A stretch of DNA of 64,000 nt from the NCBI RefSeq assembly GCF_003054555.1, contig NZ_CP026304.1, forward strand, positions 5,704,001 through 5,768,000, in the 5' to 3' direction. Numbering within the stretch: position 1 is the stretch's first letter; the number at the start of each line of letters is the position of its first letter. Source of the stretch: Streptomyces lunaelactis. Lineage in GTDB: Bacteria; Actinomycetota; Actinomycetes; Streptomycetales; Streptomycetaceae. Under the pieces are notes generated by a model. The model was not told the DNA's origin. It was given only the letters and a program-made list of their open reading frames with translations, and made no database searches. Below, piece after piece: positions 1-64,000 of the stretch. The translations under genes and the position numbers were made by a program.

Positions 1-402
1 CACCTGCCGGTGAACCGCCCGCACGCCACCGAGGCGCGCACCAACTCCCGTGACGGCTTCCTGTACGACGGCCGCCACAAGGGCGCGAAGAACTACGAGC
101 CGAACAGCTTCGGCGGCCCGTTCCAGACGGACAAGCCGCTGTGGCAGTCGACCGCAGTCACCGGCGGCACCGGCACTCACGAGGCCCCCAGCCACGCCGA
201 GGACAGCGACTTCGTGCAGGCGGGCAACCTCTACCGGCTGATGTCGCAGGACGAGAAGGGCCGTCTGATCGAGAACCTCGCCGGGTTCATCTCGAAGGTG
301 TCCCGCGACGACATCGCCGAGCGCGCGGTCAACAACTTCCGTCAGGCGGACGGTGACTTCGGCAAGCGGCTCGAGACCGCGGTCCAGGCACTCCGCGGCT
401 GA
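1..402 (+). CDS. Catalase, C-terminal part (5' end outside window)
   Basis: The reading frame is open from base 1 and ends with TGA at 400-402, giving the last 133 residues of a monofunctional heme catalase (hydrogen peroxide to water and oxygen, cytoplasmic). The opening residues HLPVNRP, the FLYDGRH stretch and the NSFGGP motif belong to the end of the catalase core. The rest (YRLMS...LIENLAGF) is the small helical catalase-related domain typical of clade 3 enzymes. The heme-ligand tyrosine and catalytic histidine lie off the left edge, so activity cannot be judged. A strong hairpin follows the stop codon. Confidence 0.9.
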   Translation, partial: HLPVNRPHATEARTNSRDGFLYDGRHKGAKNYEPNSFGGPFQTDKPLWQSTAVTGGTGTHEAPSHAEDSDFVQAGNLYRLMSQDEKGRLIENLAGFISKVSRDDIAERAVNNFRQADGDFGKRLETAVQALRG

Positions 403-487
403 CCCCCCTTTGCGGCCGAACCGCCGCCGCTCTCGCGGATGTGGTTGCTCGCCGTAGGGGTTCCTCAATTGATGGTTGCTCGCCGAA

Positions 488-530
488 TACGAGGGCCGGA
501 TCCCTGTCCAGCGGGTCCGGCCCTCTCGTA
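488..530. terminator. Hairpin terminator between convergent catalase and CBS genes
   Basis: A long imperfect inverted repeat, TACGAGGGCCGGATCCC against GGGTCCGGCCCTCTCGTA, with a short loop. It lies between two convergent genes and could terminate both. Two copies of TGGTTGCTCGCCG (442-454 and 474-486) stand just before it. Their meaning is unknown. Confidence 0.7.
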
Positions 531-576
531 TGCGCACCAGCGCGTGCGAGCCTCGGCAGGTGGGGCCGTACAGGGC

Positions 577-978
577 CTAGCCGGCCAGGGTCGCCGGGTG
601 CCGCCCGGCCGGAGCCCAGCAGCGGATGATGTCGCGTACGGAGACGATGCCGACGGGCCCGTCGTTGTCGAGCACGATCAGATGCCGGAAGCCGCCGTGC
701 GTCATGGCTTCCGCAGCCTCCTCCAGCGTCCAGGACGGCGCGGCGAATACGACGTCGGTGGTGGTGTGGGTGCCTGCGATCTCGAGGTCGGGGTCCTGTC
801 CCAAGCCCACCGAGGTGAGGATGTCGCGCTCGGTCAGAATGCCCAGCCCGCCGGCGTCGGTGTCGAGGACGACTGCTGCGCCGATACGGCGGGCGGCCAT
901 CAGGCGGGCGGCCTGGCGGAGTGTGTGTGCGGGTCCGATGGTGAGGACCACCGTGCTCATGGCGTCACGGACGAGCAT
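577..978 (-). CDS. Tandem CBS-domain protein
   Basis: A 133-residue protein made only of two CBS motifs forming one Bateman module: residues about 1-60 (VRDAMST...GILTERDIL) and 70-125 (ADVVF-like strand...GIVSVRDII). Such stand-alone modules bind adenine nucleotides or related ligands and act as energy or redox sensors in the cytoplasm. The partner is not evident here. The start is fixed by a very strong Shine-Dalgarno AAGGAGGTGG eight bases upstream of ATG 978; the open frame continues further upstream but has no comparable signal. The gene is transcribed alone, convergent with the catalase gene. Confidence 0.85.
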   Translation of the reverse strand: MLVRDAMSTVVLTIGPAHTLRQAARLMAARRIGAAVVLDTDAGGLGILTERDILTSVGLGQDPDLEIAGTHTTTDVVFAAPSWTLEEAAEAMTHGGFRHLIVLDNDGPVGIVSVRDIIRCWAPAGRHPATLAG

Positions 979-1084
979 TGATGGAGCCACCTCCTTGGTG
1001 GATCGGCCGTTCGGGAACCGATTCACAAGTTCACAAGTGGGGGGACTCTCAGAGTCGCAGTGTTGCGGGGCGGCAGCAAGGGGG

Positions 1085-1111
1085 CGCGCGCCGCCGGTTG
1101 GGCGGCGCGCG
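1085..1111 (-). terminator. Hairpin downstream of hisN
   Basis: A perfect 11-bp GC-only stem (CGCGCGCCGCC / GGCGGCGCGCG) with a GGTTG loop, lying about 130 bases beyond the hisN stop codon. It probably ends hisN transcription before the CBS gene. Confidence 0.5.
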
Positions 1112-1238
1112 GAAGCTGATGGAATCGGTGTATGCGCCCGTCGGCGCGGGTGAACCGAAACTGCCCGGTCAGCGCCCCTGGGCCAGTACGAAGCCGTCAG
1201 TACCGCTCGTTCGGCGCCCGGGGATCCGTACCACTCGG

Positions 1239-2039
1239 TCAGTACCGCTGGTTGAGATAGCCGAGCAGTTCCTCGTGCAGCAGGCCGTTGGACGCCGCCG
1301 CGTTGCCGCTGTGCGGACCCTTGCGTCCGTCGAGACCGGTGAACGATCCGCCCGCCTCCTGGACCACGATCGCGGTCGCCGCCATGTCCCACAACGACAG
1401 CTCCGGCTCGGCACAGATGTCCACCGAACCCTCGGCGACCATCATGTACGGCCAGAAATCGCCGTAACCGCGCGTGCGCCAGCAGGCCCGGGTCAGGTCC
1501 ATGAACCCGTCGAGCCGCCCCGACTCCTCCCAGCCCGTCAGCGACGAGTACGCGAACGAGGCATCCGGGATCCGGCCGACCTTGGAGACCCGCAGCCGGC
1601 TCGCGGAGGTCAGACTGCGGCCCGTGTACGCGCCGCCGCCCTGCGCGGCCCACCAGCGGCGGCCCAGCGCCGGGGCCGAGACCACACCCACGACCGGCTG
1701 GTAGCCGCCCTCTCCCTGCACCATCAGCGAGATCAGCGTCGCCCACACCGGCACACCGCGTACGTAGTTCTTGGTGCCGTCGATCGGGTCGATGACCCAG
1801 CGGCGGGGGCCGGTGCCCTCGATGCCGTACTCCTCGCCGAGGATCGCGTCCCGCGGCCGTGCCCGCTTGAGCTGCCCGCGGATCAGCTCCTCCGCCCCCT
1901 TGTCGGCCTCGCTCACCGGGGTCATGTCCGGCTTGGTCTCCACCTTGAGGTCCAGGGCCTTGAACCGGTCCATGGTGGCGGCGTCCGCGGCGTCCGCGAG
2001 GACATGGGCGAGACGCAGATCATCGTGGTAGTCGGGCAT
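1239..2039 (-). CDS. hisN: Histidinol-phosphatase, inositol-monophosphatase family
   Basis: A 266-residue Mg-dependent phosphatase of the IMPase fold. Metal-binding motifs are present: GEEYG near residue 68, DPIDGTKN at 84-91 and WDMAA near the C-terminus. In actinobacteria this family supplies the HisN step of histidine biosynthesis (L-histidinol phosphate to L-histidinol), and the Streptomyces hisN is, from memory, found in this same neighbourhood beside rsgA and aroA. The start chosen is ATG 2039 (MPDYHDD); an 11-residue longer frame exists. It is divergent from the TetR gene, with about 120 bp between them. A general inositol-1-phosphatase cannot be excluded. Confidence 0.85.
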   Translation of the reverse strand: MPDYHDDLRLAHVLADAADAATMDRFKALDLKVETKPDMTPVSEADKGAEELIRGQLKRARPRDAILGEEYGIEGTGPRRWVIDPIDGTKNYVRGVPVWATLISLMVQGEGGYQPVVGVVSAPALGRRWWAAQGGGAYTGRSLTSASRLRVSKVGRIPDASFAYSSLTGWEESGRLDGFMDLTRACWRTRGYGDFWPYMMVAEGSVDICAEPELSLWDMAATAIVVQEAGGSFTGLDGRKGPHSGNAAASNGLLHEELLGYLNQRY

Positions 2040-2158
2040 GGTCGTCACTCTATCGGGGCTGTTGCGGCCCATCCCGGGTCCCTGTCCGGCAGGGCTATTG
2101 ACACCGGAGGGCCGCGCGTCAACTCTGTGCGCAGGGCCGCACGGCCTGGGAGGCGACG

Positions 2159-2809
2159 ATGCCTACAGCGCGAGAGTCCCTACTGAACGCCGCTCTCGCG
2201 GCGCTCGCAGACCTGCCCTGGTCAGGGGTGCGAATGGTCGATGTCGCGTCCGCCGCCGGGGTCTCCCGGCAGACCCTCTACAACGAGTTCGGCAGCAAGG
2301 ACGGCCTGGCCCGCGCGCTGGTGCGGCGCGAGGCCGACCGCTATCTCCATGGCGTGGAGCGGGTGCTCGCCGAACGGACCCCGGCAGCGGACCGGCTGGT
2401 GGCGGTCGCCGAGTGGACCGTCGAAGAGGCCAGGGCGAAGCCGCTGCTGCGGGCCCTGCTCACAGGCTGCTGGGGCGAACGGCTGCCAGTGCCCAAGCCC
2501 GCCCGCCGCGGTGCCGCGATGTCCGGAGTGCCCGCCCAGCGCCGCGCGGACGTCGGGCTGCCAGCCCCGGCCGAGCTGGTCGCGGCCGTACGGGACCGCT
2601 CGATCGCCGCGCTGGTCCCGGGCCGTCACGACGGCCGTGCGAAGGAGGAGTCGGCCGATCTGGCGCACCGCTGCGAGCTGGCCGTGCGGCTCGCGCTCTC
2701 CTATGTGAGCGCGCCCGTCGGTTATGTGAGCGCGCCCGTCGGTGAGGAGCTCGGTGTACTGGTGCGGGCCGCGGTCAGTGCGACGAGCCCGAGAGCTGCA
2801 GACCGATGA
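2159..2809 (+). CDS. TetR/AcrR-family transcriptional regulator
   Basis: 216 residues. The N-terminal helix-turn-helix (residues about 18-45: VDVASAAGVSRQTLYNEFGSK) is canonical TetR, and the rest is a ligand-binding helical domain. A good GGAGG lies 7 bases before ATG 2159. The 3' end overlaps the convergent SMR exporter gene by 35 bp, so the pair probably forms a regulator-efflux unit, although the operator was not demonstrated. Odd feature: residues 182-195 are an exact duplication, YVSAPVG twice, encoded by a 21-bp tandem repeat at 2702-2743. Confidence 0.9.
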   Translation: MPTARESLLNAALAALADLPWSGVRMVDVASAAGVSRQTLYNEFGSKDGLARALVRREADRYLHGVERVLAERTPAADRLVAVAEWTVEEARAKPLLRALLTGCWGERLPVPKPARRGAAMSGVPAQRRADVGLPAPAELVAAVRDRSIAALVPGRHDGRAKEESADLAHRCELAVRLALSYVSAPVGYVSAPVGEELGVLVRAAVSATSPRAADR

Positions 2810-3098
2810 CGCCGATGATCACCAGCGAGATCGAGACGATCTTGAGGGTGGAGACCAGGTCGTCGAGGAAGACCATTCCGTAGATCGCGGTTCCCGCGGC
2901 GCCGATGCCGGTCCACACGGCGTACGCGGGACCCACATCGAGCTTCTTCAGCGCGAGCGTCAGCAGCCCGAAGCTTCCCAGCGCGAAACTGGCGAAGGCG
3001 ATCGTCGGCCAGAGCCTGGTGAAACCGTGCGACAGCTTGAGGCAGACCGCGAAGCCCGTCTCGAGAAGCCCGGCGACCACCACCAGCAGCCACGCCAT
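2775..3098 (-). CDS. SMR-family exporter, SugE/Gdx-like
   Basis: A 107-residue protein with four transmembrane helices, the standard length for small multidrug resistance transporters. The essential membrane glutamate is at position 13 (AGLLE). The sequence LKLSHGF after helix 1 and AYAVWTGIG in helix 3 resemble SugE/Gdx (guanidinium exporters, proton-coupled) more than EmrE. The start is ATG 3098, preceded by GGGAGG at 8 bases; a longer frame upstream adds only a charged stretch. It overlaps the TetR gene tail-to-tail. The substrate is inferred from family resemblance only. Confidence 0.85.
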   Translation of the reverse strand: MAWLLVVVAGLLETGFAVCLKLSHGFTRLWPTIAFASFALGSFGLLTLALKKLDVGPAYAVWTGIGAAGTAIYGMVFLDDLVSTLKIVSISLVIIGVIGLQLSGSSH

Positions 3099-3141
3099 GG
3101 TCCCTGCCTCCCGCATCGGTCGGTGACTGCTTCGTCGGGCT

Positions 3142-3165
3142 CTGGTGCGAGTATGCACTTACCAG
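3142..3165. promoter_or_regulatory. Inverted repeat upstream of SMR gene
   Basis: CTGGTGC-GAGTAT-GCAC-TT-ACCAG: an imperfect dyad 44 bases upstream of the SMR start. It could be a TetR operator or an RNA leader hairpin. Assignment is by position only. Confidence 0.3.
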
Positions 3166-3192
3166 CATCCGCGGGCCGCAAACGTCGGTGGG

Positions 3193-4206
3193 TCAGTCGC
3201 CTTCGCGTCGCTCCCGAGTGGCGAGCAGCCGCCGCAGTGAGTCGAGCCGCGCCGGATCCGCGTGCCCGTCGGCCACCCACTGGTCCAGCGCGCAGTCGGG
3301 CTCGTCATGACTGCAGTTGCGCGGACAGCCCTCCGTACCCGGTACGAGATCGGGGAAGGCGAGGATCACCCGGGACGGATCGACATGGTGCAGCCCGAAG
3401 GAACGCACACCCGGGGTGTCGATCACCCAGCCGCCCTCCTTGTCCGCCAGCGGCAGGGCGAGCGCGGAGGTGGTGGTGTGCCGGCCGCGGCCGGTGACCG
3501 CGTTGACCAGGCCGGTGCTGCGTCGGCGCTCAGGCGGTACGAGGGCGTTGACCAGGGTCGTCTTGCCCACGCCGGAGTGGCCGACGAACACGGTGGTCCG
3601 GCCCTTGAGGTGTTCATGGACCCGCTCGGCGGCGACGCCGTCAACGAATTCGTCGCGGGTGGTGACGATGTGGGGGACGCCCAGCGCGCCGTACTTCTCC
3701 AGCAGCTCGTCCGGCGAGGCCAGATCGGACTTGGTCAGGACAAGCAGCGGCGTGAGCCCGCCGTCGTACGCCGCGACGATGCAGCGGTCGATCAGCCGCG
3801 GCCGTGGTTCGGGGTCGGCCAGAGCCGTCACGATCGCCAGCTGGTCGGCGTTGGCGACGACCACGCGCTCGAACGGATCGTCGTCGTCGGCCGTGCGGCG
3901 CAGGACGGACTTGCGCGGCTCGATACGGACGATGCGGGCGAGGGTGTCCTTCTCGCCGGAGAGGTCGCCGACGATGCCGACGCGGTCGCCGACCACCGCC
4001 GCCTTGCGGCCCAGTTCGCGGGCCTTCATCGCCATGACGACACGGTCGTCGACGAGGCAGGTGAGCCGGCCCCGGTCGACGGTGAGGATCATGCCCTCGA
4101 CCGCGTCCTCGTGCTTGGGGCGGATGTTGGTCCGCGGGCGGTTGCCCTTGCGGTTGGGGCGGACGCGGATGTCGTCCTCGTCGGGGTTCTTGCCGTAGCG
4201 GCGCAT
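3193..4206 (-). CDS. rsgA: Ribosome small-subunit-dependent GTPase A
   Basis: A 337-residue circularly permuted GTPase that checks late 30S ribosome assembly. Domain order: an N-terminal OB-fold (residues about 40-105), then the G domain with G4 (TKSD) ahead of G1 (GHSGVGKTT) and G3 (DTPG), then a C-terminal zinc module with the CPRNCSHDEPDC cysteine/histidine cluster. The start ATG 4206 lies 4 bases beyond the aroA stop, so the two are translationally linked. The pairing with aroA is usual in Streptomyces. Confidence 0.95.
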   Translation of the reverse strand: MRRYGKNPDEDDIRVRPNRKGNRPRTNIRPKHEDAVEGMILTVDRGRLTCLVDDRVVMAMKARELGRKAAVVGDRVGIVGDLSGEKDTLARIVRIEPRKSVLRRTADDDDPFERVVVANADQLAIVTALADPEPRPRLIDRCIVAAYDGGLTPLLVLTKSDLASPDELLEKYGALGVPHIVTTRDEFVDGVAAERVHEHLKGRTTVFVGHSGVGKTTLVNALVPPERRRSTGLVNAVTGRGRHTTTSALALPLADKEGGWVIDTPGVRSFGLHHVDPSRVILAFPDLVPGTEGCPRNCSHDEPDCALDQWVADGHADPARLDSLRRLLATRERREGD

Positions 4207-4210
4207 GTCC

Positions 4211-5527
4211 TCAGGCCCCGAGCATTCCGGCCCACATCCGCGGGAAATCGGGGAGCGTCTTGGCGGTGGTCGCGACGTTCTCGATCTGTACGCCGTCGAC
4301 CGCGAGGCCGATGACCGCGCCGGCCGTGGCCATGCGGTGGTCGTCGTACGTATGGAAGACGCCGCCGTGCAGTGGGCGCGGGCGGATACGGAGGCCGTCC
4401 TCGGTCTCGGTGACATCGCCGCCGAGTTCGTTGATCTCCTTGGTGAGAGCCGCGAGGCGGTCCGTCTCATGGAGGCGCAGATGGGCGACGCCGCGCAGCG
4501 TGGAGGGGGAGTCGGCGAGCGCCGCCACCGCCGCGATGCCCGGGGTCAGCTCGCCGACCTCGCCGAGGTCGACGTCGATGCCGTGGATACGGCCGGAGCC
4601 GGTGAAGATCAGACCGCCGTCCGTCAGCTCGCAGGAGCCGCCCATCTCGGTGAAGATCCGGCGCAGCGCGTCACCGGGCTGGGTGGTGCGTTCGGGCCAG
4701 TCGGGGATGGTGACCCGGCCGCCGGTGACCAGCGCGGCCGCGAGGAACGGCTGGGCGTTGGAGAGATCCGGCTCGACGGTCAGGTCACGGCCGAGCAGGG
4801 CGGAGGGGGAGACCCGCCAGACATTGGGCTCACCGCCGGTCTCGGGCTCGTCCACCTGGGCGCCGACGGCGCGGAGCATGTCGACGGTCATCCGGATGTG
4901 CGGCATCGAGGGGAGCCTGCCGCCGATGTGCCGTACCTCCACCCCCTGGTTGAAGCGCGGCGCGGACAGCAGCAGGGCCGAGACGAACTGGGAGGACGAG
5001 GAGGCGTCGATCTCGACGGGGCCGCCGTCCAGCGCCCCGCTGCCGAACACCGTCATCGGGAGCGAGCCGCGGCCGTCGTCGTCGATCCTGGCGCCGAGCA
5101 CGCGCAGGGCGTCGATCACGCCGCCCAGCGGGCGCTCGTACGAACGGGGGTCGCCGTCGAAGCGGACCGGGCCGTCGGCCAGCGCGGCGACGGGGGGCAG
5201 GAAGCGCATCACCGTACCGGCGTTGCCGACGTCGATCGTGGCGGGACCGTGCAGACCGGAGGGGATGACGCGCCAGGTCTCGCCCTCGCCGTCGGGTCCT
5301 ACGCCCTCCTCGATGCCGACGCCGAGCGCGCGCAGCGACTCGGCCATCAGGAAGCTGTCGCGGGAGCGCAGCGGGCGGCGCAGCCAGCCGGGTTCGGCGG
5401 CGAGAGCGGCGAGCACCAGCGCCCGGTTGGTGACCGATTTGGATCCGGGCACGGTGACCGTCGCTTCGACGGCTCCGGTCGCAGATGGGGCGGGCCAGAG
5501 GGCGGGGTGCACGGAGCTTTCGGTCAT
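4211..5527 (-). CDS. aroA: 3-phosphoshikimate 1-carboxyvinyltransferase (EPSP synthase)
   Basis: About 438 residues. It transfers the enolpyruvyl group of PEP to shikimate-3-phosphate in the shikimate pathway. Signatures are [17 protein letters not shown] near the N-terminus, [12 protein letters not shown] (PEP site), [12 protein letters not shown], and the HETDRL and DDHRMA motifs near the C-terminus. Start: ATG 5527 (MTESS) is the usual start; alternative ATG 5533 and GTG 5536 lie just upstream, and no strong Shine-Dalgarno separates them. It is the first gene of the aroA-rsgA unit. The leader upstream (5537-5644) is AT-richer and probably holds the promoter. Confidence 0.95.
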
Positions 5528-5644
5528 GGCCATCACTTTAGTGGCTCGACGAAGAGCCAGATCTTGATCAAATATGGCGAAACCGGGGCGTAATCGGAGG
5601 ATGGTAGAGGCGCGGTAGCGGCGCTTTCCCGGTCCCGAGAGGCC

Positions 5645-6385
5645 CTAGAGGCCGAGCAGCCAGCGACCGCCGCCGATCAGTGAACAGAGTGACACGGCGT
5701 GGAAGAGGAACAGCCACATGGCGGCAGGCACATGGGTCAGCCGGGAGAGCTGATCGGCGTCCGAGTCCGGGGCCCCGCCGTGACGGCGCTTGGACTGGAG
5801 CTCGAAGGCCGGTCGTACGCCACCGAGCAGCAGGAACCAGACGGCGGCGTAGGCGAAGGCGGCCTGTACCTCGGGCTCTGTCAGCCACGAGACCAGGAGG
5901 AAGGCGGCACCGGTGAGGATCACGGTGAGGGCGCCGTACGCGTTGCGGATCATCACCAGCATCGCGAGGAGCAGCGCGGTGGCCAGCCAGAGGAGCAGCG
6001 TGATGTGGTGCGCGGCGAGCAGCCAGGCGCCGCCGAGGCCGAGCAGCGGCGGCGCGGTGTAGCCCGCGGCGGCGGTCAGGATCATGCCGAGGCCGGTCGG
6101 CTTGCCGGCGCTGACGGTGAGACCGCTCGTGTCGGAGTGCAGTCGGATGCCGTCGAGGCGGCGGCCGGTGAGCAGGGCGACGAGGCCGTGGCCGCCTTCG
6201 TGGGCGATGGTGATCGCGTTGCGGGAGAGGCGCCAGAGGGGGCGGGGTATGACGGCGCCGAGGGCGACCAGGCCGGTGATGATGACGAGCCACTCGTCGG
6301 GAACGGGCTGAGCGCCGAAGACGCGGTCCCACAGACTGCTGAAGGATGAGCTGGTGAGGATGGGGGCGGGGTCGGTGCTGGCCAT
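5645..6385 (-). CDS. M50-type membrane metallopeptidase-like protein
   Basis: 246 residues with about six hydrophobic segments. The HEGGH motif (ITIAHEGGHG), in the first third of the chain inside a membrane segment, is the HExxH-type zinc site of M50 (site-2-protease-like) peptidases; a later polar motif could supply the third ligand. The substrate is unknown. The start ATG 6385 has GAGGAG upstream. It is divergent from the YedK-like gene with only 49 bp between the start codons, so the promoters overlap. Conserved in this position in Streptomyces as far as I recall. Confidence 0.8.
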   Translation of the reverse strand: MASTDPAPILTSSSFSSLWDRVFGAQPVPDEWLVIITGLVALGAVIPRPLWRLSRNAITIAHEGGHGLVALLTGRRLDGIRLHSDTSGLTVSAGKPTGLGMILTAAAGYTAPPLLGLGGAWLLAAHHITLLLWLATALLLAMLVMIRNAYGALTVILTGAAFLLVSWLTEPEVQAAFAYAAVWFLLLGGVRPAFELQSKRRHGGAPDSDADQLSRLTHVPAAMWLFLFHAVSLCSLIGGGRWLLGL

Positions 6386-6434
6386 TTCTCGGGCGGCTCC
6401 TCGGGCGGCGGGCGGGAGTGGCAGTCTGGCACTT

Positions 6435-7250
6435 ATGTGCGGACGGTATGCAGCGAGTCGTAGGCCCGAGGATCTCGCGGGACTCTTCGAGGTCGAGAAG
6501 TGGGAGCCGGAGGAGACGCTGGCGCCCGACTGGAACGTGGCCCCCACGAAGGAGGTCTACGCGATTCTCGAGCGCCCTGTTAAGGACGCCGAGGACCGCA
6601 GTCCGGTTCGCCAGCTGCGGGCGCTGAAGTGGGGACTCGTGCCTTCGTGGGCGAAGTCCCCGGAGGGCGGGGCGCGGATGATCAACGCGCGGGCGGAGAC
6701 GCTGCACGAGAAGCCGTCGTTCCGCAGGCCCTTCGCCGCGCGGCGGTGCATTCTTCCGGCGGACGGCTATTACGAGTGGGTGACCGGGGTCACGGAGCGG
6801 GAACTCGAGGTCGAGGGGAAGAAGAAGCGGCCGCGGAAGCAGCCGTACTTTGTGACCCCGTCCGACGGGTCCGTCTTCGCGATGGCGGGGCTGTACGAGT
6901 TCTGGCGCGACCGCACGCTGGCGGACGAGCATCCGCAGGCGTGGTGGGTGACGTGCTCGGTGATCACGACGGAGGCGGAGACGGGGCCGCTGGGCGTGGC
7001 GCCCGCGGAGGGGCCGCGTTCGCTGTCGGACATCCACCCGCGGATGCCGCTGATGCTGACGCCCGACCGGTGGGACGCGTGGCTGGACCCGTCCAGGACG
7101 GACGTGGAGGAGCTGCGGGGGATGCTGGAGGCGCCGCCGGGTGGGCTGATGAGGGCGTATCCGGTGACGACGGCCGTGAGCAATGTGCGGAACAACGGGC
7201 CTGAGCTGCTGGAGGAGCTGGCGGCGCCGGAGGTCGGGACGCTGTTCTGA
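6435..7250 (+). CDS. SOS-response-associated peptidase (HMCES/YedK family)
   Basis: A 271-residue SRAP-domain protein. The chain must begin MCGRY because the catalytic residue is Cys2, so ATG 6435 is the start even though the frame is open 80 bases further upstream. Other active-site segments are visible: WNVAPT, INARAET (Asn), ADGYYEW (Glu) and DIHPRMP (His). Family members form a thiazolidine crosslink to abasic sites in single-stranded DNA and protect them during replication. No LexA box was recognised in the 49-bp divergent region. The 35-residue charged insert (KKKRPRK) in the middle is typical. Confidence 0.92.
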   Translation: MCGRYAASRRPEDLAGLFEVEKWEPEETLAPDWNVAPTKEVYAILERPVKDAEDRSPVRQLRALKWGLVPSWAKSPEGGARMINARAETLHEKPSFRRPFAARRCILPADGYYEWVTGVTERELEVEGKKKRPRKQPYFVTPSDGSVFAMAGLYEFWRDRTLADEHPQAWWVTCSVITTEAETGPLGVAPAEGPRSLSDIHPRMPLMLTPDRWDAWLDPSRTDVEELRGMLEAPPGGLMRAYPVTTAVSNVRNNGPELLEELAAPEVGTLF

Positions 7251-7307
7251 CCGCGGGGTGGCGTTGTGCGGGGTGGGAGAGGCTTCCCGGGCCGCAAGAG
7301 CGGCAGG

Positions 7308-7952
7308 ATGGGGCTCGTGAGTCGCATCGAGATGGTGGAGACAGCCGCCGGTGACGCGCGCGTCACCTGGTACCCGGCCGAGCGGGCGCAGCTGGTGCTT
7401 GCGCTCGGTCACGGGGCCGGGGGCGGGATCGGAGCGCGGGATCTGCAGGGGATCGCGGGAGTGCTGCCCGCGGACCGGGTCACCGTTGCGCTCGTGGAGC
7501 AGCCGTGGCGGGTGGCCGGGAAGAAGGTGGCGCCCGCGCCCAAGACCCTCGATGTGGGGTGGCGCGGCGTCTGGCCGCTGCTCGAGAAGCCGGGGCTGCC
7601 CGTCGTCAGCGGTGGGCGCAGTGCCGGGGCGCGGGTCGCCTGCCGGACCGCTCAGGAGCTCGGTGCCGTCGGTGTGCTCGCGCTGAGCTTCCCGCTGCAT
7701 CCGCCCGGCAGGCCCGAGAAGTCCCGTGCGGAGGAGCTCCTCGGAGCCGGGGTGCCGACCCTCGTCGTACAGGGCGGCAACGATCCCTTCGGGAAGCCCG
7801 AGGAGTTCCCCGACGGCGCCTACGAGCTGGTGGTAGTCCCGTACGGGGATCACGGGTTCGCCGTGCCCAAACGGGCGGGAATGCGGGAGACCGAGGTCGT
7901 GAGCATCATCACGGACGCGGTCGCCGCGTGGGCCCGTGGGCTACGGGAATGA
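7308..7952 (+). CDS. Alpha/beta-fold hydrolase family protein (KANL3/Tex30-like)
   Basis: About 214 residues. The nucleophile elbow is GRSAG, the acid is in GGNDPFG and the histidine in YGDHGF, giving a complete Ser-Asp-His triad, and an early LGHGAGGG stretch forms the oxyanion region. The family is a predicted hydrolase of unknown substrate. Possible starts are ATG 7308 and GTG 7317; neither has a strong ribosome site. Its stop codon lies within the SigR promoter of the next gene, so it is the upstream neighbour rather than a member of the sigR operon. Confidence 0.8.
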   Translation: MGLVSRIEMVETAAGDARVTWYPAERAQLVLALGHGAGGGIGARDLQGIAGVLPADRVTVALVEQPWRVAGKKVAPAPKTLDVGWRGVWPLLEKPGLPVVSGGRSAGARVACRTAQELGAVGVLALSFPLHPPGRPEKSRAEELLGAGVPTLVVQGGNDPFGKPEEFPDGAYELVVVPYGDHGFAVPKRAGMRETEVVSIITDAVAAWARGLRE

Positions 7953-7971
7953 TGAGCCGTTTACCACTGTT
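7945..7971 (+). promoter_or_regulatory. SigR-dependent promoter of sigR-rsrA (p2)
   Basis: GGGAAT at 7945-7950, exactly 18 bases, then GTT at 7969-7971. This matches the known SigR consensus (GGAAT-N18-GTT). It lies 54 bases before the upstream start codon of sigR and implies positive autoregulation under thiol oxidation. Confidence 0.9.
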
Positions 7972-8024
7972 GTGGGGGGTGTCGGAACGACATTAGACAG
8001 AGCATGGAGTAGGGAGTCCCACGC

Positions 8025-8855
8025 ATGGGTTCGACCATCTGCCCGAGCCGCTCGCACGCCGCTGACCTGGAGTGGACGGTGCTTTCCGCGGCAAAGACCG
8101 TCCCTGCTCGGGCGGCGGGCGGAGCGGATCGTCGTCTATCCTCCGATTCGAGCGGGTCCGCATTGGGCCTCGCGACATCGTTGGAGGAGGTGGGTCCGGT
8201 CACTGGGACCGACGCAGGGACCGACGACGGCCAGGCGGAGCAGTCCGAGGAGACGACCGCCGAGCGCAATTCCCGCTTCGAGCGGGACGCCCTCGGTTAC
8301 CTCGACCAGATGTACTCGGCCGCGCTGCGCATGACGCGCAATCCGGCCGATGCCGAGGATCTCGTGCAGGAGACGTATGCCAAGGCGTACGGCTCCTTCC
8401 ACCAGTTCCGCGAGGGCACGAACCTCAAGGCGTGGCTGTACCGGATTCTCACGAACACTTTTATCAACTCGTACCGCAAGAAGCAGCGCGAGCCCCAGCG
8501 CAGCGCCGCCGAGGAGATCGAGGACTGGCAGCTCGCACGCGCCGAGTCGCACATGTCCACGGGGCTGCGCTCCGCCGAGTCGCAGGCGCTGGACCATCTG
8601 CCGGATTCGGACGTCAAGTCGGCACTCCAGGCGATCCCCGAAGAGTTCCGCATCGCGGTCTATCTCGCCGACGTAGAGGGCTTTGCGTACAAGGAGATCG
8701 CGGACATCATGGGAACACCCATCGGTACGGTGATGTCCCGACTGCACCGTGGCCGCCGTCAACTGCGCGGCATGCTGGAGGACTACGCCCGTGACCGCGG
8801 GCTCGTCCCGGCCGGTGCAGGAGAGTCGAACGACGCGAAAGGCTCAGGCTCATGA
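8025..8855 (+). CDS. sigR: RNA polymerase sigma factor SigR (ECF, thiol stress)
   Basis: An ECF sigma factor with region 2 ([20 protein letters not shown]) and region 4 ([23 protein letters not shown]). Two starts are supported. GTG 8190, behind GGAGGAG, gives the stable ~221-residue SigR. ATG 8025, downstream of the SigR-type promoter, gives SigR' with an extra 55 residues. In S. coelicolor the induced SigR' form carries a 55-residue extension and is proteolytically unstable, which gives a negative feedback; the identical spacing here argues for the same design. It overlaps rsrA by ATGA. The regulon is thioredoxin and mycothiol homeostasis. Confidence 0.95.
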
Positions 8856-9172
8856 GCTGCGGAGAGCCGCACGAGACAGACTGCTCAGAGGTCCTGGACC
8901 ATCTCTATGAGTTTCTCGACCATGAGATGCCCGACAGCGACTGCACCAAGTTCGAGGTGCACTTCGAGGAGTGCTCACCGTGCCTGGAGAAGTACGGTCT
9001 GGAGCAGGCCGTGAAGAAGCTGGTCAAGCGGTGCTGCGGACATGACGATGTGCCCGCCGATCTGCGGGCCAAGGTCATGGGGCGCATCGATCTGATCCGG
9101 TCGGGGCAGGCCGTGCCCGACCACGATGTGACGGTCGCCGGCGCGGAGCTGCCGGGCGTCGCCACCGAGTAG
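8852..9172 (+). CDS. rsrA: Zinc-binding redox-sensing anti-sigma factor RsrA
   Basis: A 106-residue ZAS-family anti-sigma factor that holds SigR under reducing conditions and releases it when disulfides form. The diagnostic cysteines and histidine are all at the positions known from S. coelicolor RsrA: Cys11, His37, Cys41 and Cys44 (HFEECSPC), with further Cys at 3, 31 and in KRCCG (61-62). It starts with ATGA overlapping the sigR stop, so the two are translationally coupled and made in balanced amounts. Confidence 0.97.
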
Positions 9173-9196
9173 GCACGGCACAGGTCAGCAGACTCG

Positions 9197-9227
9197 AAGG
9201 TGCGCCGCGGTTGTCGCGGCGCACCTT
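9197..9227 (+). terminator. Intrinsic terminator of sigR-rsrA
   Basis: AAGGTGCGCCGCG, loop GTTGT, CGCGGCGCACCTT, followed by TTCTTG. A perfect 13-bp stem 25 bases past the rsrA stop. Confidence 0.85.
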
Positions 9228-9389
9228 TCTTGTCTGCGGCGCACCTCTTCTTTCTTTCGTGCATGTCTCGCGCAGTTGTCCCCCGCGTATACGGCGTGTG
9301 TCACCCGTAGGTGCGAATAGCCGGCTTCAGCCCGCCGTGCACCCCTCAACTCGCTAGCCTGGCCCTCGATTTGAGGAGAGGGCTGGGCA

Positions 9390-10763
9390 GTGAGAGCCAT
9401 ACCCACGGCGGCACGCGCGTACATTCTGTGCGCGGTGCTGTGCGCTGCGGCGTGCACGCTGCCTCTGCTGCGTCCGGGCGCCGCGGTGCCCTGGAGCAGC
9501 GTGCTGCTGCTGGCCGGGCTGTACGCGGTGTGCGAGATGCCCGCCCGGTCTCGCTACCTCGGCGGCTCGGTGCCGGTGGGCGCCGGATCCTTCTTCCCCG
9601 TACTGCTCGCGGCGGCGTTTCTCCTGCCGCCCGCCGCGGCCGCGCTCGTCGCCGTGCCCGGCGCGCTGGTGGGGCGGGTGGACAAGCGCCCTGCCGCAGT
9701 ACGCCGGATCTGGCGGGCGGCGCAGCCGGCGCTGGCGACCTGGGGCGCGGCGCAGGCGTATCTGCTGCTCGACGGGGCGCGGACGCTGAGAGCGCCGGAC
9801 TTTCCGTACGCGCTGGTACCGGCGGCGGCCGGGGCGCTCGCCTTCTGCCTGGTGCTGACCGCGCTCGACGGCGGCATCCTCGCCACCGCGGAGCGAGTGC
9901 CCGTACGGACCGCCTGGCGCGGGCTGCTGCTGCGCTCGCTGGCGCCGCACTGTGTGCACGGGCTGGCCGGACTGATGATGGCGGTGCTGTGGCGCAGCCC
10001 GTACGGGCCGCTCTCCGCGCTCTTCGTACTGCTGCCGATGTACATCTCCTGCTGGATCTTCGCGCAGTACCACCGTGAGCGCGCGGCCCATCAGGCGACG
10101 ATCCGGGCGCTGGTGCAGGCGGTCGACCTCAAGGACAAGTACACCCGTGGGCACAGCGAGCGGGTGGGGCGGGCGTCGGTGCTGATCGCGCGCGAGCTGA
10201 GCATGGACGAGCGGCGGCTGGAGGTGCTCCGGTTCGCCGGGATCCTCCACGACGTGGGGAAGCTCGGCGTGCCGACGCGGGTGCTGCGCAAGGACGGACC
10301 GCTGACTCCGGAGGAGCGGCGGGTGATCGAGCTGCACCCGGAGTACGGGCACGAGATGGTGCGCGGCATCGGGTTCCTGGGGGAGGCACGGGCGGCGATC
10401 CTGCACCACCACGAGCGGCTCGACGGGAGCGGGTATCCGTACGGGCTTGCCGGGGGCCAGATCCCGGAGTTCGCGCGGGTGGTGGCGGTGGCGGACGCGT
10501 TCGACGCGATGACCTCGACGAGGTCGTACCGGCGGGCGCGGCCGGTGGGGGAGGCGCTGGAGGAGCTGAGGCGCTGCGCGGGGACGCAGTTCGACCCGCA
10601 GATGGTGCGGGCCCTGGCGCGGGCGCTGAAGCGGCACGGATGGGAGACGGCGGTGACGGCGGACGAGGCGGGCGCAGCGCCGGCGCCGCGCGAAACGTCC
10701 CGCCACAACCGGTGCGGGTGGTGGCGCGGGGGGGCCCGGGCGCCGGGCGGCGGGCCGGGGTGA
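9390..10763 (+). CDS. Membrane HD-GYP domain protein
   Basis: 457 residues: about six transmembrane segments (residues 10-225) followed by an intact HD-GYP phosphohydrolase domain (about 240-420). The metal motifs are H-x8-type GHSERVGRAS, LHDVGKLGVP, then HHHERLDGSGYP. HD-GYP enzymes classically hydrolyse cyclic di-nucleotides; the signal here is unknown. It starts at GTG 9390 with GAGGAGAG upstream. The last ~35 residues are Gly/Pro/Arg-rich and run into a GC-only low-complexity stretch, so the functional protein may end earlier. It is paired with a second, degenerate HD protein downstream. Confidence 0.85.
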   Translation: MRAIPTAARAYILCAVLCAAACTLPLLRPGAAVPWSSVLLLAGLYAVCEMPARSRYLGGSVPVGAGSFFPVLLAAAFLLPPAAAALVAVPGALVGRVDKRPAAVRRIWRAAQPALATWGAAQAYLLLDGARTLRAPDFPYALVPAAAGALAFCLVLTALDGGILATAERVPVRTAWRGLLLRSLAPHCVHGLAGLMMAVLWRSPYGPLSALFVLLPMYISCWIFAQYHRERAAHQATIRALVQAVDLKDKYTRGHSERVGRASVLIARELSMDERRLEVLRFAGILHDVGKLGVPTRVLRKDGPLTPEERRVIELHPEYGHEMVRGIGFLGEARAAILHHHERLDGSGYPYGLAGGQIPEFARVVAVADAFDAMTSTRSYRRARPVGEALEELRRCAGTQFDPQMVRALARALKRHGWETAVTADEAGAAPAPRETSRHNRCGWWRGGARAPGGGPG

Positions 10764-10989
10764 GGGCGGAGTTTCCCCACCCCGCCCCTTCCCGAAACAG
10801 GGGCAGGCCCCCCGGCCCCCGGGGGCGGATCGCCCGGCCTGTGGCGGGCGCGGGCGCGTCGCGCCGGGGGCCGGGGGGGGCGGGTTCGCGCTGTCGCCCG
10901 CGGGCCGCCGTGGCCTGCGGCGCCACCGTGGTGTGCGAGCCACCGGAGCGCCGGGCACCAACCGCCCCTGCCACCTCAGCAGGTGCGGC
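10764..10989. repeat. G/C-homopolymer-rich spacer with Streptomyces-type intergenic repeat
   Basis: The stretch 10771-10798 (GTTTCCCCACCCCGCCCC then TTCCCGAAAC) resembles a short repeat I have often seen between Streptomyces genes. A degenerate copy occurs at 56788-56808. The remainder is runs of G and C with no convincing gene. Confidence 0.4.
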
Positions 10990-12249
10990 GTGACACGGCC
11001 CACCGGGCTCGTTGTCGGCGTTGTGTACACCGCCGCCGCACTGCTCACCGCCGGCGGGCTCGCGTGGACGCTCTGGTTCGGCGTGGAACAGCCCGGGAAC
11101 GCCCTTGCGTTCGGAGCTCTGATAGCCGTCGGGGAGTTCGCCCGGTGGGGTGCGCTGCCCGGGGAGCGGGAGCCCGCGCCGCTCGGGGCCGCCGGGGCGC
11201 TGGCGTATGCGCTGCTCGGGGAGTGTGCGGGGGAGCCCACCACGCATGGGGTGCTTCAGGTCGTCGCCGTCGTCGTCGCGGCCGCGCTCGCCGGGGCCGT
11301 ACCGCATGTCGCGCGGGGGAGCGGGCCCGCGCTCGATCATGTGGCGCGGCGGGTGCTGACCGTAGGGTTCGCCGCCGTGTGCTTTCAGCCGCTCTACAAC
11401 TCCGGGGAGTTGGGCAAAGCCGTCGGGCACGGCGTGTACTACGCCGTATTCCTCCTCGTGCTGCTCGTCCTCACCGCCCTCTGCGACGCCGTCCTCGCCG
11501 CCGCGATGCTCCGGGCCCGCACCCGCTATCCGTACGGGCCCCTCCTCCGCGACGAGCTGAGAGCCCTCCTCGGCATCGGCTCCGCCGTCTGCGCCACCGG
11601 AGCCGTCATGGCCCTCTCCGTCGCCGTCGCCGGGCTCTGGGCGCTGCCCGTCTTCTGCGTACCGCTCCTCCTCACCCAGCTGTCCTTCCGCCGGTACGCC
11701 GCCGTCAGGACCACCTACCGGCAGACCATCGCCTCCCTCGCCCGGGCCACCGAGATCGCCGGGTACACCCAGCCGGGTCACGCCCGCAGGGTCGCGGCGC
11801 TCAGCACCGCCGTCGGGCGTGAGCTGGGGCTTTCCGGGCCCGATCTGACGGTTCTGGAGTACGCGGCGCTGATGCACGACATCGGGCAGCTCTCCCTCGT
11901 GGATCCGGTTCCGGACGGGGCCACCGCCCCCCTGCCCGTCGCCGAACAGCGCCGGATCGCCCTGCTCGGGGGCGCGGTGGTACGCCAGACCGGCGTCCCC
12001 GCGGCCGTCGCCGTCGTCGTGGAGCGGCAGGCCGATCCGTACCGCGAGCAGCCGCTCCCCGCCCGGATCGTCCGGGCCGTCAACGCATACGACGATCTGG
12101 CCGGGGGAAGCGGAGGAACAGCGGGCGGTGCGCTCACCGCACTCGAACGGCTGCGGCTCGGCACCGGCCACGACTACCAGCCGGAGGTTGTGGAATCGCT
12201 TGCCAGAGTCCTCGCACGAGGCGGTCTGGCCCCGGTCCCACCTGGGTAA
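10990..12249 (+). CDS. Membrane protein with degenerate HD domain
   Basis: About 419 residues with six to seven hydrophobic helices (to residue ~235), then an HD-like domain. A histidine in QPGHARRV and the HD pair in LMHDIGQL remain. The HHE...DGSGYP motif present in the preceding paralogue is replaced by VVVERQADPYREQ, so the hydrolase site is incomplete and the protein is more likely a sensor or scaffold. Start: GTG 10990 (MTRPTGLVV). The frame is open for some codons upstream but that part is repeat-derived. It is tandem with 9390-10763 and of the same architecture, a probable old duplication. Confidence 0.75.
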   Translation: MTRPTGLVVGVVYTAAALLTAGGLAWTLWFGVEQPGNALAFGALIAVGEFARWGALPGEREPAPLGAAGALAYALLGECAGEPTTHGVLQVVAVVVAAALAGAVPHVARGSGPALDHVARRVLTVGFAAVCFQPLYNSGELGKAVGHGVYYAVFLLVLLVLTALCDAVLAAAMLRARTRYPYGPLLRDELRALLGIGSAVCATGAVMALSVAVAGLWALPVFCVPLLLTQLSFRRYAAVRTTYRQTIASLARATEIAGYTQPGHARRVAALSTAVGRELGLSGPDLTVLEYAALMHDIGQLSLVDPVPDGATAPLPVAEQRRIALLGGAVVRQTGVPAAVAVVVERQADPYREQPLPARIVRAVNAYDDLAGGSGGTAGGALTALERLRLGTGHDYQPEVVESLARVLARGGLAPVPPG

Positions 12250-12345
12250 CCCATGGGTAATGAGCGAGCCTGTGACCGGGCATGGTTGGATGCGAAGAAG
12301 AGGGTGTCCGGGGGCAGAGGCCCGAGCGACCGGCAGGCGGGAATC

Positions 12346-13326
12346 GTGAGGATCTTCGGGAAGGTACGGCATAGGCCCTCCGCCTCGTGGCGGCAGGCCA
12401 CGGACCGCGCGTTCACGCTGATCGGCGACGGCCGGTACGAGGACGCGGGAGCGCTCCTGACACGGGCGGCGGATCTTGAGCCCTGGCTCTCCGAGTCCTG
12501 GTTCAACCTGGCGCTGCTGCACAAGTTCCGGCACGACTGGGAGCAGGCGCGCGCCGCCGGCCTGCGGGCCGTCGCGCTGCTGGACAAGGAGACCGGCGCC
12601 CCCGACTGGTGGAACGTCGGGATTGCCGCCACCGCCCTGCAGGACTGGCCGCTGGCCCGTCGCTCCTGGCAGGCGTACGGACTCAAGGTGCCCGGCGCGG
12701 CCGCCGCCAACGGCGAGCCGGTCGGCATGGAGCTGGGCAGCGCCGCCGTCCGCCTCTCGCCCGAGGGCGAGGCCGAGGTGGTGTGGGGCCGCAGGCTCGA
12801 CCCGGCACGGATAGAAGTGCTCTCCATCCCGCTGCCGTCCTCCGGGCGCCGCTGGGGCGAGGTCGTCCTGCACGACGGCGTGCCCCACGGCGAGCGCACC
12901 ACCACCGCGGGCCCCTCCTACCCCGTCTTCGACGAGATCGAGCTCTGGGCTCCCTCGCCCGTTCCCACCTGGGTGGTCCTCCTCGAGGCCGCGACGGAGG
13001 CCGACCGGGACGCCCTGGAGCGGCTCGCCTCCGACGCCGGATTCGCCGCCGAGGACTGGTCCTCGTCCGTACGGCTGCTGTGCCGGTCCTGTTCCGAGAG
13101 CCGGATGCCCAGCGCCGAGGGTGAGGGCGAGCACCTCGACCCGCACGACCACAGCGAGCCCGGCCACCCCGGGCCGCTGGGCCACCGCACGGCCGGCGAC
13201 ATGTGGTCCCCGGAGCGCGAGTGCGGCATCGCGGCCCCCGCCGGTCTCGTGCGGGGCCTGCTGGACGGCTGGGTCGCCGACAGCCCCGACTCCCGCGAGT
13301 GGCGGGATCTCGAGGAAGTCTGCTGA
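12346..13326 (+). CDS. Tetratricopeptide-like conserved protein
   Basis: About 326 residues. Residues 10-110 form two to three TPR-type helical hairpins ([34 protein letters not shown]), usually a protein-binding scaffold. The C-terminal two thirds have no motif I recognise apart from a CRSCSES cysteine pair and a Glu/His/Pro-rich linker. The likely start is GTG 12346 (MRIFGKV); ATG 12253 would add 31 residues without family support. It lies 60 bp before def. Function unknown; its conservation next to def is typical of Streptomyces as I recall. Confidence 0.7.
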   Translation: MRIFGKVRHRPSASWRQATDRAFTLIGDGRYEDAGALLTRAADLEPWLSESWFNLALLHKFRHDWEQARAAGLRAVALLDKETGAPDWWNVGIAATALQDWPLARRSWQAYGLKVPGAAAANGEPVGMELGSAAVRLSPEGEAEVVWGRRLDPARIEVLSIPLPSSGRRWGEVVLHDGVPHGERTTTAGPSYPVFDEIELWAPSPVPTWVVLLEAATEADRDALERLASDAGFAAEDWSSSVRLLCRSCSESRMPSAEGEGEHLDPHDHSEPGHPGPLGHRTAGDMWSPERECGIAAPAGLVRGLLDGWVADSPDSREWRDLEEVC

Positions 13327-13386
13327 TTCCTGGCCAGTAGGCTGTACGGGTCGGATTCGGGTTTTCAGGAAGGCGCAGAAGCGGAC

Positions 13387-14016
13387 ATGGCGCAGCAGCA
13401 GACGGACGAGCAGGTGAACGACGGCTTCGTCGTCGACACGGAGGACTGCGAGGAGCGCGAGCTGGCGTACCGCGAGCGCGGCACTGCGCGCTCGATCACG
13501 GTCGTCGGCAATCCCGTGCTGCACAAGGAGTGCAAGGACGTCACCGAGTTCGACGACAGGCTCGCCGCGCTGATCGACGACATGTTCGCCAGCCAGAAGG
13601 CGGCGGAGGGCGTGGGCCTGGCCGCCAACCAGATCGGCGTGGACCTGAAGGTCTTCGTGTACGACTGCCCGGACGACGACGGCGCGCGCCACACCGGGGT
13701 CGTCTGCAACCCGGTCCTGGAGGAGCTGCCGCCGGAGCTGCGCGTCCTCGACGACGCCAACGAGGGCTGCCTCTCCGTTCCGACGGCGTACGCCTCGCTG
13801 GCCCGCCCCGACCACGCGGTGGTGCACGGCCAGGACGCCGAGGGCAACCCGATCAAGGTGCGCGGCACGGGGTACTTCGCCCGCTGCCTGCAGCACGAGA
13901 CGGACCACCTGTACGGCTACCTGTACATCGACCGGCTCTCGAAGCGGGACCGCAAGGACGCGCTGCGGCAGATGGAAGAGGGCACGCCGCGGTACGAGAC
14001 GGTCCCGAACCTCTGA
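13387..14016 (+). CDS. def: Peptide deformylase
   Basis: 209 residues. It removes the formyl group from nascent N-terminal methionine. All three PDF motifs are intact: motif 1 [10 protein letters not shown], motif 2 EGCLSVP (metal Cys) and motif 3 QHETDHLYG (two metal His and the catalytic Glu). An N-terminal extension of about 35 acidic residues precedes the catalytic core. ATG 13387 has GGAAGG at a moderate distance. A strong hairpin follows the gene. Streptomyces usually carry more than one def gene, so this need not be the only copy. Confidence 0.95.
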
Positions 14017-14041
14017 GCCGCCGGAACCTCTGAGCTGTTCG

Positions 14042-14082
14042 CGGCGACGGGACCCGCTCCCCGGGAGCGGGTCCCGCCGCCG
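14042..14082 (+). terminator. Intrinsic terminator after def
   Basis: CGACGGGACCCGCTCCC against GGGAGCGGGTCCCGCCG with almost no loop. Very stable, 25 bases after the stop. Confidence 0.8.
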
Positions 14083-14190
14083 TCATTGGGCGGACAAATG
14101 ACGCCCCACGAGACCCTGTTGACGCGCGTCGACCGTCCCGTCAGTCTCTGCGGTACACCGCTCTCACGGTTCTCACCGTATGGAGGCCCG

Positions 14191-14928
14191 ATGTTCCGGC
14201 GTACCTCACGATTCCTTCTCTCATTTGTCATGCTCATGGCTGCAGCGCTGGCCGGGGTCGTGGCCACGGCCGGCACCGCCCAGGCGGACGGCTGCTACAC
14301 CTGGTCGCGCACGCTCTCCCAAGGGGCGAACGGCGCCGATGTCACCCAGCTGCAGATCCGGGTCGCCGGGCATCCGGGCTCCGGCGGCGTGCTCGCCATC
14401 GACGGCGACTACGGTCCGGCGACCACCGCGGCGGTCAAGCGGTTCCAGTCGGCGTACGGACTCGGCTCCGACGGCGTCGCGGGGCCCGCCACCTTCTCCA
14501 AGCTCTACGCGCTCCAGGACGACGACTGCACGCCCGTCCACTTCGGCTACGGCGAGCTCAACGACTGCAACAGCACCTGGGCCGGCGGGGCGGTGAGCGC
14601 GGCGACCGCGAAGTCCAACGCGCTGCGCACGATGTGGAAACTGGAGGCTCTGCGGCATGCGCTCGGCGACCAGCCGGTCACCGTGACCAGCGGATTCCGC
14701 TCGCAGGCCTGCAATGACGCCGTCGGCGGCGCGGCGGGCAGCCGTCATCTGTACGGCGACGCGGCGGATCTGGGCGCGGGCCCGCACTCCCTGTGCAAGC
14801 TGGCGCAGCAGGCCCGCAGCCACGGCTTCAACGGGATCCTGGGCCCGGGATACCCGGGCCACAGCGACCACACGCATGTCGACCACCGCGCGAGCCGCTT
14901 CTGGTCGGCATCGAGCTGCGGTATCTGA
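14191..14928 (+). CDS. Secreted D-Ala-D-Ala carboxypeptidase-like M15 protein with peptidoglycan-binding domain
   Basis: 245 residues. A signal peptide (RRTSRF, hydrophobic core, cleavage after AQA-DG), then a PG_binding_1 domain (about 40-105: DVTQLQIRV, DYGPATTAAVKRFQ), then a peptidase M15-type zinc domain. Zinc ligands are seen as SRHLYGDAAD (His, Asp) and HTHVDH near the end. The enzyme would trim peptidoglycan side chains outside the cell. The start is ATG 14191 with GGAGG; the upstream in-frame region is the leader. Convergent with the GlxA-type regulator, 33 bp apart. Confidence 0.9.
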   Translation: MFRRTSRFLLSFVMLMAAALAGVVATAGTAQADGCYTWSRTLSQGANGADVTQLQIRVAGHPGSGGVLAIDGDYGPATTAAVKRFQSAYGLGSDGVAGPATFSKLYALQDDDCTPVHFGYGELNDCNSTWAGGAVSAATAKSNALRTMWKLEALRHALGDQPVTVTSGFRSQACNDAVGGAAGSRHLYGDAADLGAGPHSLCKLAQQARSHGFNGILGPGYPGHSDHTHVDHRASRFWSASSCGI

Positions 14929-14961
14929 CCGCGGTGTCCGATCTCTGACCGCGGGATGCGA

Positions 14962-15930
14962 TCAGGCGACCCCGCGCACCGGCCCCCGGAAGGTGCGGCG
15001 GTATGCGTTCGGCGTGGTGCCGAGCGTACGGAGGAAATGATGGCGCAGGCCGGCCGCGTTGCCGAATCCGGCGCGGCCGGCGATCGCGTCCACCGTGTCG
15101 TCGGTCGACTCCAGCAACTCCTGTGACAGCAGCACCCGTTGGCGCAGCAGCCAGCGGTAGGGAGTGGTGCCCGTCTCCTGCTGGAAGCGGCGGGCGAAGG
15201 TGCGCGGCGACATGTGCGCCCGGTCGGCGAGCTGCTCGACGGTCAACTCACGGTCCAGATGCCGCTCCATCCAGGACAGGACGTCGCCGACCGTGTCGCA
15301 CGAGGTGCGCGGCAGCGGGCGCTCGATGTACTGCGCCTGGCCCCCGTCGCGGTGCGGCGGCACCACCATCCGGCGGGCGACCTGGTTGGCGATCTCGGGG
15401 CCGTGCTCCTGGCGTACGACATGGAGGCAGGCGTCGATCGCCGCCGCGGTGCCGGCCGAGGTGATCACCGGACCCTCGTCGACGTACAGCACATCGGGGT
15501 CGACGAGCGCCCGCGGATGACGGCGGGCCAGCGCCTGGGTGTGCCGCCAGTGGGTGGTGCAGTGGCGGCCGTCGAGCAGTCCGGCGGCGCCGAGGACGAA
15601 CGCGCCGGTGCAGACGCTGAGCACCCGGGCGCCGCGGTCCACGGCGCGTCGCAGCGCGTCGAGGAGCTCCTCGGGGTAGTCGCGAACCTCGTACGAGCCA
15701 CCGGTGGGGATGGCGATGAGATCGGCCTCCTCCAGCCGTTCGAGGCCGTACGGAGTACTGATCGTGAACCCGGCGTGCGTGCGCAGGGTGGGGCCCTCGG
15801 CGGAGACCGCGGCGAAGTCGTAGACGGGCAGTCCGTCGTCGCCGCGGTCGAGGCCGAACACCTCGCTGACGACGCCGAGCTCGAAGGGATGCACCTCGTC
15901 CAGCAGGACGGCAGCCACGTTTTTCAGCAT
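14962..15930 (-). CDS. GlxA-type transcriptional regulator (DJ-1/GATase1-like plus AraC HTH)
   Basis: 322 residues. The N-terminal two thirds have a DJ-1/PfpI-like class I amidotransferase fold with a cysteine in VLSVCTGAF. The C-terminal ~100 residues are two AraC helix-turn-helix motifs (VEQLADRAHMSPRTFARRFQ; IAGRAGFGNAAGLRHHF). Start ATG 15930 (MLKNVA). In S. coelicolor an AraC-like gene, nrdS, is co-transcribed behind nrdAB. This gene lies on the same strand as nrdAB, 350 bp further on, but a strong hairpin and an antisense small gene intervene, so identity with NrdS is only a possibility. Confidence 0.85.
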   Translation of the reverse strand: MLKNVAAVLLDEVHPFELGVVSEVFGLDRGDDGLPVYDFAAVSAEGPTLRTHAGFTISTPYGLERLEEADLIAIPTGGSYEVRDYPEELLDALRRAVDRGARVLSVCTGAFVLGAAGLLDGRHCTTHWRHTQALARRHPRALVDPDVLYVDEGPVITSAGTAAAIDACLHVVRQEHGPEIANQVARRMVVPPHRDGGQAQYIERPLPRTSCDTVGDVLSWMERHLDRELTVEQLADRAHMSPRTFARRFQQETGTTPYRWLLRQRVLLSQELLESTDDTVDAIAGRAGFGNAAGLRHHFLRTLGTTPNAYRRTFRGPVRGVA

Positions 15931-16003
15931 GGAACCAGTGTGGCAGTAATTCGATGGTTGCTGACAGTCCTGCCACTGACTTCTTTGCGCCGAGAGGACG
16001 ACA

Positions 16004-16252
16004 GTGAAGGACATGAACACATTCCTGAGCTACCTCTTCGTAGCCGCCCTGTTCGCGCTGATCACGCTTCCCTCGTTCGTCGGGTTCGCCAGGGACCGTG
16101 TCATCGACCGCCAGCTGCGTCGGGCCGCGCAGCGTCGGACGCAGCGGCGGGTCTCCGCGCAGGACCCCGCGCCTGCATCGAGGCTCATGGTGGGGATCCG
16201 TCCCAAGCCCTGCTCCTCAAACGCCGGCGGGGCTGGAGTTGCCGGCGTTTGA
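16004..16252 (+). CDS. Small predicted membrane protein
   Basis: 82 residues from GTG 16004, which has AGAGGA six bases upstream. One clear transmembrane helix (FLSYLFVAALFALITLPSF), then a basic tail (RRAAQRRTQRR). The last ~20 residues and the stop codon are encoded by a Streptomyces-type intergenic hairpin repeat, so the ancestral C-terminus was probably elsewhere. It is divergent from the GlxA-type gene (73 bp). Function unknown; a real but fast-evolving gene is my best reading. Confidence 0.5.
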   Translation: MKDMNTFLSYLFVAALFALITLPSFVGFARDRVIDRQLRRAAQRRTQRRVSAQDPAPASRLMVGIRPKPCSSNAGGAGVAGV

Positions 16253-16254
16253 GG
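16215..16254. repeat. Intergenic hairpin repeat / bidirectional terminator
   Basis: Perfect 13-bp arms CCTCAAACGCCGG (16215-16227) and CCGGCGTTTGAGG (16242-16254) around a 14-base loop. This is a recurrent Streptomyces intergenic element and would terminate nrdAB from the right side. It contains the stop codon of the preceding small gene. Confidence 0.7.
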
Positions 16255-16281
16255 TGAGGGCCGAAGGGCGTTTTACGGGGT

Positions 16282-17301
16282 CTAGAAGTCGTCGTCGAAG
16301 CCGACCGAGCCCTCGACCGCCACCTGGTACGCGGACGGACGGCGCTCGAAGAAGTTCGTCAGCTCCTGGACGCCCTGCAGCTCCATGAAGGAGAACGGGT
16401 TCTCCGAGCCGTACACCGGAGCGAAGCCCAGCCGCGTGAGGCGCTGGTCGGCGACGCACTGGAGGTACTCGCGCATCGACTCGGTGTTCATCCCCGGCAG
16501 CCCGTCACCGCACAGGTCTCGGCCGAACTGCAGCTCCGCCTCCACGGCCTCCCTGAGCATGTCGGTGACCTGCTGCTGGAGCGCGTCGTCGAAGAGCTCC
16601 GGCTCCTCCTTGCGGACCGTGTCCACGACCTCGAAGGCGAAGTTCATGTGCATCGTCTCGTCCCGGAACACCCAGTTGGTGCCGGTGGCCAGGCCGTGCA
16701 GCAGGCCGCGCGAGCGGAACCAGTAGACGTACGCGAACGCGCCGTAGAAGAACAGGCCCTCGATGCAGGCCGCGAAGCAGATCAGGTTCAGCAGGAAGCG
16801 GCGGCGGTCGGCCTTCGTCTCCAGCCGGTCGATCTTCTCGACAGAGTCCATCCACTTGAAGCAGAACTGGGCCTTCTCCCGGATGGAGGGAATCTCCTCG
16901 ACCGCGTCGAAGGCGGCCGCCCGGTCGTCCGGGTTGGGCAGATAGGTGTCGAGCAGCGTCAGATAGAACTGGACGTGCACGGCCTCCTCGAAGAGCTGGC
17001 GCGAAAGATACAGCCGCGCCTCGGGGGAGTTGATGTGCTTGTAGAGCGTGAGCACCAGGTTGTTGGAGACGATCGAGTCGCCCGTCGCGAAGAAGGCGAC
17101 AAGGCGGCCGATCATGTGCTGCTCGCCCGGCGTGAGCTTGGCGAGGTCGGCGACGTCGGAGTGGAGGTCGACCTCCTCGACGGTCCAGGTGTTCTTGATC
17201 GCGTCGCGGTAGCGCTCGTAGAAGTCCGGGTAGCGCATCGGACGGAGGGTCAGCTCAAAGCCCGGGTCGAGGAGGTTCTTTTCGGCGTTCGGGGTGGTCA
17301 T
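16282..17301 (-). CDS. nrdB: Ribonucleotide reductase class I, small subunit
   Basis: A 339-residue ferritin-like R2 protein that makes the tyrosyl radical for deoxynucleotide synthesis. The first helix pair carries EEAVHVQFY: Glu, His and the radical Tyr have the same spacing as E115, H118 and Y122 of E. coli, so this is a Tyr-radical enzyme and not the Phe-containing class Ic. The second pair is DETMHMNF. The acidic C-terminal tail ending VGFDDDF is the docking peptide for NrdA. Its ATG overlaps the nrdA stop (TGATG), so the two are translationally coupled. Confidence 0.95.
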   Translation of the reverse strand: MTTPNAEKNLLDPGFELTLRPMRYPDFYERYRDAIKNTWTVEEVDLHSDVADLAKLTPGEQHMIGRLVAFFATGDSIVSNNLVLTLYKHINSPEARLYLSRQLFEEAVHVQFYLTLLDTYLPNPDDRAAAFDAVEEIPSIREKAQFCFKWMDSVEKIDRLETKADRRRFLLNLICFAACIEGLFFYGAFAYVYWFRSRGLLHGLATGTNWVFRDETMHMNFAFEVVDTVRKEEPELFDDALQQQVTDMLREAVEAELQFGRDLCGDGLPGMNTESMREYLQCVADQRLTRLGFAPVYGSENPFSFMELQGVQELTNFFERRPSAYQVAVEGSVGFDDDF

Positions 17302-19670
17302 CACTGGCAGGCCTCGCAGGACTCGGGGTTTTCGAGAGAGCAGGCGATCGCGTCGGCGTCGGGCGCGGAGGCCTGCTGCACGGGGATGGGAGCGGACTGA
17401 GCGGCGCGGGCGATGCGCGTCGCCGGGCGGGAGCGCAGGTAGTACGTCGTCTTCAGCCCCTGCTTCCAGGCGTACGCGTACATCGAGCTGAGCTTGCCGA
17501 TCGTCGGCGTCTCCAGGAACAGGTTCAGCGACTGGCTCTGGTCCAGGAACGGCGTACGGGCCGCCGCCATGTCGATCAGGCCGCGCTGCGGGATCTCCCA
17601 CGCCGTGCGGTACAGCGCGCGGACTTCGTCCGGGATCCAGCTGAAGCCCTGCACCGAACCGCTGGACTCGCGCAGCGCCTCACGGGTCTGCGCGTCCCAT
17701 ACGCCGAGCTTCTTCAGCTCCGCCACCAGGTAGCCGTTGACCTGGAGGAACTCACCGCTCAGCGTCTCGCGCTTGAAGAGGTTGGAGACCTGCGGCTCGA
17801 TGCACTCGTACACACCGGCGATCGAGGCGATGGTCGCGGTCGGCGCGATGGCGAGCAGCAGGGAGTTGCGCATACCGCTCGACGCGACCCGGGCGCGCAG
17901 CGCGTCCCAGCGCTCCGGCCAGTTGAGCTCGGCGTCGTAGTGGTCGGGGTGCAGCACGCCACGGGCCGCACGCGTCTGGGACCAGGCGGGCAGCGGGCCG
18001 TTGCGCTCGGCGAGTTCGCAGGACGCCTCGTAAGCGGCGAGCATGATCCGCTCGGCGATCTTCGTGGAGAGCGCCTTCGCCTCGGGCGAGCCGAAGGGCA
18101 GGCGGAGCTTGAAGAAGACGTCCTGGAGACCCATCGCGCCCAGGCCCACCGGGCGCCACTTGGCGTTGGAGCGGCCGGCCTGCTCGGTCGGGTAGAAGTT
18201 GATGTCGACGACGCGGTCGAGGAAGGTGACGGCCGTACGGACGGTCTCGTCCAGCCGCTCCCAGTCGATGTCTCCCGACGCGAGCACGAACGAACCGAGG
18301 TTGACCGAGCCGAGGTTGCAGACGGCCGTCTCCCCGTCGTCCGTCACCTCCAGGATCTCGGTGCACAGGTTCGAGGAGTGGACGACCCTGCCCGGCTCGG
18401 CGGTCTGGTTGGCCGTGCGGTTCGAGGCGTCCTTGAACGTCATCCAGCCCTGGCCCGTCTGGGCGAGCGTCCGCATCATCCGGCCGTACAGTTCACGGGC
18501 CGGCATGGACTTCTGCGCAAGACCCGCGGCCTCCGCCTTGCGGTACGCGGCGTCGAACTCGTCGCCCCACAGGTCGACCAGCTCCGGCACATCGGCAGGC
18601 GAGAACAGCGACCAGTCGCCGTCGGCCTCGACGCGGCGCATGAATTCGTCCGGGATCCAGTGCGCGAGGTTCAGATTGTGCGTACGCCGGGCGTCCTCAC
18701 CGGTGTTGTCGCGCAGCTCCAGGAACTCCTCGATGTCGGAGTGCCAGGTCTCCAGGTAGACGGCGGCGGCGCCCTTGCGCCGGCCGCCCTGGTTCACCGC
18801 GGCGACCGAGGCGTCGAGGGTCTTGAGGAACGGGACGATGCCGTTGGAGTGCCCGTTGGTGCCGCGGATCAGCGAACCGCGCGAGCGGATACGGGAGTAG
18901 GAGAGGCCGATGCCGCCCGCGTGCTTCGACAGCCGCGCCACCTGGTGGTAGCGGTCGTAGATCGAGTCGAGCTCGTCCAGCGGCGAGTCCAGCAGATAGC
19001 AGGAGGACATCTGCGGGTGGCGGGTGCCGGAGTTGAAGAGCGTGGGGGACGAGGGGAGGTAGTCCAGTCGGCTCATCAGGCCGTACAGGGCGGCGACCTC
19101 GTCCAGGGCGCGGGTGCTGTCGTTCTCGGCGAGCCCGCAGGCGACGCGCAGCATGAAGTGCTGGGGCGTCTCGATCACCTGACGGGTGATCGGGTGGCGG
19201 AGGAGGTAGCGGCTGTAGAGGGTGCGCAGCCCGAAGTAGCCGAAGCGGTCGTCGGCGGCCCGGTCGATGAGGGAGTCGAGGCGTGCGGTGTGCAGCGTCA
19301 CGAACTCGGCCGTACGGTCGGCGATCAGACCCTCACGGTGCCCCACCGCGACGGAGGCGGAGAACGACACCGCGCCCTGTCCGGCTGCCTCGTCTGCGAT
19401 ATGACGGGTCAGCAGACGAGCGGCGAGCCGCGAGTAGGCCGGGTCCTCGGAGATCAGCCCCGCGGCAGCGTCGGTGGCCAGGCTCCGGAGCTCGGCCGCG
19501 TCCGATCCGGCGTGCCGGCCGCGCAGCGCGGCGGCGGCGACCCGTCCCGGGTCGGTGTCCGGCAGATCGGCGGTGAGATCGGTCAGGGTCCGCAGAAGCG
19601 CGGTCCCGGGGCCGTCGGCCACCTGCTGCTCAAAGATGCCTGAAGCCGGATCGGCTGGCGCGATGGTCAC
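17301..19670 (-). CDS. nrdA: Ribonucleotide reductase class I, large subunit
   Basis: 789 residues. It reduces NDPs to dNDPs with NrdB. Active-site features are present: SSCYLL and CNLGSVNL (redox cysteine pair), NLCTEIL (Asn and the thiyl-radical Cys), and a C-terminal CSLENPESCEACQ tail that relays electrons from thioredoxin. The start is GTG 19670 behind GGGAGAG; the apparently open frame further upstream is the riboswitch leader. Expression is expected to be switched off by coenzyme B12, leaving the B12-dependent class II enzyme NrdJ (elsewhere in the genome) to serve. Confidence 0.95.
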   Translation of the reverse strand: MTIAPADPASGIFEQQVADGPGTALLRTLTDLTADLPDTDPGRVAAAALRGRHAGSDAAELRSLATDAAAGLISEDPAYSRLAARLLTRHIADEAAGQGAVSFSASVAVGHREGLIADRTAEFVTLHTARLDSLIDRAADDRFGYFGLRTLYSRYLLRHPITRQVIETPQHFMLRVACGLAENDSTRALDEVAALYGLMSRLDYLPSSPTLFNSGTRHPQMSSCYLLDSPLDELDSIYDRYHQVARLSKHAGGIGLSYSRIRSRGSLIRGTNGHSNGIVPFLKTLDASVAAVNQGGRRKGAAAVYLETWHSDIEEFLELRDNTGEDARRTHNLNLAHWIPDEFMRRVEADGDWSLFSPADVPELVDLWGDEFDAAYRKAEAAGLAQKSMPARELYGRMMRTLAQTGQGWMTFKDASNRTANQTAEPGRVVHSSNLCTEILEVTDDGETAVCNLGSVNLGSFVLASGDIDWERLDETVRTAVTFLDRVVDINFYPTEQAGRSNAKWRPVGLGAMGLQDVFFKLRLPFGSPEAKALSTKIAERIMLAAYEASCELAERNGPLPAWSQTRAARGVLHPDHYDAELNWPERWDALRARVASSGMRNSLLLAIAPTATIASIAGVYECIEPQVSNLFKRETLSGEFLQVNGYLVAELKKLGVWDAQTREALRESSGSVQGFSWIPDEVRALYRTAWEIPQRGLIDMAAARTPFLDQSQSLNLFLETPTIGKLSSMYAYAWKQGLKTTYYLRSRPATRIARAAQSAPIPVQQASAPDADAIACSLENPESCEACQ

Positions 19671-19783
19671 GTGGGGCTCTCCCTCGCTCGGCTCTGGGCC
19701 GACGGGGGTTGGGGGCACGGGCGCACGCCACGGGGGACGGCTCACCGCGTCCACCGGCCCAACCGCGAGGCCCGGACGTCTCG

Positions 19784-19910
19784 GCACCCGGTTCGGTCGA
19801 GCCGGGTGCACCGTCGGCAGGTCCTCGGACTGGCGGGGCACGACAAAGCGCACCACATCACACCGTTGCGGGACAGTTCCGGATTCGCACCGGATTCCCC
19901 TGCGTCGACA
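19784..19910 (-). promoter_or_regulatory. Cobalamin (AdoCbl) riboswitch of nrdAB
   Basis: Reading the minus strand, the highly conserved core GAATCCGGTGCGAATCCGG...CTGTCCCGCAACGGTG lies at 19861-19899. The B12 box AGTCCGAGGACCTGCC lies at about 19815-19830, followed by a perfect hairpin GCACCCGG/CCGGGTGC (19784-19809). About 110 bases separate this from the GTG start. A B12 riboswitch controlling class Ia nrd genes is established in S. coelicolor. The remainder of 19671-19783 is GC-rich leader that can pair with the Shine-Dalgarno region. Confidence 0.92.
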
Positions 19911-19924
19911 GCGAGCATGAGCAT

Positions 19925-19962
19925 ACATGTGGGGGCCGCTGGATGAAGCAGCCCCCACATGT
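19925..19962 (-). terminator. Terminator of the cstA-DUF466 operon
   Basis: ACATGTGGGGG (19925-19935) pairs perfectly with CCCCCACATGT (19952-19962), and the inner bases pair partly. It lies between the end of the DUF466 gene and the nrdA leader, so it insulates the two minus-strand units. Confidence 0.75.
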
Positions 19963-19987
19963 TGTGTGTCGCGTCGTGCGCCGGCAA

Positions 19988-20038
19988 CTCAAGCCTCGCC
20001 GGCGATTGAGCCGCGGGGTCCGGGGCGGAGCCCCGGTT
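19988..20038. repeat. Streptomyces-type intergenic repeat
   Basis: CTCAAGCCTCGCCGGCG then ATTGAG, followed by GTCCGGGGCGGAGCCCCGG, a small inverted repeat pair. The same element is scattered through many Streptomyces genomes as far as I recall. No function is known to me. Confidence 0.5.
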
Positions 20039-20058
20039 GCCCGTCGTAGGTCACCCGG

Positions 20059-20256
20059 TCAGCAGCAGCGGAACCCTTCGCGCGGATCCGCCTCCCGTGC
20101 GTCCATCCGGCTGCGCTCGAACTCCCGCCGGGTCATGACCTCGGCGGCCGGGTCGCAGGACCTCGTGTGGGCGACGTACTTGTCGTACACCGCCTCGCCG
20201 GACAGCTCGTGCACGTACCAGCGGACCCGGTCCGCGGCGCGTCGCAGTCCGGCCAT
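20059..20256 (-). CDS. DUF466 (YbdD/YjiX family) small protein
   Basis: 65 residues with the family pattern: RWYVHELSGEAVYDKYVAH in the middle, a REFERSR motif, and the CC terminus (GFRCC). E. coli YbdD and YjiX accompany CstA-family transporters (CstA, BtsT) and are thought to be needed for their activity. The ATG overlaps the cstA stop (TGATG), so it is translated with the transporter. A paralogue lies on the other side of cstA (22609-22827). Confidence 0.9.
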   Translation of the reverse strand: MAGLRRAADRVRWYVHELSGEAVYDKYVAHTRSCDPAAEVMTRREFERSRMDAREADPREGFRCC

Positions 20257-22487
20257 CACGGCGAGCCGGTCCCGGCCGGCACCTCGGCCGGGGCGTGGGC
20301 GGGCTCCTTGCGGATGCCGCCTCCGGCCCCCAGCCCGGCCGCCACCAGTTCGGCCTTCTCCTCCGGGGTGGGGAACATGCCGGCCGGGGCGACCAGTTCG
20401 GACTCGGTGTGCGGGACCTCGGAGAGCCGTATGCCCTCCGGGCTGCGGACGGCCTTGAAACAGACCCGGGCCGCATCGGCGATGACCACGATGATGAGAA
20501 TCGCGAAGAGGGCCGAAAGCACGCCGTCGACGGTGGAGTTGGTGACGACGGTGTGCATGTCGTCGACCGTCTTCGCGGGTGGCAGCACCTTGTCGGCGTC
20601 GATCCCCGCCTGGTACTTGTCCCGTTGGGCGAAGAAGCCCACCCGGGGGTCGTCCGAGAAGATCTTCTGCCAGCTCGCGGTGAGCGTGACGGCGGCGTCC
20701 CAGGCGAGTGGAACCGCGGTGACCCAGGCCCACTTGAGGCGGCCGGACTTGATGAGCAGCGTGGTGCAGACGGCCAGTGCCACGGCGGCCAGCAGCTGGT
20801 TGGCGATGCCGAACAGCGGGAACAGCTGGTTGATGCCGCCCAGCGGGTCGTGCACGCCGACCCAGAGGAAGTAGCCCCAGCCGCCCACGACGACCGCGCT
20901 GGCGAACCAGACGCCCGGCTTCCAGCTGACCTGGCGGAACGGCTTGTAGACGTTGCCCAGCATGTCCTGGAGCATGAAGCGGCCGACCCGGGTGCCCGCG
21001 TCCACCGTGGTGAGGATGAACAGCGCCTCGAACATGATCGCGAAGTGGTACCAGAACGCCTTCATCCCTGCGCCGCCGATGACGGCCGAGAAGATCTCCG
21101 ACATGCCGAGCGCGAAGGTCGGCGCACCGCCGGTACGCGACAGCAGGCTGGCCTCCTCGACGTCCGCGGCGGCCTTCGCCAGTGCATCGGGCGAGATGGT
21201 GAAGCCGAGGCCGGCCACCGCCTCGGACGCCGACTGGACCGTGGTTCCGACCACACCGGCGGGGGAGTTGATCGCGAAGTACAGGCCGGGGTCGATGATG
21301 CAGGCCGTGATCATCGCCATGATGGCGACGAACGACTCGGTCAGCATGGCCCCGTAGCCGATCATCCGGATCTGCGTCTCCTTCTGGATCATCTTCGGGG
21401 TCGTACCCGAGGAGACCAGGGAGTGGAAGCCCGAGAGCGCGCCACAGGCGATGGTGATGAAGACGAAGGGGAACATCGAGCCGGCGAAGACCGGCCCGTC
21501 GCCGCGGCTCGCGAACTCCGTGACCGCGTCCATCTTCAGCGTCGGCAGGGCGATGACGACGCCCAGCGCCAGCAGCACGATGGTGCCGACCTTCATGAAG
21601 GTCGAGAGATAGTCGCGGGGCGCGAGCAGCATCCAGACCGGGAGTACGGAAGCGAAGAATCCGTACACCACCATCCAGATGACCAGCGTGCCCGGCTCCA
21701 GCGTGAAGGTGTCGGCCCACGACGACTCGGCGACCCAGCCGCCCGCGACGATGGCGAGCAGCAGCAGCGAGACGCCGATGAGCGAGACCTCGGTGACCTT
21801 GCCCGGCCGCAGGATGCGCAGGTAGACACCCATCAGCAGGGCGATCGGGATGGTCATGCCGATGGAGAAGACGCCCCACGGCGAATGCGCCAGGGCGTTG
21901 ACGATGACCAGCGCCAGCACGGCGAGCAGGATGATCATGATGGCGAAGACCGCGATCAGCGCGGCCGCCCCGCCGAACGGTCCTATCTCGTCGCGGGCCA
22001 TCTGCCCCAGCGACTTGCCGTTGCGCCGCGTGGAGAAGAACAGCGTCACCATGTCCTGGACCGCGCCGGCGAAGATGACGCCGACGATGATCCAGATCGT
22101 GCCGGGCAGATAGCCCATCTGCGCGGCGAGGACCGGGCCGACCAGCGGGCCCGCGCCCGCGACCGCCGCGAAGTGGTGCCCGAAGAGCACCCGGCGGTCG
22201 GTGGGGTGGAAGTCGACACCGTTGTCGAGCCGCTCGGCCGGGGTGGCCCGGGTCTTGTCGACCTTCAGTACGCGATGGGCGATGAAGCGTGAGTAGAAGC
22301 GGTAGCCGATCGCGTACGAGCCGAGTGCGGCCGCGAGCATCCAGGCGGCCGAGATCTCCTCACCGCGGGAGAGCGCGAGCACGGCCCAGCCGGCCGCGCC
22401 CACGAGCGCGACGAGCGACCATATGACGATCGACTTCGGAGCGAGGCCTCTCCGCGCTGTGTTCGGTGGTGCTTCCGGCTCTGGCAT
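20256..22487 (-). CDS. cstA: Carbon starvation protein A family transporter
   Basis: About 743 residues with some 16-18 membrane helices. CstA/BtsT-family members import pyruvate and/or peptides. Family motifs: GHHFAAVAGAGPLVGPVLAAQ in the first third, ACGALSGFHSLVSSGTTPK in the middle and GVHDPLGGINQLFPLFGIANQL late. The start is ATG 22487 with GAGGGGA upstream. The long C-terminal tail (Pro/Ala/Glu-rich) is cytoplasmic. It is followed directly by a DUF466 partner. Confidence 0.93.
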   Translation of the reverse strand: MPEPEAPPNTARRGLAPKSIVIWSLVALVGAAGWAVLALSRGEEISAAWMLAAALGSYAIGYRFYSRFIAHRVLKVDKTRATPAERLDNGVDFHPTDRRVLFGHHFAAVAGAGPLVGPVLAAQMGYLPGTIWIIVGVIFAGAVQDMVTLFFSTRRNGKSLGQMARDEIGPFGGAAALIAVFAIMIILLAVLALVIVNALAHSPWGVFSIGMTIPIALLMGVYLRILRPGKVTEVSLIGVSLLLLAIVAGGWVAESSWADTFTLEPGTLVIWMVVYGFFASVLPVWMLLAPRDYLSTFMKVGTIVLLALGVVIALPTLKMDAVTEFASRGDGPVFAGSMFPFVFITIACGALSGFHSLVSSGTTPKMIQKETQIRMIGYGAMLTESFVAIMAMITACIIDPGLYFAINSPAGVVGTTVQSASEAVAGLGFTISPDALAKAAADVEEASLLSRTGGAPTFALGMSEIFSAVIGGAGMKAFWYHFAIMFEALFILTTVDAGTRVGRFMLQDMLGNVYKPFRQVSWKPGVWFASAVVVGGWGYFLWVGVHDPLGGINQLFPLFGIANQLLAAVALAVCTTLLIKSGRLKWAWVTAVPLAWDAAVTLTASWQKIFSDDPRVGFFAQRDKYQAGIDADKVLPPAKTVDDMHTVVTNSTVDGVLSALFAILIIVVIADAARVCFKAVRSPEGIRLSEVPHTESELVAPAGMFPTPEEKAELVAAGLGAGGGIRKEPAHAPAEVPAGTGSP

Positions 22488-22608
22488 GGTGCAACCGTCC
22501 CCTCGCTGATCACCTGTTGTAATGCGCAGGAAATCTAGGCGAGCGTTTCGTGCAGCGTCACCCCCCGTCCGCATATCGGTACGACAACGCTTTCGCGTTC
22601 AACCGCCC

Positions 22609-22827
22609 TCAGCAGCAGCGGAATCCCCCACTCGGGTCCGACTCCTGGCGGTCCGTCCGCATCCGCTCGAATTCCCGCCGGGACAGCACGGACACGGCTG
22701 GATCGCGCGAGCGGGCATGCGTGACATATCTGCCGTACGCCGACTCGTCCATCAATTCCCGCACGTACCACCGCACCGCGCCGGCGGCCCGCCGCAGCCC
22801 GCCGCTCAGCGTCCCGCGCCCGAGCAT
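22609..22827 (-). CDS. Second DUF466 (YbdD-like) small protein
   Basis: 72 residues, clearly paralogous to 20059-20256: RWYVRELMDESAYGRYVTH, REFERMR and the same GFRCC end. Unlike the downstream copy it is not overlapped with a transporter. It sits 33 bp after dasR and 121 bp before cstA. It may be an extra copy that pairs with the same transporter, or a partner of one elsewhere. The gap to cstA contains AACGC-TTTC-GCGTT (22586-22599), a small dyad. Confidence 0.85.
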   Translation of the reverse strand: MLGRGTLSGGLRRAAGAVRWYVRELMDESAYGRYVTHARSRDPAVSVLSRREFERMRTDRQESDPSGGFRCC

Positions 22828-22860
22828 CCCGCGCCTCCGTCCAGCCGGCCGTCGGCCGGG

Positions 22861-23718
<858 letters not shown>

Positions 23719-23776
23719 TCAGGTGTCGGTCCGATAACGGAGGCGACAGCCCTTCTTATACACCCTTGACACCCCT

Positions 23777-23792
23777 AAAGGTCTAGGCCAAG
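23777..23792. promoter_or_regulatory. Weaker dre-like site, dasA promoter
   Basis: AAAGGTCTAGGCCAAG matches 11 of 16 positions of the dre palindrome ACTGGTCTAGACCAGT. It begins 24 bases before the stronger site and 6 bases after a TTGACA hexamer (23766-23771), so bound DasR would cover the promoter. Confidence 0.5.
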
Positions 23793-23800
23793 CTCCGAGT

Positions 23801-23816
23801 ACTGGTCTAAACCATT
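23801..23816. promoter_or_regulatory. dre operator for DasR upstream of dasA
   Basis: ACTGGTCTAAACCATT matches 14 of 16 positions of the DasR-responsive element consensus. It sits 97 bases before the dasA start, in the divergent dasR-dasA region. Confidence 0.85.
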
Positions 23817-23912
23817 AAAGACCAGGTCCCAGCCCCACGAGCAGTACTCGGCGCATGTCTCCGTATGTCTTTGCGGTGGGCGGGGGGTTGCAGCATCCCT
23901 GAGGAGGGTGGC

Positions 23913-25184
23913 GTGAAGCGCAAGCTCATCGCGGCAATAGGCGTCGCGGGCATGATGGTCGGTATTGCCGCGTGTGGCTCGGACGACGGTGGCGAGAACA
24001 AGGCGGGGGCCGACGGCTTCAAGGGCCAGACCCTGACGGTCTGGGCGATGGACGGCTCGACGCCGGACCAGTGGCAGAAGGACCTCAGCGCCGAGTTCGA
24101 GAAGAAGACCGGCGCGACGGTCAAGTTCGAGGTCCAGCAGTGGAACGGCATTCAGCAGAAGCTGACCACGGCCCTGTCCGAGGAGAACCCACCGGACGTT
24201 TTCGAGATCGGCAACACCCAGACCGCGGCGTACGCCAAGACCGGCGGCCTCGCCGACCTCGGCGAGCTCAAGAAGGAGATCGGCACGGACTGGTCCGAGA
24301 TCCTGAACAAGGCCTCGGTCGTGGACGGCAAGCAGTACGCCGCCCCCTGGTACTTCGCCAACCGCGTGGTCATCTACAACAAGGCGGTCTTCAAGGAGGC
24401 GGGCATCGCCGCGCCGCCGAAGACCCGTGACGAGTTCTTCGCGGCGCTCGACAAGATCAAGGCCAAGGGCAAGGAGCCGCTGTACCTGCCCGGCCAGAAC
24501 TGGTACTTCTTCGACGGCCTCACCATCGGCAAGGGTGCCGAGCTCGTGAAGAAGGACGGCGACAAGTGGGTCTCCAACCTGGACGACCCCAAGATCGCCG
24601 AGGCCGCCGAGCTCTACAAGAAGTACCAGGCCTACTCCAAGGCCCCCAAGGACAAGGACGAGGCCACCCCGCAGCAGGCCGACGTCTTCGCCAAGGGCAA
24701 CGTCGGCGCCTTCATCGGCATGGGCTGGGAAGCCGGCACCGCCATCAAGGCCAACCCGGCCATCGAGAAGGAGATCGGCTACTTCACCATCCCCGGTGAG
24801 ACTGCCGACAAGCCCGAGGGTGTCTTCCTCGGCGGCTCCAACCTCGCCGTCGCCGAAGGCAGCAAGAAGCAGGATCTCGCCAAGGAGTTCCTCAAGCTGG
24901 CCCTCTCCGACAAGTTCGAGGGCCAGCTCGCCAAGCTGAACGGCGTCATCCCGAACAAGGAGTCGCTCAACTCCAACCTGACGGGCAACGCGGTCGCCGA
25001 GGCTGCCGCTCCGTCCGCCAAGGTCGGTGGTACCACCCCGCTGATCCCCGAGTGGGCCGCGGTGGAGAACGCGCCGAACCCGATCAAGACCTACCTGACG
25101 GCGGTCCTGAACGGTAAGAGCCCGGCCGACGCTGCCAAGCAGGTCGAGGCCGAGTTCAACAAGCGCCTCGCGCAGAAGCAGTAA
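23913..25184 (+). CDS. dasA: Chitobiose-binding lipoprotein DasA (ABC transporter)
   Basis: 423 residues from GTG 23913, behind a GAGGAGG site. Signal peptide KRKLIAA... with lipobox GIAAC (Cys about residue 20), then a family 1 extracellular solute-binding fold. DasA captures N,N'-diacetylchitobiose and hands it to the DasB-DasC permease, energised by the shared ATPase MsiK encoded elsewhere. Expression is repressed by DasR at the dre sites just upstream. A large stem-loop follows the stop and separates dasA from dasB, probably setting a higher level of the binding protein. Confidence 0.95.
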   Translation: MKRKLIAAIGVAGMMVGIAACGSDDGGENKAGADGFKGQTLTVWAMDGSTPDQWQKDLSAEFEKKTGATVKFEVQQWNGIQQKLTTALSEENPPDVFEIGNTQTAAYAKTGGLADLGELKKEIGTDWSEILNKASVVDGKQYAAPWYFANRVVIYNKAVFKEAGIAAPPKTRDEFFAALDKIKAKGKEPLYLPGQNWYFFDGLTIGKGAELVKKDGDKWVSNLDDPKIAEAAELYKKYQAYSKAPKDKDEATPQQADVFAKGNVGAFIGMGWEAGTAIKANPAIEKEIGYFTIPGETADKPEGVFLGGSNLAVAEGSKKQDLAKEFLKLALSDKFEGQLAKLNGVIPNKESLNSNLTGNAVAEAAAPSAKVGGTTPLIPEWAAVENAPNPIKTYLTAVLNGKSPADAAKQVEAEFNKRLAQKQ

Positions 25185-25190
25185 GGGTGC

Positions 25191-25233
25191 GCTGCCAGGG
25201 ACGGACTCCCACGCGAGTCCGTCCCTTGGCAGC
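25191..25233 (+). terminator. dasA-dasB intercistronic stem-loop (partial terminator)
   Basis: GCTGCCAGGGACGGACTC, loop CCACGC, GAGTCCGTCCCTTGGCAGC. An 18-bp stem with a single bulge, four bases after the dasA stop region. With no run of T it may act as an mRNA stabiliser or an attenuator rather than a full stop. Confidence 0.7.
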
Positions 25234-25277
25234 CGACTGCGTTTTCACAGCGCCTGGTTCGTAGCGCCTAGGAAGAG

Positions 25278-26264
25278 ATGGCGAGCATGACCGTGCAGAC
25301 CGAACGGCCGCCCTCCGGCCCGACGGAGGTACTCACGACCCTCGAGGGTCCGGGCGAACCCCCGGCGCGCGGCAGAGCGGCCGCACTCGCGCCCTATTTG
25401 CTGCTGCTGCCCCCCGTGGCCGTCACCGTGCTGTTCCTCGGCTGGCCGATGGTGAAGAACGCGCTGCTGTCGTTCCAGAACCTCAATATGCGGCAGCTGA
25501 TCCAGCATCTCACCGAGTGGAACGGCGTCGACAACTACCAGGAGATCCTGGGCAGTTCGGACTTCTGGCGGGTCACGGGACGCTCGATCGCCTTCACCGG
25601 CGTGAATGTCGTCCTGATCATGGTGCTCGGCACTCTCGTCGGACTGCTGCTCGCGCGCCTCGGCCGGCGGATGCGGGTCACCCTGCTCATCGGCCTGGTG
25701 CTCGCCTGGGCCATGCCGGTCATCGCCGCGACCACCGTCTACCAGTGGCTCTTCGCCGCGCGGTTCGGTGTCGTCAACTGGGTGCTGGACAAGGCCGGTT
25801 TCCACTCCATGGCGGAGTACAACTGGACCGGCAGCCAGCTCTCCACCTTCTTCGTGATCACGGTCCTGATCGTCTGGCAGTCGATCCCGTTCGTCGCGAT
25901 CAACCTGTACGCCGCGACGACGACCATCCCCAAGGAGCTCTACGAAGCAGCCTCGCTGGACGGCGCCGGCGCCTGGAAGAGCTTCACCTCGGTGACCCTG
26001 CCGTACCTCAGGCCGTTTCTCTTCGCGACGGTGTTCCTCGAAGTCATCTGGGTCTTCAAGGCCTTCGCCCAGGTATTCGCGATCAATCAGGGCGGTCCGG
26101 ACCGGCTCACCGAGATCCTGCCCGTGTACGCCTTCGTCGAAGGCGTCGGCAACCAGCACTACGGGATGGGCGCGGCGATCTCGCTGCTCACCATTCTCAT
26201 CCTGCTCGGCATGACCTCGTACTACCTCCGGATCGTTCTCAAGCAAGGGGAGGACGAGCTGTGA
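25278..26264 (+). CDS. dasB: Chitobiose ABC transporter permease DasB
   Basis: 328 residues, six membrane helices of the MalF-like permease type, with the cytoplasmic EAA loop at EAASLDGAGAWKSFTSVTLP that contacts the ATPase. A ~35-residue polar N-terminus precedes the first helix. Start ATG 25278, with GGAAGAG close before it. It ends in GTGA, overlapping dasC by 4 bases. Confidence 0.93.
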   Translation: MASMTVQTERPPSGPTEVLTTLEGPGEPPARGRAAALAPYLLLLPPVAVTVLFLGWPMVKNALLSFQNLNMRQLIQHLTEWNGVDNYQEILGSSDFWRVTGRSIAFTGVNVVLIMVLGTLVGLLLARLGRRMRVTLLIGLVLAWAMPVIAATTVYQWLFAARFGVVNWVLDKAGFHSMAEYNWTGSQLSTFFVITVLIVWQSIPFVAINLYAATTTIPKELYEAASLDGAGAWKSFTSVTLPYLRPFLFATVFLEVIWVFKAFAQVFAINQGGPDRLTEILPVYAFVEGVGNQHYGMGAAISLLTILILLGMTSYYLRIVLKQGEDEL

Positions 26265-27091
26265 AGCGCTCACTGCCCGGCCGTATCTGGCCCAACGCGA
26301 CGGCCGTCGTACTCGTCATCGGCTTCGTCTTCCCCGTGTACTGGATGTTCGCGACGGCCTTCAAGCCGACCCCGGACATCGTCTCCGAGGACCCGGTCTG
26401 GTTCCCGGTGGACATCACCTTCGAGCACTTCAAGACGGCCGTGGACGCCGACAACTTCTGGACGCTCGTCGGCAACTCGCTCACCGTCACCGTCCTCGCT
26501 GTGGTGTTCTCCCTGGTGCTCGCGCTGGCGGGAGCGTTCGCGCTCGCCCGGATGCGCTTCAAGGGCCGCCGGGGCTTCATCGTCGGCTTCATGGTCGCCC
26601 AGATGGCCCCGTGGGAAGTCATGGTCATCGCGATCTACTTCATCGTGCGCGACGCGGACATGCTCAACAGCCTGATCCCGCTGACCCTCTTCTACATGGT
26701 CATGGTGCTGCCCTTCACCCTGCTCACGCTGCGCGGCTTCGTCGCGGCCGTGCCCAAGGAGCTGGAGGAGTCGGCCATGGTCGACGGCTGCACCCGCCGG
26801 CAGGCGTTCGTGAAGGTGATCCTGCCGCTGCTCGCGCCCGGTCTGATGTCGACCTCGCTCTTCGGCTTCATCACCGCGTGGAACGAATTCCCGATGGTGC
26901 TCATCCTCAACAAGGACGCGGAGTACCAGACGCTGCCGCTGTGGCTGTCCCAGTTCCAGACCCAGTTCGGCGACGACTGGGGAGCCACCATGGCCGCCTC
27001 CACTCTGTTCGCGATCCCGATTCTGGTCCTCTTCGTCTTCCTGCAGCGCAGGGCGGTCAGTGGTCTGGCCGACGGCGCGGTGAAGGGATAA
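26261..27091 (+). CDS. dasC: Chitobiose ABC transporter permease DasC
   Basis: 276 residues, MalG-type inner-membrane permease with six helices and the EAA-like loop ESAMVDGCTRRQAFVKVILP. The GTG start (26261) overlaps the dasB stop, so the two are made in equal amounts. No ATPase gene follows, in keeping with the use of the multitasking MsiK ATPase in Streptomyces. Confidence 0.93.
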   Translation: MKRSLPGRIWPNATAVVLVIGFVFPVYWMFATAFKPTPDIVSEDPVWFPVDITFEHFKTAVDADNFWTLVGNSLTVTVLAVVFSLVLALAGAFALARMRFKGRRGFIVGFMVAQMAPWEVMVIAIYFIVRDADMLNSLIPLTLFYMVMVLPFTLLTLRGFVAAVPKELEESAMVDGCTRRQAFVKVILPLLAPGLMSTSLFGFITAWNEFPMVLILNKDAEYQTLPLWLSQFQTQFGDDWGATMAASTLFAIPILVLFVFLQRRAVSGLADGAVKG

Positions 27092-27099
27092 CAGCGCCC

Positions 27100-28656
27100 A
27101 TGACGACGCTCGTACGCAGTACGGACACCCTGACCCGCGACGCCCTCGCCGTCCTCCAGCCGGGCTTCCTCGGCACCACGGCACCCGACTGGCTGCTGCG
27201 CCGGATCGGTGAAGGCCTCTCGGCCGTCGGCCTGTTCGGGCGCAATATCGTCTCGCCGGGTCAACTGGCCGCGCTCACCGCACAGCTGCGGGCCGAGCGG
27301 GACGACGTACTCGTCGCGATCGACGAGGAGGGCGGGGACGTCACCCGCCTCGAGGTGCGCACCGGCTCCTCGTTCCCGGGCAACTGCGCGCTGGGGTCGG
27401 TCGACGATGCGGAGCTCACCCGGGCCGTCGCCCGTGAGCTCGGCCGCCGGCTCGCCGAGTGCGGTGTCGACCTCAACTGGGCGCCGTCCGCCGACATCAA
27501 CTCCAACCCGGACAATCCGGTCATCGGTGTGCGGTCCTTCGGCGCCGACACCGCCCTCGCCGCGCGGCACACCGTCGCGTACGTCGAAGGCCTCCAGTCC
27601 GCCGGAGTCGCCGCCTGTACCAAGCACTTCCCCGGGCACGGCGACACCAATGTGGACTCGCACCACGCGCTGCCCCGGATCGATGTGGATCTCGACACGC
27701 TGCACGCCCGTGAGCTGGTGCCTTTCCGCGCCGCGATCGCGGCGGGTTCCAAAGCGGTGATGAGCGCGCACATCCTGCTTCCCGCACTCGACCCGAACCG
27801 CCCGGCGACCCTGAGCCCGCAGATCCTCACCGGTCTGCTGCGCGAAGAGCTGGGCTACCAGGGCCTGATCGTCACCGACGGCATGGAGATGCAGGCCATT
27901 TCGGCGGTGTACGGCATCGAGCGTGGCTCCGTCCTCGCGATCGCCGCGGGTGCCGACGCGATCTGCGTCGGCGGCGGCCTGGCCGACGAGGCGACCGTGC
28001 TGCGGCTGCGTGACGCGCTGGTCGCGGCGGTACGGGACGGTGAACTGCCCGAGGAGCGGCTGGCCGACGCGGCGGCGAGGGTACGCGCTCTCGCCGACTG
28101 GACACGGCGGGCCAGGGGGGCTGCGGCGGAGCCGGGCGCGGCTTCCCTCCCCCCCGCGCGGCCGGGGGGAGGGACCGTGCCCGGCACCGACATCGGTCTT
28201 GTCGCGGCGCGCAGGGCGGTGAAGGTGACGGCGGGGACGCGGCCGTACACACCGCCGACCAGTGCCCCGTATGTGGCCGCGTTCACTCCGGTCGCGAACA
28301 TCGCGGTGGGTGACGAGACTCCGTGGGGAGTGGCGGCGGAGCTGGCCGTGCTGCTGCCGGGCACGACGTCCGACACCTACTCCGGCGAGGCCGGAACCTC
28401 CCCTTTGCTCGCACATGTGCTGGGCGTTGCGGGGGATCGTAGGATCGTCGCTGTAGTACGCGACGTTCACCGCCACCCCTGGATGGCGGACGCTCTGGAC
28501 GCCCTGATCGCGGCCCGGCCCGACACTGTCGTGGTCGAGATGGGCGTCGACCGGGCGGAGCCGAGGGGGGCCCTGCACATCGCGACCCATGGCGCCGCCC
28601 GCGTCTGCGGACGGGCCGCCGCGGAGGTCATCGCCGGCAAGGGCGCCGGGGCCTGA
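27100..28656 (+). CDS. Glycoside hydrolase family 3, beta-N-acetylhexosaminidase type
   Basis: 518 residues, start ATG 27100, 8 bases after dasC and so part of the das operon. The GH3 NagZ-type signature KHFPGHGDTNVDSHHALP (catalytic His loop) and the nucleophile region VTDGMEMQAI are present. No signal peptide is seen, so it would cleave imported chitobiose or other GlcNAc glycosides in the cytoplasm. The C-terminal ~170 residues after a low-complexity Pro/Gly linker (about 345-370) form an extra domain of GH3-C type. Confidence 0.85.
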   Translation: MTTLVRSTDTLTRDALAVLQPGFLGTTAPDWLLRRIGEGLSAVGLFGRNIVSPGQLAALTAQLRAERDDVLVAIDEEGGDVTRLEVRTGSSFPGNCALGSVDDAELTRAVARELGRRLAECGVDLNWAPSADINSNPDNPVIGVRSFGADTALAARHTVAYVEGLQSAGVAACTKHFPGHGDTNVDSHHALPRIDVDLDTLHARELVPFRAAIAAGSKAVMSAHILLPALDPNRPATLSPQILTGLLREELGYQGLIVTDGMEMQAISAVYGIERGSVLAIAAGADAICVGGGLADEATVLRLRDALVAAVRDGELPEERLADAAARVRALADWTRRARGAAAEPGAASLPPARPGGGTVPGTDIGLVAARRAVKVTAGTRPYTPPTSAPYVAAFTPVANIAVGDETPWGVAAELAVLLPGTTSDTYSGEAGTSPLLAHVLGVAGDRRIVAVVRDVHRHPWMADALDALIAARPDTVVVEMGVDRAEPRGALHIATHGAARVCGRAAAEVIAGKGAGA

Positions 28657-28701
28657 CCGACGTGGACCGTGCACAAGGAATGCCACATGGAGGCACCCAG
28701 C

Positions 28702-29751
28702 ATGCCGAGTGAGCGTCCGGGCCGGATCATGTCCGGCGAGATGGCGGAGCAGCCCGCGGTGCTCCGGCGCATCCTCGAGGAGGGCGCGCCGAGGATCCGC
28801 GAGGTGGCGTCGGCGATCGCGGCGCGCAGCCCGCGCTTTGTCCTGCTGGCCGCGCGCGGTACGTCCGACAACGCCGCGCTGTACACGAAGTACTTGCTCG
28901 AGATCCGGCTGGGACTGCCCTGCGGGCTGACCTCCATGTCCACGACGACGGCGTACGGCGCACGGCCCGACCTGACCGACGTGCTGGTCATCACGGTCAG
29001 CCAGTCGGGCGGCTCACCGGACCTGGTGGCCTCGGCCAAGGCGGCGCGCGAGGCCGGCGCGATCACGCTGGCGGTCACGAACAACCCGGATTCGCCGCTG
29101 GCCGCGGTCTCCGAGTTCCACATCGACATCCTGGCCGGCCAGGAGAAGGCGCTCCCGGCGACGAAGACGTACACGGCGTCGCTGCTCTCGCTCTACCTCC
29201 TGGTGGAGGGCCTGCGCGGCGGCGACGGCGCGGCGGCGAAGGTACTCCCGGAACTGGCCGCGCTCGTCCTCTCCCGACAGGACGAGGTACGGCAACTCGC
29301 CTCGCGCTACCGGTTCGCCGAGCGCATGGTGATCACGTCGCGGGGCTACGGCTACCCCACGGCGAAGGAGGCCGCACTGAAGCTGATGGAGACGAGCTAC
29401 ATCCCGGCCCTGTCGTACTCGGGCGCGGACCTGCTGCACGGCCCGCTGGCGATGGTCGACAACATCTCCCCGGTCATCGCCGTAGTGACGGACGGCAAGG
29501 GCGGCGAGGCGCTCCAGCCGGTCCTGGACCGCCTCCGCGGCCGCGGCGCGGACCTGGTGGTCATCGGTCCCCAGTCCCAGGTCGACGCGGCCTCTGCGGG
29601 CTTCGTCCTCCCGACGGACGGCGTCCCGGAGGAACTCCAGCCGATCCTGGAGATCCTGCCGCTGCAGCTGCTGGCGTACGAGGTCACGATCGCGAGGGGC
29701 CAGGACCCGGACGCGCCGAGGGCGCTGGCAAAGGTGACGGAGACTCGCTGA
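28702..29751 (+). CDS. SIS-domain aminosugar isomerase/deaminase-like protein
   Basis: About 349 residues with two SIS domains (VITVSQSGGSPDLV and LSYSGADLLHGP motifs), related to the isomerase half of GlmS and to NagB-II/AgaS. It probably interconverts glucosamine-6-phosphate and fructose-6-phosphate, closing the pathway that begins with DasABC. The start is ATG 28702, placed 8 bases after GGAGG; ATG 28687 is an alternative. It follows the GH3 gene by 45 bp. No GATase domain is present, so it is not a complete GlmS. Confidence 0.8.
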   Translation: MPSERPGRIMSGEMAEQPAVLRRILEEGAPRIREVASAIAARSPRFVLLAARGTSDNAALYTKYLLEIRLGLPCGLTSMSTTTAYGARPDLTDVLVITVSQSGGSPDLVASAKAAREAGAITLAVTNNPDSPLAAVSEFHIDILAGQEKALPATKTYTASLLSLYLLVEGLRGGDGAAAKVLPELAALVLSRQDEVRQLASRYRFAERMVITSRGYGYPTAKEAALKLMETSYIPALSYSGADLLHGPLAMVDNISPVIAVVTDGKGGEALQPVLDRLRGRGADLVVIGPQSQVDAASAGFVLPTDGVPEELQPILEILPLQLLAYEVTIARGQDPDAPRALAKVTETR

Positions 29752-30130
29752 CGGGGTGGGACGGGGGCTTTGCGGCCCCACGAACACCCGCCGCGACGGC
29801 CCCCGGAAACACCCGCGGGCCGCGGCGCCGCGACGGGACCCTCGGCCCGTCGGGCACCGCAGCCCGGAGTTTCTCCGGCCGGCGGATGTGCGGTCCCGCG
29901 CGGCCGGGTGGGAGGTCTCGACGCAGTCAGGGCAGAGAGCGCCGGGGCCTCGTTCCCACCCTCCTGTGCGGGGAGGATGGAAGCTTCAAGCAATCAAACA
30001 TCCATCATTCTGGACTAGACCATTCTCCGCTGTCCATCCGTCTGCGGATATTGGTTGCGAGTCCATCCTCCACCATGGGCGGACAGCCGCACCGGTTCAC
30101 CCCCCAGGGCACACAGGTACGCTCGCAGAT
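29752..30130. other. Long intergenic region between the das cluster and the kinase gene
   Basis: No credible gene. The first 200 bases are GC-rich with several small inverted repeats (for example CCGCGGGCCGCGG near 29815). From about 29985 the sequence becomes AT-richer (CAATCAAACATCCATCATTC), includes the dre-like site at 30009-30024 and presumably holds the promoter of the kinase gene. Confidence 0.5.
30009..30024. promoter_or_regulatory. dre-like palindrome upstream of PdtaS-like kinase
   Basis: TCTGGACTAGACCATT matches 13 of 16 dre positions. Its core CTAGACCA is intact. It lies about 107-122 bases upstream of the kinase start. Confidence 0.45.
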
Positions 30131-31615
30131 GTGCCCTCCATGAACGACCTCGTACGCCAGCACACAGCCCTGAGTGAATCCGACCTCGAGTGGCTCCATC
30201 TGCTGGTCTCGGAGTGGCAGCTGCTCTCCGACCTCTCCTTCGCCGACCTCGTTCTGTGGGTCCCCACCCTCGACGGCACCCGCTATGTCTCCGTGGCCCA
30301 GATGCGGCCGAACACCGGCCCCACCTCCTACCAGGACGACATGGTCGGCCATCTCATTCCCCGCGGCCGGCGCCCGCTCCTCGACGCCGCGCTCGACGAG
30401 GGGCGCATCGTGCGCGAGGGCGACCCCGAGTGGCGCGAGGAGGTTCCCGTACGGGTCGAGTCCATCCCCGTACGCCGTGAGGGCCGCGTCCTCGGCGTCA
30501 TCGCCCGCAATACGAATCTGCTGACCGTACGGACCCCGTCCCGGCTGGAGCTCACCTACCTCCAGTCCGCGTCCGACCTCGCCCAGATGATCGCCGCGGG
30601 GTCCTTCCCCTTCCCCGGCCAGCAGGTCGACATGGACGCGTCGCCGCGCGTCGGCGACGGACTGATCAGGCTCGACGCGGACGGCGTCGTCCAGTACGCG
30701 AGCCCCAACGGCCTCTCCGCGTACCACCGCCTCGGCCTCGCCTCCGACCTGGTCGGCCACCATCTCGGCCGGACCACCGCCGAACTCGCCCCCTCCCGCG
30801 GCCCGGTCGACGAGGCCCTGGAGAAGATCGCCAGCGGCTACGCGCCCCGCGAGACCGAGGTCGAGGGCAACGGCGGCGTCATCCAGCTGCGCGCCATCCC
30901 GCTCAAGCCCAAGGGCACCCGGATCGGCTCCCTCGTACTCCTGCGCGACGTCACCGAACTCCGACGCCGCGAGCGCGAGTTGATCACCAAGGACGCCACC
31001 ATCCGGGAGATCCACCACCGGGTGAAGAACAACCTCCAGACGGTCGCGGCCCTGTTGCGTCTCCAGGCCCGCCGGATGGATTCCGTGCGCGGCCGCGAGG
31101 CGCTCAACGAGGCGGTACGGCGTGTCGGTTCGATCGCGATCGTCCACGAGACGCTCTCCCAGAACCTGGACGAGCGCGTCGAGTTCGACGAGATCGCCGA
31201 CCGGGTCATCGCGATGGTCGCCGAGATCTCGCCGGGCGGGGTCAACTGCCGCCGTACGGGCCGCTTCGGCATCCTCGACGCCGAAGTCGCCACGCCGCTC
31301 TCCATGGTCCTGACCGAGGTGCTGCAGAACGCCTTGGAGCACGCTTTCGCACCGGGGGAGCAGGGGTCGGTCGAGGTCGCGGCCGTACGCAGTGATCAGC
31401 GCGCGGAGAACGGCCGGCTGCTGATCACGGTCCAGGACGACGGCCGCGGGCTGCCCGAGGGCTTCGACCCGCAGCGGGCCGGCAATCTGGGTCTGCAGAT
31501 CGTACGGACCCTGGTGGAGGGAGAGTTGGGCGGAACCTTCGACATGGTCCCGGCCCCGGCACCGGGGCGCGGCACCCGCGTCGTCCTCGACATACCGGTA
31601 CAGGGCGAGAAGTAG
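30131..31615 (+). CDS. PdtaS-like sensor histidine kinase (GAF-PAS-HisKA_2)
   Basis: 494 residues if GTG 30131 is used (491 from ATG 30140; no clear ribosome site for either). Order: a GAF-like N-terminal domain (about 15-150), PAS (about 175-280), then a HisKA_2 dimerisation/phosphoacceptor helix (REIHHRVKNNLQTVAALLRLQ) and HATPase_c (LTEVLQNALEHAF; DDGRGLPEGF; NLGLQIV). There are no transmembrane helices, so it is cytoplasmic. This is the PdtaS/EtaS type, whose partners are ANTAR response regulators that bind RNA. The partner is not in this window. Confidence 0.88.
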   Translation: MPSMNDLVRQHTALSESDLEWLHLLVSEWQLLSDLSFADLVLWVPTLDGTRYVSVAQMRPNTGPTSYQDDMVGHLIPRGRRPLLDAALDEGRIVREGDPEWREEVPVRVESIPVRREGRVLGVIARNTNLLTVRTPSRLELTYLQSASDLAQMIAAGSFPFPGQQVDMDASPRVGDGLIRLDADGVVQYASPNGLSAYHRLGLASDLVGHHLGRTTAELAPSRGPVDEALEKIASGYAPRETEVEGNGGVIQLRAIPLKPKGTRIGSLVLLRDVTELRRRERELITKDATIREIHHRVKNNLQTVAALLRLQARRMDSVRGREALNEAVRRVGSIAIVHETLSQNLDERVEFDEIADRVIAMVAEISPGGVNCRRTGRFGILDAEVATPLSMVLTEVLQNALEHAFAPGEQGSVEVAAVRSDQRAENGRLLITVQDDGRGLPEGFDPQRAGNLGLQIVRTLVEGELGGTFDMVPAPAPGRGTRVVLDIPVQGEK

Positions 31616-31625
31616 CGCGCCCGGC

Positions 31626-31668
31626 AGCGATGAGCCCCGGGACAGCGAGCCCCGGGACAGCGATGAGC
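31626..31668. repeat. Short tandem repeat of GAGCCCCGGGACAGC type
   Basis: Three successive copies of GCGA(TGA)GCCCCGGGACA directly before the terminator. The last copy runs into the hairpin arm, so the repeat may come from duplication of the terminator arm. Confidence 0.5.
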
Positions 31669-31695
31669 CCCGGACCATGGAACGGTCCGGGGCTC
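31665..31695. terminator. Bidirectional terminator between kinase gene and wblE
   Basis: GAGCCCCGGACC, loop ATGGAAC, GGTCCGGGGCTC. A perfect 12-bp stem between two convergent genes. Confidence 0.85.
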
Positions 31696-31806
31696 GAAGC
31701 TCTGGTGCGTGCTATGCGCATCGGGGGTACTGCGCGCTGCGGCTCGGGGGCGGTGAGTGCGTACTCGCTGTACGCGCCGCCGGGCGTCAGGCTCGTATCA
31801 GGGGCG

Positions 31807-32064
31807 TCAGGCGCTGGCGTTACGCGCCCGGTTGCGAGCGGCACGGCGCTTCATCGCACGGCGCTCGTCCTCGCTCAGGCCACCCCAGACGCCGGAGTCC
31901 TGGCCGGACTCGAGCGCCCACTGCAGGCACTGCTCCATGACGGGGCAGCGACGGCAGACGGCCTTGGCTTCCTCGATCTGCAGCAGCGCAGGACCAGTGT
32001 TGCCGATGGGGAAGAAGAGCTCGGGGTCTTCCTCGCGGCAAACGGCGTTGTGACGCCAGTCCAT
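31807..32064 (-). CDS. wblE: WhiB-family transcriptional regulator WblE
   Basis: 85 residues with the four iron-sulfur cluster cysteines at 9, 37, 40 and 46, the GVWGG turn (SGVWGGLSEDERR), and a basic C-terminal DNA-contacting tail (RRAARNRARN). Wbl proteins bind the primary sigma factor and sense redox or NO through a [4Fe-4S] cluster. WblE is the short, nearly invariant actinobacterial member (WhiB1-like). Start ATG 32064 with GGAGAGG. Monocistronic with a long leader. Confidence 0.95.
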   Translation of the reverse strand: MDWRHNAVCREEDPELFFPIGNTGPALLQIEEAKAVCRRCPVMEQCLQWALESGQDSGVWGGLSEDERRAMKRRAARNRARNASA

Positions 32065-32381
32065 GGCTGCTACCTCTCCTTGGTATTACATGCAGGTTGC
32101 TTGTGAATGTGAACGCTTTCACGAATCCCCCCACGAGGGAAGGGCCGACTGCCGGTTACCCGGTGTGGTCCTGGGTTCTTAGGAGGGGTTCTGGCGGTCT
32201 GTGGGGCCGATGCTGCGGGCCGTCCCGATCGCCATGTAGAGATTCGCAAACCTCGGCGGCGGATACAACCCCTTCCGGAAACTTTTTTTTGATTCCTCGG
32301 TGTCGACTAGGTCACAGCCGTACTTCCATGGGGTGGAGCCCAGCCCATACGTTCGAGTTAAAGGACTTTCGGCCCTTCCGC
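32065..32381. other. wblE upstream region
   Basis: No gene seen. It contains the dyad GTGAA-CGCT-TTCAC at 32108-32121 close to the wblE start and a run of eight T (32283-32290) preceded by TTCCGGAAA, unusual in this GC-rich sequence. It probably carries the wblE promoter and, on the other side, the end of the lipid kinase transcript. Confidence 0.5.
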
Positions 32382-33350
32382 TCACACAATCACACGCAGT
32401 GCACGGCGTACGCCTGTGAACGTCACGCTGGTGCGCAGTCCCAGGTGGTCACCGTCCATCTGGAACGGGAGCGGAACCTTGGAATGCAAGGTGAAGTCCG
32501 TCAGGTCATGGAGAGTAACCGCGTGCTTGCCGTGCGGTCCGCGCTCGGGGGTCGAGGTGAGCAGCTGGGTGGCGTAGCGGGCCACGGCGGGGGTCGACAG
32601 CTTGGACAGCGCGACGACGTCCAGGGCGGTGTCGAAGGAGGCCTCGGGGGACGCGTACACCGGGCGATTGCCCAGGTAGGTCCAGGGAGACGTGTTGCAG
32701 ATTATGGACAGCACGAGATCGCTGACCGGGTCCTCGCCGGGGCGGTCGAGGGTGATCGGTCCCTGCCGGCGGTGGGGCTCGTCCAGGAACTGGCGTACCA
32801 CCTGGCGCATATAGAGGGCGTGCGTGGACCGCTTGCCGCGCTCCCGCTGCTGTTCGACCCGGCCGATCACGCTCGCGTCGAAGCCCAGTCCGGCGCAGAA
32901 GGTGAACCAGCGGGACGGGACCCCCTCGTCCTCCGTACCCGGGGTGCCGGCCGCGAGTCCGAGGCCGACCGTCCGCTCGGTCTCGTCACGGAGAGCGTCC
33001 AGGATCGCGCCGGTCGCCTCCACGGCGTCGTTCGGCAGCCCGAGGGCGCGGGCGAAGACATTCGTCGAGCCGCCGGGGACGACGGCGAGGCGGGGGAGGT
33101 GGTCGGGATCCGGGCCGTGGTGGAGGAGGCCGTTGACGACCTCGTTCACGGTGCCGTCGCCGCCGAGGGCCACGACGATGTCTATGTCGTCGGACTCGGC
33201 GGCCCGGCGGCCGAGGTCACGGGCGTGTCCGCGGTACTCCGTCGTCACGGCTTCCAGCTTCATCTCGCTGGCGAGGGCGTGGACGAGTACGTCACGGGTG
33301 CGCGCACTGGTGGTGGTCGCTGCCGGGTTGATCACGAGAAGTGCGCGCAT
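32382..33350 (-). CDS. Diacylglycerol/lipid kinase family protein
   Basis: 322 residues. The DAGK catalytic domain is at the N-terminus: INPAA at residues 7-11 and the nucleotide-binding GGDGTVNEVVNG at about 63-74, followed by PGGSTNVFARALG. The C-terminal half is the beta-sandwich YegS/DgkB-type domain. It would phosphorylate diacylglycerol or a related lipid at the membrane. ATG 33350 is the first start. Divergent from the small membrane gene by 70 bp. Confidence 0.9.
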   Translation of the reverse strand: MRALLVINPAATTTSARTRDVLVHALASEMKLEAVTTEYRGHARDLGRRAAESDDIDIVVALGGDGTVNEVVNGLLHHGPDPDHLPRLAVVPGGSTNVFARALGLPNDAVEATGAILDALRDETERTVGLGLAAGTPGTEDEGVPSRWFTFCAGLGFDASVIGRVEQQRERGKRSTHALYMRQVVRQFLDEPHRRQGPITLDRPGEDPVSDLVLSIICNTSPWTYLGNRPVYASPEASFDTALDVVALSKLSTPAVARYATQLLTSTPERGPHGKHAVTLHDLTDFTLHSKVPLPFQMDGDHLGLRTSVTFTGVRRALRVIV

Positions 33351-33420
33351 GCGCAGCAGAGTACCTAGTGGGAGGTACCGGGCCCAGCCCAGGGCCGGGT
33401 CCGAGGGCTACCCTGCATGG

Positions 33421-33834
33421 GTGAGCGATGACCAGACCCCCCGCCCTGCCCGCCTTAGCGCCGCTGCCGCGGTGTCCGCTCTGGAAGGCCTGGCACTGGC
33501 CGCGGGCGGCGTCTACATGCTCGTGATGGGGCTGCTGGGCCGGCCGGACAGTCCCGCGCAGGCGGAGATGGGCGGAGTGACGCTGATCGCACTCGCCGCG
33601 ATCCCGCTGGCCGCGGCGCGGGGCCTGCTGCGGCTGCGCAGCTGGAGCCGGGGCCCGGCGATCATCACGCACCTGATGGCGCTGATCCCGGCGTGGACGC
33701 TGCTGCGCGCGTCGGGCGCGCTGATCCCGCTGGGCATCGCACTGGCGGCGGTCGCGCTGACGGGTTTGGTGCTGCTGGTGAACCCGACGACGACGGAGGC
33801 CCTCGGAATCCGGGCCCCAGCGCGGGACGCGTAG
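33421..33834 (+). CDS. Small integral membrane protein, four predicted helices
   Basis: 137 residues from GTG 33421 with helices at about 15-40, 50-70, 80-105 and 110-130. I recognise no functional motif. The arrangement divergent from the lipid kinase gene is, as far as I recall, conserved in Streptomyces, so it is a real gene of unknown role. Confidence 0.75.
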   Translation: MSDDQTPRPARLSAAAAVSALEGLALAAGGVYMLVMGLLGRPDSPAQAEMGGVTLIALAAIPLAAARGLLRLRSWSRGPAIITHLMALIPAWTLLRASGALIPLGIALAAVALTGLVLLVNPTTTEALGIRAPARDA

Positions 33835-33936
33835 CCGGGGGCGGGAGCTTTCCCACCCGCCCGCCCTTGAGGTTGTGGGGTCCCCCCCCCGGAGCCGCGG
33901 CCAAGCGGGCGCCCCCGGGTCCCCCGGCCCGGGTCC

Positions 33937-34896
33937 CTACTCCTCCACCAAGAGCTTTTCGCGCAGCTGAGCCAGGGTGCGGGCCAGGAGGCGGGAGACG
34001 TGCATCTGGGAGATGCCCACCTCCTGCGCGATCTGCGACTGGGTCATGTTGCCGAAGAAGCGCAGCAGCAGGATCCGTTTCTCGCGTGGTGGCAGATCCT
34101 CCAGCAGCGGCTTCAGTGACTCGCGGTACTCGACGCCCTCCAGGGCCTCGTCCTCCGAGCCCAGCGTGTCCGCCACCGCCGGGGACTCGTCGTCCGTGTC
34201 GGGGACGTCGAGGGAGAGCGTCGAGTACGCGTTCGCGGACTCCAGGCCCTCCAGGACCTCCTCCTCCGAGATGCCCAGCCGCTCCGCCAGCTCGTGCACC
34301 GTCGGCGAGCGGCCGTGCTGCTGCGAGAGCTCCGCCGTGGCCGTGGTCAGGGCCAGGCGCAGCTCCTGCAGGCGGCGCGGCACCCGTACCGCCCAGCCCT
34401 TGTCGCGGAAGTGGCGCTTGATCTCGCCGACGACCGTCGGTGTCGCGTATGTCGAGAACTCGACACCGCGCTCCGGGTCGAACCGGTCCACCGACTTGAT
34501 CAGGCCGATCGTCGCCACCTGCGTCAGGTCGTCCAGCGGCTCGCCGCGGTTGCGGAAGCGGCGCGCCAGGTGCTCCACCAGCGGCAGGTGCATCCGCACC
34601 AGCTGGTTGCGCATCTCCGCCCGCTCCGCCGACCCCTCCGGCAGCTTGCGCAGCTCGATGAACATGGCCCGCGCCCCGCTGCGGTCATGTGGATCGTGCT
34701 GCTTCTGCTCGTGCACGTGCTCGCTCATACGGTCCGCCCGCTCTGCCTGCGCCTGCTCCGCCGCGGCCGTCTGGCCGTCAAGTCCGTCCACCGGGTGGGG
34801 CCGCGCCTGCTGCTCCGGGATGTCAGCCGGCGCGCTCAGCACCCTGGGTCCGTGCTCCTCGTCCCGCACAGGACCGCCCCCGTCCCTGTTCCTCAC
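33937..34896 (-). CDS. sigH: SigB/SigF-family stress sigma factor, SigH-like
   Basis: 319 residues. Regions 2 (DDLTQVATIGLIKSVDRFDPERG), 3 (PRRLQELRLALTTATAEL) and 4 (LLRFFGNMTQSQIAQEVGISQMHVSRLLAR) are complete. A ~75-residue hydrophilic N-terminal extension (His/Gln/Glu-rich) precedes region 2, as in S. coelicolor SigH, where several protein sizes arise from different starts; an internal ATG (MSEHVHEQ) would give a shorter form. The GTG start overlaps the anti-sigma gene (GTGA). Role by family: osmotic stress and morphological differentiation. Confidence 0.85.
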   Translation of the reverse strand: MRNRDGGGPVRDEEHGPRVLSAPADIPEQQARPHPVDGLDGQTAAAEQAQAERADRMSEHVHEQKQHDPHDRSGARAMFIELRKLPEGSAERAEMRNQLVRMHLPLVEHLARRFRNRGEPLDDLTQVATIGLIKSVDRFDPERGVEFSTYATPTVVGEIKRHFRDKGWAVRVPRRLQELRLALTTATAELSQQHGRSPTVHELAERLGISEEEVLEGLESANAYSTLSLDVPDTDDESPAVADTLGSEDEALEGVEYRESLKPLLEDLPPREKRILLLRFFGNMTQSQIAQEVGISQMHVSRLLARTLAQLREKLLVEE

Positions 34897-35306
34897 GCCG
34901 GCCCGGGTCCCGCGCCGCGCTGTTTGTACAGGCTGATGGCGACCGTACGGTCGTCAGCGACCGTCGAGTCGACCTTGCCCGCCAGCGCCGAGAGCACCGT
35001 CCAGGCGAAGGTGTCGCGCTCCGGCGCCCGGCCGTCGGTCGTGGGGGCCGAGACCGTGACCTCGAGCGAATCCTCGACGAGTCGGAAGACGCAGCTGAGG
35101 ACGGAGCCGGGAACGGCCTGCTGCAGCAGAATCGCGCACGCCTCGTCGACCGCGATCCGCAGATCCTCGATCTCGTCGAGGGTGAAGTCCAAGCGCGCTG
35201 CGAGGCCGGCCGTGGCCGTACGCAGCACGGACAGGTAGGCACCCGCAGCGGGCAGCCGGACTTCCACGAAGTCCTGGGTCCCGGGCTCGCCTGCGATCTG
35301 GGACAC
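34893..35306 (-). CDS. rshA: Anti-sigma factor, RsbW-like kinase fold (partner of SigH)
   Basis: About 137 residues with a GHKL/HATPase_c_2 fold: the N-box region EIEDLRIAVDEACAILLQ and the following beta strands match RsbW-type anti-sigma factors. In S. coelicolor the equivalent gene (rshA/prsH/ushX) precedes sigH and its product binds SigH. Start: GTG 35306 (MSQIAGE), directly behind GGAGGTG; a TTG 12 bases earlier is possible. Overlap of 4 bases with sigH indicates coupled translation. Confidence 0.85.
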   Translation of the reverse strand: MSQIAGEPGTQDFVEVRLPAAGAYLSVLRTATAGLAARLDFTLDEIEDLRIAVDEACAILLQQAVPGSVLSCVFRLVEDSLEVTVSAPTTDGRAPERDTFAWTVLSALAGKVDSTVADDRTVAISLYKQRGAGPGPA

Positions 35307-35368
35307 CCTCACCTCCAAGGTGGCACAAGCTCTTTCGGGGCTACGGGAGGGGAGATCCCGAAGCCGTC

Positions 35369-35389
35369 GCTACGTATTCAGTACGTAGC
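35369..35389. promoter_or_regulatory. Perfect palindrome in rshA-sigH promoter region
   Basis: GCTACGTA-TTCAG-TACGTAGC: 8-bp arms, 5-bp spacer, 63 bases upstream of the rshA start. A likely operator for an unidentified regulator. The rest of 35307-35548 shows no gene. Confidence 0.55.
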
Positions 35390-35548
35390 CGGTACTGGCC
35401 CGGCGACGCTATCGCGATCCATAGTGCCCTGTCGCCGGGACCCCAGCCGATGACTGTCACTCATGGTAAGCCTATGAGTACACACAGTGGCTAGGGGTTT
35501 GCGGAGCCCAATTAAGAGCATCCGGCGGAGGGTTGACGTACCCACACG

Positions 35549-35809
35549 TCAGACGATCGAACCGTCCGCGAAGCACCAGCGCCAACTGTCGCCCGGCTCG
35601 AAGCTGCGCATCACCTCGTGTCCCGAGTCCTTGAAGTGCCCGCTCGCGTGCTGTGACGGTGAGGAGTCGCAGCAGCCCACATGGCCGCAGACCAGGCAGA
35701 GCCGCAGCTGTACGGGGTGGCTGCCGGTCACCAGACACTCCGGGCAGGTCTCACTCAGCGGTGCGGGTTCGGGGTGGGGCAGTTCTGCTACGTGCGGACA
35801 CTCGCTCAT
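35549..35809 (-). CDS. UBP-type zinc finger protein
   Basis: 86 residues, ATG 35809 (MSECPHV). Zinc ligands are seen in the order C...H, CPEC, CLVCGHVGCC, H-x-x-SGH, the pattern of the ZnF-UBP domain found in deubiquitinases. The ubiquitin-tail pocket ends in FEPGDSWRWCF. Free-standing copies are common in actinobacteria, where the ligand is unknown. It sits just before, and divergent from, the antiporter gene. Confidence 0.88.
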   Translation of the reverse strand: MSECPHVAELPHPEPAPLSETCPECLVTGSHPVQLRLCLVCGHVGCCDSSPSQHASGHFKDSGHEVMRSFEPGDSWRWCFADGSIV

Positions 35810-35858
35810 GATTGCCAGGTTACGACGCGGCTGACGCACGACGTGAGGTAAGGGCGAG

Positions 35859-37457
35859 ATGGACGCATTGCCACTGGTGGCACTGATCGCGGCCGGCGCG
35901 GTGATCGCCGGCGCGGCCCGCAGGACACCGGTACCGGCGCCGCTGCTGCTGGTGACGGCAGGCCTGATCGCCGCGTACGTGCCGGGGGTGCCCGACTACA
36001 CGCTCGACCCGCACATCGTGCTCCCGCTGGTGCTGCCGCCGCTGCTGCACACGGCCGCGGTCGACGCCTCCTACCTCGATCTGCGGGCGAATCTGCGGCC
36101 GGTGGCGATGCTCTCGGTCGGCTATGTCCTTTTCGCCACCGTCGCTGTGGGTTACCTCGCCTATCTGCTGGTGCCGGATCTGCCGCTGACCGCCGCACTC
36201 GTGCTGGGCGCGGTGGTGGCGCCGCCGGACGCGGTCGCCGCGACCGCGATCGCCCGGCGGCTCGGCCTGCCGACCCGGATCACCACGATCCTGCAGGGCG
36301 AGTCCCTGGTGAACGACGCGACCGCGATTACCGCGTACAAGGTGGCGCTGGCCGCGGCGGTCGGCGAGGGCGCGAGCTGGGCCGGCGGCATCGAGGAGTT
36401 CGCGCTGGCCGCCATCGGCGGCATCGCCGTCGGGCTGGTGCTGATGGTGCCGATCCACTGGCTGCGTACGCATCTGAAGGAAGCGCTGCTGCAGAACACG
36501 CTCTCGCTGCTGATCCCCTTCGTCGCGTACGCGGCCGCCGAGCAGGTCGGGGCGTCCGGAGTGCTCGCCGTGGTCGTCGTCGCGCTCTATCTCGGGCACC
36601 GCTCCTGGCAGGTCGACTTCGCGACCCGGCTGCAGGAGGAGGCGGTCTGGAAGATGGTCGCCTTCATCCTGGAGTCCACGGTCTTCGCGCTGATCGGACT
36701 CCAACTGCCGTACGTGCTCAAGGACCTCGGCGGCTACAGCGTCGGCCAGGTGGTCTGGTACGCGGTCGGGGTGTTCATCGCCGTCGTGGTGGTGCGGTTC
36801 GTCTGGGTCTTCCCGGCGACGTTCCTGCCGCGCGGCCTGTCGAAACGGATCAGGACCCGCGAGCCGGACACCAACTGGACCGCGCCGGTGATCGTGGGCT
36901 GGGCCGGGATGCGGGGCGTCGTCTCGCTGGCGATCGCCTTCTCCATTCCGCTGACCATGGCGGACGGCGAAGCCTTCCCGGCGCGGAACCTGGTCCTGTT
37001 CCTGACGTTCACGACGGTGATCGGGACCCTGGTGGTGCAGGGGCTCACGCTGCCGGCGCTGATCCGCGCGCTGAAGCTGCCGGGACGGGATCTGTACCAG
37101 GAGACGCTGGCCGAGGCGCAGGCCCAGAGCGAGGCCTCGCAGGCGGCGGAGCGGCGTCTGGAGGAGCTGCTGGCGCAGGACCACAACACACTGCCGCAGC
37201 CGCTGGCGGACCGGCTGCGGACCGTCCTCGAGCGGCGGAAGAACTCCGTGTGGGAGCGGCTCGGGGCGGCGAACGAGGTGACGGGGGAGTCGGCGGACCA
37301 CATGTACCGGCGGCTGTCGAAGGAGACGCTCGACGCCGAGCGTGAGGTGTTCGTACAGCTGCGGGACCAGCGGCGGATCGACGACGAGATGATGCGTACG
37401 CTGCTGCGCCGGCTGGACCTGGAGGAGGCGGCGGGCTACCGCGACGAGTCGCTCTGA
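35859..37457 (+). CDS. Na+/H+ antiporter, CPA1 family
   Basis: 532 residues, about 12 membrane helices then a ~120-residue cytoplasmic coiled tail (QSEASQAAERRLEELL). Ion-binding motifs of the CPA1/NhaP-NHE type are conserved: VVAPPDAVAATAIAR and GESLVNDATA (Asn-Asp pair). It exchanges sodium for protons at the plasma membrane. Start ATG 35859; there is no strong ribosome site. The 3' end overlaps the convergent PLP gene by 22 bp. Confidence 0.92.
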   Translation: MDALPLVALIAAGAVIAGAARRTPVPAPLLLVTAGLIAAYVPGVPDYTLDPHIVLPLVLPPLLHTAAVDASYLDLRANLRPVAMLSVGYVLFATVAVGYLAYLLVPDLPLTAALVLGAVVAPPDAVAATAIARRLGLPTRITTILQGESLVNDATAITAYKVALAAAVGEGASWAGGIEEFALAAIGGIAVGLVLMVPIHWLRTHLKEALLQNTLSLLIPFVAYAAAEQVGASGVLAVVVVALYLGHRSWQVDFATRLQEEAVWKMVAFILESTVFALIGLQLPYVLKDLGGYSVGQVVWYAVGVFIAVVVVRFVWVFPATFLPRGLSKRIRTREPDTNWTAPVIVGWAGMRGVVSLAIAFSIPLTMADGEAFPARNLVLFLTFTTVIGTLVVQGLTLPALIRALKLPGRDLYQETLAEAQAQSEASQAAERRLEELLAQDHNTLPQPLADRLRTVLERRKNSVWERLGAANEVTGESADHMYRRLSKETLDAEREVFVQLRDQRRIDDEMMRTLLRRLDLEEAAGYRDESL

Positions 37458-38350
37458 CCGGTGATGACGGCGACGACGGTGGTGCCGGGCGGGAAGGCGC
37501 CCCCGGCGGCGAGCGCCGTGAGGCCGTACAGCGCCTTGGCGACGTACAGGCGCTCGACGGCGAGATGGTGGCGGGCCTCGAAGTCCTCGGCGAATGCGTC
37601 GAGTTCGGGGGTGGTACGGGCGTATCCGCCGAAGTGGAAACGCTCGTCGAGGGACCAGTCCCCGGCGGGGCCGCCGAAGGCTTCGCGCTGGAGGGCGCGT
37701 ATGGCGTCACCGAGGAAGCCGCCCTTGAGGACCGGGAATCCGATGGCGCGCTGCCCCTGCCCGAGCCCGGCGGCGAGGCCGGCCAGTGTCCCGCCGGTCC
37801 CGCATGCGATGGCGACGACATCGGCGGCCTCGCGCAGCTCGTGACCGAGGGCGGTGCAGCCCTGGGCGGCGAGGGCGTTGCTGCCGCCTTCGGGGACGAC
37901 GTAGACGTCCTCCACGCCGCCCCTCCCCACGGCCCGCAGGATGCTCTGCAGGACCCGCGGGTCGTCCTTCGCGCGGTACGTCGAGCGGTCCACGAAATGC
38001 AGCGTCATGCCGTCGGCCGCGCACTGGGACAGGGACGGGTTCAACGGGCGCGCGGCCAGTTCGTCGCCGCGGACCACGCCGATCGTCCCGAAGCCCAGCA
38101 GGCGGCCCGCGGCCGCCGTCGCGCGGAGGTGGTTGGAGTAGGCGCCGCCGAAGGTCAGCAGTGGCCGGCCCGTCGCCGCCTGGAGGTTCGGGGCGAGTTT
38201 GCGCCACTTGTTGCCCGGGAGGTCCGGGTGGATCAGATCGTCGCGCTTGAGCAGCAGGCGTACGCCGTGGCGGGTGAAGCGCTCGTCCTCCGCCTCGTGG
38301 AGAGGGGAGGGGAGGCGCGGGTGCAGGGTGCTGAGGTCGAGCGCGTTCAC
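37436..38350 (-). CDS. PLP-dependent D-cysteine desulfhydrase / ACC deaminase family
   Basis: 304 residues, fold type II PLP enzyme. The Schiff-base lysine is in PGNKWRKL (about residue 48). The phosphate-binding loop is ACGTGGTLAGLAAG, and a TFGGAYSNHLRATAAAG segment is diagnostic for the DcyD/ACC-deaminase group. It is somewhat shorter than ACC deaminase (about 338) and lacks its longer N-terminus, so D-cysteine desulfhydrase-like activity is the better guess. No operon partner. Confidence 0.8.
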   Translation of the reverse strand: MNALDLSTLHPRLPSPLHEAEDERFTRHGVRLLLKRDDLIHPDLPGNKWRKLAPNLQAATGRPLLTFGGAYSNHLRATAAAGRLLGFGTIGVVRGDELAARPLNPSLSQCAADGMTLHFVDRSTYRAKDDPRVLQSILRAVGRGGVEDVYVVPEGGSNALAAQGCTALGHELREAADVVAIACGTGGTLAGLAAGLGQGQRAIGFPVLKGGFLGDAIRALQREAFGGPAGDWSLDERFHFGGYARTTPELDAFAEDFEARHHLAVERLYVAKALYGLTALAAGGAFPPGTTVVAVITGQSDSSR

Positions 38351-38428
38351 CCGGCCATTGTCGCCCCGGACGTCTGCTCCGAGCGTTCGCTGCCGGAGGT
38401 TCGCCGCCGGACGTTCGCTGTCAGGCGC

Positions 38429-39019
38429 TCACTTCAGGCGCTCGTGGATGCGGTCCCGCATCGACGTCATCGTGAAGCCCCGCGGGTCCACCTTCCCCGG
38501 CTGCCACTCCAGGTGGCCGATCACCGAGCGGGCCGTCCAGCCGTGGTGGCGGCAGACCGCCGCAGCGGCCTTCTCGATCGCCTCCAGCTGGAGCGCCGGC
38601 CACGGGTCCTCGCCGTCGCCGAGGTTCTCGCACTCGAAGCCGTAGAAGTGGCGGTTTCCGTCGGTGTTCGCCTCGTTGTCCGGGGGCAGCGCCTTCTCCG
38701 CGATGACGGCCCGCAGCACATCGTCGTCGCCGAGCCCGGCGTGGTTGGCCCGGCCGTAGCCGACCAGATGGACAGTGCCGTCCTTGGTGATCACGCCGTG
38801 GCACAGCGGTCCCGGCAGGCTCGCGTAGCCGTCCCGGCAGATACGGACGGTGCTCGCAGTGCCCTTGGTGACGGTGTGATGGATCATCACGCCGTGGACC
38901 GGGCCCCAGGGGCCCATGTGGTTGCGGTTGTGCGTGCGCCACTCGCCGACTTGGACGACCGTCAGCCCCTCACTGAGCAGGGCGGTGAGGAAGCTGTTCG
39001 CGGACATGGGTGGGGACAT
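38429..39019 (-). CDS. N-acetylmuramoyl-L-alanine amidase (amidase_2 / PGRP fold)
   Basis: 196 residues, ATG 39019 with AAGGAGA close upstream. Zinc-amidase residues: GVMIHHTVTKGT near the N-terminus, YGFECENLG (Glu) in the middle and IGHLEWQPGKVDP near the end. There is no signal peptide, which is more like a phage endolysin or a protein released by lysis than a secreted autolysin. It lies alone, divergent from the encapsulin gene by 224 bp. Confidence 0.88.
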   Translation of the reverse strand: MSPPMSANSFLTALLSEGLTVVQVGEWRTHNRNHMGPWGPVHGVMIHHTVTKGTASTVRICRDGYASLPGPLCHGVITKDGTVHLVGYGRANHAGLGDDDVLRAVIAEKALPPDNEANTDGNRHFYGFECENLGDGEDPWPALQLEAIEKAAAAVCRHHGWTARSVIGHLEWQPGKVDPRGFTMTSMRDRIHERLK

Positions 39020-39243
39020 GGCCGTCTCCTTGTGGGTGTGAGGGGGTCTGTGCGGAATGGTCCGCAAGGTGCTTGTACCCGAACTCCCGTGGAGGGACCC
39101 TCCGTTCGCACGGCGTGCGAGCCGATCCGGACACTTCCCCACTCCGCTCGATCCAGTCCCACTCATTTGTGTAATGGCGCCGGTACTCACTGTGCTGAAA
39201 GGCTTCCCGCTGCAGGTCAGACCCATGATCGAGAGGGAGTCCT

Positions 39244-40668
39244 ATGACGGTTGGTTCGGTTGGTTCCGTCGGCGACGAGGCGCGCGAGCAGCAGACGCCC
39301 CAGCAGCAGAGTCTTGGGACGGCCGCCGCCCGGAACCTTGCGACCACCACCAAATCCGCCCCGCAGATGCAGGAGATCACCTCACGGTGGCTGCTGCGCA
39401 TGCTGCCGTGGGTGCAGGTGCAGGGCGGTACGTACCGGGTGAACCGTCGCCTCAGCTACTCGGTCGGCGACGGGCGCGTGACGTTCGTGCAGACCGGGAA
39501 CCGGGTCGCGGTCATCCCCGCCGAGCTCGGCGAGCTGCCCGCGCTGCGGGAGTTCGAGGACGAGGCGGTGCTCACCGAGCTGGCGAACCGCTGCGAACAG
39601 CGGAGATTCGCGGCGGGCGAGGTGCTGGCCGCTTCGGGTTCGGCCGCGGACCGGATCTATCTGCTGGCGCACGGCCGGGTGGAGCAGATCGGCGCCGGTC
39701 CGTACGGCGACGAGACGGTGCTCGGAGTCCTCGCCGACGGCGCGTACTTCGGCGAGGCGGCGCTGGTGGACCGGGAAGCCTCCTGGGAGTACACGGCGCG
39801 CGCGGCGACCGCGTGCACCGTGCTCGTGCTGACCAGGGACGATGTGCTGAACCTCGCGGAGCGCGCCGACTCGCTCCGCGAGCATCTGGCCGGGCTCGCC
39901 GCCCTGCCCCAGCAGCGGACCAACAAGTACGGCGAGGCGGAGATCGATCTGTCCGCCGGCCACATCGGCGAAGCCGTCGTACCGCACACGTACGTCGACT
40001 ACGACGCGGCGCCGCGTGAGTACGAACTGAGCGTCGCCCAGACCGTGTTGAAGGTCCACAGCCGCGTCGCCGACCTCTACAACCAGCCCATGAACCAGAC
40101 CGAGCAGCAGTTGCGTCTGACGGTCGAGGCGCTGCGCGAGCGCCAGGAGCACGAGCTCATCAACAACACCGAGTTCGGACTGCTGAACAACTGCGACTAC
40201 GAGCAGCGGCTGCAGCCGCACGACGGTGTGCCGAGCCCCGACGACATGGACGAACTGCTCTCGCGGCGGCGCGGGTCGAAGCTGTTCCTCGCACATCCGC
40301 GGGCCGTCGCCGCCTTCGGGCGCGAGTGCAACAGGCTGGGTCTGGTCCCCGAGAGCGTGGAGGTCGCGGGGCATCATGTGCCGGCCTGGCGCGGTGTGCC
40401 GATCTTCCCGTGCAACAAGATCCCGGTGAGCGACGCCCGTACGACATCGATCATCTGTATGCGTACGGGCGAGGCCGATCAGGGCGTCATCGGACTCCAG
40501 CAGAGCGGTATCCCGGACGAGATCGAGCCCAGCCTGTCCGTGCGCTTCATGGGCATCGACGAGCAGGCGATCATCTCGTACCTGGTCACGGCCTACTACT
40601 CGGCGGCGGTGCTGGTGCCGGACGCGCTGGGCGTCCTGGAGAACGTCGAGGTCAGCCGCTGGCGGTGA
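39244..40668 (+). CDS. Family 2B encapsulin shell protein (HK97 fold with cyclic-nucleotide-binding-like insertion)
   Basis: 474 residues. The order fits Family 2B encapsulins: a disordered N-arm (1-40), first HK97 segment (about 41-97, [16 protein letters not shown]), an inserted CAP/cNMP-binding-like domain (about 99-218, including [13 protein letters not shown]), then the HK97 P-domain helix and A-domain (about 255-474: [55 protein letters not shown]). Family 2B shells are self-assembling icosahedral compartments, and EshA of S. griseus belongs to this group. GAGAGGGAG lies before ATG 39244. The next gene is a prenyl synthase, a known cargo class for this family. Confidence 0.88.
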
Positions 40669-40734
40669 ACCGGCGCGGCCGGGGGCGCGGTGTCTGCCGC
40701 GCCCCCGGCCCCGGCTCCTGCCCGTGCCCCGACC

Positions 40735-40799
40735 GAGGCATCGGCCCGAGGCATCGGCCCCCGACATCGGCCCCCGACATCGGCCTTCGGCGTTGGCCC
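40735..40799. repeat. 13-bp tandem repeat between shell and cargo genes, five units
   Basis: Five consecutive 13-bp units: GAGGCATCGGCCC twice, CCGACATCGGCCC, CCGACATCGGCCT and TCGGCGTTGGCCC. It fills most of the 160-bp gap and ends about 25 bases before the prenyl synthase start. The period is not a multiple of three. Possible roles are an mRNA element, a promoter feature, or a coding part of a longer cargo N-terminus. Confidence 0.8.
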
Positions 40800-40828
40800 A
40801 TCATCCGGAAAGGACCACTGAGTTGACC

Positions 40829-41860
40829 ATGTCGGACACCGTCGAGGGCCGCGAGGCTGTCGCACTCCTCGAACGGACCAGAACCACCGTCCACCCCCAA
40901 CTGCGCGCGAGTGTCGAGTCGTTGCCGGGTTCCGTGCGGCGTGTCGCGATGTACCACTTCGGCTGGGAGCACGCGGACGGCACCCCGGCCGCCGGTTCGG
41001 CGGGCAAGGCCATCAGACCCGCGCTCGTCCTCGCCGCAGCCCGGGCGCTGGGCGGCGATCCGCAGCCGGCCGTACGGGCGGCAGCCGCCGTGGAGCTGGC
41101 GCACAACTTCACGCTCCTCCACGACGACGTCATCGACGAGGACCCCACCCGCAGGCACCGCCCCACCGCCTGGACGGTCTTCGGCACCCCGGACGCCATC
41201 ATCGCGGGCGACGCGATGCTGGCCCTCGCGCTGCGGCTGCTCGCCGAGGACCGGCACCCGGCGGCCGCCGCGGCCTCGGAGCGGCTCGCGGCCTGTGTGA
41301 TCGAGCTGTGCGCGGGACAGCAGGCGGACTGCGCGTTCGAGGAGCGTGCGCCCCACGAGGTCTCCCTGGAGGACTGCCTCGGCATGGCGATGGCCAAGAC
41401 CGGGGCGCTGCTCGGCTGTGCGTGCGCGCTCGGCGCGCTGTACGCGGGTGCGGACGAGGAGGAGGCCGCGGCCATGGACGCCTTCGGGCGGGAGGCTGGG
41501 CTCGCCTTCCAGCTCATCGACGATCTGATCGGGATCTGGGGCGATCCCGCCCGTACGGGCAAACCGGTCGGCGCCGACCTCGCCGCCCACAAGAAGTCCC
41601 TGCCCGTCGTCGCGGCCCTGGCCTCCGGCACCCCGGCCGGCGCCGAGCTGGCCGAGCTCTACGGCGGTCCCATGGACGCCGCGGCCGTCAGCCGCGCCAC
41701 TGCGGCCGTCGACCGGGCGGGCGGCCGCGACTGGGCGCAGCTGCAGGCCGCCGACCGGATGGCGCGTGCCGTCCACGAGCTCTCCCGCGCTGTCCCGGAT
41801 CTGGCGGCGGCGGGCGATCTGCTGGCACTGGCGGAATTCGTCACCCGCCGCACCCGCTGA
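40829..41860 (+). CDS. Polyprenyl diphosphate synthase, probable encapsulin cargo
   Basis: 343 residues from ATG 40829; TTG 40823 has better spacing to GGAAAGGA, and a GTG at 40724 in the same open frame would add 35 residues. An all-alpha trans-prenyltransferase: the first aspartate-rich motif is LLHDDVIDED (Asp99, Asp100, Asp103) and the second is LIDDLIGIWGD, with KAIRPAL and KKSLPVV lysines. It condenses isopentenyl diphosphate with allylic diphosphates; the product length is not evident. Its position directly behind the shell gene suggests encapsulation. The loading signal is expected in a disordered terminal tail. Confidence 0.9.
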   Translation: MSDTVEGREAVALLERTRTTVHPQLRASVESLPGSVRRVAMYHFGWEHADGTPAAGSAGKAIRPALVLAAARALGGDPQPAVRAAAAVELAHNFTLLHDDVIDEDPTRRHRPTAWTVFGTPDAIIAGDAMLALALRLLAEDRHPAAAAASERLAACVIELCAGQQADCAFEERAPHEVSLEDCLGMAMAKTGALLGCACALGALYAGADEEEAAAMDAFGREAGLAFQLIDDLIGIWGDPARTGKPVGADLAAHKKSLPVVAALASGTPAGAELAELYGGPMDAAAVSRATAAVDRAGGRDWAQLQAADRMARAVHELSRAVPDLAAAGDLLALAEFVTRRTR

Positions 41861-42092
41861 GGCCATGCTCTGGCTGGGCTTCGTCTTCGCCGGGACAGCC
41901 GTGGAGCTGCCGGAGGGTCCGCCGATGTGGCCCATGTGGCGGGAGCCGCGCCGGAGTTGAAGCATCCGCTTCCTTCCTCGGGAAAAGCCTTGCGACACCA
42001 CTACAGATGGAGCACTATGACTGGAGTGGTCGCGACGGGGATTCCCGCGTCCGGCGGCCCGTTCCCATCACCCCATGACAAAGAGGACCGGC

Positions 42093-42674
42093 TTGCGAAA
42101 GCTCAGTTACTTCATCGCCGCGTCGATCGACGGCTTCATCGGAGCCCCGGACGGCAAGGCGGACTTCTTCATGCCGTTCGTGACCGGGGACTTCCTCGAG
42201 TACTTCAGGACGGAATGCCCGGACACCTTGCCGACCATGGCCCGCCGGGCCTTCGGCGTCGACGACGTGCCGAACAGCGAGTACGACACGATCATCCAGG
42301 GCCGTGCCAGCTATGACCTCGCGCTGGACATCAAGGTCACCAGCCCGTACGCGCATCTGCGGGAGTACGTGGCGTCCCGGAGCATAAAGGAGTCGCCGGA
42401 CGCGCATGTGGAGATCGTCTCCGGCGATGTGGTGGCCAGGATCCGGGAGCTCAAGCAGGAGGACGGGCTCGGAATCTATCTCTGCGGCGGCGCGAACCTC
42501 GCGGGTCAGCTGATGGACGAGGTCGACGAGCTCGTCATCAAGACCTATCCGGTGATCCTCGGCGCGGGAATGCCCATGTTCGCCGCGGAGTTCGGCATCG
42601 GTGAATTCGCGCTCGACTCGGTGCGCGCCTTCGACAATGGCGTGATCGTCAGGAAGTATCGCAGGAAGCTGTGA
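42093..42674 (+). CDS. Dihydrofolate reductase / RibD C-terminal-like protein
   Basis: About 193 residues. The pattern KLSYFIAASIDGFIGAPDG at the start, YDTIIQGRASYD in the middle and GIYLCGGANLAGQLMDEVDEL later defines the RibD_C/DHFR-like reductase superfamily, many of whose members are uncharacterised. Start: TTG 42093 behind AAGAGGA gives the standard N-terminus; ATG 42075 is possible but has no ribosome site. It is not a canonical FolA, and the substrate is unknown. A perfect hairpin follows. Confidence 0.8.
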   Translation: MRKLSYFIAASIDGFIGAPDGKADFFMPFVTGDFLEYFRTECPDTLPTMARRAFGVDDVPNSEYDTIIQGRASYDLALDIKVTSPYAHLREYVASRSIKESPDAHVEIVSGDVVARIRELKQEDGLGIYLCGGANLAGQLMDEVDELVIKTYPVILGAGMPMFAAEFGIGEFALDSVRAFDNGVIVRKYRRKL

Positions 42675-42692
42675 CCGCAGGGCTGTCCGGGC

Positions 42693-42727
42693 CTGCCCAT
42701 ACCGCCATATCCTGGCGGTATGGGCAG
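42693..42727. repeat. Perfect 15-bp inverted repeat containing a start codon
   Basis: CTGCCCATACCGCCA, loop TATCC, TGGCGGTATGGGCAG. It lies 18 bases after the reductase stop and includes the ATG (42720) of the next small gene, so it may be terminator, operator and translational lock at once. Confidence 0.75.
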
Positions 42728-43016
42728 CGAAGGACGCCGGACCGTCCGCCGCCCGCAGGCCGAGGAGAATGTGTGCCCCGCCTGCGGACAGCCTGTCGGC
42801 ACGGTAATCAAACGACGCAAGACGCTAGGGGCGTACATCCCCGTGTGGGGCCCGGGCCCCTGCCGTAATCCAGACTGCGCCAGGCACGCCGAGGACGTGG
42901 TCGAGAAGCCGTATCGGTGGCCGCGCAGGAAGGCGGCGCATCAGTCGGCCGAGAAGCCGGGTGAGGAGGCCGCCCCCGGACCCGGCAAGGAGCCGGACGC
43001 CGAGAACAGGGCCTAA
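42720..43016 (+). CDS. Small zinc-ribbon-like protein
   Basis: 98 residues from ATG 42720. Two CxxC-type pairs (VCPACG near residue 19 and CRNPDC near 48) suggest one zinc ribbon. The C-terminus is a disordered Lys/Glu/Pro tail. ATG 42720 is buried in a perfect hairpin with no Shine-Dalgarno. GTG 42771 (MCPACG) lies close behind GAGGAG and is a real alternative. Unknown function. Confidence 0.6.
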   Translation: MGSEGRRTVRRPQAEENVCPACGQPVGTVIKRRKTLGAYIPVWGPGPCRNPDCARHAEDVVEKPYRWPRRKAAHQSAEKPGEEAAPGPGKEPDAENRA

Positions 43017-43065
43017 CGCATCCCGGCTGTTCAGCGGAAGCAGTCGTACCGCTACAGTCCGCGCC

Positions 43066-43509
43066 ATGTCATCGGAGTCGACGGAAGTCTGGGCGGGCTG
43101 GTACCGCGACCGGCTGGGCGCGGAAGCGGTCACGATCGTGGCGCGCGCGCAGCAATTGCGTACGCGCATCAGGGGCGTTGAGTACGAGGGGGCGACATTC
43201 GCCGCCCTGGAGCCCGTGGGCCTGAGCGGGGCGCTGTCCTCCTGCGTACTGGAATGGGACATACCGCTGCCCGTCCAGATGGACGGCACGGTCCAGCAAG
43301 CCACGCTCAGCTGTCTGTTGACGCTCGGCGAGCCGCAGCCCGACGGCGGGCCACTCGACCGGGCCGACCTCAATCTGACCCTGCACTACGGCGGTGCCGC
43401 GTACGAATACGGAGTCGCCGGCGGCGACTTCGGCGACGCCCTCAACGGCGTCCGGCGCCAGCTGCCGCCCGGCGCGGAGCTGGGCATGCCCGCACCCGTG
43501 GGCGCCTAG
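43066..43509 (+). CDS. Conserved protein of unknown function
   Basis: 147 residues, ATG 43066. A mainly beta-type sequence with a WAGWYRDRLG start, repeated hydrophobic strands (TLSCLLTLGE; LNLTLHYGG) and a GDFGDALNGVRRQLP helix. I recognise no motif. The composition and codon use fit a genuine gene, probably immunity- or regulator-like in size, but nothing in the context names a role. Confidence 0.6.
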   Translation: MSSESTEVWAGWYRDRLGAEAVTIVARAQQLRTRIRGVEYEGATFAALEPVGLSGALSSCVLEWDIPLPVQMDGTVQQATLSCLLTLGEPQPDGGPLDRADLNLTLHYGGAAYEYGVAGGDFGDALNGVRRQLPPGAELGMPAPVGA

Positions 43510-43539
43510 AAGGCGTGCGAGGCGTCGCCTTCCAGGCCC

Positions 43540-44016
43540 TCAGCGCACCCCGTCCCAGCCCCAGCGCGGCGTCGGACCAGGGTCGCCCAGGTCCGTGCCC
43601 GGCGGGTCGGCCGAGACTGCGCGGGCGATCTTCGTACCCCAGTCGAAGTACTCCACCACGCGGCGGCGCAGCAGCTCGTCGTCCGGGAGCTCCTTCGCCA
43701 CCGCGTCCGCCATCAGCTCCATCCAGCGCAGCCGCTGATCCTCGGTGATCCCGAGCCCGAGATGGGCGCGGAGGAGGGCCTGGTGGCCACCGAGCTCCTC
43801 GGTGAAGCGGGCGGGTCCGTCAAAGATCTCGGCCAGCCAGACGGCGACATGCTCGATATGGGTGGGGGTGAAGTCGGCGAAGACGGGGGCGAGCAGCGGG
43901 TCGGCGAGGACGGCGTCGTAGAAGGTGTTGCTCAGCCGCCGCAGCGCGTCCGTGCCGCCCACGGCCTCGTACAGCGTCCCGGCACGTCCGTCCGGCCTGT
44001 GCGTCTCTTCGGTCAC
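43540..44016 (-). CDS. Group II truncated hemoglobin (GlbO-like)
   Basis: 158 residues from GTG 44016, behind GGAGGA. Two-over-two globin: LYEAVGGTDALRRLSNTFYDAVLADPLLAPVF leads to the proximal-histidine region GGHQALLRAHLGLGI, with a WMELM helix after it. Tyr and Trp typical of group II trHbs are present near the heme. The role is oxygen or NO/peroxide chemistry in the cytoplasm. The C-terminal 25 residues are a Pro/Gly tail. Single gene. Confidence 0.9.
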   Translation of the reverse strand: MTEETHRPDGRAGTLYEAVGGTDALRRLSNTFYDAVLADPLLAPVFADFTPTHIEHVAVWLAEIFDGPARFTEELGGHQALLRAHLGLGITEDQRLRWMELMADAVAKELPDDELLRRRVVEYFDWGTKIARAVSADPPGTDLGDPGPTPRWGWDGVR

Positions 44017-44119
44017 AAGGTCCTCCTGGCTCCGGTGTGTCCATGGCCAGGATTCACGGCCCCGCCCGCGGGCCCAAGCACTTCCGTGTACTTCCGGCCG
44101 ACTTCCGCCGAGAGCGGAA

Positions 44120-44149
44120 GGGCGCCCCGCCGTCCGTGGCGGGGCGCCC
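44120..44149. terminator. Strong hairpin in a divergent intergenic region
   Basis: GGGCGCCCCGCC, loop GTCCGT, GGCGGGGCGCCC: a perfect 12-bp stem. It lies between two divergent genes (globin and LtrA), where no gene ends, so it is not an ordinary terminator. It may end a short unannotated transcript. Confidence 0.6.
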
Positions 44150-44277
44150 CTCACGCTTCGAACCGTGCTTCGGGCGCAACGCTGCGTCAACTCCCGTAGA
44201 TGATCAAGTAGTTCGCCGCGTATTCTTCCGCGCGTAGTCGGCCGATCAGTGTGATGCGCTGCGCAGGGGGAGAGCTC

Positions 44278-45489
44278 GTGGCAACAGGCAGAGACCATTC
44301 CCGGATGATCGCCACCGAAGGCGGTCACCGGGTGACGCCCGCCGAGCTGTTCTTCGACTTGGTGTTCGTGTACGCGATCACGCAGGTCACCGCTCTGATG
44401 GCGGCCGACCCGACGGCCCTGCGGATGCTCGGTGCGACGGTGGTGCTCGCCCTGCTCTGGTGGTGCTGGTGTTGCTTCGCCTGGCTGGGCAACGTGGTGC
44501 GGGCCGACTCCGGAGCGATGTTCGCCGTGCTGGTCGCGGTCATGGCGGTGGTGCTGATCGTCTCGCTGACCGTGCCGGAGGTGTACGACGACGGTCCTGG
44601 CGGCCTGTACGCGCCACTGGTGTTCGTCCTCTGCTACGGCGCGGTCCGGCTGCTGCACCTGGTCACATACTGGATCTCCAGTCCGGGTGACGAGGCGCTC
44701 CATGTCACGCTGCGCCGCACCGCGCTGCTGTCGGTTGCGCCGCCGTTCGTACTGCTGCTGATCGGCAGCGCGTTCACCGGTCTCACGCAGGCACTCCTCT
44801 GGCTCGGCGCGGTCGTGATCGACTACGTCGGGATCTATGTCACCGGGTCATCGGGCTGGCGGGTCGCCTCGCCCGGGCACTTCGCCGAGCGGCACGGTCT
44901 GATCGTGATCATCGCCATGGGCGAGTCGATCGTCGCGATCGGAGTGGGGGTGTCCGGTCTGCCGATCTCCTGGCCGGTGCTGGCCGCGGCCGCCACGGGC
45001 CTGTTGGTCGTCGCCGGGTTGTGGCGCGTGTACTTCCGTCAGATCAGCGAGGCCGCCGAGCACCGGCTGACCGTGTTGGAGGGCGATGACCGCACCCGAT
45101 TGGCGCGCGACGCGTACACGTTCCTGCATCTGCCGCTCGTCGCGGGAATCGTGTTCACCGCGCTGGGCATGAAGACGGTGCTCCACCAGGTCGCCGACAG
45201 TTCGCACTACGACCTGTCCGAGCCGCTGCACGGGCTGGTGGCCTGGGCGCTCACCGGAGGCGTGGGTGTGTTCCTGCTGGCGGCAGCGGCGATCGTGCTG
45301 CGCACCACCGGACGGAGATCCGCGGTCCTCATCGTCGGAGGCCTCGGCTGCCTGGCCGCGGGCGCGGTGGTGGTCCTGATGCCCGCGCTGCTCGCACTGG
45401 GGCTGCTGGCCGCGGCCGTGACGGCGATGGTGGTCCTGCACGGCCGGAGAGCCGGAGCCGCGGCGTCGGGCGACCAGCGGGCTCAGTGA
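44278..45489 (+). CDS. Low temperature requirement protein A (LtrA) family membrane protein
   Basis: About 403 residues. GTG 44278 has GGGGGAGAG. Ten or more membrane helices. The family signatures ELFFDLVFVYAITQ near the start and the ERHGLIVIIAMGESIVAIG segment in the middle are clear. LtrA was named from Listeria, where it is needed for growth in the cold; the molecular role is unknown. Transcribed alone. Confidence 0.88.
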   Translation: MATGRDHSRMIATEGGHRVTPAELFFDLVFVYAITQVTALMAADPTALRMLGATVVLALLWWCWCCFAWLGNVVRADSGAMFAVLVAVMAVVLIVSLTVPEVYDDGPGGLYAPLVFVLCYGAVRLLHLVTYWISSPGDEALHVTLRRTALLSVAPPFVLLLIGSAFTGLTQALLWLGAVVIDYVGIYVTGSSGWRVASPGHFAERHGLIVIIAMGESIVAIGVGVSGLPISWPVLAAAATGLLVVAGLWRVYFRQISEAAEHRLTVLEGDDRTRLARDAYTFLHLPLVAGIVFTALGMKTVLHQVADSSHYDLSEPLHGLVAWALTGGVGVFLLAAAAIVLRTTGRRSAVLIVGGLGCLAAGAVVVLMPALLALGLLAAAVTAMVVLHGRRAGAAASGDQRAQ

Positions 45490-45569
45490 CCGGAAAAGAC
45501 GCCAACAGCACCCGGCTCCGCGCGGATGCCGAGTGCTGTCGGTCGTGCCGGAAAGGTGACCGGTGAAGG

Positions 45570-45965
45570 TCAGGCCTTCTTCGTCTCCCAGAAGATCTTG
45601 TCGATCTGGGCGATGTAGTCCAGCGCCTTCTGGCCCGTCGCCGGGTCCGTCGACGCCTTCGCGGTCGACAGTGCCTTCAGGGCGTCGTTGACCAGCTGGT
45701 GCAGCTCCGGGTACTTCTCGAAGTGCGGGGGCTTGAAGTAGTCGCTCCACAGCACCGAAACGTGGTGCTTGGCGAGCTCCGCGCGCTGCTCCTTGATGAC
45801 CGTGGCGCGGGCCCGGAAGTGCGGGTCCTCGTTGGCCTGGTACTTCTCCTGGACGGCCTTGACCGACTCGGCCTCGATACGGGCCTGGGCCGGGTCGTAC
45901 ACACCGCAGGGCAGGTCGCAGTGAGCGCTGACCTTCACCTTGGGGGCAAACAGGCGGGAGAGCAT
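45570..45965 (-). CDS. sodN: Nickel superoxide dismutase precursor
   Basis: 131 residues. A 14-residue propeptide (MLSRLFAPKVKVSA) is followed by the nickel hook HCDLPCGVYDP: His1, Cys2 and Cys6 of the mature enzyme bind Ni. The rest is the four-helix bundle that forms the hexamer. Start ATG 45965 with GAGGAAGGA. It dismutates superoxide in the cytoplasm. Divergent from its maturation protease sodX (150 bp). In Streptomyces it is activated by nickel and normally opposed by the Nur-regulated Fe-SOD. I saw no clear Nur box. Confidence 0.97.
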   Translation of the reverse strand: MLSRLFAPKVKVSAHCDLPCGVYDPAQARIEAESVKAVQEKYQANEDPHFRARATVIKEQRAELAKHHVSVLWSDYFKPPHFEKYPELHQLVNDALKALSTAKASTDPATGQKALDYIAQIDKIFWETKKA

Positions 45966-46115
45966 TGAGCTGTCCTTCCTCGTGATCGTCTTCTCAGGTG
46001 GGACATTACTCCGTGAGAGGCGTGCTTTCGCGGGTGCCCCCTAGGGCTTAGGACAAAAGTCCAGGGTCAGTATGGGACCGGTGGCCGAACATACCGACGG
46101 ACTCGGAGGTGGCGT

Positions 46116-46535
46116 ATGACTGAGCAGGGGCGGGAGCCGAGAGCGCTGTTCGGGGTCGCCGAAGTGACAGGTCCTTCCATGTACCCGACGCTGAGACACG
46201 GCGATCAACTGCTGGTGCACTACGGCGCGGAGGTGAAGGCCGGCGATGTCGCCGTACTGCGCCATCCGCTGCAACAGGACCTGCTCATCGTCAAGCGGCT
46301 CGTCGAGCGGCGCGAGGACGGCTGGTGGGTGCTCGGGGACAATCCGGGGGCCGAGGGGGACAGCCGGGTGTTCGGCACCGTGCCCCATGAGTTGCTGCTG
46401 GGGCGGGTGCGCGGCAGATACCGCCCGTTCGCGGAGGATCAGCGCTCGGTGCGCGGGCTCGTCTCATGGGCGGTTTCGGCCGTACGGCCCGTGCTCACCG
46501 ACCGTTCCGCCTCCAGGCGTTTGCGGGCGCGGTAG
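46116..46535 (+). CDS. sodX: Nickel-SOD maturation protease SodX
   Basis: 139 residues, S24/S26-type serine-lysine peptidase that removes the SodN propeptide and so exposes the nickel-binding His1. The Ser nucleophile is in TGPSMYPTL (Ser21), the Lys in LLIVKRLV (Lys60), and GDNPGAEGDSR closes the domain. There is no membrane anchor, as expected for a cytoplasmic processor. GGAGGTGG before ATG 46116. The last 97 bp overlap the convergent CGNR gene. Confidence 0.93.
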   Translation: MTEQGREPRALFGVAEVTGPSMYPTLRHGDQLLVHYGAEVKAGDVAVLRHPLQQDLLIVKRLVERREDGWWVLGDNPGAEGDSRVFGTVPHELLLGRVRGRYRPFAEDQRSVRGLVSWAVSAVRPVLTDRSASRRLRAR

Positions 46536-47068
46536 GCCGCCACATTGGCGCGGGTCGCGCAGCGGTCCGAGCAGTAGCGGCGGGAGCGGTTGGTCGAGGT
46601 GTCGAGGTAGGCGTTGCGGCAGGGTGCCGCCTGGCACAGGCCGAGCCGGTCGACGCCGTACTCCGTGAGGTGGAACGCGAGGCCCATCGCGGCGATCGCC
46701 GCGTACCCCGCCGTCGCGTTGGAGGGGTGTTCGGCCAGGTGCATGTGCCACTTCGGGCGGCCGTCCTCGTCCCGGAAGTCGTGGCCCGAGATCTGCGGGC
46801 TGACCGGGAACTCCAGCAGGAGCGAGTTGAGCAGGTCCACGGCCTGTGTCTCGTCGCCCGAGTCCGCCGCGGTGAAGACCGCGCGGAGCCGGCCCCGTAC
46901 GGACCGGAAACGGGTGACATCCGCGTCCGTGGCACGGCGTGCGGCCTGGGAGGACTCACCGAAGAGCTCGCGGATGGCCTCGACCGAGGTGAGGGAGTCC
47001 TTGTTGCGAGCCGGCTCCTCGGTGTTGACCAGGCGCACGGCGTAGTCCGAGTAATAGGCCAGTTCCAC
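46439..47068 (-). CDS. CGNR zinc finger transcription factor-like protein
   Basis: 209 residues: an N-terminal ABATE-type domain (about 1-150) for an unknown ligand and a C-terminal CGNR zinc finger (CRNAYLDTSTNRSRRYCSDRCATRANVAAYRAR), usually DNA-binding. GTG start 47068 behind AAGGA. The 3' end overlaps sodX for 97 bp tail-to-tail, an unusually long convergent overlap. The disordered last 25 residues are what is encoded there. Divergent from the methyltransferase by 80 bp. Confidence 0.88.
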   Translation of the reverse strand: MELAYYSDYAVRLVNTEEPARNKDSLTSVEAIRELFGESSQAARRATDADVTRFRSVRGRLRAVFTAADSGDETQAVDLLNSLLLEFPVSPQISGHDFRDEDGRPKWHMHLAEHPSNATAGYAAIAAMGLAFHLTEYGVDRLGLCQAAPCRNAYLDTSTNRSRRYCSDRCATRANVAAYRARKRLEAERSVSTGRTAETAHETSPRTER

Positions 47069-47148
47069 TTGTAGTCCTTACCGCGGCAGTCTAATGTCGA
47101 CGTAACAGCTGCTGATGCTTCGAGGGTATTACTAACGGGAGGGTTCCG

Positions 47149-47910
47149 GTGGCGGAGACAGTGACGGGCGCCGACTGGCGGGCCTGGCAGGAGAGCTGGG
47201 ACCGGCAGCAGGAGTGGTACATGCCCGACCGCGAGGAGCGGTTCCGGGTGATGCTGGACATGGTCGGGGCCCTGGTGGGCCCCGAGCCGAGGGTGCTGGA
47301 TCTCGCGTGCGGTACGGGAAGTATCACGGACCGGCTGCTCACCCGGTTCCCGAAGGCCACCAGTACGGGGGTCGATCTGGACCCCGCCCTGTTGACCATC
47401 GCCGAGGGGTACTTCGACGGCGACCTCCGCGTCACCTTCGTCACCGCCGACCTCAAGGACCCCGAGTGGGTGCGGAAGCTGCCGTACGAGCAGTACGACG
47501 CCGTACTCACCGCCACCGCGCTGCACTGGCTGCACAGCGAGCCGCTCGCCACGCTCTACGGGCAGCTTGCCGGGGTCGTCCGTGAGGGCGGTGTCTTCAT
47601 GAACGCCGACCACATGATCGACGGCGCCACTCCCCGTATCAACGCCGCCGAGCGGGCCCAGCGCCACGCCCAGATGGACGGAGCCAAGGCCGCCGGCGCG
47701 CTCGACTGGGCCGACTGGTGGGCACTGGCCGCCAAGGACCCCGTACTCGCCGGGCCGACGGCCAAGCGCTACCAGATCTACGGCGAGCACGCCGACGGCG
47801 ACATGCCGTCGCCGCAGTGGCACGCCGAGACGCTGCGTACGGCCGGGTTCGCCGAGGCCCGGGCCGTATGGGCCTCGCCCTCCGACACCCTGCTGCTCGC
47901 GCTCAAATAG
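47149..47910 (+). CDS. Class I SAM-dependent methyltransferase
   Basis: 253 residues, GTG 47149 behind GGGAGGG. Motif [11 protein letters not shown] (SAM-binding), motif [11 protein letters not shown], then VTADLKD and [13 protein letters not shown] are standard for Methyltransf_25-type enzymes. The substrate is unknown. Followed by a perfect 18-bp hairpin. Confidence 0.88.
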
Positions 47911-47926
47911 GGGTCCGGGACCACGA

Positions 47927-47965
47927 GAGAGGGCGGTACGGACTCGAAGTCCGTACCGCCCTCTC
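47927..47965. terminator. Bidirectional terminator between methyltransferase and ABC operon
   Basis: GAGAGGGCGGTACGGACT, loop CGA, then its exact complement: an 18-bp perfect stem between convergent units. Confidence 0.9.
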
Positions 47966-47991
47966 GCGTATCGCCAACCCGCTCCTACCGC

Positions 47992-48759
47992 TCAGAGGAC
48001 CTTCGAGAGGAAGGATTTGGTGCGGTCGTGCTGGGGGTCGGAGAGGACGTCGCGGGGGTGGCCGGACTCGACCACGACGCCGTCGTCCATGAAGACCAGC
48101 GCATCGCCGACCTCGCGGGCAAAGCCCATCTCATGGGTAACGACGATCATGGTCATGCCCTCCTCGGCCAGGCCGCGCATGACGTCAAGGACCTCACCCA
48201 CCAGCTCCGGGTCGAGCGCGGAGGTGGGCTCGTCGAAGAGCATCAGCTTCGGCTCCATCGCCAGCGCACGGGCGATGGCGACGCGCTGCTGCTGGCCGCC
48301 GGAGAGCTGGGTGGGGTAGTGCTTGCCCTTGTCGCCCAGCCCGACCCGGTCCAGCAGACGCTCGGCCCGCTCCCGGGCCACCGCCTTGGCTTCGCCCTTG
48401 ACCTGGATCGGCGCCTCCATGACGTTGGCGAGCGCGGTCAGGTGCGGGAACAGGTTGAAGCGCTGGAAGACCATGCCGATGTCCCGGCGCTGGGCCGCGA
48501 CCTCGCTGTCCTTCAGCTCGTAGAGCTTGTCGCCCTTCTGGCGATAGCCCACCAGCTGACCGTCGACCGAGAGCCGGCCGGCGTTGATCTGCTCCAGGTG
48601 GTTGATGCACCGCAGGAACGTCGACTTGCCGGACCCGGAGGGGCCGACCAGGCAGAACACCTCGCGGGGGGCGACCTCGAGGTCGATGCCCTTGAGGACG
48701 TGAGCCAGGCCGTAGGACTTGTGGACGCCTTCGGCCCTGACCATGGGCTGGACGCTCAT
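47992..48759 (-). CDS. Polar amino-acid ABC transporter ATP-binding protein
   Basis: 255 residues from ATG 48759, overlapping the permease stop by ATGA. Walker [11 protein letters not shown]-loop [11 protein letters not shown], signature [16 protein letters not shown], Walker [14 protein letters not shown]-loop VTHEM. It belongs to the GlnQ/HisP group that drives uptake of polar amino acids. Third gene of a binding protein-permease-ATPase operon on the minus strand. Confidence 0.93.
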
Positions 48760-49709
48760 CGGGCCACCTCCGGACGGCGGAACCGGGTGAGATTCGCCTT
48801 GATCTTCTGGAACGGGGTCAGCGGCAGGGAACGTAGCGAGCCGCGTGCGTAGTGCCGCTCCACATAGTACTGGCCGACGCTGAAGACGCTGGTCAGAGCC
48901 AGATACCAGACCGAGGCCACCAGCAGCAACTCCATCACCGCGAACGAGGTGGAGCCGATGTTCTGCGCGGCGCGCAGCAGGTCCGTGTACTGCACGGCGG
49001 AGACCAGGGACGAGGTCTTCAGCAGGTTGATGAACTCGTTGCCGGTCGGCGGCACGATCACCCGCATCGCCTGCGGGAGCACGATCCGGCGCATGGTCCT
49101 GCTGTTGGACATGCCCAGGGCGTGGGATGCCTCGGTCTGGCCTTCGTCGACCGACTGGATGCCGGCCCGGACGATCTCGGCCATGTAGGCGCCCTCGTTC
49201 AGGCCCAGACCCAGCAGGGCGACCATGAACGGGGTCATCACGTCGACCATTTCGTCCTTGTAGAACCCGAGGTTCAGGACGGGGAAGATCAGCGCGAGGT
49301 TGAACCACAGCAGCAGCTGCACGTACACCGGGGTCCCGCGGAAGAACCAGATGTACAGCCAGGCCACCGCACCGGTGACGGGGTTCTTCGACAGTCGCAT
49401 GACCGCGAAGAGGACGCCCAGCGCCAGACCGATGAGCATCGACAGCACGCTGATCAACAGCGTGTGCCACATGCCGGTCACGATCCGGGGGTCGAAGATG
49501 AGGTCCCCGACGGTGTCCCAGTTGACGTCGCCCTGCGAGAACGAATAGACCAGCAGGGCCAGCAGTGCCACAACGACGACACCGCTGATCCAGCGGCCCC
49601 AGTGCCGTACCGGGATGGCCTTGATCTGCTCAGGGTGGGATGCCACCTTGACGACCGCCGGGTCCCTGGGGGGCTCGTCGGCGGGCGTCTTGTCGAACTT
49701 GTCAGTCAC
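48756..49709 (-). CDS. Polar amino-acid ABC transporter permease
   Basis: 317 residues of the HisM/GlnP type. A long cytoplasmic N-terminus (about 40 residues) precedes five to six helices. Markers: [16 protein letters not shown] and the cytoplasmic EAA loop [23 protein letters not shown] single permease gene implies a homodimeric channel. Start ATG 49709; 43 bp after the binding-protein gene. Confidence 0.93.
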
Positions 49710-49752
49710 AGTGACTGCCCTTCAGTGAAACGCTTGAGGCTGACGCCAGGGA

Positions 49753-50712
49753 CTACTTACCGGCGTTGATGGTCGCCTCGGTGACGGCGCTGTTCGTGAC
49801 GTCCCACTTCTCCAGGACCTTCTTGTACTCGCCGTTCTTGATGATCGCGTCCAGGGCTTCCTTGAGCGCGTCGCGCAGCTGGGCGTTGTCCTTGTCGACG
49901 GCGATGCCGAACGGACCGGCGCCGGTCTGGTCGCCGGCGACCTCGAAGTCGTTGCCGCCGCCCGCGGTCTTCGCGATGTGCGCGGCGACCGGGAAGTCGT
50001 TGAGGTCGGCGACGGCGCCGCCGGACTTCACACGGGTCTGGGCCTCGGCGTCCGTGTCGAACGCCTCGATCGCGAGCGTGCCCTTGCCGTCCGTCTTGCA
50101 CTTGGTGGCCTGCGTCTTGAAGGTGTCCTCGTAGATCGTGCCGCGCTGGACGGCCACCTTCTTGCCGCACAGGTCGTCGAGCGTGGCGATCTTGTCCGGG
50201 TTGCCCTTCTTGACCAGGAGCGAGACGCCCGAGGTGAAGTAGTCGACGAAGTCGACGCCCTCTCCGACCTTCTTGCCCTTGTCGTCGAGGCCCTCCTGGC
50301 GGGCCTTGGTGTCGCTCATGGCGGACATCACGACGTCCTGGCGGCCGGTGTTCAGCGACGAGATCAGGCCGTCGAAGGTGCCGTTGGTGAACTGGAAGTT
50401 GACGCCGAGTTCCTTGCCGAGCGCGGCGGCGATGTCGGGGTCGATACCGACGATCTTGCCGCCCTCCTCGTACTCCATCGGAGCGTAGGTGGCGTCCGTG
50501 CCGACCTTGATCACCTTGGAGTCCTGGTACTTCTTCGGAAGCTTGTCGAAGAGCGCGGCGCTGCTGGCCGTGGTGCTGTCGGTCTCGTTGGAGCCCGAGG
50601 TCGTCTGGTCACCACAGGCGGTGAGCATCAGGGAGCCGGCGACCGCGATCGCGCCGACCGCGGCGATCCGGGCCCTGGTTGCGGTCGTACGACAGGTGTT
50701 GCGTGCGGTCAT
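49753..50712 (-). CDS. Polar amino-acid ABC transporter substrate-binding lipoprotein
   Basis: 319 residues. A long basic signal peptide with lipobox LTACGD, a Ser/Thr-rich linker, then the SBP_bac_3 fold (KVGTDATYAPMEYEE, the start of the ligand-binding domain). The SDTKARQEG insert is at the ligand hinge. Start ATG 50712 with GGAGGATC upstream. It would bind a polar amino acid outside the membrane; the specificity is not readable. First gene of the operon. Confidence 0.92.
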   Translation of the reverse strand: MTARNTCRTTATRARIAAVGAIAVAGSLMLTACGDQTTSGSNETDSTTASSAALFDKLPKKYQDSKVIKVGTDATYAPMEYEEGGKIVGIDPDIAAALGKELGVNFQFTNGTFDGLISSLNTGRQDVVMSAMSDTKARQEGLDDKGKKVGEGVDFVDYFTSGVSLLVKKGNPDKIATLDDLCGKKVAVQRGTIYEDTFKTQATKCKTDGKGTLAIEAFDTDAEAQTRVKSGGAVADLNDFPVAAHIAKTAGGGNDFEVAGDQTGAGPFGIAVDKDNAQLRDALKEALDAIIKNGEYKKVLEKWDVTNSAVTEATINAGK

Positions 50713-51233
50713 GGTCGTGATCCTCCGGCGGGTGAGGGAGCTGCCATTTCGGTCTTTGTACTCATCTTCGAGTGTCGCGACCTTGAGTGTTTTCGGCATC
50801 TTGCCATTCGGACTAGCCCAAACAGGGGGCCAGGCATGTCAAAATCGGGTAACGGGTCACCCCCGAAGCCCAGCGGGCCGGTACATCAAGACCGGACCTT
50901 TCACTGGTATGCCTTCCTCCGACCGGAAGATCTCCTGTCCGCCCTGCGTTCTGGGCGGTTTTCATGGTGCGTAGCGGACTTGTCACGATATTCGGTCATG
51001 AGTCATGCCACCGAGTGGATATCGACTCGTCGGCGGTGCCGTCGGTCGGGTAAGAAGGACGTTTACACCCCTCATCCGGGGCTCAGGGCGCGTGTGCGGC
51101 GCGCCCGCGCGTACGTACCTCCCCCTGCCAGGCGGGCCAACCGCTGAGGCGGGGCACGGACGCGGTGCCCGCCCACCCCTCCTCAACCAGGAGTGGCCAC
51201 CCTCAACAGATGAAGACTTAAGGGGTCAACCAA
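50713..51233. other. 521-bp divergent intergenic region
   Basis: No convincing gene on either strand. It is AT-richer than its surroundings around 50755-50850 and 50940-51030 and should hold the promoters for the ABC operon (left) and malic enzyme (right). Small dyads seen: GGGT-N8-ACCC near 50853, CGAGT-N8-ACTCG near 51012, and GTACGTAC near 51111. A frame from ATG 50836 to 51147 exists but its sequence is not protein-like. Confidence 0.5.
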
Positions 51234-52451
51234 ATGGCAGCGGAGATCGTCAATCCTCGCAGCGACAGGGAAAGCGGTACGGAGGGTGCTCCCGAGGAGC
51301 CCTTCGATCCGGCCTTTGCGCTGCACCGCGGCGGCAAGATGGCCATCCAGGCCACGGTGCCGGTGCGCGACAAGGACGACCTGTCCCTCGCGTACACACC
51401 CGGTGTCGCCAAAGTGTGCAGCGCGATCGCCGAGCGGCCCGAGCTCGTCCACGAGTACACCTGGAAGTCGCAGGTCGTCGCCGTCGTGACGGACGGGACC
51501 GCGGTGCTCGGACTCGGCGACATCGGTCCGGAGGCATCACTTCCGGTCATGGAGGGGAAAGCCATCCTCTTCAAGCAGTTCGGTGGCGTGGACGCGGTGC
51601 CGATCGCGCTCGCCACGACGGACACGGACGAGATCGTCGAGACGATCGTGCGGCTTGCGCCGTCCTTCGGTGGAGTGAACCTCGAGGACATCTCGGCGCC
51701 CCGCTGCTTCGAGATCGAGCGCAAGCTCCAGGAGCGCGTGGACATCCCCGTCTTCCACGACGACCAGCACGGCACGGCGGTGGTGACCCTCGCCGCGCTG
51801 CGCAACGCCGCGAAGCTGACCGGGCGCGGTCTGGGTGAGCTGCGCGCCGTCATCTCCGGCGCGGGTGCGGCGGGGGTGGCCATCGCGAAGTTCCTGCTGG
51901 AGGCGGGGATCGGCGATGTGGCCGTGGCCGACCGCAAGGGCATCGTCAGCCGCGACCGCGAGGACCTGACCTCGGTCAAGCGGGAGCTCGCGGAGATCAC
52001 GAACCGGGCGGGGCTGAGCGGCTCGCTGGAGACCGCGCTGGCCGGCGCGGACGTCTTCATCGGCGTCTCCGGCGGCACGGTGCCGGAGGCGGCGGTCGCG
52101 TCGATGGCGAAGGGTGCCTTCGTCTTCGCGATGGCCAACCCGAACCCGGAGGTGCACCCCGATGTCGCGCACCGGTACGCCGCGGTGGTGGCGACGGGTC
52201 GCAGCGACTACCCGAACCAGATCAACAACGTGCTGGCGTTCCCAGGGATCTTCGCGGGTGCCCTGCAGGTGCGGGCGTCGCGGATCACCGAGGGCATGAA
52301 GATCGCGGCGGCGAACGCGCTGGCCGACGTGGTGGGCGATGCGCTGGCCGCTGACTATGTGATCCCCTCGCCGTTCGACGAGCGGGTCGCGCCGGCCGTC
52401 ACGGCGGCGGTGGCGGCGGCGGCACGGGCAGAGGGCGTGGCGCGCCGCTGA
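51234..52451 (+). CDS. Malic enzyme (NAD(P)-dependent, decarboxylating)
   Basis: 405 residues of the short bacterial type without a C-terminal phosphotransacetylase domain. It oxidatively decarboxylates malate to pyruvate. The catalytic Tyr is in LAYTPGVAKVC, metal ligands lie in VFHDDQHGTAVV, and the dinucleotide site is ISGAGAAGVAIAK. Cofactor preference cannot be told. Start ATG 51234 with AAGGGG. A hairpin follows the gene. Confidence 0.94.
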   Translation: MAAEIVNPRSDRESGTEGAPEEPFDPAFALHRGGKMAIQATVPVRDKDDLSLAYTPGVAKVCSAIAERPELVHEYTWKSQVVAVVTDGTAVLGLGDIGPEASLPVMEGKAILFKQFGGVDAVPIALATTDTDEIVETIVRLAPSFGGVNLEDISAPRCFEIERKLQERVDIPVFHDDQHGTAVVTLAALRNAAKLTGRGLGELRAVISGAGAAGVAIAKFLLEAGIGDVAVADRKGIVSRDREDLTSVKRELAEITNRAGLSGSLETALAGADVFIGVSGGTVPEAAVASMAKGAFVFAMANPNPEVHPDVAHRYAAVVATGRSDYPNQINNVLAFPGIFAGALQVRASRITEGMKIAAANALADVVGDALAADYVIPSPFDERVAPAVTAAVAAAARAEGVARR

Positions 52452-52476
52452 CGCGTTTGTCCGGTTGTACGTGGAC

Positions 52477-52522
52477 GGGCCGTACCCGTACCCCTTGAGG
52501 TTCGAGGGGTGCGGCGCGGCCC
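52477..52522 (+). terminator. Imperfect hairpin after malic enzyme gene
   Basis: GGGCCG and ACCCGTACCCCT pair with AGGGGTGCGG and CGGCCC across a TTGAGG-type loop, 25 bases after the stop. Confidence 0.6.
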
Positions 52523-52664
52523 GTCTCGGTTGCGGGCCCGGGGTGGACGGGGTTCCGGCACGAGATTGGTTCCGGGCTTTCCTCCGAACGGGTGGATCAG
52601 GCGGGACGCGTGTCACATCGGTGCGTGGTTCCGTCTCGCGGCGGGCCGCCCTACTCTCAAGGTC

Positions 52665-53630
52665 ATGTTCGCTGCCTACGCCGCCCGCATCGACCGCGAC
52701 CAGCCCCTCAACGGCCTGGAGCTGGGCGAACGCCCGGCCCCCGAGGCGCGCCCCGGCTGGACCACCGTCAACGTCAAGGCCGCCTCCCTCAACCACCACG
52801 ACCTCTGGTCGCTGCGGGGCGTCGGCCTCGCCGAGGACAAGCTGCCGATGATCCTCGGCTGCGACGCCGCGGGCATCGACGCGGACGGCAACGAGGTGGT
52901 GCTCCACTCCGTCATCGGCCAGACCGGGCACGGCGTCGGCCCGGACGAGCCCCGCTCCATCCTCACCGAGCGCTACCAGGGGACCTTCGCCGAACAGGTC
53001 ACGGTCCCGTCCTGGAACGTCCTGCCGAAGCCGAAGGAGCTCAGCTTCGAGCAGGCCGCCTGTCTGCCGACCGCGTGGCTCACCGCGTACCGGATGCTGT
53101 TCACCAACGCAGGCGTACGGCCCGGGGACTCGGTCCTCGTGCAGGGCGCGGGCGGCGGTGTCGCGACCGCCGCGATCGTCCTCGGAAAGGCGGCGGGCCT
53201 GCGGGTGTACGCCACCAGCCGCGACGAGGCCAAGCGGAAGCGGGCCGTCGAGCTCGGTGCCGAGGAGGCGTACGAGCCGGGCGCGCGGCTGCCTCGGCGT
53301 GTGGACGCCGTCATCGAGACGGTCGGCGCCGCCACCTGGTCGCATTCGGTCAAGTCTCTGCGGCCCGGCGGCACGTTGGTCATCTCGGGTGCGACGAGCG
53401 GTGACCGCCCCTCGCACGCCGAGCTGACGCGGATCTTCTTCCTGGAGCTCAAGGTCGTCGGCTCGACGATGGGTACGAAGGATGAACTGGAGGACCTCCT
53501 TTCCTTCTGCGCGGTGACGGGGGTACGGCCGGTGATCGACGAGGTGCTGCCGCTGGACCGGGCCAGGGACGGCTTCGAGCGGATGGCCGGCGGCGACCTC
53601 TTCGGGAAGGTCGTCCTGACGCCCTCTTGA
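52665..53630 (+). CDS. Medium-chain (zinc-less) quinone-oxidoreductase-like dehydrogenase
   Basis: 321 residues, ATG 52665. MDR superfamily: the catalytic domain at the N-terminus (VNVKAASLNHHDLWSLRG, ILGCDAAG) and the NAD(P) domain with VLVQGAGGGVATAAIVLGKAAG. The structural-zinc cysteines are missing, placing it with the quinone oxidoreductase/zinc-binding-like group. The substrate is unknown. It is followed 33 bp later by the GH5 gene but with no evident functional link. Confidence 0.88.
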   Translation: MFAAYAARIDRDQPLNGLELGERPAPEARPGWTTVNVKAASLNHHDLWSLRGVGLAEDKLPMILGCDAAGIDADGNEVVLHSVIGQTGHGVGPDEPRSILTERYQGTFAEQVTVPSWNVLPKPKELSFEQAACLPTAWLTAYRMLFTNAGVRPGDSVLVQGAGGGVATAAIVLGKAAGLRVYATSRDEAKRKRAVELGAEEAYEPGARLPRRVDAVIETVGAATWSHSVKSLRPGGTLVISGATSGDRPSHAELTRIFFLELKVVGSTMGTKDELEDLLSFCAVTGVRPVIDEVLPLDRARDGFERMAGGDLFGKVVLTPS

Positions 53631-53663
53631 TGGACCGTCAGATGTACTGATGGGATCCGTCCC

Positions 53664-55088
53664 ATGCGTACGCGCCGAACGATCCCGGTACTGGTCGGCT
53701 GCTGTCTCCTGCTGGTGGCGGGTTCTCCGGCTGCCGCCGCCGACTTCACCTCCCCGGACCCGGGTGGCATCCCGCGTCTGACCGACGACCGCGGCCGGAC
53801 ACTCACTCTGCGCGGCTGGAACGTCGAGGACAAGTCCAACCGCGGCGAGCAGGCACTGTCCGCCATCACCGAGAAGCACTTCCGCGACATGCGTGCCAAG
53901 GGCTTCAACTTCGCCCGGCTGCTGATCTTCTGGGACGACCTCGAGCCCCGGCAGGGCCGGTACAGCCAGACGTATCTGCGCAAGGCCGAGCGGATCCTGG
54001 ACTGGGCCGAGCGGTACGGCATCCAGGTGCTGATCGACGCGCACCAGGATGTCTTCGGCCCGGCCTTCGGGCATCGCGGCATCCCCGAGTGGGCGACCCG
54101 GACCGACGGGCTGCCCTTCACCCCGCACCCGGACGACTGGTTCTCCGAGTACTTCGAACCGGCCGTGCAGCGTGCCTTCACCCACCTTTACGAGGACGAG
54201 GACCTGCGCCACGCGCAGGCACGGATGTGGCGAGTACTCGCCGACCGCTTCGAGCACCACCCGGCGGTCCTCGGCTACGACCTGATCAACGAGCCGATGG
54301 GCGAGCTGCGCACGGGCGAGGATCTGCCCACCGCGGCCCGCCGGATCGAGCGCGATCAGCTGACACCGATGTACAACCGCCTTGCGGACGCGGTCCGTTC
54401 GGCCGACGACGACAACTGGGTCTTCGTCGAGCCGACTCCGATCGTGGGTGAGGGAGTCCCCACGGGCCTCGGGAAGATCAAGGACCCGAAGGTCGTCTAC
54501 GCCCCGCACTTCTACAACGCGGCGATGGAGGCGGGCGCGGACTACGATCCGGCGGCGGGCTGGATCGAGTCGTACGAGGCGGCCGTCACCGCGTACCCCA
54601 AGGAGCAGAAGATCCCGGTCGTGGTGGGGGAGTGGGGACCGCTCAACAACTCCCTTCCGAACATGCCCCGCTTCTACCGCGAGGCGCTGGCCTCCCTCCA
54701 TCGCTACAGCTCCGGCTGGGCCGGCTATGTGTGGTGCTACGGGACCGGGTACTGCGCGGTCGACGGCCGGGGCCGCTTCCGTACGAACAAGGAACAGACC
54801 GCCGCGCCGTACGCGGCAGCTGTCGCGGGGCGGGTGGGCGCGGACGCGTACGACCCTGCGACCGGGACATACGGCCTGGAGTACCGGGCGTCCCGGCGGC
54901 CGGACGCCACGGAGATCTCGCTGCCGCCGAACGCGGCCGGCTGGCGTATCGCGGTGGACGGCCCGGCGTGGACGAGCACCCGGACGGTGGCGGCGGGCAG
55001 GTCCTGCCTGGTGCGCGTACTCGCCCGGCCGGGAGCGCGGATCACGGTCACGGTCACTGTCGGCGTCACTCCTCGTACACCAGGATGA
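53664..55088 (+). CDS. Secreted GH5 endoglycoceramidase-like glycosidase
   Basis: 474 residues. Signal peptide (RTRRTIPVLVGCCLLLVAG, cleavage about AAAAD). GH5 catalytic barrel with the acid/base Glu in DLINEPMGE and the nucleophile Glu in VVVGEWGPLNN, plus the LIDAHQDVFG segment typical of the endoglycoceramidase subgroup (cleaves glycosphingolipid headgroups). A C-terminal beta domain follows (about 385-474). The 3' end overlaps the convergent MBL gene by 23 bp. The substrate in a soil bacterium is open: glycolipids or beta-glycans. Confidence 0.87.
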   Translation: MRTRRTIPVLVGCCLLLVAGSPAAAADFTSPDPGGIPRLTDDRGRTLTLRGWNVEDKSNRGEQALSAITEKHFRDMRAKGFNFARLLIFWDDLEPRQGRYSQTYLRKAERILDWAERYGIQVLIDAHQDVFGPAFGHRGIPEWATRTDGLPFTPHPDDWFSEYFEPAVQRAFTHLYEDEDLRHAQARMWRVLADRFEHHPAVLGYDLINEPMGELRTGEDLPTAARRIERDQLTPMYNRLADAVRSADDDNWVFVEPTPIVGEGVPTGLGKIKDPKVVYAPHFYNAAMEAGADYDPAAGWIESYEAAVTAYPKEQKIPVVVGEWGPLNNSLPNMPRFYREALASLHRYSSGWAGYVWCYGTGYCAVDGRGRFRTNKEQTAAPYAAAVAGRVGADAYDPATGTYGLEYRASRRPDATEISLPPNAAGWRIAVDGPAWTSTRTVAAGRSCLVRVLARPGARITVTVTVGVTPRTPG

Positions 55089-55920
55089 AGTCGCCGCAGG
55101 GCCCGTCGTGCACGGCGAGGGCGCTGCGTACGCGACGCAGATGCGCGGTCGTCAGCTGGAGCGGGGGCTCGTCCGGCTGATAGGTGGTGCCGCGGGGGTA
55201 GTCCACGTCCGGCGTGGTCGTCATCTCTATGTGGCAGCCGAGGACGTGGGTCACCGGTGTGGTCGTGCAGAAGGCGAGCAGGCGGTCGACGGTGGCGGTG
55301 AAGGCGGCCGCGTCCTGCACATACAGCCGGCCGGGGTAGAGGGAGTCGCCGGTCAGCAGCAGACCCGTGTGCCGGTCGTGGAAGACGACGGCGGCCTCCT
55401 GGTGGCCGGGCCCGGGCAGCAGATCCAGCACCCGCCCGCCGAGATCCAGCTCGGCGCGGCCCTCCGGCCAGTCCTCGAACCCGAAGAAGCCCTTCACCTC
55501 GGCCGTCGATGGCCCGACGACCTCCGTGTGCGGGCGGTCCGCGAACTGGGGGTCGCCCGCGATGTGATCCCCGTGCCCGTGGGTGTGCGCCACTACCAGC
55601 CCGTACTCCGCGCGTGGATTCCGGGTGAGCCACTGCTCCATCAGAGCGTCCACGGTCGCCCGCAGGGGGAAGTGCGCGGGGTCGGCGCTCGCGCCGGTGT
55701 CCAGCAGCAGCGCTCGTTCGTTCCCGAACAGCAGGAAGAGGAACGGCGCTTCGAAGTGCACGGACTTGTTCTGCCGGAGGATCAGGGTGTGCTCGGAATA
55801 CGCATGCACCTGTATCTCCGGAGCGGGGTCGTGCTTGGGCGAGGGCCAGCCGGCGTGCCACTGGACATCGAGGCTGCCGGTCACGGGTGCGGACGTACGG
55901 AAATCGATCACGAGATTCAC
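55066..55920 (-). CDS. Metallo-beta-lactamase-fold hydrolase
   Basis: About 284 residues. The zinc motif is AHTHGHGDH, with further ligands in PGPGHQEAAVV, LTGDSLYPG and LGCHIEM: a complete glyoxalase II-like binuclear site. The probable start is GTG 55920 (MNLVIDF); frames further upstream run through the palindromic operator region. Divergent from the HTH gene with a run of dyads between. Substrate unknown. Confidence 0.85.
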   Translation of the reverse strand: MNLVIDFRTSAPVTGSLDVQWHAGWPSPKHDPAPEIQVHAYSEHTLILRQNKSVHFEAPFLFLLFGNERALLLDTGASADPAHFPLRATVDALMEQWLTRNPRAEYGLVVAHTHGHGDHIAGDPQFADRPHTEVVGPSTAEVKGFFGFEDWPEGRAELDLGGRVLDLLPGPGHQEAAVVFHDRHTGLLLTGDSLYPGRLYVQDAAAFTATVDRLLAFCTTTPVTHVLGCHIEMTTTPDVDYPRGTTYQPDEPPLQLTTAHLRRVRSALAVHDGPCGDFILVYEE

Positions 55921-55935
55921 GGTACGCGGCTTGAT

Positions 55936-55980
55936 GTCAACCTGGGTTGACTGTGGACAACTGTCAATGTAGGTTGACAG
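55936..55980. promoter_or_regulatory. Clustered TTGACA/GTTGAC palindromes in MBL-HTH divergon
   Basis: GTCAACC-TG-GGTTGAC (55936-55951) and CTGTCAA-TGTAGG-TTGACAG (55961-55980) are two perfect 7-bp-arm dyads sharing the half-site TTGAC, with another half (GGACAA) between. They abut the HTH start at 55982 and cover the MBL promoter. Likely the operator of the HTH protein itself. Confidence 0.7.
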
Positions 55981-55981
55981 C

Positions 55982-56191
55982 ATGACCGAAGCAACCGATC
56001 TCGCCGAGCGGGCGGGCGACCGCGACCCGCGGGTCGGGCTGCGGGCCGTCGCCGCGCTGCGGCGACTCCTTGAGCAGCTTGAAGCCGTGCAGGTGCGCAG
56101 CGCCCGTAACCAGGGCTGGTCGTGGCAGGAGATCGCGGCCGAGCTGGGCGTCAGCCGGCAGGCCGTACACAAGAAATACGGGAGGCAGTGA
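55982..56191 (+). CDS. Small helix-turn-helix DNA-binding protein
   Basis: 69 residues. Helix-turn-helix near the C-terminus: GWSWQEIAAELGVSRQAVHKKYG, preceded by a helical dimerisation stretch (LRAVAALRRLLEQLEAVQV). The ATG at 55982 follows directly on the palindromic region with no Shine-Dalgarno, so a leaderless mRNA is likely. The stop overlaps the next gene as TGATG. The set suggests an autoregulated pair with the Clp_N protein. Confidence 0.88.
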   Translation: MTEATDLAERAGDRDPRVGLRAVAALRRLLEQLEAVQVRSARNQGWSWQEIAAELGVSRQAVHKKYGRQ

Positions 56192-57336
56192 TGTTCGAGC
56201 GTTTCACCAAGGACGCGCGGGATGTCGTGACGGGCTCGGTAGAACACGCGGAGCGGGCCGGTGCGGACTCCGTCACCGATGAGCACCTGTTGCTGGCGAT
56301 GTTCGACCAGGAGGGGACGCGGACGGCGTTCGCGTTCGCGGCGCTGGGGATCATGGACCGGCGCGGGTCGGTGGAGGACGCGCTGGCGGACGCGCGGCGG
56401 CGGGGCGGTCTGTCGAAGGCGGACGCCGATGCGCTGGCGGGCTTCGGGATCGATGTGACGGAGATCGTCTCGAGGGTCGAAGAGGCGCATGGGCAGGGCG
56501 CGTTGCAGGTGGAGAAGAAGTCGAAGCGGTGGTGGGCGGGGCACCGGTCGTTCACCCTGGAGGCGAAGGGCATCCTGGAGAAGTCGCTCCGCATTGCGCT
56601 GGGCCGCGGCGACCGTCACATCGGCGGCGAGCACTTGCTGCTGGCGCTGACGGCGCGGCCCGGGGTGGCGGCGGATGTGCTGGCGGAGCACGGGGCGACG
56701 TACGAGGCGGTGGAGAGGGCGATGTTCGGGGGCGGGGCGGCGGGGTGGGGTGAGGTGGGGTGCTGCCGGTGGGTGGGGCGCTGTTCGTTCCCCACCCCGG
56801 CCCTTCCCGTGAGACCCGCGCCCCGCGCCTCAGGACCCCGGCTTGCGCAGCAGCGCTGCGATGTGGGCCGCTGCCGTGGACAAGTGGCGGCGCGCCTCGG
56901 CCAGTTGTTGTTCCGTCACGCCGTTGTCCCGCGCCGCGTCCCTGATGTCGTCGCGGAAGCGGTCCAGCAGCCGGTCCAGGTCACGCGCCGGGTTGCCCGA
57001 GTCCATCGTGTCCTTCGCCCATTCCGGGTCCGCGTCCGACGGTTCCGGCTTGACGTCCGAGGGTTCCGGCTCGGCATCCGAGGGTTCCGGCTCGGTGCCC
57101 GATGGTTCCGGCTTGGTGTAGGGGGGCCAGGACGTGCTTCGCGCCAGGCCCCCGAGCTGCGTGCTGAGCTCCGACAGGCCCTCCCGTACGCCCGTCGGCC
57201 AGTCGCCCCGCGCAAAGTGGTCCTGCACCTGGTCCTGCACCTGCTTGGCGATCCGCTGCATCTCCTGGCGGGCCGTCTCCTGCGCCTCCTTGGCCTGGCG
57301 GCGCGCCTGCTGTGCGTCCTCGCGGGCCCGGCGTGA
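56191..57336 (+). CDS. Clp N-terminal (Clp_N) repeat protein; 3' end probably frameshifted
   Basis: The first ~185 residues are two Clp_N repeats (FERFTKDARDVV...DEHLLLAMF and FTLEAKGILEKSL...GEHLLLAL), as in ClpC-type adaptor domains but with no AAA+ module. Family members end near residue 185-190. Here the frame passes a G-rich tract (about 56728-56750) and stays open to 57336, antisense to the PadR gene. A TGA at 56751 would be in frame after a one-base shift. ATG 56191 overlaps the HTH stop and has GGGAGG upstream. Confidence 0.6.
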   Translation: MFERFTKDARDVVTGSVEHAERAGADSVTDEHLLLAMFDQEGTRTAFAFAALGIMDRRGSVEDALADARRRGGLSKADADALAGFGIDVTEIVSRVEEAHGQGALQVEKKSKRWWAGHRSFTLEAKGILEKSLRIALGRGDRHIGGEHLLLALTARPGVAADVLAEHGATYEAVERAMFGGGAAGWGEVGCCRWVGRCSFPTPALPVRPAPRASGPRLAQQRCDVGRCRGQVAARLGQLLFRHAVVPRRVPDVVAEAVQQPVQVTRRVARVHRVLRPFRVRVRRFRLDVRGFRLGIRGFRLGARWFRLGVGGPGRASRQAPELRAELRQALPYARRPVAPRKVVLHLVLHLLGDPLHLLAGRLLRLLGLAARLLCVLAGPA

Positions 57337-57849
57337 CTCGTCCTTCGCGCGGCGTGCCTGCTCCTTCCACTCCTGCCTGGCCTTGCGCAGCTCCTCCTTC
57401 GCGGCCCGCCACGCCTCCTTGTCGCCGAACGCCGAGTCCCAGTCGCCCGGTTCCAAGGAGCGGCGCGTCTCCGTCGCTGCCGCGCGCATCTCGCTGCGCA
57501 GCTTGCCCGCCGCGCCGCGCACGTCGTCGCGGATCTCCGCGGCCAGTTCGGAGACCGACTCGCGGATCTCCAGCTCCAGGTCCGCGAGCTCGCCGCTGCG
57601 CCCGGCCAGTTCCTCGCGGCCCGCGTCGGTGATCGAGTAGACCTTGCGGCCGCCCTCGGTGGCGTGGGTGACCAGACCCTCGGCCTCCAGCTTGGCCAGT
57701 CGCGGGTACACCGTTCCCGCCGAAGGCGCGTACAGGCCCTGGAAGCGCTCCTCGAGCAGCCGGATCACCTCGTAGCCGTGGCGCGGGGCCTCGTCCAGAA
57801 GCTTCAGCAGGTAAAGACGCAGTCGGCCATGAGCGAAGACGGGCGGCAT
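56830..57849 (-). CDS. PadR-family transcriptional regulator with long coiled-coil tail
   Basis: 339 residues, well above the usual 110-200. The N-terminal winged helix (RLRLYLLKLLDEAPRHGYEVIRLLEERF; AGTVYPRLAKLEAEGLV) is standard PadR. Residues about 80-225 form a charged coiled coil (KARQEWKEQARRAKDESRRAREDAQQARRQ region). Then come four 7-residue repeats PEPSDAE-like (57031-57114) and a C-terminal helical domain. The stop of the preceding DUF4097 gene is 1 base from its ATG, so they are co-translated. It probably senses the cell envelope with its partner. Confidence 0.88.
   Translation of the reverse strand: MPPVFAHGRLRLYLLKLLDEAPRHGYEVIRLLEERFQGLYAPSAGTVYPRLAKLEAEGLVTHATEGGRKVYSITDAGREELAGRSGELADLELEIRESVSELAAEIRDDVRGAAGKLRSEMRAAATETRRSLEPGDWDSAFGDKEAWRAAKEELRKARQEWKEQARRAKDESRRAREDAQQARRQAKEAQETARQEMQRIAKQVQDQVQDHFARGDWPTGVREGLSELSTQLGGLARSTSWPPYTKPEPSGTEPEPSDAEPEPSDVKPEPSDADPEWAKDTMDSGNPARDLDRLLDRFRDDIRDAARDNGVTEQQLAEARRHLSTAAAHIAALLRKPGS
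57031..57114 (-). repeat. Four 21-bp tandem repeats in the PadR gene
   Basis: Encodes KPEPSGT, EPEPSDA, EPEPSDV, KPEPSDA: a disordered Pro/Glu/Ser linker of four heptads that is likely variable in copy number. Confidence 0.75.
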
Positions 57850-57850
57850 G

Positions 57851-58771
57851 TCAGAGCACCTTTCCGGTGGGGGCGGAGTCGCGGGGTTCGTCGTCCGGGG
57901 GCTCCGTCGGCTCCGTGGGCTCCGTCGGTTCTACCGGCTCCGCGGGCTCCGCGGAATCGGCCGGCGGTCGGCGCAGCAGCGCGATCGAGCCCGAGACGGT
58001 CGTCGCCTTGAGCGCCCCCGTGCCCGCGCCCAGCGTGCCGGTGATCTTCTTCGCGCCCCACCCGCCGCCGACCCGCAGGTCCTCGAAGGCGTTGGAGACC
58101 GCGCCGCTCGCGGTGTTCGCCTCGACCTGCGCGTCCGCGGGGTGCGGCAGCCGGATCGCGATCTCGCCGGAGACGGTGGTGAGCCGGATGTCCGTAGGCT
58201 TCCCGGCCCGGTCGACGTCGATGACCATGTCGCCGCTGATGGACTCGGCCTGCACGCGGGCGCCCGCGCCCTCGATCACGGTCAGATCGCCGGAGATGGA
58301 CTTGTAGTGCAGATCGCCGGTGACGGACTGGGCCTCCAGGCTCCCGGAGACTGTCTCGGCGCGCACCGCGCCGGAGAGCCCCACGAGCGTGGCGTCGCCG
58401 CTGATGCCGCGTACGGCGGTGGTCCCCCGGATGCCGGAGACGAAGGCCCCGGCGCTGATGACGCCGACCTCGACGGCCGTGCCGGCCGGCACGGCGAGGG
58501 AGACGACCGCGCTACGGCGCCGGCCCTTGCGGTCGAGCCACTTGAGGAAGCCCTTCCAGGGCAGGTCCTCGTACGCGACGGTGAGGGTGGAGCCCTGCTG
58601 GGTCACCAGCAGCGGGGGGCCTTCGATCTCGGAGATCTCCAGGCGGGCGGAACCTTCGTCCGTGCCCACGACGTTGACCGTTCCGTTGACGATGCGCACG
58701 TTGAGCGCCGTCACGGGGTCGTCGAAGGTGAGCTTTTTCGGCTCGGCGGCTTCCCACGTCGAATCTGCCAT
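57851..58771 (-). CDS. DUF4097 beta-helix-type protein
   Basis: 306 residues made of short repeated beta motifs (SGDATLVGLSGAVRAETVSGSLEAQSVTGDLHYKSISGDL), typical of DUF4097/DUF4098 putative adhesin-like proteins found with PadR regulators and phage-shock-type envelope systems. There is no signal peptide. The C-terminus has a Pro/Glu/Thr repeat ([11 protein letters not shown]). Start ATG 58771 with GGGAGG. First gene of the DUF4097-padR operon. Confidence 0.85.
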   Translation of the reverse strand: MADSTWEAAEPKKLTFDDPVTALNVRIVNGTVNVVGTDEGSARLEISEIEGPPLLVTQQGSTLTVAYEDLPWKGFLKWLDRKGRRRSAVVSLAVPAGTAVEVGVISAGAFVSGIRGTTAVRGISGDATLVGLSGAVRAETVSGSLEAQSVTGDLHYKSISGDLTVIEGAGARVQAESISGDMVIDVDRAGKPTDIRLTTVSGEIAIRLPHPADAQVEANTASGAVSNAFEDLRVGGGWGAKKITGTLGAGTGALKATTVSGSIALLRRPPADSAEPAEPVEPTEPTEPTEPPDDEPRDSAPTGKVL

Positions 58772-58803
58772 GGTGCGACCTCCCTGGGCCGGCTGCGACG
58801 CAA

Positions 58804-58836
58804 CATATCGCGTCTGGTGAAGAACACGATATATCG
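58804..58836. promoter_or_regulatory. ATATCG-rich dyads upstream of DUF4097-padR
   Basis: CGATATATCG (58827-58836) is a perfect 10-bp palindrome, and ATATCGCG recurs at 58805-58812. It lies 33-65 bases upstream of the DUF4097 start. AT-rich ATATCG dyads are typical of PadR operators, so autorepression is likely. Confidence 0.6.
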
Positions 58837-58932
58837 CGGTTGGGGGATGTCAAGCGTGATGGCGGAGTAGCGGGTGGCCAGGGATCGGGCGTACGACGTC
58901 ATAGCGGGGCAAACTGGCCTAGCGTATGGGCC

Positions 58933-59826
58933 ATGAACGCGACATCCGAGGGTGCGCTGTTGCTGTGCCGGGCCGAGCCCACCGCGGTACGGACCCCGGT
59001 CCATCTGCTGCGTGAGCCGCTGCTGCTCGCCCCGGCCGGCGAGGAGTGGAGCGTCCTGGTCCCGGAGGGCAAACCCTGGCTGGACGGCGGCGAGCCGGTC
59101 GACCGGGTGCTGTCGGGCTGGGCCACGGCGCTCGCCGTCGGCGCGAACTGGCCGGTGCTGGCGCTGTGGTGGGACGGCGACCGGGCCGGATTCACGCTGG
59201 CGTCCGGGTTCCACAGGCCGGTCGGGTATGTCTGGCTGGCGGACGGGACGCCGGCCGGCGAGGACGAGGCGATGCGGACGTTCGCCGCGCGGCTCGGGCT
59301 CGATCCCGTACTGGACCTGCAGGCGCTGGAGCCGCTGACGCGGCCGGATCCGGAGTCGGACGCGCGGGCCCGGCTGGTCGGCCTGATCGCGGTCCTGACG
59401 CGGGCGGGTGTGGCGCTGCCGACGGGCCTGACGCCGGGTGAACCGGCGGACCGCTTGCGCTCGGTCGCGCGTGCGCAGGGGGCGGAGGCGGTGGAGTGGT
59501 CGGGCTGGCGCGATGCGGTACGGGCGGAACTGGACGTGGTCGAGGACAGCGCGCTCGGGCCCTGGCTCCGAGGCCCGAAGGCCCGCCTGTTGAGCGCGGC
59601 CGAGCTTGCGGCGGGGATCCCACTGGCGGTGTGGGGAGCGCGCGGGGGCGGGGATGGGTGGTGGCGGGGCGGTGCTGATGGGGCACGGGGTGCTGGGGCT
59701 GGCGTACGACAGCTGGCGGGGCGGGCGGGGCCTCGCGGGTGTAGGTCCCCACCCGCTCGCGGCTGCTTCGCGCCGCGCAGGCGCGCCCCCCGCCCTAAGC
59801 GGTGTCGGGGAAGTCGGGGTGGGTGA
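58933..59826 (+). CDS. Conserved protein of unknown function, 3' part probably frameshifted
   Basis: 297 residues from ATG 58933. The first ~235 residues look like a globular cytoplasmic protein (LLCRAEPTAVRTPVHLLREPLLLAPAGEEWSVLVPEG, then WDGDRAGFTLASGF) with normal codon use. After LAVWGARGGG (about 59640) the frame becomes Gly/Arg/Pro-rich. A neighbouring frame encodes GGGAVLMGHGVLGLAYD, a plausible membrane helix that would make a better C-terminus, so a one-base slip in the G-rich tract is suspected. Confidence 0.6.
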   Translation: MNATSEGALLLCRAEPTAVRTPVHLLREPLLLAPAGEEWSVLVPEGKPWLDGGEPVDRVLSGWATALAVGANWPVLALWWDGDRAGFTLASGFHRPVGYVWLADGTPAGEDEAMRTFAARLGLDPVLDLQALEPLTRPDPESDARARLVGLIAVLTRAGVALPTGLTPGEPADRLRSVARAQGAEAVEWSGWRDAVRAELDVVEDSALGPWLRGPKARLLSAAELAAGIPLAVWGARGGGDGWWRGGADGARGAGAGVRQLAGRAGPRGCRSPPARGCFAPRRRAPRPKRCRGSRGG

Positions 59827-59963
59827 AGGAGCGGGTCGAGGGCCGAGTCTGGCAAGGCGGAGGAAGGAGTCCACGCGGAGCGTCGGCGACTGACGACAAC
59901 GCAGCCAGGCGACGGCCATCGGCCCGCGACGCCGCCCGGACTTCCCCGGGGCCGCTTAGCCCC

Positions 59964-60146
59964 CTACTCGTCCTCGTCCTCGTCGTCCAAGCGCGCCAGC
60001 CAGGTGGCCAGGCGTTCCACCGGGACCTCGAAGTCCGGGTTGAGGTCGACGAAAGTACGCAGCTGCTCGGCCAGCCACTCGAAAGTGACCTCCTCCTCGC
60101 CGCGTCGCTTTTCCAGCTCCTCGATGCCGCGATCGGTGAAGTACAA
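59964..60146 (-). CDS. Small acidic protein (DUF6104-like)
   Basis: 60 residues. TTG 60146 is behind AGGAG and gives MYFTDRGIEELEKRRGEEEVTFEWLAEQLRTFVDLN. The tail ends in an acidic string (RLDDEDEDE). Short, highly charged and conserved in Streptomyces, as far as I recall, as a single-copy gene of unknown function. Longer frames upstream have no ribosome site. The 140-bp gap on the left holds nothing recognisable. Confidence 0.7.
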   Translation of the reverse strand: MYFTDRGIEELEKRRGEEEVTFEWLAEQLRTFVDLNPDFEVPVERLATWLARLDDEDEDE

Positions 60147-60275
60147 AACATGCTCCTGGTGCGGACGGGGTCTACCCCTCCAGATTACGGCGACTTCCGA
60201 CTCTCCCCTGCAACCATGCTGGCCAGTAACGTCGTCGCCCACAGACGTGAGTTGGCCGTGGAGACGGGGGAAACC

Positions 60276-60722
60276 ATGAACGGACGCGTCCAGCAGATCG
60301 AATTACCCGGGGGAGCGGTCGTGCTCGCCCGGTTGTCCACCACCACCGGCGGTGGATACGGCGAGGACGACGAGGACGTCGGTTTCGCCGAGAACGTCAC
60401 CGCCAAGGTCCAGCAGCTCGAGCGGCTGATCTCCGAGGTGGGCGCCTCCGTGCTCGAGGCCGCGGCCGCCGCCGGGCCGGACGAGGCCAGCGTCACCTTC
60501 GGCGTCGAGCTCACCGCCAAGTCCGGGGTCGCCCTCGCCGTACTCGCCGCGGGGGAGGCCAAGGCATCCGTCCAGGTCACCCTCACCTGGAAGCTGAAGG
60601 ATCAGCCGGAGGCCGAGCCGGACCCGGACCCGGAGCCGGTGCGGCGGCCGGTCCCGGACCCGGAGCCCCAGCCGGACCCGGTGCCGCAGCCGGACCCCGC
60701 CCCCCAACCCCCCACCTCATGA
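60276..60722 (+). CDS. CU044_2847-like (trypsin-co-occurring) protein
   Basis: 148 residues from ATG 60276 (GGGGGA upstream). The core (about 1-105) is QIELPGGAVVLARLS...AKVQQLERLISEVGASVLEAA...ASVTFGVELTAKSGVALAVLAAGEAKASVQVTLTW, the pattern of the trypsin-co-occurring domain called CU044_2847 in Streptomyces annotation. The C-terminal 40 residues are a Pro/Asp/Glu repeat (PDPEPQPDPVPQPDP). It overlaps the protease gene by ATGA and is probably its inhibitor, adaptor or sensor. Confidence 0.8.
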   Translation: MNGRVQQIELPGGAVVLARLSTTTGGGYGEDDEDVGFAENVTAKVQQLERLISEVGASVLEAAAAAGPDEASVTFGVELTAKSGVALAVLAAGEAKASVQVTLTWKLKDQPEAEPDPDPEPVRRPVPDPEPQPDPVPQPDPAPQPPTS

Positions 60723-62731
60723 CCGACTCCGACTCCTTCATCGACGCCCTCACCCGCGCCGCCACCGTCCACCTCACCCCCGCCGACCAGGGCCAGAACC
60801 CCGCCACCATGTGGGGCAGCGGCTTCTTCGTCGCGCCCGGGTGGGTGCTGACCTGCGCGCACGTCCTCGCGCCCCACCTCAAGGGCGACCGGGCCCGCGT
60901 CTTCCACCTCCGCGGCAGCGAAGTGAACGGCGGCGAGCCCGTCGAGGCGCAGCTCTCCTGCTGGCTGCTCGACGGCGAGCCCCGCGCCGAGCAGCGCGTG
61001 CCCGTCGAGCAGGATCTCGCCCTCGTACGGCTCATCGAGCCCGACGTCGAGCACGAGTGCGTCTGGCTCACCGACCGCACCGAGTACCCCGGCGGCCGCG
61101 GCATCGTCCAGGGCTACCGGCCCGAGCAGCAGGACGGAGCCGAGGCCGAAGCCGCGAAACGCGCCGTCCGCTGGAAGGCCGCCGCCCGCATCAACGGCTT
61201 CGACGACGACTACGGCATGCGTTTCCGGCCAGAGGCCGAGTTCCCCAAGGGCGGCTCGGGCTCCCCCGTGCTCGACGCCCACACCGGCGCCGTCGTCGGC
61301 ATCCTCAAGTCACGCCGGGTCGGCCGCGACGGCGGCATGGCCATCGCGGCCACCGCTCTGCGCCGCTTCGGAGCCGCATACCAGCTCGTCATGGCCGCGC
61401 ACGACCGCTGGCACGGCCAGTCCCCGAAGGTCACCGGGCACAACTGGATCGAGCGCCAGCACCAGCTCCCCGGCGCCGGCGTGCACACCGGCGGCGACCA
61501 GTGGAGCCCCGAGGACCGGCGCGAGGCACTCTTCCTGCTCGCCGGCGTACACCCGCCGGCCGGTATCCGCCCCGTCGCCGAGCTTGCCAAGAAGGCCCGC
61601 GGCGGCGTCGCCCCGCCCCCCGGGCAGCTGCCGCCGCGTATCTGGCGCGACGGGCACGGACTGCTGTACGAGGCCGGGCAGCCCGTCGCCGCCATCGCCG
61701 CGCTGCACTACCTCCAGCTGGTCGTCGAGTACGAGCGCAGCCGCGGCGCCGACGCCGCGCCGCTCGGCGACTGGGTGGCCCGCCGGCTCCAGGACGTGCC
61801 CCGGATCGTGCACACCGTGGTGACCCAGGCGACGCTGCCGCCCGGACTCGTACATCCGCGCAGCCCCGACGGGCAGGACCGCGTCGTCGTCCGCTATCCG
61901 CGGCCCGGCGACGGGTCCGCCGTCGTCATCGTCGAGCTGGAGCCGGTCTGCGACGCCCGGCCCGCCCGCTTCTACTGGCGGATACGGGTCGACGACGGCC
62001 GCGACGTCAACGAGCCGCTGCACGAGGAGCAGACCGGCGAAGGCATCGCGCCCGAGCTGCTCGTCCAGAGGCTGCGCGGCCCGCTGGACGAGGTCTTCGC
62101 CTCCGTCGACTCGCCCGGCGCCCCCGCCCCGCTCGAAGTCGCCCTGCCCGCCGACCACTTCGACACCGCCGTACACCGGTGGCAGCTCACGGAGATGGCC
62201 AGGCTGCACCATCCGGCGTATGTCGGGGTACGGCGGATGGTGGTGCTGCGCGACCTTGCCAGACGAGGGGAACCGGACGCCGTTTGGCTGCGCCGCTGGG
62301 CGGGGATGCTGGCCGCCGAGGCGCTCACCGCCTGCCGCACCCCGCCGCAGCGGCAGGTCCCCCGGCCCCGTCAGTTCGAGGAGATGCCGCCGTCCGCCGT
62401 ACCCGTCCTGTGCCGGCCCGCAGGCAGGGGGGTGGGACGAAGAGCCATCGGCATGGCACTGCAGGCCGGACACGGCATCGCCCTGTGGCACACCGACGGC
62501 CATCCCGACAACGGCTGTGCGGAGTTCTGCGAGGACGTGCACCAGGGCGCGGCCGCACTGATCGCACAGACCGCGGGAGCGATGGAGCTCCCGGACCGCC
62601 TGCGCCGTATCAGGGACGACATCAGCGGATCGAGGAACAGCCGGCACTGGGCGGAGGGGGTGGCCATGCTCTACGACGACCCGAGCCGCCCTCTGCCCGC
62701 CGACGACAACGGACCTGTGGACTCCCCATGA
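60719..62731 (+). CDS. Trypsin-like protease fused to a VMAP C-terminal domain
   Basis: 670 residues. N-terminal trypsin-like protease with His48 (LTCAHV), Asp99 (EQDLALV) and Ser180 (KGGSGSPV) all in place; no signal peptide. A helical region follows (about 262-350: SPEDRREALFLLAG...LHYLQLVVEYERSRG) of effector-associated-domain type. The C-terminal ~300 residues form a VMAP-C domain (LPADHFDTAVHRWQL ... GVAMLYDDPSRPLP). VMAP links vWA-MoxR pairs to effectors in NTP-dependent conflict systems. Starts by ATGA overlap and ends by ATGA overlap with a small frame. Confidence 0.85.
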   Translation: MTDSDSFIDALTRAATVHLTPADQGQNPATMWGSGFFVAPGWVLTCAHVLAPHLKGDRARVFHLRGSEVNGGEPVEAQLSCWLLDGEPRAEQRVPVEQDLALVRLIEPDVEHECVWLTDRTEYPGGRGIVQGYRPEQQDGAEAEAAKRAVRWKAAARINGFDDDYGMRFRPEAEFPKGGSGSPVLDAHTGAVVGILKSRRVGRDGGMAIAATALRRFGAAYQLVMAAHDRWHGQSPKVTGHNWIERQHQLPGAGVHTGGDQWSPEDRREALFLLAGVHPPAGIRPVAELAKKARGGVAPPPGQLPPRIWRDGHGLLYEAGQPVAAIAALHYLQLVVEYERSRGADAAPLGDWVARRLQDVPRIVHTVVTQATLPPGLVHPRSPDGQDRVVVRYPRPGDGSAVVIVELEPVCDARPARFYWRIRVDDGRDVNEPLHEEQTGEGIAPELLVQRLRGPLDEVFASVDSPGAPAPLEVALPADHFDTAVHRWQLTEMARLHHPAYVGVRRMVVLRDLARRGEPDAVWLRRWAGMLAAEALTACRTPPQRQVPRPRQFEEMPPSAVPVLCRPAGRGVGRRAIGMALQAGHGIALWHTDGHPDNGCAEFCEDVHQGAAALIAQTAGAMELPDRLRRIRDDISGSRNSRHWAEGVAMLYDDPSRPLPADDNGPVDSP

Positions 62732-62841
62732 GGAGCCGCCCCGGGCACGGGGACTCCGAGCACTGGGACACCAGGGCGGTGGGTACATACCCGACGTGGT
62801 CCGCCACGACCCCCACCGACCGCCGACCGGGCACGCCCTAG
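62728..62841 (+). CDS. Possible 37-residue small protein
   Basis: ATG 62728 overlaps the VMAP stop as ATGA and the frame ends in TAG at 62841, 9 bases before the MoxR start. The product begins MRSRPGHGDSEHWDTRAVG and is Thr/Pro-rich. It lies within the operon and has the coupling seen between other gene pairs here, but no homology is known to me. A spacer that happens to be open is equally possible. Confidence 0.3.
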   Translation: MRSRPGHGDSEHWDTRAVGTYPTWSATTPTDRRPGTP

Positions 62842-62850
62842 GAGCGAGCG

Positions 62851-63852
62851 ATGGACGACTGGCTGATCTACCGAGGCGTCGGAGCACCGGATCCCGATCG
62901 GATCCGGCAGCTTCCGCCGCCGCCCCCCTGGCGCGCCTTCTCCGGAGAGCCGCTGCCCGGCGCCGCGCCGCCCATCGACAGCTCCTCCACCCGGCGGCTC
63001 GGCGCGCGCGTCGCGGCCCCGCCCGCGCAGGACGCCGAGACGCTCGAACTCATCAACGCCGCCCTCTACTTGAGGCGTCCGCTGCTCGTCACCGGCGAAC
63101 CGGGCTCCGGAAAGTCGACCCTCGCGCACTCCGTCGCGTACGAACTCGGCCTCGGCCGCGTGCTCCAGTGGCCCATCGTCAGCCGCACCGAGCTGAAGGA
63201 CGGGCTGTACAGCTACGACGCCATCGGCAGGCTCCAGGACGCGCAGCTCGCCGAGCGGCAGTCCGACGACATCGGCAGGTACATCAGGCTCGGGCCGCTG
63301 GGCACCGCCCTGCTGCCCGCCGAGCGGCCCCGCGTGCTGCTCATCGACGAGCTCGACAAGAGCGACATCGATCTTCCCAACGACCTGCTGAATGTGGTGG
63401 AGGAGGGGGAGTTCGCGCTCCCCGAGCTGGAGCGGATGGCCGACCGGCCCGGCCACGACGAGGTGCGGGTGCTCACCGACGACGGCCGCCGGGTGCCCGT
63501 GCGGGACGGCCGGGTGCGCTGTCACGCCTTCCCCTTCGTGGTGATGACCAGCAACGGCGAGCGTGACTTCCCGGCCCCGCTGCTGCGCCGCTGTATCCAT
63601 CTGCACCTCGACCCGCCGCGCGACGAGCGGCTCGCCGCCATGGTCCAGGCGCACTTCGGGGCCGGTGCGGACGAGCGGAACCTCGATCTGATCGGGCAGT
63701 TCACGCGCGAGGACGGCGACGGCGAGCTGCGCCCCACGGACCAGCTGCTGAACGCGATCTTCCTCACCCAGCACGCGGTACGCCAGGAGCCGGGACGCCG
63801 CGAGGAGATAGCCGAGCTGCTGATACGTCCTCTCGACACCCGGCAGCGGTGA
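62851..63852 (+). CDS. MoxR-family AAA+ ATPase
   Basis: 333 residues, ATG 62851 with AGGAGC. Walker A GEPGSGKST (about residue 84), Walker B VLLIDELDKSDIDLPND, sensor 1 FVVMTSNGERDFP and arginine finger RRCIHLHLDPP. A long N-terminal segment (1-65) precedes the AAA core. MoxR ATPases remodel targets together with vWA proteins. In these systems they form the NTP-hydrolysing switch that arms the effector, here probably the VMAP-linked protease. Confidence 0.93.
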   Translation: MDDWLIYRGVGAPDPDRIRQLPPPPPWRAFSGEPLPGAAPPIDSSSTRRLGARVAAPPAQDAETLELINAALYLRRPLLVTGEPGSGKSTLAHSVAYELGLGRVLQWPIVSRTELKDGLYSYDAIGRLQDAQLAERQSDDIGRYIRLGPLGTALLPAERPRVLLIDELDKSDIDLPNDLLNVVEEGEFALPELERMADRPGHDEVRVLTDDGRRVPVRDGRVRCHAFPFVVMTSNGERDFPAPLLRRCIHLHLDPPRDERLAAMVQAHFGAGADERNLDLIGQFTREDGDGELRPTDQLLNAIFLTQHAVRQEPGRREEIAELLIRPLDTRQR

Positions 63853-63856
63853 TGAC

Positions 63857-64000
63857 GTGAACGCGGCTCCCGCTCCCCTCACCGCGCTGGTCGCGCGCCT
63901 GCGTGAGGCGGAACTGAAGCCGACCGCAGAGGAGTTGGCGGACGCGCTGTGGCTGTCCCGCTTCGTACCCGCGGCCGCTTCCCGCCGCGCGGGCGCCGAG
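63857..64000 (+). CDS. SAV_2336 N-terminal-type protein, 5' part (runs off window)
   Basis: 48 residues from GTG 63857, 4 bases after the MoxR stop. LTALVARLREAELKPTAEELADALWLSRFVP resembles the N-terminus of the SAV_2336 family (my recollection), which accompanies MoxR and VMAP genes in Streptomyces and often carries a vWA or formylglycine-like domain downstream. The rest lies outside the window, so domain content is unknown. Confidence 0.6.
   Translation, partial: MNAAPAPLTALVARLREAELKPTAEELADALWLSRFVPAAASRRAGAE

Follow-up and report, generated by a model that had tools for sequence, protein, structure and literature searches.

The closest described relatives of the operon analysed here are the VMAP-ternary systems of the Trypco1/trypsin type reported by Kaur et al. 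in 2020 (PMC7159879), whose MoxR ATPases are defined by the N-terminal motifs WxhapG and PsWRxa. That study also described standalone Fxs clusters, and it noted two preferred chromosomal locations, explained by recombination in the arms of the chromosome. The model put forward there for the whole family has VMAP as the sensor and MoxR/vWA as the setter of a threshold, while proteolysis frees the effector domains that the vWA protein carries. For other ternary systems, PMC10907252 proposes the vWA protein as the sensor and the protease as the effector. The published models thus differ as to sensor and effector. In the literature searched, where coverage of subscription journals and preprints was thin, no experiments on systems of the VMAP-ternary type were found, nor was anything usable on Fxs chemistry at these loci.

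The locus lies at the right edge of the window, meaning the whole stretch of 64,000 nucleotides analysed. It shares with the Trypco1/trypsin type (PMC7159879) the VMAP-MoxR-vWA order, VMAP-C, the MoxR N-terminal motifs, the vWA MIDAS and a Trypco1 gene beside a trypsin-type VMAP, but has neither a recognised effector domain on its vWA protein nor an effector gene behind it. The FxSxx-COOH subclass (FxsA peptide, FxsB radical SAM, FxsT TIR-AP-ATPase-TPR) has the same address, the same core genes and a vWA protein with TPRs only, whereas the window lineage lacks the entire peptide/effector module. Trypsin-VMAP, MoxR and vWA are likewise shared with the DGR-linked ternary systems of Thiohalocapsa and cyanobacteria, described in PMC10907252; in contrast to these, a C-type lectin domain was matched by Pfam in none of the window's four proteins. 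The ternary class is already known, and the stripped form without the module appears to be a variant of it. With moderate confidence, we read the locus as a complete VMAP-ternary system at the usual address, whose lineage lost the FxSxx/TIR-AP-ATPase module and in which the freed protease would be the output.

Gene content and order of the operon

The operon is real and continues beyond the window to about position 67135 in window numbering (Table 1). The VMAP, MoxR and vWA genes are adjacent, 5' to 3', in the ternary-system order, the Trypco1 gene adjoins the trypsin-type VMAP gene, and the next gene is kgd, which lies on the other strand with its stop 107 bp behind that of the vWA-TPR gene. 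The initial annotation had described the first gene as CU044_2847-like with an ATGA overlap; this agrees with the scores for PF19493 (62.7 bits, cut-off 24.6) and NCBIfam CU044_2847_fam NF041216 (71.1 bits), and the gene does overlap the next by ATGA. A second ATGA overlap had been placed between VMAP and MoxR. The VMAP gene does end in such an overlap, but its partner is a 37-codon ORF, and MoxR starts 119 bp after the VMAP stop. The gene cut off at the edge is of the SAV_2336 type, as had been proposed (NCBIfam SAV_2336_NTERM, E 1.4e-127; full length 1092 aa), and it is itself the vWA gene that had been sought to the right of position 64000. With the vWA/TPR partner present and VMAP-C significant, the earlier assignment to the VMAP-ternary conflict systems of the Aravind group was right.

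Table 1 Features of the operon and its left boundary, in window numbering.
Feature	Positions	Strand	Remarks
DUF6104 gene, TTG start	59964..60146	-	PF19599, E 5.2e-37; left boundary of address, divergent from operon
Trypco1 (CU044_2847 family), 148 aa, Pro/Asp-rich tail	60276..60722	+	PF19493, NF041216
Trypsin/HtrA-like protease, helical middle, VMAP-C, 670 aa	60719..62731	+	Triad H48, D99, S180
37-codon bridging ORF	62728..62841	+	ATGA overlap with VMAP stop; ends 9 nt before MoxR
GGGTAC element (SigB-like -10)	62781..62786	+	Common to 6/6 stripped-clade members; no GNNT -35 in window
MoxR AAA+ ATPase, 333 aa	62851..63852	+	AAA_5 and AAA profiles over cut-off
vWA-TPR gene start (SAV_2336 N-terminal type, 1092 aa)	63857..64000	+	Extends to about 67135

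Conservation of catalytic, nucleotide-binding and metal-binding residues

The protease-VMAP protein combines a trypsin-like domain (PF13365, residues 33-195, E 3.4e-14) with a VMAP-C domain (PF20028, residues 417-655, E 3e-37, 129.2 bits against a cut-off of 27), the latter as the initial annotation had anticipated. The intact His/Asp/Ser triad that it had also recognised corresponds to H48/D99/S180, which is invariant in all 30 sequences of alignment A1, the window among them (30 of 34 references, without L130, L165, L174 and L188), and inspection of sequence contexts found the triad motifs kept in 54/54 same-address proteins. The middle part had been called a helical effector-associated region. 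It is helical by model, but no support was found for the effector-associated part of that description: a Pfam search with E up to 1 gave no match to a named VMAP-M or EAD in any of the 30 members. The fold of the protease is HtrA/DegS-like. HtrA proteins have a PDZ as their C-terminal part; in the window protein, by contrast with HtrA/DegS-type serine proteases, this position is taken by VMAP-C.

The Walker motifs of MoxR were correctly reported as intact (Walker A, GEPGSGKS; Walker B, LLIDEL), and at its N-terminus the stretches WLIYRG and PPWRAF, identified by sequence inspection, fit the WxhapG and PsWRxa motifs of VMAP-ternary MoxR. The MIDAS of the vWA protein (D176xSxS and D233) is invariant in the 29 sequences of alignment A2 (29 of 35 references, without L116, L150, L162, L174, L184 and L188). 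The window's own vWA protein matches no Pfam vWA model; among its relatives, VWA_CoxE is matched with E no higher than 1 by 5 of 29, the best at 9.8e-4. The best 50 Foldseek matches to the model of the window protein include helical-repeat proteins and no vWA domain. The protein ends in TPR-like helices.

A probably stripped clade within module-bearing operons

FxsT (TIR-AP-ATPase-TPR) was present in 50 of the 54 same-address core loci, in 49 of them with the peptide maturase of the FxSxx module, and a small ORF ending in FxSxx stood behind the vWA gene in 5/55 vWA loci under a strict C-terminal pattern. The module was absent from the window locus, where vWA stop and kgd stop leave only the short interval given above, and from five close relatives, namely G091 and L113-L116, the latter being the four named loci nearest to the window over the full query. 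No locus-type FxsT was found elsewhere in the genomes of the window and these five relatives (best match 29-30% identity), and the same search in the module-bearing controls G018 and G044 gave 55-70% identity. In the tree, the window and G091 are nested within module-bearing operons (SH-aLRT 97 and 100; quick search, no bootstrap), a placement that points to loss and not to original absence.

All six stripped-clade operons have intact triad, Walker and MIDAS motifs (those of L116 read apart from the alignments). Across 15 pairs for each gene, dN/dS ranged over 0.17-0.31 for VMAP, 0.07-0.17 for MoxR and 0.25-0.36 for vWA, which indicates continued purifying selection on the core. A decaying remnant, with its effector lost and the operon on its way out, would explain the missing module and would suit the near-empty sites that are common at this address (41/110), but the six members retain all four genes and their active-site motifs with dN/dS well below 1, and we regard decay as very improbable.

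The stripped operon might act in trans on a substrate or effectors encoded elsewhere. The genome of the window has two standalone Fxs clusters, with FxsB genes at 1348296 and 1864668 and with FxsT-like genes at 1341583 and 1857946; clusters of this kind have been described (PMC7159879). However, FxSxx_TPR matches (E up to 1e-30) occurred in 119/121 genomes irrespective of the operon, which argues against a specific partner, and the FxsT-like proteins of this genome are at most 30% identical to locus-type FxsT, so that we consider action in trans quite unlikely.

In favour of the model of Kaur et al., in which effector domains are released from the vWA protein, some same-address relatives do have extra domains on this protein; in G066 these are NB-ARC, trypsin and a second VMAP-C. 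In the window, however, the vWA protein has no recognised enzymatic or effector domain and its gene is followed by no effector gene, and in the stripped clade the triad and purifying selection persist regardless. We consider the model unlikely for this locus. As an effector domain was found neither on the vWA protein nor among the genes around it, the protease as the unleashed element appears to suit the window better.

Proposed mechanism

The favoured reading, with the freed protease as output, builds on features established at the sequence level: composition, order, intact catalytic, nucleotide and metal residues, address, absence of the module and of a locus-type FxsT, and purifying selection. 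We infer that the operon as a whole could work as follows. The vWA-TPR protein would recognise a trigger through its TPR superhelix and MIDAS site, and the MoxR ring would spend ATP on remodelling the vWA-VMAP complex. VMAP-C would relay the change to the fused HtrA-like protease, which at rest would be held off, Trypco1 perhaps serving as adaptor or inhibitor. Once freed, the protease would provide the output by its own proteolysis, gated by MoxR/vWA. Where relatives have the FxsA/FxsB/FxsT module, it is probably under the control of this switch as well; in the window lineage the protease would act without the module. The operon may serve in phage defence.

Since this lineage probably shed the peptide and effector genes, which most relatives retain next to the core, the operon may show what the protease does alone. 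A clade with the switch and the protease, minus every recognisable local effector, would let experiment on a four-gene operon decide between the published models.

A common chromosomal address between DUF6104 and kgd

In Streptomyces-type chromosomes, operons of the VMAP-ternary type sit between DUF6104 and kgd. In 110 sampled genomes of the same genus, a single contig spans both flanks; the core was present at this address in 54 of them and the site was near-empty in 41, 32 of which were called from flank distance alone. The DUF6104 gene was found in 119/121 genomes and VMAP-C proteins in 102 of the 121 genomes searched; among the matches listed on 40 long contigs of known length, 16 lay at the address and 36 elsewhere. 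Adjoining kgd, the address is in most genomes remote from the ends of the chromosome. One locus of this kind, seen in records of two orientations, can explain both "preferred locations" of 2020, which would be a simpler account of the published positional bias, and the near-empty sites (41/110 genomes) would offer natural recipients for isogenic tests.

MoxR has diverged faster than kgd. Of 80 named loci, 58 had a MoxR and enough of kgd to be compared, L160 and L166 being set aside; they had been gathered by vWA similarity and are no random sample. Across these 58, the median distance was 0.36 for MoxR vs 0.10 for kgd. The two sets of distances correlated just moderately (Mantel 0.358, with 0.234 as the top value in 999 permutations), and the nearest neighbour by MoxR was within the three nearest by kgd in 32/58 loci. 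Simple vertical descent was rejected because of this moderate correlation, and descent with exchange at the site is likelier.

A broader proposal, which we put forward tentatively and hold to be possible more than probable, has two parts. The stripped clade would be a natural minimal form and would show that VMAP-ternary switches need no output beyond the protease, neither a vWA-borne effector nor FxsT. The interval between DUF6104 and kgd would be one ancestral site for immunity, common to Streptomyces and its near relatives, with many alleles at a single locus and the empty site among them, and it alone would yield both preferred locations.

The gap between VMAP and MoxR

The sequence GGGTA[CT] occurred in 46/100 VMAP-MoxR gaps against 8.9 expected, and a fuller SigB pattern, based on the consensus in PMC8346170, in 25/100 against 2.6 expected (both from base shuffles, with loci related to one another). 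No GNNT -35 precedes GGGTAC in the window gap, which leaves this a candidate SigB promoter element before MoxR.

Such an element would suit a proteostasis or developmental stress machine, in which a MoxR-vWA chaperone gates an HtrA-like protease, control lies with stress sigma factors and no conflict system is involved. The HtrA/DegS fold, the fixed address adjoining kgd and off the chromosome ends in most genomes, and the PADLOC-DB search of the components would agree with such a role; that search found no described anti-phage system and gave partial, weak matches only, the best at 2e-6 (mad8, MoxR residues 60-102). Against it stand the presence/absence polymorphism (54 vs 41 of 110), the faster divergence of MoxR than of kgd, the exchange of downstream modules as in conflict loci, and the lack of a matching -35 in the window; we judge a stress machine improbable.

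The bridging ORF was also considered as a conserved peptide or protease substrate; the loci collected for it exclude eight named ones that duplicate other sampled genomes, and L160 and L166, each with two systems in one stretch. This reading was rejected because pN/pS was 0.94 over 57 same-length pairs (not independent), differences were spread over the codon positions (437, 345 and 361), and shifted frames gave pN/pS of 0.76 and 1.04. The peptide sequence is thus not constrained, and the position of the ORF is kept across the genus.

The operon and its vWA partner

The tightly packed operon (Table) lies at the right edge of the window (5704001-5768000 on contig C1; genome 8.57 Mb), and its nearest named relatives by vWA gene are Streptomyces. 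The initial annotation coupled a CU044_2847-like (Trypco1) gene to the trypsin-VMAP gene by ATGA, and this overlap was seen in the 60719-60722 region. Trypco1 carries a repetitive Pro/Asp-rich tail of ~40 residues, possibly a linker or protease bait. The vWA gene anticipated further right is present and is the SAV_2336-type gene itself: read on into the genome it encodes 1092 aa, with conserved MIDAS residues and a SAV_2336_NTERM match over residues 23-463 (E 1.4e-127). D176xS178xS180 and D233 were invariant across an alignment of vWA proteins (29/29 sequences), are placed at, or just behind, predicted strand ends, and precede a C-terminal half predicted to form a TPR-like helical superhelix. 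Pfam VWA_CoxE was matched by 5/29 members at E up to 1 (best 9.8e-4), the window's own protein giving no match in the same search. Directly behind the vWA gene lies kgd on the opposite strand, the two stops 107 bp apart. The window's VMAP-C was the sole match in its genome at E up to 1e-6 in a profile search. Judged by its sequence, the operon belongs to a known class and is well formed; its address is fixed and its variant state new and informative.

Table. Features of the operon and related elements in the S. lunaelactis genome (window positions unless a contig is named)
Feature	Position	Strand	Remark
DUF6104 gene	59964-60146	-	
Trypco1	60276-60722	+	ATGA overlap with next gene
Protease-VMAP gene	60719-62731	+	
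Short ORF	62728-62841		stop 9 nt before MoxR
GGGTACATA	62781-62786		VMAP-MoxR gap
MoxR	62851-63852	+	
Fourth gene (SAV_2336 type, vWA partner)	start 63857	+	continues past window edge
Standalone FxsB/FxsT cluster	G000 (own genome):C1 1341583-1349375		
Standalone FxsB/FxsT cluster	G000:C1 1857946-1865750		

A fixed address between the DUF6104 gene and kgd

We sampled 121 genomes of the genus evenly, counting the window's own, and located kgd in all 121 and the DUF6104 gene in 119; one contig carried both in 110. Of these 110, 43 had the two genes <=651 bp apart, 12 had them 1.2-4.5 kb apart and 55 had them 7.1-25.5 kb apart. Sequence was read for all 67 longer stretches and, on the short side, for G094, G101 and nine of the remaining 41. 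Protease-VMAP, MoxR and vWA genes (the core) occurred in the same order at 54 loci, between the flanks in 52; in G094 and G101 the DUF6104 gene was shifted to the kgd side. Trypco1 was matched in 47/54 core-bearing loci; G037, G038, G041, G052, G069, G076 and G081 showed no match at its usual place. Near-empty sites were found in 41 of the 110 genomes (by sequence in 9, otherwise by short flank distance), and three filled sites lacked the full core: G013 and G106 present the reverse case, an Fxs maturase and FxsT without VMAP, MoxR or vWA, and G009 holds MoxR, vWA pieces and Fxs genes without VMAP. The vWA N-terminal part, used as query, brought in 80 named loci: DUF6104 lay upstream in 71/73 having room for it and kgd was seen in 64/80; Streptantibioticus and Actinacidiphila loci (L171, L180, L183) also show both flanks.

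The window's DUF6104 protein ends in a C-terminal run of acidic residues. This recalls the 'acidic type' peptides occurring in some VMAP systems (PMC7159879, in excerpt), to which it is probably unrelated, because the gene is also found at near-empty sites.

Kaur et al. (PMC7159879, in excerpt) reported two symmetric preferred positions in Streptomycetales, ~33% from either chromosome end, and proposed recombination in the arms. Across long contigs, at least 16 VMAP matches were listed at the address and at least 36 elsewhere. Among those listed at the address, four with kgd on the plus strand lay at 0.29-0.33 of the contig and 11 with kgd on the minus strand at 0.59-0.75, the exception being G085 (kgd plus, 0.815); 13/16 fell 0.28-0.40 from an end. 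The matches listed elsewhere were spread out, with 8/36 in that band, approximately the even-spread expectation. kgd itself was located at 0.29-0.38 in 15/19 long contigs when on the plus strand and at 0.59-0.75 in 19/21 when on the minus strand, the other six being rearranged or differently cut. As positions track kgd strand, a single locus in two record orientations would yield both published peaks, a reading of the present contigs and listed matches rather than of the published data set.

Probable loss of the Fxs module and retention of the core

In most relatives the vWA gene is followed by FxsB (cyclophane-forming radical SAM/SPASM, TIGR04269) and/or an aKG-HExxH peptide hydroxylase (TIGR04267), together with FxsT (FxSxx_TPR, NF040586; TIR, NB-ARC and TPR domains). 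Families were named on G003, G119 and G061 proteins, and other loci assigned by similarity to these. FxsT occurred in 50/54 core-bearing loci, 49 of them with a maturase, and both were absent from four: the window's own, G091, G016 and G066. In G066 (L076:3800-8299) the vWA protein is long and, by Pfam, includes NB-ARC, trypsin and another VMAP-C domain, with kgd directly behind; the vWA gene of G016 is of similar length and also matches the VMAP profile. Of the 80 named loci, 62 carried FxsT, four had FxsB with no kgd in the stretch, six were short (L113-L116, L129, L187), six were short and of the fused type, and two were unclassified. VMAP-profile matches make the fused type probable in L148, L149, L155, L158, L159 and L161, with kgd directly behind.

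Closest over the full query among the named loci are four, L113-L116 (Streptomyces sp. NBC_01481, S. jumonjinensis, S. inusitatus and S. albipurpureus), each of them short. L142 shows 68% identity over its available part and carries the module. A quick-search tree of the 54 concatenated cores placed the window's operon and that of G091 within operons bearing the module (sets of 8 and 9 rows, SH-aLRT 97 and 100), so module loss in this lineage is the simplest reading. Nor, on sequence identity, is the module relocated: a locus-type FxsT query found at best 29-30% identity in 7/7 genomes (the window's, G091's and those carrying L113-L116 and L129), versus 55% in G018 and 67-70% in G044. The fused-type G066 genome holds a locus-type FxsT elsewhere (47%).

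Among the six stripped members (window, G091, L113-L116), Nei-Gojobori dN/dS over 15 pairs was 0.17-0.31 for VMAP, 0.07-0.17 for MoxR and 0.25-0.36 for vWA; Trypco1 gave 0.34 (one pair, window-G091). The intact protease triad and Walker motifs originally noted in the window extend to the whole clade, with triad, P-loop, Walker B and MIDAS intact in 6/6. Low dN/dS and these intact sites argue that the stripped operon is still in use, not a picture of decay.

Kaur et al. envisage effectors released by proteolysis (PMC7159879, in excerpt), whereas a 2024 study of DGR-linked systems proposed the vWA protein as sensor and the VMAP N-terminal part, e.g. a protease, as effector (PMC10907252, in excerpt). 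No recognised effector was found on the window's vWA protein or behind its gene, and the protease is unmutated; on these grounds the lineage fits the latter model better. The operon could act in trans on the genome's two standalone Fxs clusters, but FxSxx_TPR matches in 119/121 genomes give no specific tie to this operon. A role in proteostasis competes seriously as an explanation.

The VMAP-MoxR gap

Among 117 loci examined, a MoxR start was found in 115 and a non-negative gap in 104. The frame overlapping the VMAP stop (TGA in 102) ended exactly on the MoxR start, by a 4-nt overlap, in 57/104, the other two frames doing so in just 5 and 2; the loci are related and counts not independent, though distant clades are covered. 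A short ORF links VMAP to MoxR via start/stop overlaps, its frame kept and its peptide sequence not (5 to 120 codons, 80 loci listed); no constraint on the peptide was seen across loci. In our reading, it bridges the two genes by translational coupling. The window's ORF falls outside the 57. The gap also holds GGGTACATA, common to all six stripped-clade members, which resembles a SigB-type -10 (PMC8346170, in excerpt) and may be an internal promoter element.
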